This document shows positions 1 through 25,611 of a stretch of 25,611 bases of DNA, in pieces (within the stretch, counting starts at the first letter, position 1; every line of letters begins with the position of its first letter). Both the position numbers and the translations under genes were made by a program. The DNA comes from a virus. Location of the stretch: IMG/VR virus record IMGVR_UViG_3300021957_000268, positions 1 to 25,611 of that record, one strand, 5' to 3'. The notes beneath the pieces are model-generated. The model saw nothing but the letters and a program-made list of their open reading frames with translations, made no database searches and was not told the DNA's origin.

Positions 1-2076
1 GATGCAGACGCTACGGGAACAAATCTTGATCCTACTGATGATCGTTATGATCTAGGCGATGATCTGGATATAGATAATACGAATACGGTAGATGAAGACG
101 ATGTCGAACTGGCTACTGAAATTACTGATATCCCCGATGCGGAAGGTTACTCAGATAATGTTGAGACGGTAGAAGATTCTTTAGATACTCCAGAAACTAC
201 GGTTAATGCGGCGCAGGGCGAGATCACTGAGGATTCTAATGCCCTTATTGACGCCAGTGATATAGAAATTGACATCGATGCGGCTGCTACTGGCGTTAAC
301 GAAGATGGTACAGTTAACCAGACAGGTGCTGCCCTAAATCAATACGCTACTCAAAACTTCTCCACAATAATAGATACCTCTACAACGTCTGGGCGGTTGC
401 TTGCGGAAGAACTGGGCGAGGGTAACTATACTGACGCCAAGGCGACAATTGCTGGTCAGATGGAAATCATCAGTCGCCAATTTAAAGACCCTGATACTGG
501 CGAGCCTGTTATCCCGCCGTGGGCGCAATCTACTGCCCGTATGTTGAAGCGTAGTATAGCCTTCGATGGAATGTCAGGCACTGCGGCGACTGCGGCGATG
601 GCAAACGCAATCATGGAAGCGACGATTGGCATATCAAAAGATGAGGCGGCGTTCTTTCAGACGCTGACTACGGAGAATTTAGATAACCGCCAAGAGTCAA
701 TCATCAACAAGGCTCAGGCACTGGCTAAATTTGAGGTGGCTAATCTAGGTGCGAGAGAAACTGCGGCAGTAAATAATGCCGATGCCTTTTTGCAAATGGA
801 TCTAAAGAATCTAGACCTAGAGCAGGAAGCAGAGATTATTAACACTCAAGAGCGGATAGACGTAATGCTGTCGGATGCCGCTGAAACAAACGTGGCTAGA
901 CGCTTCGATGTAGAGCAAGAAAACGACTTCACAAAGTACTATGACAATCTGAACAGTAACATCCAGATACATCGTTCTGAGCAGCTTAATCAGATCAAAC
1001 GGTTCAATGCTGGTGAATTAAATGATGGCGCTGAGTTTGAGGCCGATATGGAAGACAGTCGGCAGAAATACTACGCAGACATGCAATACCAGATTGACTC
1101 AGATAATGCTCAATGGCGGCAGTCCGTAGCCGAGACAAATACGGAATTGGAGTTTGAAGCGGCTACTGAGGATGTGCGTAATGGGTTGGATTTAAGCCAA
1201 GAGGCGATGAATCAAATGTGGGATCGTGTAGATAGTCTGCTGGATCACACGGTAAATAATTACAATTCCGAAGCTGATCGGGATGCTAATATCCTAATGG
1301 CAGGAATTAGGGCGCAAGCCACTTCCGAAGCGGGTGGTGGCATGAGTGAAACTATGACGGCCCTTATCGGTCTGGCCGGTACAGCATTAACCGCTTCTAT
1401 TTATAAGGATGGGGTAGGCAGCACCGCAAGCGGCATAATGGATGGAGTAAATTCTGTTCTAGGGGCAGTAGGAATTGGTGATGGTGATGGAATAGATTTT
1501 ATTGGTGGCTTTGAGGATCTTGTTGGTGGTGATGGTGATGGAATAGATTTTATTGGTGGCGCAGAAGATCTTATCGGTGGGGTAGTGGATATCTTTACCG
1601 GCGGCGGCGATACAAGTGGTGTGTCAGATGAAGCAATAGGCCTTCTGTCTCTTTCAAACCCAGTGACCGCAACAATTGCTGCAGTAGCCGCCTTAGAGGC
1701 TTTAGACGCTAATCCATTTGGGAAGGGCGAAGATCTTGAGATTGATCTTGTAGATTCAGTGGAAAATGTTCTTGAGGGCGATATAGACATTAACCCGTTT
1801 GATGATGGTAAGTATGAAGTTGATCTAGTGGATAGCTGGAATAATTTTTGGTCAGACACCCGACTTAAAGAAAACATTCAACACTTATCCACCGTGGATA
1901 ATGTAAATTATTACACTTGGGATTGGAATGCCGAAGGCAAGAAACTAGGAGCAAATGTACAGCCTAGCTTTGGTGTACTGGCCCAAGAAGTCCTGAAAAC
2001 GCATCCACACGCCGTGACACAAGGCGAGGACGGTTATCTGAAGGTTAATTACGGGATGATAAACAATGAAGTTTGA
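1..2076 (+). CDS. Virion (tail/fibre-associated) protein with C-terminal S74 intramolecular chaperone, 5' end outside window
   Basis: The reading frame is open from base 1 and has no visible start, so at least 691 residues are present and the N-terminus lies upstream. Residues 1-110 are very acidic and threonine-rich. Residues 130-430 are helical and rich in Asn, Glu and Ala. Around residues 450-530 there are Gly/Asp repeats (GDGDGIDFIGG twice). The C-terminus, about 615-691, has the S74 signature: SDTRLKENI with the Ser-Lys pair at S618 and K623, then YTWDWN and GVLAQEV. In this family the domain trimerises fibre or spike proteins and then cuts itself off. The gene heads a rightward block of virion genes and overlaps the next gene by 11 bases. 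A tail-fibre or fibre-adaptor role is inferred; the bulk of the protein is not recognised. Confidence 0.8.
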   Translation, partial: DADATGTNLDPTDDRYDLGDDLDIDNTNTVDEDDVELATEITDIPDAEGYSDNVETVEDSLDTPETTVNAAQGEITEDSNALIDASDIEIDIDAAATGVNEDGTVNQTGAALNQYATQNFSTIIDTSTTSGRLLAEELGEGNYTDAKATIAGQMEIISRQFKDPDTGEPVIPPWAQSTARMLKRSIAFDGMSGTAATAAMANAIMEATIGISKDEAAFFQTLTTENLDNRQESIINKAQALAKFEVANLGARETAAVNNADAFLQMDLKNLDLEQEAEIINTQERIDVMLSDAAETNVARRFDVEQENDFTKYYDNLNSNIQIHRSEQLNQIKRFNAGELNDGAEFEADMEDSRQKYYADMQYQIDSDNAQWRQSVAETNTELEFEAATEDVRNGLDLSQEAMNQMWDRVDSLLDHTVNNYNSEADRDANILMAGIRAQATSEAGGGMSETMTALIGLAGTALTASIYKDGVGSTASGIMDGVNSVLGAVGIGDGDGIDFIGGFEDLVGGDGDGIDFIGGAEDLIGGVVDIFTGGGDTSGVSDEAIGLLSLSNPVTATIAAVAALEALDANPFGKGEDLEIDLVDSVENVLEGDIDINPFDDGKYEVDLVDSWNNFWSDTRLKENIQHLSTVDNVNYYTWDWNAEGKKLGANVQPSFGVLAQEVLKTHPHAVTQGEDGYLKVNYGMINNEV
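1477..1560 (+). repeat. 51-bp tandem repeat inside the S74 protein gene
   Basis: A 33-base block at 1477-1509 recurs exactly at 1528-1560, giving a 51-base period that keeps the frame. It encodes two copies of a 17-residue Gly/Asp unit containing GDGDGIDFIGG. A third, degenerate unit follows. The exact DNA match suggests recent duplication or copy-number variation. Confidence 0.9.
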
Positions 2077-2230
2077 ACACGCAGTAGTGAAGTCAGTGAA
2101 GCGGTTTCTTGATGGTAAACTGCCTATCAACTCCAATGGATTGAAGGAAGGTGGCCTAGTCTACACCCCTGATTATTTTGACCAGCTTGAAGAGCAACTG
2201 GTGGGCGAAGTCGAAAAGGAAGAAGAATAA
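2066..2230 (+). CDS. Small acidic-tailed phage protein, 54 aa
   Basis: This frame starts ATG at 2066, overlaps the end of the S74 protein gene by 11 bases, and ends with TAA directly before the ATG of the next gene. The protein begins MKFEHAVVKSVKRFLDGKLP and ends in an acidic run (VEKEEE). The tight fit between two real genes on the same strand supports it as a coupled gene. I do not recognise the family. It is likely a small virion or assembly protein given its place, but this is inference. Confidence 0.75.
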   Translation: MKFEHAVVKSVKRFLDGKLPINSNGLKEGGLVYTPDYFDQLEEQLVGEVEKEEE

Positions 2231-2791
2231 ATGGTACTCCCAATTGATGCACCTATTCCCGGTGCAAACTTCACTGCCGATACCCGTAACTACGCTTGGC
2301 ACCGGCCACCGGAGTACGCTGACTACGATGAGGCGGTGGATTACTTTATCAGTAAGCTCAATGAGCCAGATCAACAGCATTTGGTAATGTCCATGCTGCA
2401 GCTAAAGATGGATGCCGCCAGCCTTACAGGTTCTCTACTGATGCAGGGGATATCAAAAGGTAAGATAGCCATTGATTTAGCTATACTCGTTGCAGGGCCA
2501 GTAGCCCGATACATTGGCATATTAGCCAAAGAAGCCGGTATAAAACACAAAATGGTGCCGTCTACCGACAAAGACAAAATGATTACTCCCACCAGCCTAA
2601 GAATGGCACTGGGAATTTTAGAGGACGAAGATCCTGATGTGGCAGCACCGCCACCACCGCCGCCTATGCGGGCAGGCGGTTTAATGGGAACCCCTTCTCC
2701 ACAAGAGGCAATGACTTCTTCGGATGAAGAACAGGCCAGTATGCTGGGCATGAATACTAACGAAGAGGAGCCTCAAGATGGGTTGGCGTGA
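2231..2791 (+). CDS. Hypothetical virion-block protein with proline-rich segment, 186 aa
   Basis: The ATG follows the preceding stop codon directly, and a purine-rich AAGGAAGAAG serves as ribosome binding site. The N-terminal part (MVLPIDAPIPGANF) is followed by a charged helical region. A hydrophobic stretch at about residues 78-100 could be a membrane-contacting or buried helix. A PPPPPP tract lies near residue 143, followed by a Met/Gly/Glu-rich flexible tail. The gene overlaps the next one by 14 bases. The family is not recognised. Its position between the S74 protein and the lysozyme-domain protein suggests a minor virion component. Confidence 0.75.
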   Translation: MVLPIDAPIPGANFTADTRNYAWHRPPEYADYDEAVDYFISKLNEPDQQHLVMSMLQLKMDAASLTGSLLMQGISKGKIAIDLAILVAGPVARYIGILAKEAGIKHKMVPSTDKDKMITPTSLRMALGILEDEDPDVAAPPPPPPMRAGGLMGTPSPQEAMTSSDEEQASMLGMNTNEEEPQDGLA

Positions 2792-5084
2792 TGTAGAACG
2801 GGATTTTTACGCAGGCAAAATCAGCTACGCTCCTAAAAAGAAAAGCGCTGTTGATGAGGGCTTTGGTTCTTTAATCCGCTCCATAGGGGCGGGTATGGAA
2901 GGCCGCTTCAAGCAAGAGCAGATGATGCGCCTTGAAGAAGAGGCAGACCGTAAGAAAAAGCGAGAGGAAGCTCTGGCAGAACAAAAAGCTGAAGAGAAAA
3001 AGAATGCACAACGGCTAAAGGCCGCAAAGTCTATCGTAAATGGCATAGGCTTAGATCCTAACAACACAAATTTTACTAACCACGTCTATGGTGAACTAGA
3101 AATTAACGGTGATGATGTGAATGGTACTCGTAATATGTACGAGAGCCTTATTAAAGATGGAAGGCTAGGTAAGGTAGCCGCTAATAGTTTGTACAAGAAT
3201 AGAGGCCCTAAGCCGCCTCAGATTGAAGCACAGATGGACGAGGCCTTTAAGGAATCTATGTCTGATCTGCAGGGGCCACGGGAACCAAAAGGTGTACGGA
3301 AAAGCCTTGCTAATACTGAAAGCCGTGGCACTGGAGATCTTACAGCTAAGAATGTTAACCCCGATGGTTTGATATTTGCGGGGCGGTATCAATTTGGTGA
3401 CGCTAGATTAGCGGATTATAATGCGGTTGCCGGTACTAATTATACCGCTGAAGGCTTGTTGAAAATGCCAGAAGAAGAGCAAGAGAAAATTCAGGAAAAA
3501 ATTGCGGATTGGCACTTTAGTGACATTTCAAAATTCATAAAATCAGAAGGCTTGGATAAGTATATTGGCACAGAGATTAATGGCGTTACGTTAACCGAAT
3601 CCAGCTTAGTGGCCGTAGCGCATCTGGGCGGTAAGAGCGGCCTAAAACAGTTCCTGCTTACGGATGGCAAGTACAATGAAAAAGACTCCAACGGAACTAG
3701 CCTAACAGACTACGCTAGAACACATGCTATGGCAGGGGGCCTACAGGAAACCAGTACCGCAGGGGATCGAACACAAGAAACATTTATTATCGAGCCGCCT
3801 AGACCAGATGCGGTTGATAAGGATGATCCCACTAGCTTTGAGGGAGTAGTAGTAGCAAGTTTGCTCAGGAGCCCAGAATTTATGTCGGCTTCACCAGAGA
3901 AGCAGGCAGAAATGGCTGCCGCCGCTAAAGCGTCTTTAAGCACGTCTTCAAAAGTAACTAAGTTGGACGCCGGTACGGTACGAGCATTATACGCAGACGC
4001 CCAGTTAAAAATAGCGAGCGGTGATCCAACACTTATTGCCGAGGGTGAGGCGTATATGACGTTAACTTACCCCAAACATAGAGAAGCCTTAATGACTTCA
4101 TTTAAGGAAACTTCAGAGGGGGATGAGGCAGTAGCCTTTATTAATGGAGTTATGGTTCCGGGCACAGTAGGGGCGGATCAATCCTTCATGCCAATGGGTA
4201 GTTCAGAAAGTATAATGCCGCAGACGGCGGATAACCCGAACGGTTATACGGGATTATCCTCGGTTGATATTGAGAAAATGGGGGCGCAGGCAGTGTCCCG
4301 AGCCTCTGCAGAGTTAGATGCCGGTTTTGATGGGGTGACCAATGCTATTGATGTTACTCAACAAGGCTATGAACTCGAAAAACTAGCCCGACAGCATCCT
4401 CAAATATTAACTGCCATTGGTGGTACGGCAGTTTCCAGTTTTGTTAGTGCTAAACGTGAGGTGGGGGCACTCTTAGACGTGATTGGTTTAGGGGCAGAAG
4501 GTGAAACTAGGTCTTCTGTGGAAGCTAAGGTGCAGGATTATTTGAATAGCGCCAATTACCAAGGGACAGAGAGTGAAGCTCAAGTTTATAAAGAGTTCTC
4601 CTCGGCTATGATCCGATACATATTTGCTGCCGGTAAAGCTTTAGGCCAGCAAGGTAACGGATTTTCAAATGCCGACTACAATAACATTAGAAATTCTATG
4701 TTAAGCGGGAATGGAATTGAAGACTTTGCCTCCGGTATGCAGAGATTCTCCAGAGAAAGAACCGAAGCTGCGAATAATCTGGCAATGGGAACACGTAATC
4801 GGACTTCGATCCAAGAACTTGGCCGCTACGGAAGAGATGTTGGTAATGATCTGATGACGGTGGAAGAACGTCTAAGCGATTTATCTGTGCAAAGTAACCG
4901 AGAGTTACCTGATTACATAGGGTGGATGAACGGGAATGTGTCATTCCCAAGTGCGGATGCAAATATAGAAACATTAGGCCGCTCCCCTGCAGATGGGGCT
5001 AAATGGGATGCGGCTCCATCTGGCACGAAGTTTAATGTGCTGCAAAGTGATGGGACAACTTACGTCACAAAGACGAAACCATAG
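2778..5084 (+). CDS. Virion-associated protein with lysozyme/transglycosylase-like domain, 768 aa
   Basis: The start ATG at 2778 has GAGGAG upstream. Residues 45-85 form a strongly charged predicted coiled coil rich in Lys/Glu. Residues about 170-320 resemble phage lysozyme-like or lytic transglycosylase domains: NTESRGTGD with candidate catalytic E181, then GRYQFGDARLADY, then a helical region with VAVAHLGGKSGL. The remainder is Ala/Ser/Glu-rich and helical, with no recognisable domain. In short-tailed phages, proteins of this kind sit inside the capsid and open the peptidoglycan when DNA is injected, like T7 gp16. That role is inferred from the domain and from the large internal-virion-type gene that follows. 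Confidence 0.75.
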   Translation: MGWRDVERDFYAGKISYAPKKKSAVDEGFGSLIRSIGAGMEGRFKQEQMMRLEEEADRKKKREEALAEQKAEEKKNAQRLKAAKSIVNGIGLDPNNTNFTNHVYGELEINGDDVNGTRNMYESLIKDGRLGKVAANSLYKNRGPKPPQIEAQMDEAFKESMSDLQGPREPKGVRKSLANTESRGTGDLTAKNVNPDGLIFAGRYQFGDARLADYNAVAGTNYTAEGLLKMPEEEQEKIQEKIADWHFSDISKFIKSEGLDKYIGTEINGVTLTESSLVAVAHLGGKSGLKQFLLTDGKYNEKDSNGTSLTDYARTHAMAGGLQETSTAGDRTQETFIIEPPRPDAVDKDDPTSFEGVVVASLLRSPEFMSASPEKQAEMAAAAKASLSTSSKVTKLDAGTVRALYADAQLKIASGDPTLIAEGEAYMTLTYPKHREALMTSFKETSEGDEAVAFINGVMVPGTVGADQSFMPMGSSESIMPQTADNPNGYTGLSSVDIEKMGAQAVSRASAELDAGFDGVTNAIDVTQQGYELEKLARQHPQILTAIGGTAVSSFVSAKREVGALLDVIGLGAEGETRSSVEAKVQDYLNSANYQGTESEAQVYKEFSSAMIRYIFAAGKALGQQGNGFSNADYNNIRNSMLSGNGIEDFASGMQRFSRERTEAANNLAMGTRNRTSIQELGRYGRDVGNDLMTVEERLSDLSVQSNRELPDYIGWMNGNVSFPSADANIETLGRSPADGAKWDAAPSGTKFNVLQSDGTTYVTKTKP

Positions 5085-5093
5085 GATATACTG

Positions 5094-8000
5094 ATGGCTG
5101 ATAAAATGCCGTGGGATGATCTCCCACAGGATACTAATCAAAAATTCCCGTGGGATGATCTCCCTGAAGACGAAGAGGAACAGGTAATGGTGGCGGAGGA
5201 GAAACCGTTCTCCGCCGACCAATATCTAAAGCCTATGGGATTTCTTGAGCGTATGGGAGTTACTGCATTCGATGAAGACAATGTAGTGTACCAACAGCTT
5301 AGTAACGACTCAGCTTTTGCCAACGCCGAGCCTAGTGTGCAGCGGCGTATCTACGATCAGGCTATTGACGCAGAAAACCAACGCATATTCCAAGAGCAGG
5401 GCGGAGACGCTACGCAAACTATTACCGACAGTGAGGGTAATAAGCAGACCTATATTGTTCCAACTCCAGAGATGCGGAACATAGATCGCTTTTTAGGTGA
5501 GCGTGGCGGTAAGATTTTTAGGAGCGGGGCTGGGGGTGTACTTCAAGTACCTAAAGCGGTTGCTCAAAGTGTAGAATTTGCTGCGGATGCTATCACCGGA
5601 AACGAAACCGATTACGTTAAAGAAAACTTTCCTACGCTACCGCCCGAAAGCAATCTCGATGCGGTAGGGCAAGAAGTTATATCCACTATGATTGGGGGTG
5701 CTTCTGGTCTGGGATTAGCCAACTCTCTGTCCAAAGCGTATAACATCACACCTAAAATGGCTAACTACGTGGCGAAGCAGTGGTCGAAGGTTAATCGTAA
5801 GGGAAGATCTCCCGCTGAATTGCGTGATGCGGCGTCTAATTTGGTTAATACATTTATTCTTGGTACGGGGGCAAACATAGGAGCTACTGCCACAGCACCA
5901 TCTGGCTCTGAAGCTCTGGTTGGCGATGATTTAGTAGAGGCCATAGGCCTCGAGGCTGATGACAACCCCAATCTATCTATATTCGCAGACAACGTAGCTT
6001 TTTCCGCTGGTCTGGGTGCTTTAGTGAAGCTGGGACGAGGAGCCAAATCCCTACTTGGAAAAGGTACTAAAGGCATAAAAGGCCTTGGCAGTAAGACTCG
6101 AGATGCTGAAGTAGGATTTATGGTAGTGTCCGAGCTAGACCCCAATCTAGCTGGTGCGCCTAATGAGGTGATTGCCGAAAGAGTTCGTATCCTCGGGGAA
6201 GTTCTCCGCAAAAATGCTAATTTTAATGCCGAGCTGTTGGGCAGTGAAGACGTTGCGTTAAGCACCACAACTGCTTTGCGTGAAGGCGTAAAAGAATACG
6301 TGGATCGGGCATATGCGTGGAGGAAGCCCCTAGACCCGGAAGGACACGAGCAGTTCTTAGAGAGACTAGCCGGGGATATGGTATCGAAGATAGCCGACTT
6401 GCGTAGTCGCCAATTACCTAAAGGGACCGCTGTAAGGCAGCAAGAGTCGGAGTTTTTAGAGGGGATGGACGCCGCACTTACTAAGACCTCAGATGATCTG
6501 GGTGGAGAGGTGGCCGTAGATCGAGCTGCCGAAGGTATAGCAAACCCAGTTTTAGGAGATGTATTAACTGCTAATCGAACTGTGGACGCAGCGAAGGGAC
6601 AAGCCGATACCGCAGCTAGTGAATTGTACAAAGCACAGTCACGGAACGAAATTACACAAAAGCTAATACAAGCGCAGAGAGGAAATCTCCTCGGATCGAA
6701 CAAGCAACAAACAGATAAGCTACGGCAACTTACCGGACCTCAGTTATACTCTGAGTGGTTAAGCTCCAAGACCATGTATGATGATGCGTTTGCCACGCTG
6801 CCTTATAAGCCTTTAGATGTACCTCGATTCACTGAATTGGTTAGGCAAGCCTCCACGGCTATTGACTCCATAGACGCAGTGACGTTAGCAAACCAAGCTG
6901 CATCCGTGCCGTTTAAAAAATTAATTGATATGGCAAAAGGCTATGCAAAAGATGGCAGTATAGAGGCCGTTGATAGCAGGCTTATGAATCAAGATCTGTC
7001 ATTTACAGATGTATATACGGAAATTAGGCCGCTTCTTGAGGCTCGTATAAAACAACTTGCCGCAGATAAAATGCCTTTTGATAAGATCAAAATGCTTAAA
7101 GATGGCATTGACGAAATGGCTGCCGAAATCGATGATGATCAGTTTAATCAAGCCATGGATCTGTGGAAACAACACCAAAACACTTGGCGTAGTACTGCCC
7201 CACTAAAAGACTATGACGCCGCTGCCCGGCAAGCTGTGCCAAGCATAGGCACCGGAATGGATGACGCCTATAATGCGGGTTTAGTAGCTCTTGACCAAGC
7301 CTTTGACTCAGGCAACCCATCGTATATGGAATCTTTTGTTAGAGCTATGCAGACTGCCGCCCCCGAAGGGCAGAATATCCCGGTAGAGTTATCGGAAGCT
7401 TGGGTTGGTCAGGCCATGAACGCCCTGACTAGACAAGGTGCTACTGGAGCCCGTGCGCCTGACAGGCAAATGATAGTAGATGCCGTACAACCCTATCTCA
7501 CACGCTTGGAAAATGTCAGCCCAGATGTGATAAGCCGATTTAATTCAGTTATCGAAGACCTTAATGTTCTGGAATCTGGATTAGGACAAGCAGATCAAGT
7601 ACTCGCTAAGGCGCAGGCGGTTGCGGCACAAGTAGTAGAGGAAGCTAAGGATAAAGCCGCTAGTAAATTTATTTACCAATTAGCAGGAAAAAACCCGCAA
7701 GTGGTAGGCAATGCTGATGATGCCTTTGGTAAAATATTTAACAACCCCCAAGCCCCTACATTCTTACCAGAAATCATGGAGGCGGTTAATGCCGCCGGGC
7801 CTTTGGCTCGAGAAGGTATACAAGCTGCGTTTCTAAGAAATCTACGTGAAGTGTTGCGGGTAAACAAAGTAGTGGGCGTAAGTGGAGCTAATCCCGCTGG
7901 TAATGTCCGATCTATTTCCCCGGCGCAGGTAGGCAATATTCTTAACGATCCTTCCAGCCCAGTATTGAAGTCCTTAAACATAGTCTTCTCGAATGACCCA

Positions 8001-8423
8001 GAGCGAGCCGCACAGGTAGTTCGTTTGTTAGAAATCCATGACATTGCTGCCGGTGGTCAATCAATGCGAGGCCAAGTATTTGGGTCAAACACAAGCTATG
8101 ACGCAGATCTAAAGAAGCTTATGGATCGTGTTGTAACACTGCGCTACGGTGTTCTTAACACGCAGGCCACCATCACTCGTAACTTATTAGACGCACTTAC
8201 AAAAGGTAAGCGCAAGGAAATTCAAGAAGCTGCCGAAGCTACAATTGGTGATATTGTGGCATACCCCGAAGAGTTTGCTCGTATCTTAGATCTTGTGGCT
8301 CGGGGCAATGAACCGGGGGCTCTGTCTATTATGACTGCAATATCAGCCCGGGGTGTTTTAGTGGGATTAGATGACGAAATAGATCCTATTGATCAGCAAA
8401 TGATGGATTTGGTACCGCAATAG
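5094..8423 (+). CDS. Large internal virion protein, 1109 aa
   Basis: The start at 5094 has AGGA about 8 bases upstream and lies 9 bases after the previous stop. The N-terminus carries two PWDDLP motifs (residues about 6-11 and 19-24), a kind of short repeat common at the start of large phage internal proteins. Residues about 195-330 hold Gly/Ala-rich helices that could insert in a membrane. The rest is long, helical and Ala/Gln-rich without a known catalytic motif. It is the last gene of the rightward block and is followed by terminators. Size, order and composition fit an internal or ejection protein of a short-tailed phage. I see no enzymatic signature. Confidence 0.75.
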   Translation: MADKMPWDDLPQDTNQKFPWDDLPEDEEEQVMVAEEKPFSADQYLKPMGFLERMGVTAFDEDNVVYQQLSNDSAFANAEPSVQRRIYDQAIDAENQRIFQEQGGDATQTITDSEGNKQTYIVPTPEMRNIDRFLGERGGKIFRSGAGGVLQVPKAVAQSVEFAADAITGNETDYVKENFPTLPPESNLDAVGQEVISTMIGGASGLGLANSLSKAYNITPKMANYVAKQWSKVNRKGRSPAELRDAASNLVNTFILGTGANIGATATAPSGSEALVGDDLVEAIGLEADDNPNLSIFADNVAFSAGLGALVKLGRGAKSLLGKGTKGIKGLGSKTRDAEVGFMVVSELDPNLAGAPNEVIAERVRILGEVLRKNANFNAELLGSEDVALSTTTALREGVKEYVDRAYAWRKPLDPEGHEQFLERLAGDMVSKIADLRSRQLPKGTAVRQQESEFLEGMDAALTKTSDDLGGEVAVDRAAEGIANPVLGDVLTANRTVDAAKGQADTAASELYKAQSRNEITQKLIQAQRGNLLGSNKQQTDKLRQLTGPQLYSEWLSSKTMYDDAFATLPYKPLDVPRFTELVRQASTAIDSIDAVTLANQAASVPFKKLIDMAKGYAKDGSIEAVDSRLMNQDLSFTDVYTEIRPLLEARIKQLAADKMPFDKIKMLKDGIDEMAAEIDDDQFNQAMDLWKQHQNTWRSTAPLKDYDAAARQAVPSIGTGMDDAYNAGLVALDQAFDSGNPSYMESFVRAMQTAAPEGQNIPVELSEAWVGQAMNALTRQGATGARAPDRQMIVDAVQPYLTRLENVSPDVISRFNSVIEDLNVLESGLGQADQVLAKAQAVAAQVVEEAKDKAASKFIYQLAGKNPQVVGNADDAFGKIFNNPQAPTFLPEIMEAVNAAGPLAREGIQAAFLRNLREVLRVNKVVGVSGANPAGNVRSISPAQVGNILNDPSSPVLKSLNIVFSNDPERAAQVVRLLEIHDIAAGGQSMRGQVFGSNTSYDADLKKLMDRVVTLRYGVLNTQATITRNLLDALTKGKRKEIQEAAEATIGDIVAYPEEFARILDLVARGNEPGALSIMTAISARGVLVGLDDEIDPIDQQMMDLVPQ
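5109..5164 (+). repeat. Exact 17-bp direct repeat encoding the PWDDLP motif
   Basis: CCGTGGGATGATCTCCC occurs at 5109-5125 and again at 5148-5164, a 39-base offset that keeps frame. It encodes the doubled PWDDLP motif at the N-terminus of the 1109-residue protein. Exact identity at the DNA level, including third codon positions, points to recent duplication. Confidence 0.85.
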
Positions 8424-8427
8424 AAAA

Positions 8428-8455
8428 CCCCCCGAACCGAAGTTCGAGGGGCTCA
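8428..8455 (-). terminator. Rho-independent terminator of the leftward replication operon
   Basis: Read on the minus strand, CCCCTCGAAC pairs with GTTCGGGGGG (one G-U) around a TTCG loop, and is followed by TTTT. The plus strand has no T-run, so the signal works leftward. It lies just beyond the 54-residue gene that ends the leftward operon and right after the stop of the rightward virion block. Confidence 0.85.
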
Positions 8456-8477
8456 ACTAACTAGAACGGTGACCAAA
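8454..8477 (+). promoter_or_regulatory. Orphan copy of the CAACTAACT leader
   Basis: CAACTAACT is followed by AGAACGGTGACCAAA, but no convincing gene starts after it on this strand. Its 18 bases AACTAGAACGGTGACCAA match exactly, in inverse orientation, the leader of the integrase gene at 20260-20277. It may be a relic of a lost gene or a recombination scar. Confidence 0.6.
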
Positions 8478-8502
8478 CCGCTCAACACAATATGTAGTGT
8501 TT

Positions 8503-8667
8503 TTAAGCCTCGGGGTCAATATCCTCAGAGGCTTTTTCTTTGATTTCATTGTCTTTTTCCACCATTACCACCGTATATACCGGCATCATTGGCAGGCTGA
8601 ATACGGGCAATGTGTAGGTCATTTGATAGGCTGGAGCAAACGCTCCGAAGGGCATAGTGAGGGTCAT
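8503..8667 (-). CDS. Small hypothetical protein, 54 aa
   Basis: An ATG at 8667 lies one base past the stop of the nuclease gene and has a strong AGGAG six bases upstream. The protein starts MTLTMPFGAFAPAYQMTYTL, a Met/Pro/Tyr-rich hydrophobic part, and ends with a charged acidic tail (EKDNEIKEKASEDIDPEA). It is the last gene of the leftward operon, just before a strong leftward terminator. The hydrophobic first half could contact a membrane but is not a clear transmembrane helix. No family is recognised. Confidence 0.75.
   Translation of the reverse strand: MTLTMPFGAFAPAYQMTYTLPVFSLPMMPVYTVVMVEKDNEIKEKASEDIDPEA
8505..8537 (+). terminator. Rightward terminator of the virion gene block
   Basis: AAGCCTC (8505-8511) pairs with GAGGCTT (8528-8534) around a 16-base loop, followed by a T-run. 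It lies inside the 3' end of the small leftward gene and would stop transcription arriving from the virion genes. Confidence 0.65.
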
Positions 8668-8668
8668 A

Positions 8669-9094
8669 TTACACTCCTAAAAAGCTGAAGAATTTAACCT
8701 GATCAACAGGTATGTCGAAGAATAATTCGCCTGTGGGTACCCGGTTATTGGGTACCTTTTTTCTTGGGGCGGATTTGAGGTATTGTCTGCTCACCACAGC
8801 CCCTCGATGGAGGCTGCTATTGAACACAATAAAGACGGTGGGCCGGTCTAAAAACTTGGCCTTCCGTATTGGTATATGTAAGGTTTCAAAGGGAAATTTC
8901 AACCCATACCACCCGGTTTTAACCTCGGGTTCACAGAAGAAATTACGCCCTTTGCCTTTAACTACGAGGTCTACATCATACTCATTTTCATGATCGTAGC
9001 ACTCGTAGCCATTAGCTTTCCAAAACCTCTTGGCTGTTTGTCTGGCCGGTTGGTCGTACCGGGCATGGTCCTCTGAGCTGAACCCTTTAATCAT
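8669..9094 (-). CDS. PD-(D/E)XK superfamily nuclease, 141 aa
   Basis: A compact nuclease-like protein. The core reads YDVDLVV, then FFCEPEVKTGW, giving D42, E57 and K59 in the order D-x14-E-x-K that binds metal in restriction-type nucleases. I place the start at the ATG at 9094 because it overlaps the reductase stop in a TGATG arrangement; a longer frame would need a TTG at 9133. It is co-transcribed with the ribonucleotide reductase. A role in host DNA breakdown or recombination is plausible, but the substrate cannot be read from sequence. Confidence 0.7.
   Translation of the reverse strand: MIKGFSSEDHARYDQPARQTAKRFWKANGYECYDHENEYDVDLVVKGKGRNFFCEPEVKTGWYGLKFPFETLHIPIRKAKFLDRPTVFIVFNSSLHRGAVVSRQYLKSAPRKKVPNNRVPTGELFFDIPVDQVKFFSFLGV
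8736..8762 (+). terminator. Second rightward terminator, inside the nuclease gene
   Basis: GGTACCC (8736-8742) pairs perfectly with GGGTACC (8750-8756) around a 7-base loop and is followed by six T. It lies in the opposite-strand coding sequence of the nuclease, 300 bases past the last virion gene, and is a good back-up stop for rightward read-through. Confidence 0.7.
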
Positions 9095-10776
9095 CAGACG
9101 CCGCAAGACCCGCCGGTTCCAGATATTTCGCAAATATCATGGGTTTCGATATGCTCTTCGAACTCTTCTCCCAGCTTCTCTACTGCTTCTGAATAGGGCA
9201 CAGATGTGAGTGGCTGACCGCCTCGGCTGCCGTCAGGATAACAAGTGAAGCCTCTTAGACGGGGTGCATACTTAGCCAGCGTAAGGGCAAAGTCAGCTAC
9301 CGTATCCTCATTGTTAAGCTTAGATCCCCAAGCCGGTAGGTTGATGGTTGAAGAGATTGACATATCCACGTAGTCCTGAACATCCGCTTGGAAAGCCATA
9401 CGCCGCTCATAATCGGACGCTAGGTCGATAGCGCTTTCAATACTATTTGGGTCGGCACCTTGGTCGATTAAGACTTGGGCAGCATTATCCACCACGTACT
9501 GGTATACCCATCGTGTATTTCCCTTGAGGTACCTACGCTTAAAAGCAACAGCAAAAATAGGCTCAACGCCAGTGCTGGTGCCAGCCAGAATACCAATGGA
9601 CCCGGTTGGGGCGATGGCTCTGTTTGCCACTGGTCTAGATATTGAGAACTCGTCTGCGGTTTCTCGAGATACTTTATCACTGACGCCTTTGTATACCTGC
9701 AGCCACGAATGCAGCTCTGGAGTAACTTCATATTTTGATCCCCTCTGGATTAACCACTCGTGCATACCCATCAGGCCAAGGCCTAGACGGCGGTTCTTCT
9801 CTCTAGTTTCGTAGACCTTTTCATAGGGCAGACGAGCTTTTAAGGTGCCGCAAATAAGGAACTTGGTTCCTAGTGCGACCACTTCCGCCATCTCGTCTAT
9901 GTCTTCGATGCGGCCCATGTTGATCGAGCCTAAGTTACACACGTCACTGTCATCCGCTGAAGTAACTTCAGTGCAGGCATTACGCAGTGTGTCATTTTCC
10001 TTATCAAAGAAGTTGAATGAGAAACCCGGCTCGGCTGACTGCATTGCCTGACGCACGTTCTTCACAAATACGTCACCCACATCCCCGGTCTTGTAATAGT
10101 TCAACAGCCACTCTGTGTCGTAGTTCACAGAGATGTTTGTCATGTCCAACGGGGCAGGGAAGTTAAAGTCTTCTTGTTTGATATCCCACAAGGTCTTTCC
10201 AGTGCTTCCCACGGGCATGCTGCCCCAATCTTTAGCACCTAGAAACTCATGTATGTCACCATGCTTCCAGTTCAGGCTGGCATAGATAGCACTCCTACGA
10301 GAGCCCCCTTGCATAACCCGGCGACCAATCTCGTTGATCATATTCATCTTAGGGATAGGCCCACTAGCTTGGCCCCCGGTCTTGGAGATGGGAGAACCAC
10401 TAGCCCGGTACACTGAATAATCTATGCCGATTCCGCCACCGGTCATCAAAGCGCTTTCAGACTTCCACGATAGGTTAGCCCAATCTTCACGACTATCTTC
10501 CTCGGCCTTTAGGAGATAGCAATTGTTAAAGAATTTATTAGGACGCCCAGCGTAATAAAGATATCTGCCGCCGGGGATAAATTTCATCTCACGCACATAT
10601 TGCGTTAATTGATCTTGGTCTTCTTGAGACAAAAGATCTCCACACACATCATCAATCAAAGTCTTGGCTAATGCGTCCCAAGTTTCCGCACCCTCGTGCC
10701 GATACTTATGATTAAATATATCTTCACTAAACTTAGATCTAAATTCTGGATTAAGGTTTGATTTAAAGCTGCTCAT
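9094..10776 (-). CDS. nrdJ: Adenosylcobalamin-dependent (class II) ribonucleotide reductase
   Basis: Converts ribonucleotides to deoxyribonucleotides for phage DNA synthesis. The reductase signatures are clear: NNCYLL (C86), N266-x-C268-x-E270 for the radical-site cysteine with its Asn and Glu partners, C280 in CNLGSINM, and PTGSIG at 390-395. A C-terminal cysteine pair, C549 and C558, would be the redox shuttle. No ATP-cone domain is seen at the N-terminus, and no small radical subunit gene lies nearby, which favours the B12-dependent class II over class I. At 560 residues it is short for the family, as often in phages. The start overlaps the mazG stop (ATGA), and GGGAGA precedes it. Class assignment is inference from the missing NrdB partner. 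Confidence 0.85.
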   Translation of the reverse strand: MSSFKSNLNPEFRSKFSEDIFNHKYRHEGAETWDALAKTLIDDVCGDLLSQEDQDQLTQYVREMKFIPGGRYLYYAGRPNKFFNNCYLLKAEEDSREDWANLSWKSESALMTGGGIGIDYSVYRASGSPISKTGGQASGPIPKMNMINEIGRRVMQGGSRRSAIYASLNWKHGDIHEFLGAKDWGSMPVGSTGKTLWDIKQEDFNFPAPLDMTNISVNYDTEWLLNYYKTGDVGDVFVKNVRQAMQSAEPGFSFNFFDKENDTLRNACTEVTSADDSDVCNLGSINMGRIEDIDEMAEVVALGTKFLICGTLKARLPYEKVYETREKNRRLGLGLMGMHEWLIQRGSKYEVTPELHSWLQVYKGVSDKVSRETADEFSISRPVANRAIAPTGSIGILAGTSTGVEPIFAVAFKRRYLKGNTRWVYQYVVDNAAQVLIDQGADPNSIESAIDLASDYERRMAFQADVQDYVDMSISSTINLPAWGSKLNNEDTVADFALTLAKYAPRLRGFTCYPDGSRGGQPLTSVPYSEAVEKLGEEFEEHIETHDICEISGTGGSCGV

Positions 10777-11099
10777 CTATTGTCTCCCGAGCCCTGAATT
10801 ACTCCACGGGCCATTCTGCTATTAAGCTTGTTGAGGTTTTTTTGGGCCACAGAGGCCATATCTACGCCGAGGTCAGAACACAGAGAGGCTAAGTACCACA
10901 GCACATCTCCTGCCTCGTCAGCTATCTGCTCTCGGAGTTCTGGGGTAAAATTACCCTTATGGTCCCGCAGGACTTTCTTGACTTTACCCGCCACTTCACC
11001 GGCTTCACTGAGCAGGCCTAGAGCAGGATAAACTATATAATCTGCATCATCGTATATGGCAGTTTTTACGGCTTGTGTTTGGTAGTCTGAAAAATTCAT
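10773..11099 (-). CDS. mazG: MazG-like nucleotide pyrophosphohydrolase, 108 aa
   Basis: Short all-helical MazG/dUTPase-like fold. It shows the metal-binding pattern ExxE (E32, E35 in SEAGEVAG) and ExxD (E62, D65 in DEAGDVLWYLA). Such enzymes hydrolyse NTPs or dNTPs to monophosphates and are common in marine phages, where they are thought to adjust nucleotide pools or alarmones. It overlaps the reductase and the upstream DUF3310-like gene by four bases each, a tightly coupled nucleotide-metabolism set. Confidence 0.85.
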   Translation of the reverse strand: MNFSDYQTQAVKTAIYDDADYIVYPALGLLSEAGEVAGKVKKVLRDHKGNFTPELREQIADEAGDVLWYLASLCSDLGVDMASVAQKNLNKLNSRMARGVIQGSGDNR

Positions 11100-11377
11100 A
11101 GCGGCTCACCTCTCTGATGCATTTCGATTAAGTCCTGAATGAAGAACTTCATTTTGTTGAGGTCGTAGGCTACGTCTGTGCCCTGCTTTTCACCGAGCCG
11201 ATAACAGGCTTTGAATATATCGCCCCGGCTCTTGCTCATGCCCTTAAAGCTGATCAGATGACGCAGCTCAGTAGCGTGGGTGGGTAAGACATAATACGAA
11301 GTAGAAAGCCCATCAGACTCAATTTTTATGCGGTCTTTCGGATTACAATCCATTTTATTTAGATCCCATTTAGCCAT
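11096..11377 (-). CDS. DUF3310-like phage protein, 93 aa
   Basis: The C-terminal half (GDIFKACYRLGEKQ, then DLNKMKFFIQDLIE) resembles the DUF3310 family. In that family a helix with a G-x-I-x-K-type motif is followed by a Gly-Lys turn and an Asp-Leu-x-Lys helix. These small proteins are frequent in phage nucleotide-metabolism operons and are sometimes called nucleotide-kinase-like, without firm biochemical proof. Four-base overlap with mazG supports co-expression. The assignment is by motif pattern only. Confidence 0.6.
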   Translation of the reverse strand: MAKWDLNKMDCNPKDRIKIESDGLSTSYYVLPTHATELRHLISFKGMSKSRGDIFKACYRLGEKQGTDVAYDLNKMKFFIQDLIEMHQRGEPL

Positions 11378-11379
11378 GC

Positions 11380-11700
11380 TTAACTCTTCTTTTTGAATGG
11401 GATGATCTTGCTCTCAGCAATGGCTTTAAGTAGCTCGGGATCTGCCTCGAAGCTTATCTCTTGCTCCGCCTTCTCAACCATTTCGGAATAGGCTTCCATG
11501 AGAGATCCTACGTGTACAAACGTATCCGTTAGATCATCAAACAGGACGAACATTCCTCGCATTAGGCAGGTCAGATACTGCGCCATCTCAGGCTCTAGAT
11601 CTTGGTCGAGGTACTGAGCCCCGCTTACGCTCAGCCCACCGTCCTCCTCCAACTCAACGTACAGTACGAGAGTGTTTATAAGATCTGTGTCATCAGACAT
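11380..11700 (-). CDS. Hypothetical acidic protein, 106 aa
   Basis: I choose the ATG at 11700, which lies within the last codons of the upstream nuclease gene (8-base overlap). An upstream in-frame ATG at 11736 would add 12 residues, and neither has a clear Shine-Dalgarno. The protein starts MSDDTDLINTLVLYVELEED, is acidic and helical, and ends with a basic tail (PFKKKS). No known domain is recognised. It sits between nuclease and nucleotide-metabolism genes, so a replication-related accessory role is possible but unsupported. Confidence 0.65.
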   Translation of the reverse strand: MSDDTDLINTLVLYVELEEDGGLSVSGAQYLDQDLEPEMAQYLTCLMRGMFVLFDDLTDTFVHVGSLMEAYSEMVEKAEQEISFEADPELLKAIAESKIIPFKKKS

Positions 11701-12040
11701 TAGACTGTGCCAATAGGTCGAAGAAATATTCCGCATCTATAACCACCAACGGTTTCTTTCGATCCGCCTTGATTACCGAGATGGGTTCTATCCCTTGGGG
11801 TGAATTTGCTGCCGCCTGATCCATGATCTTGTAGACAGCGAATGATTTATGGGCCTTGCACTCAAAGCTGAGTGGGATAAGGCGCTGGGCCGCAGGCGAC
11901 AGCTTCAAATCGGCACCGCCTGCGCCCATCGATGTTGAAAGAATGTCGGCAGGCTCAAGGGCATTAAATCGATCTAAAAGTTGATCCCGTGTCCATTGTT
12001 GGAAATTACGCCCTTTTGCTTTAGCCGAGGATGTTTTCAA
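11693..12040 (-). CDS. PD-(D/E)XK endonuclease / Holliday-junction-resolvase-like, 115 aa
   Basis: The short protein has the layout of phage resolvase-like nucleases. A basic N-terminus (KGRNFQQWTRDQLL) is followed by SMGAGGADLKLS with D44 and then LSFECKAHKSF with E60 and K62. The order D-x15-E-x-K fits the PD-(D/E)XK core. It could cut branched DNA during phage replication or packaging. It overlaps the Fe-S exonuclease gene by four bases. Nuclease fold is well supported; junction specificity is inferred from similar marine phage proteins. Confidence 0.7.
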   Translation of the reverse strand: MKTSSAKAKGRNFQQWTRDQLLDRFNALEPADILSTSMGAGGADLKLSPAAQRLIPLSFECKAHKSFAVYKIMDQAAANSPQGIEPISVIKADRKKPLVVIDAEYFFDLLAQSNV

Positions 12041-12888
12041 AGTTTCTTCCCAGCATACTCAGTGTACCAAAAATGCCGTGGGTTTTGAGCTTGCGATAAG
12101 GTCATGGGCAAGTTCTGAGCCTTGGGCCAACAACTGCCAATGAAAGGACAGAAACCGCAGGTAGCCGGGAGCTTCTTAGATCCAGTTGGCTTTTTGCGAA
12201 ACAACTCCTCTTCAGGCTCAAAACAGCGCTTAAAGCGACCGTCTAGGGCCTTTAGATTATCCTTCATGCCTTGGATAATATCCTTGGTATCCTTGGCTCT
12301 AAGAGGGGCTTCGACCACATTGATCTCACCAGAACTCTTATCGACAACAATCCAACCACCCGGTTTTTTATTCTGAGCTACGGAATACCCAACCAATTGA
12401 CCTACATAACCAAAGTCATCCGCCTCTCTAAGGCCCTCTAAGCCACTGCTCCACTTATTCTTAAAGGCCCAAGGCGAAGCTGACTTAACATCAAAGATTT
12501 TACCATCGATCTCAATATCATCTTCGCCTCGGACTTCCGTACCATCGAGGTCCAACTTAACCTTGTTTTTGCCGCCGGTAATGTTTGCACCTGACGCCCG
12601 AAGAATCAGTTGCATAACAGCCTCGATTATATCCCCGTGCAGCATACGCACTATGAAGTTATAGGGTAATCGAGCCTTTGGCTTGCCCCGCTTCTCCATT
12701 TGGAGTTGGCAGGACGGTTTGGCTATGTTGGACATTCGAGGACGAAACTCTTCTTTCTTCCGAAAGAATTGTTTATGCAGAGCGTCCCTGATCATTTCTA
12801 CGCATTCATCGATCCATTCTGGCTCCATTTTAATCGGCTCATTATTACTGAGCCGACTACACGCTTTGCGTATTTTTACCTCGAGCAT
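12037..12888 (-). CDS. Cas4/AddB-like PD-(D/E)XK exonuclease with Fe-S cluster cysteines, 283 aa
   Basis: All marks of the RecB/Cas4-type nuclease group are visible. H84 lies in LHGDIIEA and D124 in GEDDIEIDG. D133-x-K135 is in FDVKSAS, and Q164xxxY168 is in GQLVGYS. Four cysteines are placed as in Fe-S nucleases: C60 near the N-terminus and C244, C247, C253 in TCGFCPFIGSCW near the C-terminus. Such enzymes resect DNA ends for recombination or degrade host DNA. The start overlaps the stop of the upstream gene (TAATG). It sits beside the putative ssDNA-binding protein and PolA, which suits a role in replication-linked recombination. Confidence 0.85.
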   Translation of the reverse strand: MLEVKIRKACSRLSNNEPIKMEPEWIDECVEMIRDALHKQFFRKKEEFRPRMSNIAKPSCQLQMEKRGKPKARLPYNFIVRMLHGDIIEAVMQLILRASGANITGGKNKVKLDLDGTEVRGEDDIEIDGKIFDVKSASPWAFKNKWSSGLEGLREADDFGYVGQLVGYSVAQNKKPGGWIVVDKSSGEINVVEAPLRAKDTKDIIQGMKDNLKALDGRFKRCFEPEEELFRKKPTGSKKLPATCGFCPFIGSCWPKAQNLPMTLSQAQNPRHFWYTEYAGKKL

Positions 12889-13751
12889 TAATCTGGTAGA
12901 TCTACGAGGTCTGCATCAAGATCAGCTTCGACTGATTCCAAAGCTTGTAAGGCCTCTTCATTCAGTTCGTAGTTCTGCCTATTTTTCTTATACGAATTTT
13001 CAATTCTAATATTCTCTTCCACCACCATGCGAGCAATCTCGACTAATGTGGCTTCGGTATCATCATCCATACTCACAGGATTTTTAAGGTCTGGAGTGTA
13101 TTTCCAAGTGTAGTAGACCACGGACCCCATCTCTTGTTCTTCGGACGTAACATCAAGCCAGTAGTCGCTGAACTCCCGGCCATTAATTCTGGAGATAACG
13201 CCTTGCTCAAACTTCATGTACGAGCTGCGCTTATTCATAATAATGCACGGCTGGTTTTCCACCAACACAGTTTTACCATCTGCGGTTTGGCCTTCGTAGG
13301 TAACCAAGCCACGTAGTTGCCGAAACAAATTAATTGAATCGTACTGGGCCTTCTTAGCTTTCGGCCAATCCGCCATATCTTTTGTTAGAGGTTTACCACA
13401 GCGTATCGTACCTAGCTCATCTCGAGGCTCCATATTTAAAAACGGTATCATTATCGTTTTATTACGGGGCCGCATCTGCTCTTCATCAAAATCTACCCAC
13501 TGATAAAGCTGCGACAGAACCCTAACCCGAACACTCTTGGCGTACACAGGTTCACCCAGCCCCTTCACATAGAACTCACCCATGTGTTTTTTAATGTCAT
13601 TACCAGATTCATCTTTCCGCTGAGAGCTGATCTTCAATTCCGGTAATCTATTATTAGGCTGGGAATTTTGTTTTAGCGGCCTGTCGCTGGTTCCCATCAT
13701 AGATCTCATTTGATCCATGCTCATATCGGTGTGATACATTAACTCGCCCAT
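12888..13751 (-). CDS. Putative phage single-stranded DNA-binding protein, 287 aa
   Basis: The start at 13751 has an excellent AGGAG six bases upstream. The protein is a mixed alpha/beta polypeptide with no catalytic motif that I recognise. It ends in a highly acidic tail (SVEADLDADLVDLPD), the feature that phage ssDNA-binding proteins use to contact polymerase and helicase. It lies between PolA and the exonuclease, where gp2.5-like proteins are often found, and has its own strong promoter as expected for a protein needed in large amounts. The function is inferred from tail, context and expression; the fold was not confirmed. Confidence 0.55.
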   Translation of the reverse strand: MGELMYHTDMSMDQMRSMMGTSDRPLKQNSQPNNRLPELKISSQRKDESGNDIKKHMGEFYVKGLGEPVYAKSVRVRVLSQLYQWVDFDEEQMRPRNKTIMIPFLNMEPRDELGTIRCGKPLTKDMADWPKAKKAQYDSINLFRQLRGLVTYEGQTADGKTVLVENQPCIIMNKRSSYMKFEQGVISRINGREFSDYWLDVTSEEQEMGSVVYYTWKYTPDLKNPVSMDDDTEATLVEIARMVVEENIRIENSYKKNRQNYELNEEALQALESVEADLDADLVDLPD

Positions 13752-13778
13752 TCGGGTCTCCTTTTTCGTTAGTGCTTA

Positions 13779-13807
13779 ACTATACGGTAGCTAAGTGCGT
13801 CAGTCAA
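13779..13807 (-). promoter_or_regulatory. Sigma70-type promoter overlapping the end of polA
   Basis: On the minus strand TTGACT (-35, 13802-13807) and TATAGT (-10, 13779-13784) are separated by exactly 17 bases. The -35 box overlaps the last codons of polA. Transcription would start about 20 bases upstream of the putative ssDNA-binding protein gene. The segment CTACCGTATAGT resembles CTACCGTTTAGT upstream of the integrase. Confidence 0.75.
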
Positions 13808-15914
13808 CACTGATCTCATCGATTTCCATCCAATTTGGCCCAATTGCGATTTCAATATCGAGAGGGAGAATTGTATCGTAGTCAAACCGCTCCTTCATTT
13901 CATCAGCCACACCAACCATGGCCCACTTCAAAGCTTCCTTGACTTGTGGGAGCTCCTCTTTAACCACATCACAAACGATAGAATCGTGCACGGTCAGGAC
14001 AATTTTTGATTTAAGGTCTCGTTCCTTGAAGGCCCGTAATGCCCGGATACACGCCAAGGGCACCGCATCCGCCGTGGCAAATGATTGGCACGGATAATTA
14101 ACCAATTGTGTATGATTAGACACCCGACCGCCCCGCAGCCGTTTCGCATTGGGGAAAGCAAATTGCCGACCGCTAGGGGTCTGTATATAACCCTTCTCCA
14201 GCACCTCATCCGCCAAGGCACTATGCCACTTAGCCAAGCCTTTATATATATCAAAATAGGAGTCAAAGTATTGTCGTAAGTGGGGCTCTAAGCCTTTTCC
14301 CATCCCGCCATAAAGGGGTTGGAACGTCATAGCCTTCGCCGCACCTCTTTCGTCTTTAGTCACCTCGCTGGCAGGTTTTTGATGGATTATCGAGGCCGTC
14401 TGACTATGAACGTCTTTGCCATTTAAAACGTCTTCGATAATCTGGGGATCTCGACTAAGCTCGCCAGCCACTCTAAATTCAAGGCCGCTGAAGTCGGCTT
14501 CGCAGATAAAATTTTCTGGACCAAACCGGCTGACAATAGCCCGACGCACCTCAAATTTATTACCCTTGGGTAAGTTTTGGAAGTTAGGATTGGTAGAAGA
14601 CAAGCGACCCGTAGCCGTTGTGGTTTGATTAAAGCTAGAGTGGAGTAGGCCAGTGTCCCGGCAGTAGGTTTGGATGCCCTTTATAAAACTATCCAAGTAC
14701 GTGCTGACTGCATTAAGGCGAGTCATCTTGGTAAGAAACTCCACTGCTTGCAGATTGTCCTTGTTCTGAGCTTGTAGGAGCAGCTTTTTAATTGTCTCCT
14801 TATTAGTTTTAAATCCGTTAATCGACACGTAGGACGAATCCACCGGGGATAGCTTGAGCCCAGCTACTTTATTAGTAGGCACGTAAATGGCCCCAGCCCC
14901 AGCACAGACCGGGCACACGTTTGTTTGTTTAAATGGCGTACCGTCCTTTTTAATTTTCCTGATGCGGCCAGATCCACTACATTCAGTGCAGCAATGGGCC
15001 ACAGTGCGATAGATCTTTTGAGTATTCTCTCGAACCAAACGGGCGAACTTACTATCGCTCATGGGAAACATCATCTTAGGCTTGCCTCGAGCATCAAGGC
15101 CGATGTTCCATACATCTACATACTTTTTTCGGTCTATGACTTGTCGGGAGTAAACCACTTTAGTCATGTCAGCCCCGCTATTTAAATTGATAGGGGTATC
15201 TCCCATAACTTCTTCGATGATCCGAGATAGATCATTCTCGAGCTTGGCTTTCTCAGTCTTAAACTTGACCTCAACATCAGATAAAACTTGCCTATCTATT
15301 CTGATTCCATTGGTTTCGATCTCAACAAGAAACATCAGCATTTCGTTCATCAGATCAAAGATAGGTTTTAAGGGTTTGTTCTTCGGCAGCTCCAGCTCGG
15401 CCACTTGCTGCAGATATATTTCGTAAGTCGATTGAACGTCAGCAATTGCATATTCATCAACAATGTGCAGGGGCATCTGGTCAAACCCAGTTCCGTCTTT
15501 AAACATCTGAGAGACCAGCTCACTCTTTTTTCGAGTTACGTCCCGCTTCTCAGCCACCTTCTCTAGGCTAAACCTTTCTTGGATCTGGCCTCGAGCATAA
15601 ATATACTGTGCCACCATTGTGCAAAATACTTTAGGCGGTATTTCAAAACCCATCTGAGTTAACCACAGGATATCAAATTTGGCGTTATGGCAGACAATCA
15701 CATCAGCCCATTTTAGTGCTTCCACAAGCGGGGCAGGATCGTCCGGTACATCCTTTTCAGCGTGGTAAAATACCAAACCTTGAACCGGCTCATCATTCTT
15801 TTTAAACCACATGCCCACGCACTTATTATCGGGGTTCATTGGGCTGTTGTCGTGCTTATCGCCTAACTTACGTGTGGTGGTCTCTCCATCGAGTGTAAGT
15901 ACATTAAGCGACAT
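13800..15914 (-). CDS. polA: A-family DNA polymerase with 3'-5' exonuclease and DnaJ-like zinc module, 704 aa
   Basis: Replicative phage polymerase. The exonuclease motifs are D9-x-E11, N77xxxD81 and Y155xxxD159. A DnaJ-type zinc module follows at 307-341: C309xxC312SGSG and C334xxC337AGAG. The polymerase part has TATGRLSSTNPNFQNLP (433-449) and motif A around D474. Motif B has R523, K527, F531 and Y535; motif C is H643-D644. F531 aligns with E. coli Pol I F762. The zinc insert between exonuclease and polymerase parts is rare and, to my knowledge, typical of HMO-2011-like marine phages. A GGAGG precedes the start; the gene overlaps the helicase gene by 11 bases. Confidence 0.95.
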   Translation of the reverse strand: MSLNVLTLDGETTTRKLGDKHDNSPMNPDNKCVGMWFKKNDEPVQGLVFYHAEKDVPDDPAPLVEALKWADVIVCHNAKFDILWLTQMGFEIPPKVFCTMVAQYIYARGQIQERFSLEKVAEKRDVTRKKSELVSQMFKDGTGFDQMPLHIVDEYAIADVQSTYEIYLQQVAELELPKNKPLKPIFDLMNEMLMFLVEIETNGIRIDRQVLSDVEVKFKTEKAKLENDLSRIIEEVMGDTPINLNSGADMTKVVYSRQVIDRKKYVDVWNIGLDARGKPKMMFPMSDSKFARLVRENTQKIYRTVAHCCTECSGSGRIRKIKKDGTPFKQTNVCPVCAGAGAIYVPTNKVAGLKLSPVDSSYVSINGFKTNKETIKKLLLQAQNKDNLQAVEFLTKMTRLNAVSTYLDSFIKGIQTYCRDTGLLHSSFNQTTTATGRLSSTNPNFQNLPKGNKFEVRRAIVSRFGPENFICEADFSGLEFRVAGELSRDPQIIEDVLNGKDVHSQTASIIHQKPASEVTKDERGAAKAMTFQPLYGGMGKGLEPHLRQYFDSYFDIYKGLAKWHSALADEVLEKGYIQTPSGRQFAFPNAKRLRGGRVSNHTQLVNYPCQSFATADAVPLACIRALRAFKERDLKSKIVLTVHDSIVCDVVKEELPQVKEALKWAMVGVADEMKERFDYDTILPLDIEIAIGPNWMEIDEISVD

Positions 15915-17112
15915 AGCGGTTAACCTCCGTTTGGAGTTGAACTGCTTCGGTACCGTGCCAACCGTTTAACTTATTTTTAGAAATGCTTAGATACCGGGTA
16001 TTATCATCAGGATCATCGTAAGCCCCGATGCCACAGATTAAATCAGCTTCCGAGGCTTTACCAATTTTAGAGTTCTCCATCATCGTAAATGGCAGGATTG
16101 TTCTGTTATGGGCTTCGGCGCTGGCTTGGCTGACCCCCAGCAACATACAATTATAAGTCTTGGCGGTTTCACGCAGCCGGACATACAAGGCTCTCAAGCG
16201 CTCGTGTCCTGCATTAAAATTACCGGGTATGACGATCTTGTCGGCCACATCGACAATTACAACGTCTGGCTCAAATCGTTTTATGCAGGCTTCTATCGTA
16301 TTTAAATCCAGACCTTGGGCGTCTATAAACTCAACTTGGTCTTCAATATCAGCAAACGTATTCTGCACTTCAACGCCTTTACCATCCGCTATCTGTCGGG
16401 CGCTCACTCCGGTGTAGGCAATCATGGCACGTAGTCGGGTGCGAGCTACAACCTCTTCATTACCTACGATCATGCACTTTGCTCCTTGGCTTACAAAACC
16501 TCCGGGCGCAAAGCATAGGCTGATGCCAAAGGCAGATTTGCCAACATTAGATAGGGCAAACACCACCATAAACTCCCCCGGCCCAATGCCATAGACGTGC
16601 CGAGACAACGTAGGGATATTAAATTGCCAGCGGTTGGCGTCACTCGCCGTAGCCATTAATTCATCAACAGTTAAGCGGCAGGGCTGGGGTAGATCGTCAG
16701 GCTCAAAGTCCTCATCAATATTACTGATCAGCTTTTTAACATCTTCTAATGCATCGAAGCGACCTTCAGAAATAGATATGCCGTGGTTAGCTATCTTCAG
16801 GCCTTCTGTCTTACGATACAGATCTAATAATATGTCCGAAGCCACTTCAGTGGATATGTCTGACGATTGAGAAATACGACCAATAAGATCTGCAACAACT
16901 TCTTTCTCAGCTCTAGTGGCTACCGGGTGTTGCTGCTCGTATAGGAGGTTTAGTTCGTTGGAGCATAAGTCATGGTCGTACCTATCATGGGCTTCTGTGA
17001 TTACATTGTAGAGGTCTCGTACCTCATCTTCGAAGAGAGACGCCTTGAGTCTAGTCTTGTTCTGCTCGTAAAAGTCCTTTCTAAGAAGGCTCTTGATTAT
17101 TGAGTGGTCCAT
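15904..17112 (-). CDS. DnaB-like replicative helicase (T7 gp4 helicase type), 402 aa
   Basis: RecA-fold hexameric helicase that unwinds DNA ahead of PolA. Visible motifs are a Walker A-like loop ALSNVGKS (186-193), catalytic glutamates in VGNEE (219-220), Walker B VVIVD (284-288) and a sensor-like LLGVSQAS with Q329. The first Gly of the usual GxxxxGKS is Ala here. The N-terminal 150 residues are helical and lack primase motifs, so primase activity is supplied by a separate gene at 17722-18504. The start follows a CAACTAAC leader with AAGGTG and lies just past a leftward terminator, so it probably has its own promoter. Confidence 0.9.
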   Translation of the reverse strand: MDHSIIKSLLRKDFYEQNKTRLKASLFEDEVRDLYNVITEAHDRYDHDLCSNELNLLYEQQHPVATRAEKEVVADLIGRISQSSDISTEVASDILLDLYRKTEGLKIANHGISISEGRFDALEDVKKLISNIDEDFEPDDLPQPCRLTVDELMATASDANRWQFNIPTLSRHVYGIGPGEFMVVFALSNVGKSAFGISLCFAPGGFVSQGAKCMIVGNEEVVARTRLRAMIAYTGVSARQIADGKGVEVQNTFADIEDQVEFIDAQGLDLNTIEACIKRFEPDVVIVDVADKIVIPGNFNAGHERLRALYVRLRETAKTYNCMLLGVSQASAEAHNRTILPFTMMENSKIGKASEADLICGIGAYDDPDDNTRYLSISKNKLNGWHGTEAVQLQTEVNRYVA

Positions 17113-17131
17113 TTAACACCTTGTTAGTTGA
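17113..17131 (-). promoter_or_regulatory. CAACTAAC leader of the helicase gene
   Basis: Minus-strand TCAACTAACAAGGTGTTAA lies directly before the helicase ATG. The CAACTAAC element is at 17123-17130, and AAGGTG acts as the Shine-Dalgarno. Confidence 0.6.
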
Positions 17132-17162
17132 TTGTTAGGTGCGCTTGGATAGCATAGCTCAT

Positions 17163-17194
17163 AAAATAAAAAAAGCCCCGGAATGACCGAGGCT
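17163..17194 (-). terminator. Leftward terminator upstream of helicase
   Basis: On the minus strand AGCCTCGG pairs with CCGGGGCT (one mismatch) around a 5-base loop and is followed by a long T-rich run. It should end transcripts coming from the primase and the two small genes, separating them from the helicase-polA unit. Confidence 0.8.
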
Positions 17195-17224
17195 CTTAAT
17201 AAAATTTTAACTTATTGATTAGGC

Positions 17225-17431
17225 TTAGTTATTCCTAAACTTCATCTTGGATATGTTAGGCGGGGTATCTCCCCGGCGCTCAGTGATTTTCATCTGCGAG
17301 TTTACCACTGCCGGGTTATCTTTGATTAACTTATCCAGCATTGCTTCTATCTTTTCCTGCTCGGCAGCGGCTTGTTTATAACCACCCTCTTCGAACAGGT
17401 AATCGATGACTAAAATTGCTCGGGCTTTCAT
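17225..17431 (-). CDS. Hypothetical small protein, 68 aa
   Basis: The ATG at 17431 has AAGGAA at good spacing, and a terminator lies 30 bases past the stop. The N-terminus MKARAILVIDYLFEEGGYKQ is followed by a charged helix (EQEKIEAMLDKLIKDN) and a basic, Pro-containing tail (ERRGDTPPNISKMKFRNN). It may be a small nucleic-acid- or protein-binding factor, but no family is recognised. It is the last gene of the primase unit. Confidence 0.7.
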   Translation of the reverse strand: MKARAILVIDYLFEEGGYKQAAAEQEKIEAMLDKLIKDNPAVVNSQMKITERRGDTPPNISKMKFRNN

Positions 17432-17531
17432 TTTGCCATTCCTTTTACTTTTACGTCTGTATTGGCGGCTTAGACGAATACTTGATTACGCAGCCGATTA
17501 CCTGCGCCTCTATGTTAAATTTTATATATGT

Positions 17532-17732
17532 TCAAGAGGGTGGTGCTAGACTAACTACTGGGCTATCCCAGATACTATTACCAACCCAATCAGACCCAAC
17601 CGAAAGTATTTTTTTACTTAGTGTACTCAAATATTTTCTAAAATGAGCGCCGTAATTTTTAAGCAGGTAAGAGCCTGTCCATTCATGCGCAACTAAACCC
17701 CAAAACAAAGGATTTTTATATTTAATATTCAC
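17532..17732 (-). CDS. Hypothetical small protein after primase, 66 aa
   Basis: The ATG at 17732 overlaps the end of the primase gene by 11 bases, which suggests translational coupling. The protein has an aromatic N-terminus (MNIKYKNPLFWGLVAHEW), a basic middle (FRKYLSTLSKKI) and a tail ending DSPVVSLAPPS. No own Shine-Dalgarno is evident and no family is recognised. It could be a chance frame, but the 200-base gap would otherwise be empty in this densely packed region. Confidence 0.5.
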   Translation of the reverse strand: MNIKYKNPLFWGLVAHEWTGSYLLKNYGAHFRKYLSTLSKKILSVGSDWVGNSIWDSPVVSLAPPS

Positions 17733-18504
17733 AATTAAGAACCTCTCTTATCTTAGCAGGGGGTAGATACTTGAGATCATCCCTAGTTAGTCTGACTGAG
17801 GCACTGGTATATTGTGCCAATGTCTTAGCAATATTTAATGCCTTAGAAGATGCATCTTTGTCAAGAATAATTATTACACGAACAAAATCAGATAGAGCAG
17901 ACTTAATAAGTGGCGTAAGTTGTGTACCTAAGAGTGCCACTCCAGTAACTCCAATTCTAGACACGCTGCAGGCTGAAGCAGCATCTTCTACCACCACTGC
18001 ATGAGAATTATCTCCTACCACTATGCCCCCAGAGGTATTCCCGTAGGTCCACCACTTAGGATTTCGCTTATCTAAAGCCCTTCCTACCGCCCCGGTTTTA
18101 TCCTTGTTAAAGAACAACACTCTATTATCAGAGGGGGAGTATTTGATGTGAGCTAAACCGTCTTTATACGCTTCTAAAGAGTTTACTGATTTAAGATATT
18201 CAACTGCATCAGAGTGGCTATACACAGATGAAAGTATAGTCGGTATAGAGTTAATCTTACGAGGTAGGGTAATCTCAACTTTAGATAGCCGTGACTTTAA
18301 TTCTGATTGATTACGTTCTGTGTCGAAGGCACCTCGAGCATTACAACTGGCTCTGTAGCAGTTCCAAACGATCCGGCCATCTAGTCTGGCTATACTAAAC
18401 TTTTTATTAGTGTCACCACAGAACGGACAGTTCAAACTGCGGCGTTCATTAGCCCCTAGACTGATTCCTTTGATCATTTGTATCTGTTCATTACGACTAT
18501 GCAT
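17722..18504 (-). CDS. TOPRIM DNA primase (T7 gp4 primase type), 260 aa
   Basis: Makes RNA primers for phage replication. An N-terminal zinc-binding domain has C26PFC29 and C49-x4-C54. The TOPRIM domain has the acidic site in AVVVEDAASA (E173, D174) and the metal-binding DKD (D215, D217) in IIILDKDASS. No helicase domain is present; primase and helicase, fused in T7, are separate genes here. The length fits a stand-alone phage primase. The start ATG at 18504 has AGGA very close upstream. A perfect hairpin and an operator-like palindrome precede the gene. Confidence 0.9.
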   Translation of the reverse strand: MHSRNEQIQMIKGISLGANERRSLNCPFCGDTNKKFSIARLDGRIVWNCYRASCNARGAFDTERNQSELKSRLSKVEITLPRKINSIPTILSSVYSHSDAVEYLKSVNSLEAYKDGLAHIKYSPSDNRVLFFNKDKTGAVGRALDKRNPKWWTYGNTSGGIVVGDNSHAVVVEDAASACSVSRIGVTGVALLGTQLTPLIKSALSDFVRVIIILDKDASSKALNIAKTLAQYTSASVRLTRDDLKYLPPAKIREVLNCEY

Positions 18505-18530
18505 AAGTCCTACCAGTATGGGGTACGCTC

Positions 18531-18545
18531 GGGGCCCGAGGCCCC
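18531..18545 (-). promoter_or_regulatory. Perfect GC hairpin in the primase leader
   Basis: GGGGCC (18531-18536) pairs with GGCCCC (18540-18545) around a 3-base loop, about 27 bases upstream of the primase start in otherwise AT-rich DNA. No T-run follows in either direction, so it is more likely an mRNA-leader structure or a binding site than a terminator. Confidence 0.5.
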
Positions 18546-18575
18546 TCGCTTATACACTGAATAAATCATTTGTAT

Positions 18576-18593
18576 AGTGCTAATTTTAACACT
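18576..18593. promoter_or_regulatory. Operator-like palindrome upstream of primase
   Basis: AGTGCTAATTTTAACACT is an 18-base inverted repeat with one mismatched pair. A second, looser pair (TATACACT and GTATAGTG) brackets the neighbouring 18551-18579. The AT-rich TATACA and TATAAG boxes on the minus strand nearby could be -10 elements. The layout suggests repressor control of the primase unit, but no matching repressor is identified. Confidence 0.4.
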
Positions 18594-18619
18594 TAGTTAT
18601 CGGTCTACTGGTACTACCC

Positions 18620-18713
18620 CCCAATAAACCCTTATTATAGATAGATAAACCACAACCCTGAAGGTCGTAGGTTCAAATCCTACTCCCGCAACCAAAGTCC
18701 TTATTTTATTGGG
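18620..18713. repeat. Inverted repeat flanking the att core
   Basis: CCCAATAAA at 18620-18628 and TTTATTGGG at 18705-18713 are exact inverse copies on either side of the tRNA fragment. They may be integrase arm sites or form a cruciform around the crossover region. Confidence 0.45.
18657..18694 (+). other. tRNA 3'-end fragment, probable attP core
   Basis: The 38 bases hold the 3' side of an anticodon stem (CCTGA), a variable loop (AGGTC), a T arm (GTAGG, TTCAAAT, CCTAC) and an acceptor strand ending CGCAACCA. No matching 5' half lies upstream, so this is not a functional tRNA gene. It closely resembles the end of an alphaproteobacterial initiator-Met tRNA as I recall it. Such a fragment next to a tyrosine integrase is the usual attP core: on integration it rebuilds the host tRNA 3' end. 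Phage-type genes on both sides indicate attP, not attL or attR. Confidence 0.8.
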
Positions 18714-18722
18714 TTTTAAGTA

Positions 18723-18929
18723 CTAAACTGGACTTGTCTGGGCTTTACTTGTCTTTTTGAACTGCCCAGACCAATTATTTCGCACAGAATCACGACAAGT
18801 ATTTTGGTGCTTCCCGGCATGTACTAATTCACGAGCCCACGAGTGGCTTATTTTGTGGTGCCGAGCAGCTTCGGCCACGCTAGGAAAGTCCCGCCCAAAT
18901 AATCTGCATTGTATTCCCGGCTTCACCAC
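18723..18929 (-). CDS. Small helix-turn-helix protein, excisionase candidate, 68 aa
   Basis: The middle (FPSVAEAARHHKISHSWARE) reads as a helix-turn-helix, and the whole protein is basic, as expected for DNA binding. The gene lies between the att core and integrase, overlaps the upstream 80-residue gene by 7 bases and is last in the integrase unit. A recombination directionality factor or a regulator of integration is a reasonable guess from place and fold, but no excisionase signature is clear. Confidence 0.6.
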   Translation of the reverse strand: MVKPGIQCRLFGRDFPSVAEAARHHKISHSWARELVHAGKHQNTCRDSVRNNWSGQFKKTSKAQTSPV

Positions 18930-19165
18930 GGCGGCTCTCCATTATCATCAAGCTCTACAGCTTTATATTCTCGATTAGGTGCAACTGAAGTGCGTTGCGG
19001 TTTCTTTTCTATGACGCCGAGTCTGTTCAGCTCGGCTTCCATATAAATTGGAACTACACTCACGATGAGATCTAGAAGACGCTCAGTCATGTTCGAGCAG
19101 GGCTTACCCGTCATCTTAGTAACTTCTGCTTCGAACAACTTCCGAGCGTCATTCACATTAGCCAT
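18923..19165 (-). CDS. Hypothetical protein coupled to integrase, 80 aa
   Basis: The ATG at 19165 overlaps the integrase end by 8 bases. The protein has an N-terminal charged helix (VNDARKLFEAEVTKMTG), a hydrophobic helix (LLDLIVSVVPIYMEAELNRL) and an acidic C-terminus (ELDDNGEPPW). No family is recognised. Coupling to both integrase and the helix-turn-helix gene suggests it is made with the integration machinery. Confidence 0.65.
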   Translation of the reverse strand: MANVNDARKLFEAEVTKMTGKPCSNMTERLLDLIVSVVPIYMEAELNRLGVIEKKPQRTSVAPNREYKAVELDDNGEPPW

Positions 19166-20258
19166 TCGAGAACCTTTTCTGCATCGCCCGTGAGGCTGTT
19201 TTCTGGGTGGGGTTAACGTACACTCGAAGCATGTCTCGTGACGTGTGCCCGGTCACTGAGGCTATCTCATCTTCGGTGCATCCAAACTCAGCGAGCAAGG
19301 TGGCACCAGAGCGCCTAGCATCACGTATCTGAAGCTCTTTGTTAAGGCCTGATTGGGTGCGTACACGAGCGGCAATCTTAGAGTACATACGCTTATCGTA
19401 TGGCCGTCCAGTGGCTTCGTATTTAATTATAACATCATCCGCATCACCTCGAGGGATCTCTGAGAGTCGTGAGATCAGACGCTCGGAAGCGTCTAGTACA
19501 ATTGGGTGCGGGTTCTTGCGCTGGGTCTTTTCTTGTACAAACTTAAATACGCCATCGTTAAACTTGCACCATGTTAACTGGCGCATATCACCGGGTCTCT
19601 GACATAAGTCGTAGCACATGAGTAGCAGGGTGCCGACTGACCAAAACCCCATTTCGTCGGCAGTCGTGATAAACTTCTCCACGTCTTCATCAGTCCATCG
19701 AACCCGGCGGCTGATTAATTGTCGAAGGCCCATTTGCTGAAATGGATTTGCCCGGGTGTTTGGTAATGGGCCACGGCGTCCGACATAAAACATCCGCCGC
19801 AGTACCTTTACGGCTGAGTTCGCAGCATGCTCGCTGTGATGCTTCTCCATATGTGCGTGGATCTTGTCTGCAACCTCGGAGTCTACGGTACGAGTAAGGA
19901 GCAATCCGAAACGTGTATCTGATCCTTTAAGATACGTCCCTGATATTGATTTGTATATCTGGGCGTAGGTGCGTTTGGAATTATCCGTAAGAGTCTTGTA
20001 GCTCTTGTGCTGCTTGTACCACGCCCATAACGCATCCACTGTATTAGGTGGGATGTGCATTTTCTTAGTACGAGCTTTGCGGCGTTTATGGTCCTCGACC
20101 GCCTGCATCAGCTCCTCAGATCGTCTACGGCCATCCACTAGCGTGTAATACTGCTCATAGCCCACGCCTAAATTGTTTCGGACAGACTTGGGTGGGTTGA
20201 TCACCCAAACAGTCCTAGCTTTTTGCTCTTCCGTGTATAAGTATTTATAGTGTTTCAT
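19158..20258 (-). CDS. int: Tyrosine recombinase, phage integrase, 366 aa
   Basis: Catalyses site-specific recombination between attP and a host tRNA gene. The N-terminal 70 residues are basic, followed by a core-binding domain at about 70-170. The catalytic domain has R221 (CQRPGDMRQL), K244 (VQEKTQRK), R315 in RDARRS (where the usual first His of HxxR is Arg), H338 in TGHTS and nucleophile Y347 (RVYVN). I choose the ATG at 20258 over the GTG at 20267 because GGTGACCAAT before it matches the leader of other genes here. The gene reads toward the att core and heads a three-gene unit. Confidence 0.92.
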   Translation of the reverse strand: MKHYKYLYTEEQKARTVWVINPPKSVRNNLGVGYEQYYTLVDGRRRSEELMQAVEDHKRRKARTKKMHIPPNTVDALWAWYKQHKSYKTLTDNSKRTYAQIYKSISGTYLKGSDTRFGLLLTRTVDSEVADKIHAHMEKHHSEHAANSAVKVLRRMFYVGRRGPLPNTRANPFQQMGLRQLISRRVRWTDEDVEKFITTADEMGFWSVGTLLLMCYDLCQRPGDMRQLTWCKFNDGVFKFVQEKTQRKNPHPIVLDASERLISRLSEIPRGDADDVIIKYEATGRPYDKRMYSKIAARVRTQSGLNKELQIRDARRSGATLLAEFGCTEDEIASVTGHTSRDMLRVYVNPTQKTASRAMQKRFSNG

Positions 20259-20277
20259 ATTGGTCACCGTTCTAGTT
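20259..20277 (-). promoter_or_regulatory. Leader of integrase gene (shortened CAACTAACT type)
   Basis: Minus strand AACTAGAACGGTGACCAA lies just before the chosen ATG. It lacks one CTAA unit relative to the other leaders but is identical over 18 bases to the orphan copy at 8459-8476. Confidence 0.6.
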
Positions 20278-20281
20278 GCAT

Positions 20282-20315
20282 ACTAAACGGTAGACTTGCA
20301 CTTAGCTAAAGTCAA
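20282..20315 (-). promoter_or_regulatory. Candidate integrase promoter / operator
   Basis: The minus strand has CTACCGTTTAGT, related to the strong promoter near 13780. TTTAGT could be a -10 box with a weak TTTAGC 17 bases upstream, or TTGACT could pair with TACCGT at 17 bases. The 10-mer AGCTAAGTGC within it is the inverse of GCACTTAGCT in the 13780 promoter, hinting at a shared binding protein. Confidence 0.4.
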
Positions 20316-20328
20316 TACAAGATGGCTC

Positions 20329-20356
20329 TTGCGATAATAGTTGGATGGTGTATAAG
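20329..20356 (+). promoter_or_regulatory. Sigma70-like promoter for a candidate small RNA
   Basis: TTGCGA (20329-20334) and TATAAG (20351-20356) are 16 bases apart on the plus strand. A rightward start near 20363 would lead straight into a strong terminator, with no reading frame of note in between. Confidence 0.5.
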
Positions 20357-20362
20357 TGAGGA

Positions 20363-20423
20363 ATAGTTGTTGTCTAGTTTCAGTTACTCCCCCCTCCCCT
20401 CGGCTTCGGTCGGGGGGTTTTTT
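20363..20423 (+). ncRNA. Candidate ~60-nt small RNA with C-rich segment
   Basis: This stretch between the predicted promoter and terminator contains no credible reading frame. The transcript would carry a pyrimidine-rich ACTCCCCCCTCCCC directly before the terminator stem. Such C-rich stretches can pair with GGAGG-type ribosome binding sites, as known for some alphaproteobacterial small RNAs. Existence and targets are inferred from promoter and terminator only. Confidence 0.4.
20396..20423 (+). terminator. Rho-independent terminator, UUCG loop
   Basis: CCCCTCGGC (20396-20404) pairs with GTCGGGGGG (20409-20417) with two G-U pairs around TTCG, followed by TTTTTTG. It acts rightward only, yet no rightward gene lies upstream, which is why a small RNA is proposed. 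Confidence 0.85.
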
Positions 20424-20460
20424 GTTAAAGGGTCAAGGTGCTATAGGAGTTGGGCATGAA

Positions 20461-20484
20461 AAAACCCGACAAAAGCCGGGTTTT
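20461..20484. terminator. Bidirectional terminator after the 60-aa gene
   Basis: AAAACCCG (20461-20468) pairs perfectly with CGGGTTTT (20477-20484) around an 8-base loop, giving U-runs in both directions. It ends the leftward 60-residue gene and insulates it from integrase. Confidence 0.8.
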
Positions 20485-20508
20485 AACTACTTGCACGTCA
20501 AATAATTA

Positions 20509-20691
20509 CTATATGACCATACATATGGCTGGTAATCCTGCATCAAAACCATCCTCGGGGTCAGATACAGCTAATACGGTCTGCTCATTAAGCTCAATGA
20601 TGACGGCAGGGGTATCGGATTCGCTGGCTATTTCAGCAGCTTCTAAAAAAGCATTACCAAGCTCGACAGCATACTCCTTTGATATTTTCAT
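20509..20691 (-). CDS. Hypothetical acidic protein, 60 aa
   Basis: A single-gene unit with its own promoter (20741-20769), CAACTAACT-type leader, AAGGGGA ribosome binding site and terminator. The protein is acidic (MKISKEYAVELGNAFLEAAE, then AVIIELNEQTVLAVSDPEDG) with a helix followed by two likely strands. No family is recognised. Small, strongly signalled genes beside integrase are often regulators or anti-host factors in phages, but nothing here decides this. Confidence 0.7.
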   Translation of the reverse strand: MKISKEYAVELGNAFLEAAEIASESDTPAVIIELNEQTVLAVSDPEDGFDAGLPAICMVI

Positions 20692-20702
20692 AGTTCCCCT
20701 TT

Positions 20703-20716
20703 CGTTCTAGTTAGTT
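20703..20716 (-). promoter_or_regulatory. AACTAACT leader of the 60-aa gene
   Basis: Minus strand AACTAACTAGAACG precedes AAAGGGGAACT and the ATG at 20691. It shares AACTAGAACG with the integrase and orphan leaders. Confidence 0.6.
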
Positions 20717-20740
20717 TTTGGTCGGGATACGACAGCCGTG

Positions 20741-20769
20741 GTCATAATTTGATTTAACTTGCACGTCAA
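20741..20769 (-). promoter_or_regulatory. Sigma70-like promoter of the 60-aa gene
   Basis: TTGACG (20764-20769, minus strand) and TATGAC (20741-20746) are separated by 17 bases. The -35 region TTGACGTGCAAGT recurs at 20488-20500 without a -10 box, so it may double as an operator. Confidence 0.6.
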
Positions 20770-20801
20770 GAATTAACTACATTCCTAGTAATGTAATTTT
20801 A

Positions 20802-20833
20802 TGCACATACTTATGCACATCATTGGTGCACAT
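20802..20833. repeat. Three TGCACAT iteron-like repeats
   Basis: TGCACAT occurs at 20802-20808, 20814-20820 and 20827-20833, about one helical turn apart (12 and 13 bases). The first two share TTATGCACAT or a close match. They lie between the leftward 60-residue gene and the rightward GC-rich operon, a fitting place for a repressor or initiator binding array. Confidence 0.55.
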
Positions 20834-20902
20834 CATGTAGATGAAAAAAATCGATATCGACCAGATCTTGAATTTTATTTGATTGGCTGGCTTGCCATCT
20901 AA

Positions 20903-20934
20903 CTGCCGGATTGTTAAGTGATCAACACCGGCAG
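20903..20934 (+). promoter_or_regulatory. Stable hairpin ahead of the first GC-rich gene
   Basis: CTGCCGG (20903-20909) pairs perfectly with CCGGCAG (20928-20934), and inner TGTT pairs with AACA. It is placed about where hammerhead ribozymes sit before later genes, but it has no hammerhead core. It may be a 5'-UTR stabiliser or a terminator without a T-run. Confidence 0.5.
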
Positions 20935-20944
20935 CCGCCGGGTT

Positions 20945-20969
20945 CAACTAACTAAAAAGGATGACCAAA
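20945..20969 (+). promoter_or_regulatory. CAACTAACT leader, first GC-rich gene
   Basis: CAACTAACT (20945-20953) is followed by AAAAAGGATGACCAAA and the ATG at 20970. AAGGA sits 8-9 bases before that ATG, which is why I reject the upstream ATG at 20961. Confidence 0.65.
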
Positions 20970-21257
20970 ATGACAGACGAAAATTTACCGGATGAAATGG
21001 CGCTGCTTCTGATCCATGCAGCCACCCGGGGGGATGGGTTCTGCTATCCCTTCCCGATCATCTCGAGGCCGCAGGCCGGGGATCGAAAACGGCGCACCGC
21101 CGCCGAGCTGGACAAGGCCGCCGAGGGGTTGCTGCGCCGGGGATATTTGAAGCGCACCAAAACCAATCTTCAAAAGCATATCTGGCGGAGGGTTCGGGGC
21201 ATCGGTGATGTGACGCTCGAGGTCACCCCGGCTGGTCGGGCTGCTATAAATTGGTGA
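20970..21257 (+). CDS. Small winged-helix-like protein, 95 aa
   Basis: The ordering helix (AAELDKAAEGLLRRGYLKR) followed by a strand-rich end (DVTLEVTPAGRAAINW) looks like a winged-helix DNA-binding domain: a recognition-helix region then LEVTPAGR, as in many MarR-like or small phage regulators. The N-terminal third is not recognised. This is the first gene of the GC-rich part and has its own leader. A regulatory role is plausible from the fold but not shown. GC content is clearly higher than in the integrase region 700 bases away. Confidence 0.65.
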   Translation: MTDENLPDEMALLLIHAATRGDGFCYPFPIISRPQAGDRKRRTAAELDKAAEGLLRRGYLKRTKTNLQKHIWRRVRGIGDVTLEVTPAGRAAINW

Positions 21258-21326
21258 TCGTATACCAGCTCTTAGGCTTTGCCCTATTCTGGGGCACAAT
21301 ATTCTACTGGATCTTTAGCTAAGGAT

Positions 21327-21346
21327 GGCCGCCCCCCGGGGCGGTC
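21327..21346 (+). terminator. GC hairpin, possible weak terminator
   Basis: CCGCCC pairs with GGGCGG around CCCG and the following bases (TCTCATTATTT) are only moderately T-rich. Its 14-base core CGCCCCCCGGGGCG is identical to stem III of the hammerhead at 22044-22057, but GAAA and CTGANGA are absent here. Confidence 0.45.
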
Positions 21347-21368
21347 TCATTATTTGGAACATATCACC

Positions 21369-21397
21369 AGAGCGCTTGAGAGCGCCGCTGAGTGCTG
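21369..21397 (+). repeat. Module-flanking direct repeat, left copy
   Basis: This 29-base segment (core TTGAGAGCGCCGCTGAGTGC) matches 24 of 29 bases with 25573-25601. Both copies sit just past a hairpin and upstream of where an operon begins or should begin, so it may be a promoter-proximal regulatory element or a recombination boundary. Confidence 0.6.
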
Positions 21398-21547
21398 TTT
21401 GGGTTTTCGCATAGCAGGATAAGGCTGCACCCCCTTCCCCCAATTATCGCCATTTAACTATCAAATAAGACGGTGCTTTTAACGGGCTTTACTAAGTGGC
21501 CTGAACTATGTTAAGGGAAGGCACGGGCGGTGTGCCCGGATGAAACT

Positions 21548-21567
21548 TTAACTAACTGGAGACGACC
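21548..21567 (+). promoter_or_regulatory. TTAACTAACTGGAG leader
   Basis: TTAACTAACTGGAG is followed by ACGACC and the ATG at 21568; GGAG is the Shine-Dalgarno. No ribozyme precedes this copy. Confidence 0.65.
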
Positions 21568-21783
21568 ATGACCAATCAAACCGAATTCAAAGCCCTCGAG
21601 ATCCGCCGTTTAAAAGAGGGAGACTATTTCCGCCGGAAGCCCGAGGCGCAAAAGGAATTCATAAGAAATCATTATAACCGCAAGGACGCATTCGGCCCGG
21701 CAAATTATTGTTGCACGGCTGCGGATGATATTGGTCGGGAGATCTTTTTGAAACCCGCCACCGTTGTTTATGTGGAGGTGTGA
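21568..21783 (+). CDS. Conserved phage/plasmid-type small protein, 71 aa
   Basis: The pattern LKEGDYFRRKPEAQKEFIR, then HYNRKD, then YCCTAADDIGREIFLKPATV recalls a small family seen on phages and plasmids. In that family a 'G-x-F-F-K-R' start is followed by a 'Y-x-C-x-D-x-x-x-R-E-x-F-L-K' end. Their function is unknown to me. It looks like a small beta-rich domain. The gene is followed three bases later by the next ATG, so both are on one mRNA. Confidence 0.7.
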   Translation: MTNQTEFKALEIRRLKEGDYFRRKPEAQKEFIRNHYNRKDAFGPANYCCTAADDIGREIFLKPATVVYVEV

Positions 21784-21786
21784 TCG

Positions 21787-22035
21787 ATGACATCCGAGCA
21801 AATCAAAACCGCCACAGATGCAACTCTGATGGAATGGATGTGCAACGCATTAAACACAACCGCCTGTATCGGCCATACGAAGGGCCAAATGAATGAAACC
21901 TTGGCCGCTAAATACAGGGCCGAGCTGATCGAGCGGGGGCACAATCTCCGGAGCTTTGAATTCTTTGGCGGTGATCGAGCTTACCGGGAACGGGTGGCCG
22001 AGCTGGGCACCTATAACGGGCCCGGATCTTTTTAA
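21787..22035 (+). CDS. Hypothetical protein, 82 aa
   Basis: Starts at 21787, three bases after the previous stop, with GGAGGTG shortly before. The sequence includes LMEWMCNALNTTACIGHTKG and YRAELIERGHNLRSFEFFGGDR, mostly helical with mixed charge. No domain is recognised. Its stop codon lies one base before the hammerhead ribozyme, so its mRNA 3' end would be set by self-cleavage at 22059. Confidence 0.7.
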   Translation: MTSEQIKTATDATLMEWMCNALNTTACIGHTKGQMNETLAAKYRAELIERGHNLRSFEFFGGDRAYRERVAELGTYNGPGSF

Positions 22036-22091
22036 ATTCGAAACGCCCCCCGGGGCGTCTGGATACCTTGGGCAAGGTCCACTGATGAGAA
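22036..22091 (+). ncRNA. Type II hammerhead ribozyme 1
   Basis: Order is GAAA, stem III, cleavage base, stem I, CTGATGA, i.e. the type II permutation. GAAA is at 22040-22043. Stem III is 22043-22048 with 22053-22058, loop CCCG. The cleavage base is C22059. Stem I is TGG/CCA plus ACCTT/AAGGT with a two-base bulge (A22063, T22064) and loop GGGC. CTGATGA is at 22082-22088. Stem II is short: GAA (22089-22091) with TTC (22037-22039), perhaps extended by GCCC (22093-22096) with GGGC (22018-22021). Cutting after 22059 would separate the 82-residue and coiled-coil genes. Confidence 0.9.
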
Positions 22092-22097
22092 CGCCCA

Positions 22098-22120
22098 CAA
22101 CTAACTGGAGACTGACCAAA
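22098..22120 (+). promoter_or_regulatory. CAACTAACTGGAG leader after ribozyme 1
   Basis: CAACTAACTGGAG at 22098-22110 is followed by ACTGACCAAA and the ATG at 22121. After self-cleavage it would lie about 40 bases from the new 5' end. Confidence 0.65.
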
Positions 22121-23047
22121 ATGAACATGCAACTGACTGACCACACCGCCGCATTGAAAGCCACCAAAACCGCCCCGGTGTGGGTGAGCAAGAAAACCAG
22201 CCGGGCTTGGGCCTGCGGGGCCGAGATGGCCGAGCTGCGAGCCGCCGGGGCTTCGATCCAAAAACTATCTGAGCAGTATGGGGTGAGCTGGCCCACCGTT
22301 CGCAAGATCGTTGCCGCTAACGCACCCTACACAACCGACCGGCCCGGTCTGGATAAAGATAGCCACCGCCTCGAGCTGCAAAACTTAGCGCTGCAAGGTG
22401 AGTTAAAGGTTGAGCGCAAGCGCAGCCAAAAGGCCCGGGACGCCTTCCGGGATCTTCGCAGAAAATCAATGGACCGCCGCCGCCAAAACTTAGAGCTGCA
22501 TACAGGCCTTCGTGAGGAACTGACCGAGGCCAAGGCTTGGGGCCATAAATGGAAGGCCGAGCATGCCGACATCGTTAAGCGACTGGTCGCCGAGCAGTCT
22601 TGTCTGATCGATCAAAAGCAAATGACCAAATCAGCCCGGGAGGCTTATGAGAACGCCAAGAAATCGGTCGGGGAATTGTCCGACAAATTATTCGGCACCA
22701 AGGGTGCGCTCGAGACCGCTACAAAAATTGTTGAGGATCACGAGGCCCAGATTAACGAGCTGCGGGACACCCTCGAGCTGGCTAATGCGGCCACCAATGC
22801 TCTGCAGCAAAAACTGGATCACGCCGAGACCGAGGTGACCAATGCCCGGATCGCCGAGCAGGCTGCACATGATCGCCTGAACGATCCGAGCTGGGCTAAC
22901 CGGTGGTCGAAAGAGGCGCATGACGAATTCGAGCGCCGCAAGCAAACCGAGCTGGATCTGATGGCCGCCGAGGCGCAGCTCGAGCGCATGGCCGAGAAAT
23001 TGGCCGAGTGCAGAAACCGGGGGTTTTTTGCCCGACTGTTTGGCTAA
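22121..23047 (+). CDS. Helix-turn-helix plus long coiled-coil protein, 308 aa
   Basis: I start at 22121 because it follows the repeated leader; the frame is open further upstream, but that part overlaps the 82-residue gene and the ribozyme. Residues about 33-66 (MAELRAAGASIQKLSEQYGV, then SWPTVRKIVA) form a resolvase-like helix-turn-helix. Residues about 75-295 are a long charged coiled coil rich in Glu, Lys, Arg and Ala. The C-terminus ends GFFARLFG, a short aromatic tail found on many proteins that dock to partners or membranes. A DNA-tethering, segregation or chromatin-bridging role is conceivable. The family is not recognised. Ribozymes lie on both sides. Confidence 0.75.
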   Translation: MNMQLTDHTAALKATKTAPVWVSKKTSRAWACGAEMAELRAAGASIQKLSEQYGVSWPTVRKIVAANAPYTTDRPGLDKDSHRLELQNLALQGELKVERKRSQKARDAFRDLRRKSMDRRRQNLELHTGLREELTEAKAWGHKWKAEHADIVKRLVAEQSCLIDQKQMTKSAREAYENAKKSVGELSDKLFGTKGALETATKIVEDHEAQINELRDTLELANAATNALQQKLDHAETEVTNARIAEQAAHDRLNDPSWANRWSKEAHDEFERRKQTELDLMAAEAQLERMAEKLAECRNRGFFARLFG

Positions 23048-23119
23048 ATCGAAACCGGGGCACACCGCCCCGGTCGCACCGGGAATGACCGCCCGGGCCT
23101 GACGAGAATGTCAGCCAAA
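23039..23119 (+). ncRNA. Type II hammerhead ribozyme 2
   Basis: GAAA is at 23051-23054. Stem III is eight perfect pairs (23054-23061 with 23067-23074), loop ACACC. Cleavage base is C23075. Stem I is GC, bulged A23078, CCGGG paired with CCCGG and GC, loop AATGACCG. CTGACGA is at 23099-23105. Stem II has GA (23106-23107) with TC (23049-23050), an internal loop, and seven pairs TTTGGCT (23039-23045) with AGCCAAA (23113-23119). The 5' strand of stem II is the end of the coiled-coil gene, and its stop codon TAA starts the internal loop. Stem, loop and core agree in every conserved position. Confidence 0.95.
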
Positions 23120-23120
23120 T

Positions 23121-23142
23121 CAACTAACTGGAGAATACCAAA
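23121..23142 (+). promoter_or_regulatory. CAACTAACTGGAG leader after ribozyme 2
   Basis: CAACTAACTGGAG at 23121-23133 is followed by AATACCAAA and the ATG at 23143. It begins one base after the distal stem II of the ribozyme. Confidence 0.65.
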
Positions 23143-24153
23143 ATGAACACTTTTAATTCAATCGACCGCCTGCCTGCCGAGGTTATTAGCTTGGCCCAAA
23201 CGATCAGCGCCAAGGCCGCCGCCGAGCGCCAAGTGATTGATCCGCTGGCCTTGTCCACCAAGCTAGATTTCAACGTGATCCAGAAAGGCCTCGGCTACCT
23301 CGAGGACCGGGAGCCTATGCCGACCGAGCTGGCTGTGAGCCGGGAGGGTTCAGCCGGTAACACTTGGACGTTGCAGCGCCTGCCCAAAACGATCGGCAGC
23401 CTGTTGCTGCGAGAGGATACCGGCGAGCCCTTGTTTGTGGTTGGGCAGCGGTTTGCCATTGCTCAGAATTCAGACATCCATGCGGCCTTTATTGAGGGGC
23501 TCGGGGCCGGGTTGCCTACCACCGCTTTTGATGACGGGGTGCGCTCGGCTCAGGTGACCTCGTTTGAAGGCCGTTTCTCCCGGGTGGATCTGACCTTTAG
23601 CAATATGGCTTACGAGCTTAAACAGCTCTCGGGCAAGCCCACCATGCTGAACTTCAAAGCAGGCTGGAGCAATTACCACGGCGGGGGCTCGATCAAGGTG
23701 TGGGCTGGGGCCGAGGATCTTGTCTGCCTCAACGGTATGATGGGGGATGTCATGACGTCGGACGCATTCCGCCACACTCAGGCCTTCACCCCCGAGCATC
23801 TGGGCGGGTTTATCCGGGCGCAGGCGGAGATGTTTCTGGAGCGTTGCCGAGTGTGGCAACGGTGGGCCATGGCCGAGATCTCCCCGGAGGAAGCCGAGCA
23901 GGTTCTAAAGGACACCGGCAACAGCCCCAAGCACACCAAGGCGCTGATGGAACAGCTCGACCGGGAGGCCGCCGCAAGAGGGATGACAGTCTGGTCCGTA
24001 TACAGCGCCCTGACCCAATGGGGCAGCCATGCCACTGATCAGTTCAAGGTACGCAACACCGGGGCCGATAATGTGGCCGCAGTGCTGGCTGATCGGGAGA
24101 CCGCCGTGACCCGTATTGTGAGCAGCGAGGCATGGCAGCGCTTCGCCGCCTAA
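23143..24153 (+). CDS. DUF932-family phage/plasmid protein, 336 aa
   Basis: Matches the DUF932 (phage/plasmid-like) family. Around residues 175-205 the YHGGGSIKVWAGAEDLVCLN segment corresponds to the family's conserved strand block ending in C-x-N-G. TVWSVYSALTQWGSH near residue 285 corresponds to its helical 'Y-x-A-x-T-x-x-x-x-H' motif. Members occur on plasmids, prophages and conjugative elements. Their biochemical role is unsettled, though association with replication or single-stranded DNA has been suggested. The length fits the family. Hammerhead ribozymes lie directly before the leader and directly after the stop codon. Confidence 0.85.
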   Translation: MNTFNSIDRLPAEVISLAQTISAKAAAERQVIDPLALSTKLDFNVIQKGLGYLEDREPMPTELAVSREGSAGNTWTLQRLPKTIGSLLLREDTGEPLFVVGQRFAIAQNSDIHAAFIEGLGAGLPTTAFDDGVRSAQVTSFEGRFSRVDLTFSNMAYELKQLSGKPTMLNFKAGWSNYHGGGSIKVWAGAEDLVCLNGMMGDVMTSDAFRHTQAFTPEHLGGFIRAQAEMFLERCRVWQRWAMAEISPEEAEQVLKDTGNSPKHTKALMEQLDREAAARGMTVWSVYSALTQWGSHATDQFKVRNTGADNVAAVLADRETAVTRIVSSEAWQRFAA

Positions 24154-24217
24154 GTCGAAACCGGGGCCCGTGCCCCGGTCGTGACCGGCCTGACCCCCGG
24201 CACCTGATGAGACAGGT
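24148..24217 (+). ncRNA. Type II hammerhead ribozyme 3
   Basis: GAAA is at 24157-24160. Stem III is eight perfect pairs (24160-24167 with 24172-24179), loop CCGT. Cleavage base is C24180. Stem I is GTG, bulged A24184, CCGG paired with CCGG and CAC, loop CCTGACCC. CTGATGA is at 24204-24210. Stem II is GAC (24211-24213) with GTC (24154-24156), an AA bulge, then AGG (24214-24216) with CCT (24149-24151) and a possible wobble. The stop codon TAA of the DUF932 gene supplies the bulge and one pair. Loop I shares TGACC with ribozyme 2, while the stem sequences differ by compensating changes. Confidence 0.95.
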
Positions 24218-24233
24218 TTGACCATCAGCAAAT

Positions 24234-24256
24234 CAACTAACTTAGGAGGCCCAAAA
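24234..24256 (+). promoter_or_regulatory. CAACTAACTTAGGAG leader after ribozyme 3
   Basis: CAACTAACTTAGGAG at 24234-24248 is followed by GCCCAAAA and the ATG at 24257. Here the Shine-Dalgarno is extended to TAGGAGG. Confidence 0.65.
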
Positions 24257-24586
24257 ATGGCTTTGAAAATTACCGCAAAACAAAAGCAAAAACTGCTCGA
24301 GAACGATCAAGAATATTATCTGGACCACCGCCCGGTGGTAAAGATCTTTAACCCGTGCGGTGCCGCCACTTGGCTGCTCACCAGCATGGACCCGCATGGG
24401 GTGGCCTATGGCCTCTGTGATCTCGGCATGGGCTCGCCTGAGCTGGGCAGCGTCTCGGTTCACGAGCTGGCCGAGGTGAAGGGGCCGCTCGGCCTCGGGC
24501 TCGAGGTGGACCGGTTCTTTACCGCCGATAAAACCATTTCAGAATATGCCGCAGCCGCTCGGGCTGCTGGCTCAATTGCAGCGTAG
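24257..24586 (+). CDS. DUF2958-family protein, 109 aa
   Basis: The family marks are clear: HRPVVKIFNPCGAATWLLTS, then VAYGLCDLGMGSPELGSV, then ELAEVKGPLGLGLEVDRFF. DUF2958 proteins are small single-domain proteins carried by plasmids, conjugative elements and phages, often close to DUF932 and other accessory genes. No activity is established that I know of. The start is chosen at 24257 after the strong TAGGAGG; an earlier in-frame codon at 24218 lies inside the ribozyme region. The product is compact, with the usual length for the family. Confidence 0.85.
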   Translation: MALKITAKQKQKLLENDQEYYLDHRPVVKIFNPCGAATWLLTSMDPHGVAYGLCDLGMGSPELGSVSVHELAEVKGPLGLGLEVDRFFTADKTISEYAAAARAAGSIAA

Positions 24587-24602
24587 GGGGGGGGATAATA
24601 TC

Positions 24603-25097
24603 ATGGGGTTAGATATGTATTTATCAGGCGAAAAGTATTACGTCCCAGACTACGACACGCTGCGGAAACAATACGAGCAGGGGGAAGATCGCCCGAGCCC
24701 GGAAGAGGTCAAAAAGATGGGTAGGCCGCTCGACGCTGATGGTGAGCACGTTAGCAGCACCCAGTACGAGCTAGGCTATTGGCGCAAGTTCGCACCGCTG
24801 CACGAATATATCGTGAAGACCTTTTCCGATGGTGTGGACAAATGCCAGCGGATAGATCTCACCGGGGAAGATCTGGAAAAGATCGCCGGGGCCCTGACTG
24901 AGGACGCCTTGCCATCCAATGAGGATTGCGGCGGGTTCTTTTTTGGGTCTGCTAAATTATGGGACGATCACCGGGCCGAGGCTGTAGAGCATGCGGAAAA
25001 GATCCGGGCAGCCGCCCGGTGGCTCGAGGCTGCACCAAAGCACCCCAGCGGATCGCATGCACAATGGCGCAGCGTTCATTATCAGGCGAGCTGGTAA
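24603..25097 (+). CDS. Conserved phage protein of the MGLDMYL type, 164 aa
   Basis: The start MGLDMYLSGEKYY, the middle ELGYWRKFAPLHEYIV and the end GGFFFGSAKLWDDH fit a widespread phage family. In it GLDMY is followed by a 'GYWRKAN-x-IH' block and a 'GFFFG' block near the C-terminus. Its function is unknown to me. The ATG at 24603 has a run of G (GTAGGGGGGGG) upstream as ribosome binding site. The gap from the DUF2958 stop is only 16 bases and has no ribozyme, so this gene shares an mRNA with DUF2958. Confidence 0.8.
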   Translation: MGLDMYLSGEKYYVPDYDTLRKQYEQGEDRPSPEEVKKMGRPLDADGEHVSSTQYELGYWRKFAPLHEYIVKTFSDGVDKCQRIDLTGEDLEKIAGALTEDALPSNEDCGGFFFGSAKLWDDHRAEAVEHAEKIRAAARWLEAAPKHPSGSHAQWRSVHYQASW

Positions 25098-25098
25098 G

Positions 25099-25260
25099 AT
25101 GTTTGATGTAGTGAAAGCAGCTCGCAGCATGACCGCCGAATTGATCGAGGCGCAGCGCCGCATTGATCTGGGCGAACCCCTGAACACGACCGCAGCGGAT
25201 CTAGGCCTGACGCCCTCAGAGCTGCGTGAAATGCTCGAAGCAATGGGCCCGGTAGCATGA
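25099..25260 (+). CDS. Small helix-turn-helix-like protein, 53 aa
   Basis: The ATG at 25099 is one base after the previous stop, and its end overlaps the next start by four bases (ATGA). The protein reads MFDVVKAARSMTAELIEAQR, then a likely helix-turn-helix (TAADLGLTPSELREMLEAMG). It may bind DNA or simply be a small helical protein. No family is recognised. Tight coupling to both neighbours supports it as real. Confidence 0.65.
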   Translation: MFDVVKAARSMTAELIEAQRRIDLGEPLNTTAADLGLTPSELREMLEAMGPVA

Positions 25261-25472
25261 CCCGGCAAGTGTTGACCAAGGCGCAGCGCCGGGCCGTTTA
25301 TGCGGTGTGGCAGCGGTGGCATGAAAGCAACGGCAGCCGCCCCGGTTTGACCGGGTGCTACCGTGATTTTCGCCGGGATGTGAAAAGCACCTTTGGCATG
25401 GATGATGCGGTGGTGGTTCAGGTTCCCGGCTTGTGGCTGGCTATCGAGGCGGACGGCTACACGCATAGTTGA
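25257..25472 (+). CDS. Hypothetical basic protein, 71 aa
   Basis: Starts at 25257 within an ATGA overlap. It is rich in Arg and Trp (LTKAQRRAVYAVWQRWHESN, then GCYRDFRRDVKSTFGMDDAV) and ends VPGLWLAIEADGYTHS. This resembles small phage or plasmid accessory proteins of unknown role. It is the last gene of the GC-rich operon and is followed by a terminator. Confidence 0.7.
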   Translation: MTRQVLTKAQRRAVYAVWQRWHESNGSRPGLTGCYRDFRRDVKSTFGMDDAVVVQVPGLWLAIEADGYTHS

Positions 25473-25498
25473 TCCTTATTGTGACAATGTCCTATAGG

Positions 25499-25526
25499 GG
25501 CCCGGTTTATCGCCGGGCCTTTTTAT
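25499..25526 (+). terminator. Rho-independent terminator of the ribozyme operon
   Basis: GGCCCGG (25499-25505) pairs perfectly with CCGGGCC (25513-25519) around a 7-base loop and is followed by TTTTTATT. It ends the rightward operon that starts at 21568. Confidence 0.85.
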
Positions 25527-25572
25527 TGCCCGGAATATGCCCCGGTTACGGCATGGCCGGGAGTGATGGCTG

Positions 25573-25601
25573 AGAGCCGTTGAGAGCCTCGCTGAGTGCC
25601 G
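25573..25601 (+). repeat. Module-flanking direct repeat, right copy
   Basis: Core TTGAGAGCCTCGCTGAGTGC (25580-25599) matches the left copy at 18 of 20 bases. It lies just past the operon terminator, at the edge of the window, where another operon may begin. Confidence 0.6.
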
Positions 25602-25611
25602 GGAAGGATTG

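Follow-up and report, generated by a model that had tools for sequence, protein, structure and literature searches.

The operon of small genes at the right end of the DNA analysed here (∼21568–25472, + strand) contains hammerhead-like elements in its long intergenic gaps, and raises the question of whether these are genuine self-cleaving ribozymes and what cutting a message between its genes would achieve. The window, the whole 25,611-nucleotide stretch that was analysed, is virus record IMGVR_UViG_3300021957_000268 and encodes a tyrosine integrase. The operon starts with an ORF of 71 aa (21568–21783), which is preceded by a GC hairpin leader and the ribosome-binding site AACTAACTGGAGA and by no ribozyme, and continues with one of 82 aa (21787–22035; stop TAA at 22033–22035); both are without a family match. 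They are followed by a 308-aa protein with an N-terminal helix-turn-helix-like stretch and then a probable coiled coil (22121–23047), a 336-aa DUF932 protein (23143–24153; PF06067, E 1.6e-6), a 109-aa DUF2958 protein (24257–24586; PF11171, E 1.2e-35) and three more, closely packed small genes (24603–25097, 25099–25260 and 25257–25472), all on the + strand. A hairpin read by eye just 3′ of the last gene, GGGGCCCGG...CCGGGCC followed by a T run (25498–25528, +), probably marks the operon end; it was not listed by the terminator scan, and sigma-70 and terminator scans across the operon gave matches no more often than chance.

Each of the three long gaps (22036–22120, 23048–23142 and 24154–24256) holds one type II hammerhead. 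None was found at the four short junctions (21783/21787, 24586/24603, 25097/25099 and 25260/25257), so that the sequence-only reading, in which ribozymes separate every gene from the next, has to be narrowed to the long gaps. At all three sites the invariant core (CUGANGA, GAAA and H17) is present in the permuted order GAAA-III-C17-I-CUGANGA, with A15.1-U16.1 as the closing pair of stem III, loops capping stems I and III, and an open stem II of only 2–3 bp. Hammerhead 1 (22036–22099, +) pairs UUC with GAA in stem II and has GAAA at 22040, stem III at 22043–22058, stem I at 22060–22081 and CUGAUGA at 22082–22088; its pseudoknot joins UGGGC (22069–22073) to GCCCA (22093–22097) by 5 pairs. In hammerhead 2 (23047–23120, +), GAAA at 23051 is followed by stem III (23054–23074), a stem I with an A bulge (23076–23098) and CUGACGA (23099–23105), and UGAC (23086–23089) forms 4 pairs with GUCA (23110–23113). 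Hammerhead 3 (24153–24221, +; stem II GUC/GAC, GAAA at 24157, stem III 24160–24179, stem I 24181–24203, CUGAUGA 24204–24210) has the weakest pseudoknot, with 3 Watson-Crick pairs (CCU/AGG or ACC/GGU).

An independent parse placed C17 at C22059, C23075 and C24180, the very positions after which the sequence-only reading had predicted the cuts. Its description of stem I as bulged after two or three pairs at every site needs amending for site 1, where 4–5 pairs precede the bulge. It also came close, without being correct, in proposing that loops touch through a shared TGACC; the tertiary interaction is instead a pseudoknot formed by Watson-Crick pairing of loop I with the 3′ tail.

Identification of the three elements

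An Rfam search of the window at the gathering threshold yielded no match. Below that threshold RF02276 (Hammerhead_II) was the top family at sites 1–3, with 29.9, 36.5 and 29.1 bits and E-values, in rising order, of 7e-5, 0.0037 and 0.0062 against all families. The expected assignment to the type II model was thus borne out as the best match at each site but not at the cut-off of 37 bits, which is a curation threshold rather than a biological feature; the Rfam score alone would have missed these ribozymes. The weak Rfam matches to sR48, SNORD43, chrB-b, SorX and anti-hemB were rejected as being at chance level. A fourth weak RF02276 match (24368–24439, minus strand, 14.2 bits) was also rejected; its position falls within the DUF2958 gene, and it does not fit the descriptor described below.

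A strict descriptor, made up of GAAA, a stem III with an A-U closing pair and a minimum of 4 bp, then H17, stem I, CUGANGA and stem II, retrieved exactly the three sites when both strands of the window were scanned. None of six core-permuted descriptors matched anywhere in the window, and the total for 200 random 25.6-kb sequences with the window's first-order composition was 5 descriptor matches. Two core-mutant descriptors applied to 1.24 Mb of viral loci had 4 matches together versus 203 with the true core, a comparison that is not unbiased because most of these loci were brought in by the core pattern. A covariance model built from nine clade members, sites 2 and 3 among them, gave these two sites 65.7 and 66.8 bits; site 1, which is outside the model, reached 33.6 bits with an E-value of 5e-6 for 1 Mb. 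The same model had 169 matches in 1.03 Mb.

Next to these scores stand the patterns of sequence change. The invariant core is retained in 19 of 19 aligned clade members, and their stems differ. All viral contigs were scanned for the core pattern with free gaps (GTCGAAAC, 8–32, GTC, 15–40, CTGATGAGAC), which yielded at least 120 stretches. Stems I and III both form in 129 of 145 distinct core-pattern matches, chosen without selection on stems, as against a mean of 2.2 with shuffled gaps. Because MAFFT misplaced the short stem III copies of clade members, a model-based alignment was used. Across 148 distinct phage hammerheads in this alignment, pairing holds in 98.1% of stem cells, 15 of 17 pairs have changed on both sides, 623 cells show such a two-sided change versus 178.6 when shuffled, and the stem covariation score is 0.613 versus 0.127 shuffled; the alignment was fitted to the structure, and slid controls stay at ∼0.1 or below. 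The loop I–3′ tail pseudoknot, a type II contact described by Perreault et al. (PMC3088659) that is frequent in the class but does not occur in every member, is not part of the model and also covaries (0.336 versus 0.142). The columns for this score were picked from the same alignment; the independent test is that of own against swapped tails, in which own loop-tail runs reach 3.82 bp versus 2.44 bp for swapped tails (standard deviation of means 0.066).

Collectively, the match to the family model, the covariation, the pseudoknot and the retention of the elements by related phages agree, and the assignment of the three elements as type II hammerheads, first made by the sequence-only reading, is well supported. 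That they are instead inactive relics, or chance resemblances to the hammerhead core among GC-rich intergenic hairpins, is extremely improbable. Such a reading could draw on the sub-threshold Rfam scores and on minimum-energy folds, which without the pseudoknot favour other structures by 5–11 kcal/mol at all three sites. Plain folding is uninformative here because the pseudoknot cannot be modelled, and we regard the competing predicted folds as the main computational caution. Against relics or chance stand the core-permuted and core-mutant controls, the invariant core with compensatory stem changes, and the conservation of the ribozymes in seven related phages or contigs.

Hammerheads in related phages and other arrays

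By its DUF932 protein, the nearest named phages are Roseobacter phages CRP-3 (41.5% identity) and CRP-212 (40.4%), and the window phage, a marine one, probably has a Roseobacter-type bacterial host. CRP-3 belongs to subgroup III and is reported to integrate (PMC9038755, PMC6918029). Both phages carry two hammerheads, in the gaps between the DUF932 and coiled-coil genes and between the coiled-coil and DUF2958 genes (37.2/32.9 bits in CRP-3 and 38.4/32.1 bits in CRP-212). Five IMG/VR contigs with the same operon contain two or three hammerheads each. In one of these, L005, all three are at orthologous places (40.4, 35.5 and 29.8 bits), and stem I of site 1 differs from that of the window by a double change that preserves the pair (A-U to C-G). 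The hammerheads of the relatives' operons thus lie between the same genes, and several score above the Rfam cut-off (37.2–40.4 bits), which, at the level of sequence comparison, settles the identification.

No hammerheads were found in HMO-2011, CRP-1, CRP-235 and CRP-738, indicating that the ribozymes are not essential in the HMO-2011-type phage group. Similarly, 54 other viral DUF2958 loci (0.41 Mb) contained no ribozymes, and DUF2958 alone therefore does not predict them. Ribozymes are unmentioned in two papers on HMO-2011-type phages (PMC9038755, PMC6918029), and a search of the open-licence literature found no paper combining these phages with ribozymes.

The sequence-only reading had regarded a serial array as unusual. 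This view does not hold: prophage clusters including an active triple array were published in 2011 (PMC3088659), and in one pattern scan such ribozymes turned up in more than 100 phage contigs, often as arrays of 2–8. In IMGVR 3300008255_000242 a stretch of 3.2 kb takes in eight hammerheads, set between one small gene and the next; 3300000217_000001 has eight clear hammerheads and weaker ones. The genes downstream of 146 ribozymes are mostly without a recognised family; those recognised comprise DUF932 (6), AAA ATPases, helicases, ArdA, methyltransferases, RusA and GroES, with no structural family in the Pfam list. The PHROGs assignments for downstream genes are the best 25.

Stop-codon placement and possible function

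The ribozymes lie on the sense strand between a stop and a start codon. In the window, the upstream stop precedes GAAA by 4, 3 and 3 nt at sites 1, 2 and 3 (TAA of the 82-aa ORF at site 1, UAA at sites 2 and 3). Counting ORFs of at least 40 codons, a stop codon ends 2–8 nt before GAAA in 150 of 194 distinct hammerheads, compared with a mean of 5.4 and a maximum of 12 under random shifts of 60–400 nt. It lies at exactly 2 nt in 44 of the 194 and is UAG in 43 of these 44, with the G inside stem II, a distance and codon that the GTC/GAC search pattern favours. For 165 of the 194, a Shine-Dalgarno sequence and a start codon lie downstream, at a median of 28 nt after CUGANGA. The stop-codon rule also holds for 14 of 26 viral ribozymes not selected for a GTC stem (null 0.8) and for 55 of 110 ribozymes in bacterial and archaeal genome contigs (null 3.0). 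The words 'stop codon' are absent from the main text of Perreault et al. 2011 (PMC3088659). No later paper on phage type II hammerheads was found in the open-licence literature, and the rule may be noted elsewhere.

The function of bacterial and phage hammerheads has been listed as an open question (PMC6155905). We consider it likely that all three type II hammerheads are active, stabilised by their pseudoknots, and cut the polycistronic mRNA into hairpin-ended units without the help of a protein. The activity of a phage array in vitro and in E. coli (PMC3088659) counts in favour of this reading; points against it are the three-pair pseudoknot of site 3, the competing folds and sub-threshold scores noted above, and the lack of hammerheads in HMO-2011, CRP-1, CRP-235 and CRP-738. 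As the polymerase passes each element, the RNA would fold and cut itself after C17, leaving the operon transcript in four units: one with the two leading small ORFs; one with the helix-turn-helix/coiled-coil gene (22060–23075, 1016 nt) and a predicted 5′ UTR of 61 nt once ribozyme 1 cuts; one with the DUF932 gene (23076–24180, 1105 nt); and one with DUF2958 and the three genes that follow it. Those three are packed without ribozymes, so this final message would span four genes. Upstream products would carry the GC-rich stem III hairpin and a 2′,3′-cyclic phosphate at their 3′ ends, and downstream products would begin with a 5′-OH and the stem I hairpin, 61–76 nt 5′ of the start codon. Both types of end should resist exonucleases and 5′-end-dependent decay. 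Each unit could therefore have a stability of its own, as with RNase III cutting of T7 early mRNA, and mRNA stability may be the benefit to the phage.

Very unlikely, in our view, is the alternative in which self-cleavage is incidental and the hairpins work as partial terminators or are cut by RNase III or RNase E. Stem III is indeed a strong GC hairpin directly 3′ of each stop, and T7 has RNase III hairpins in the same position. However, no T run follows stem III at any of the three sites, and every catalytic core base is under selection, as is the pseudoknot; sites of this type would need neither.

Stem II lies at the stop codon or within a few nt of it, and a terminating ribosome would thus cover GAAA. 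Cutting should then wait for, or compete with, translation termination, and the placement suggests that terminating ribosomes delay cutting. An extension of this idea is that the ribozymes, being active, act mainly as a translation-gated switch: ribosomes on the upstream gene would hold the ribozyme unfolded, and a drop in translation would allow the cut, uncoupling the genes or leading to mRNA decay. The stop that abuts or overlaps stem II points in this direction, as does the same rule among non-GTC-selected ribozymes and in cellular contigs; but compact phage genomes put any intergenic element near stop codons, and the search pattern is biased toward UAG at distance 2. We consider control as the main role to be possible, though on the doubtful side. 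Slightly less doubtful, and offered tentatively, is the more general proposal that phages widely use a repeated intergenic cassette of stop codon, type II hammerhead and RBS, up to at least eight times between early genes, in which the stop lies in or abuts stem II and termination gates cleavage gene by gene.

A further possibility, which we judge unlikely, is that the ribozymes mark gene cassette boundaries and persist mainly through the recombination of short conserved gene-ribozyme-RBS modules, by which early genes can be shuffled. The gene order is coil-DUF932-DUF2958 in the window and in 3300046167_000321, and DUF932-coil-DUF2958 in CRP-3, CRP-212 and others. The ribozymes 3′ of DUF932 in CRP-3 and 3300046167_000321 are 95% identical and are followed by different genes, similar copies elsewhere precede different genes, and two copies in one contig (L096) share their score and their look in the alignment. 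Linkage of a ribozyme to its upstream gene is only weakly suggested, and mean identities of 0.63 with a shared upstream gene, 0.58 with a shared downstream gene and 0.61 with neither give no clear linkage rule. Moreover, shuffling leaves the conserved catalytic core and pseudoknot unexplained.

Comparison with known systems

The early polycistronic mRNA of phage T7 is cut by host RNase III at hairpins in the same position, which leaves a 3′ hairpin on each message. The likeness to the window lies in cuts between early phage genes and the 3′ hairpin left on the messages. The difference is that a host protein cuts there, whereas here the RNA would cut itself, giving a 5′-OH and a 2′,3′-cyclic phosphate; the window array is accordingly not a member of the T7 RNase III system. 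With RF02276 the window copies share the core, the order of parts, the short stem II and the loop I–3′ tail pseudoknot. Their differing stems, loops and pseudoknot letters are the probable reason for scores of 29–36.5 bits, below 37. Haloviruses HF1 and HF2 also carry a hammerhead just 5′ of the start codon of an early gene, a helicase gene, but there a single ribozyme with a variant core is found (PMC3088659).

The closest precedent is that of Perreault et al. 2011, who published prophage hammerhead clusters flanking single genes or short blocks and proposed processing into single-gene mRNAs (PMC3088659). In Agrobacterium tumefaciens, the array of three that surrounds ardA cleaves both in vitro and in E. 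coli, and further prophage arrays occur in Azorhizobium caulinodans and Clostridium scindens (PMC3088659). Hammerhead arrays in phages are hence not unprecedented, and the window array resembles these clusters in having several sense-strand hammerheads of type II with a pseudoknot flanking phage genes. It differs in belonging to HMO-2011-type marine phages, in surrounding DUF932, DUF2958 and coiled-coil genes, in the quantified placement against the stop codon, and in relatives that reach eight consecutive copies. The phage type, the arrays of eight and the stop-codon placement rule are new as far as could be searched, and conservation in cultured phages is a further addition to the known arrays. 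With arrays present in the cultured phages CRP-3 and CRP-212 (strain FZCC0040), function is directly testable and 5′-OH ends can be mapped, and the tight placement provides a specific, checkable idea: ribosome-coupled RNA processing without a protein. Taken together, the case extends the known arrays to a major, abundant group of ocean phages and shows their tight fit to stop codons.

Hammerhead arrays in other viral contigs

The IMG/VR viral contig L117 (IMGVR_UViG_3300008255_000242) carries eight consecutive type II hammerheads at 8123-11326, each located behind one of successive small genes. In several of them the stop codon TAG merges directly into the ribozyme (TAGTCGAAAC), and AATGGAGA is found upstream of the following start codon. 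A second array was observed at 3616-6708 of L171 (IMGVR_UViG_3300000217_000001); eight clear hammerheads, a further match that is weak (21.2 bits) and another that is partial lie there within ∼3.5 kb. Contig L096 contains two hammerhead copies (689-757 and 1523-1591; ∼830 nt apart). Because both copies read identically in the alignment, their sequences suggest that the L096 hammerhead is a recently copied element.

Cellular contigs and downstream genes

The hammerhead pattern used on the viral contigs also matched more than 100 assembly contigs of bacterial and, in some cases, archaeal origin (L217-L334; prophage and host sequence counted together), examples being Gastranaerophilales, Brevibacillus and a Lokiarchaeota bin; several of these contigs contained pairs and triplets. 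Among the proteins aligned from downstream of phage ribozymes, DUF932 was the most frequent recognised family immediately 3′ of the hammerhead (6 of 146, including the window's own DUF932 protein).

Composition and leader motif of the ribozyme operon

The G+C content of the ribozyme operon end (20900-25611) is 57% versus 46% for positions 1-20900 of the window, and this higher value may hint at a different origin of the module from that of the remainder of the contig. The leader motif reads AACTAACT; it is repeated, with GGAGA or TAGGAGG after it, ahead of the first gene and behind every ribozyme (21548-21567, 22100-22120, 23122-23142 and 24226-24256). At the first operon gene, around 21520-21540, a GC hairpin resembling GGGCACACCGCCC takes the place of the ribozyme stem I of the later genes. 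In the cultured Roseobacter phages CRP-3 and CRP-212, the closest named relatives, the leader motif is present in the form CTAACTTGGAG or TCTAACTGGAG.
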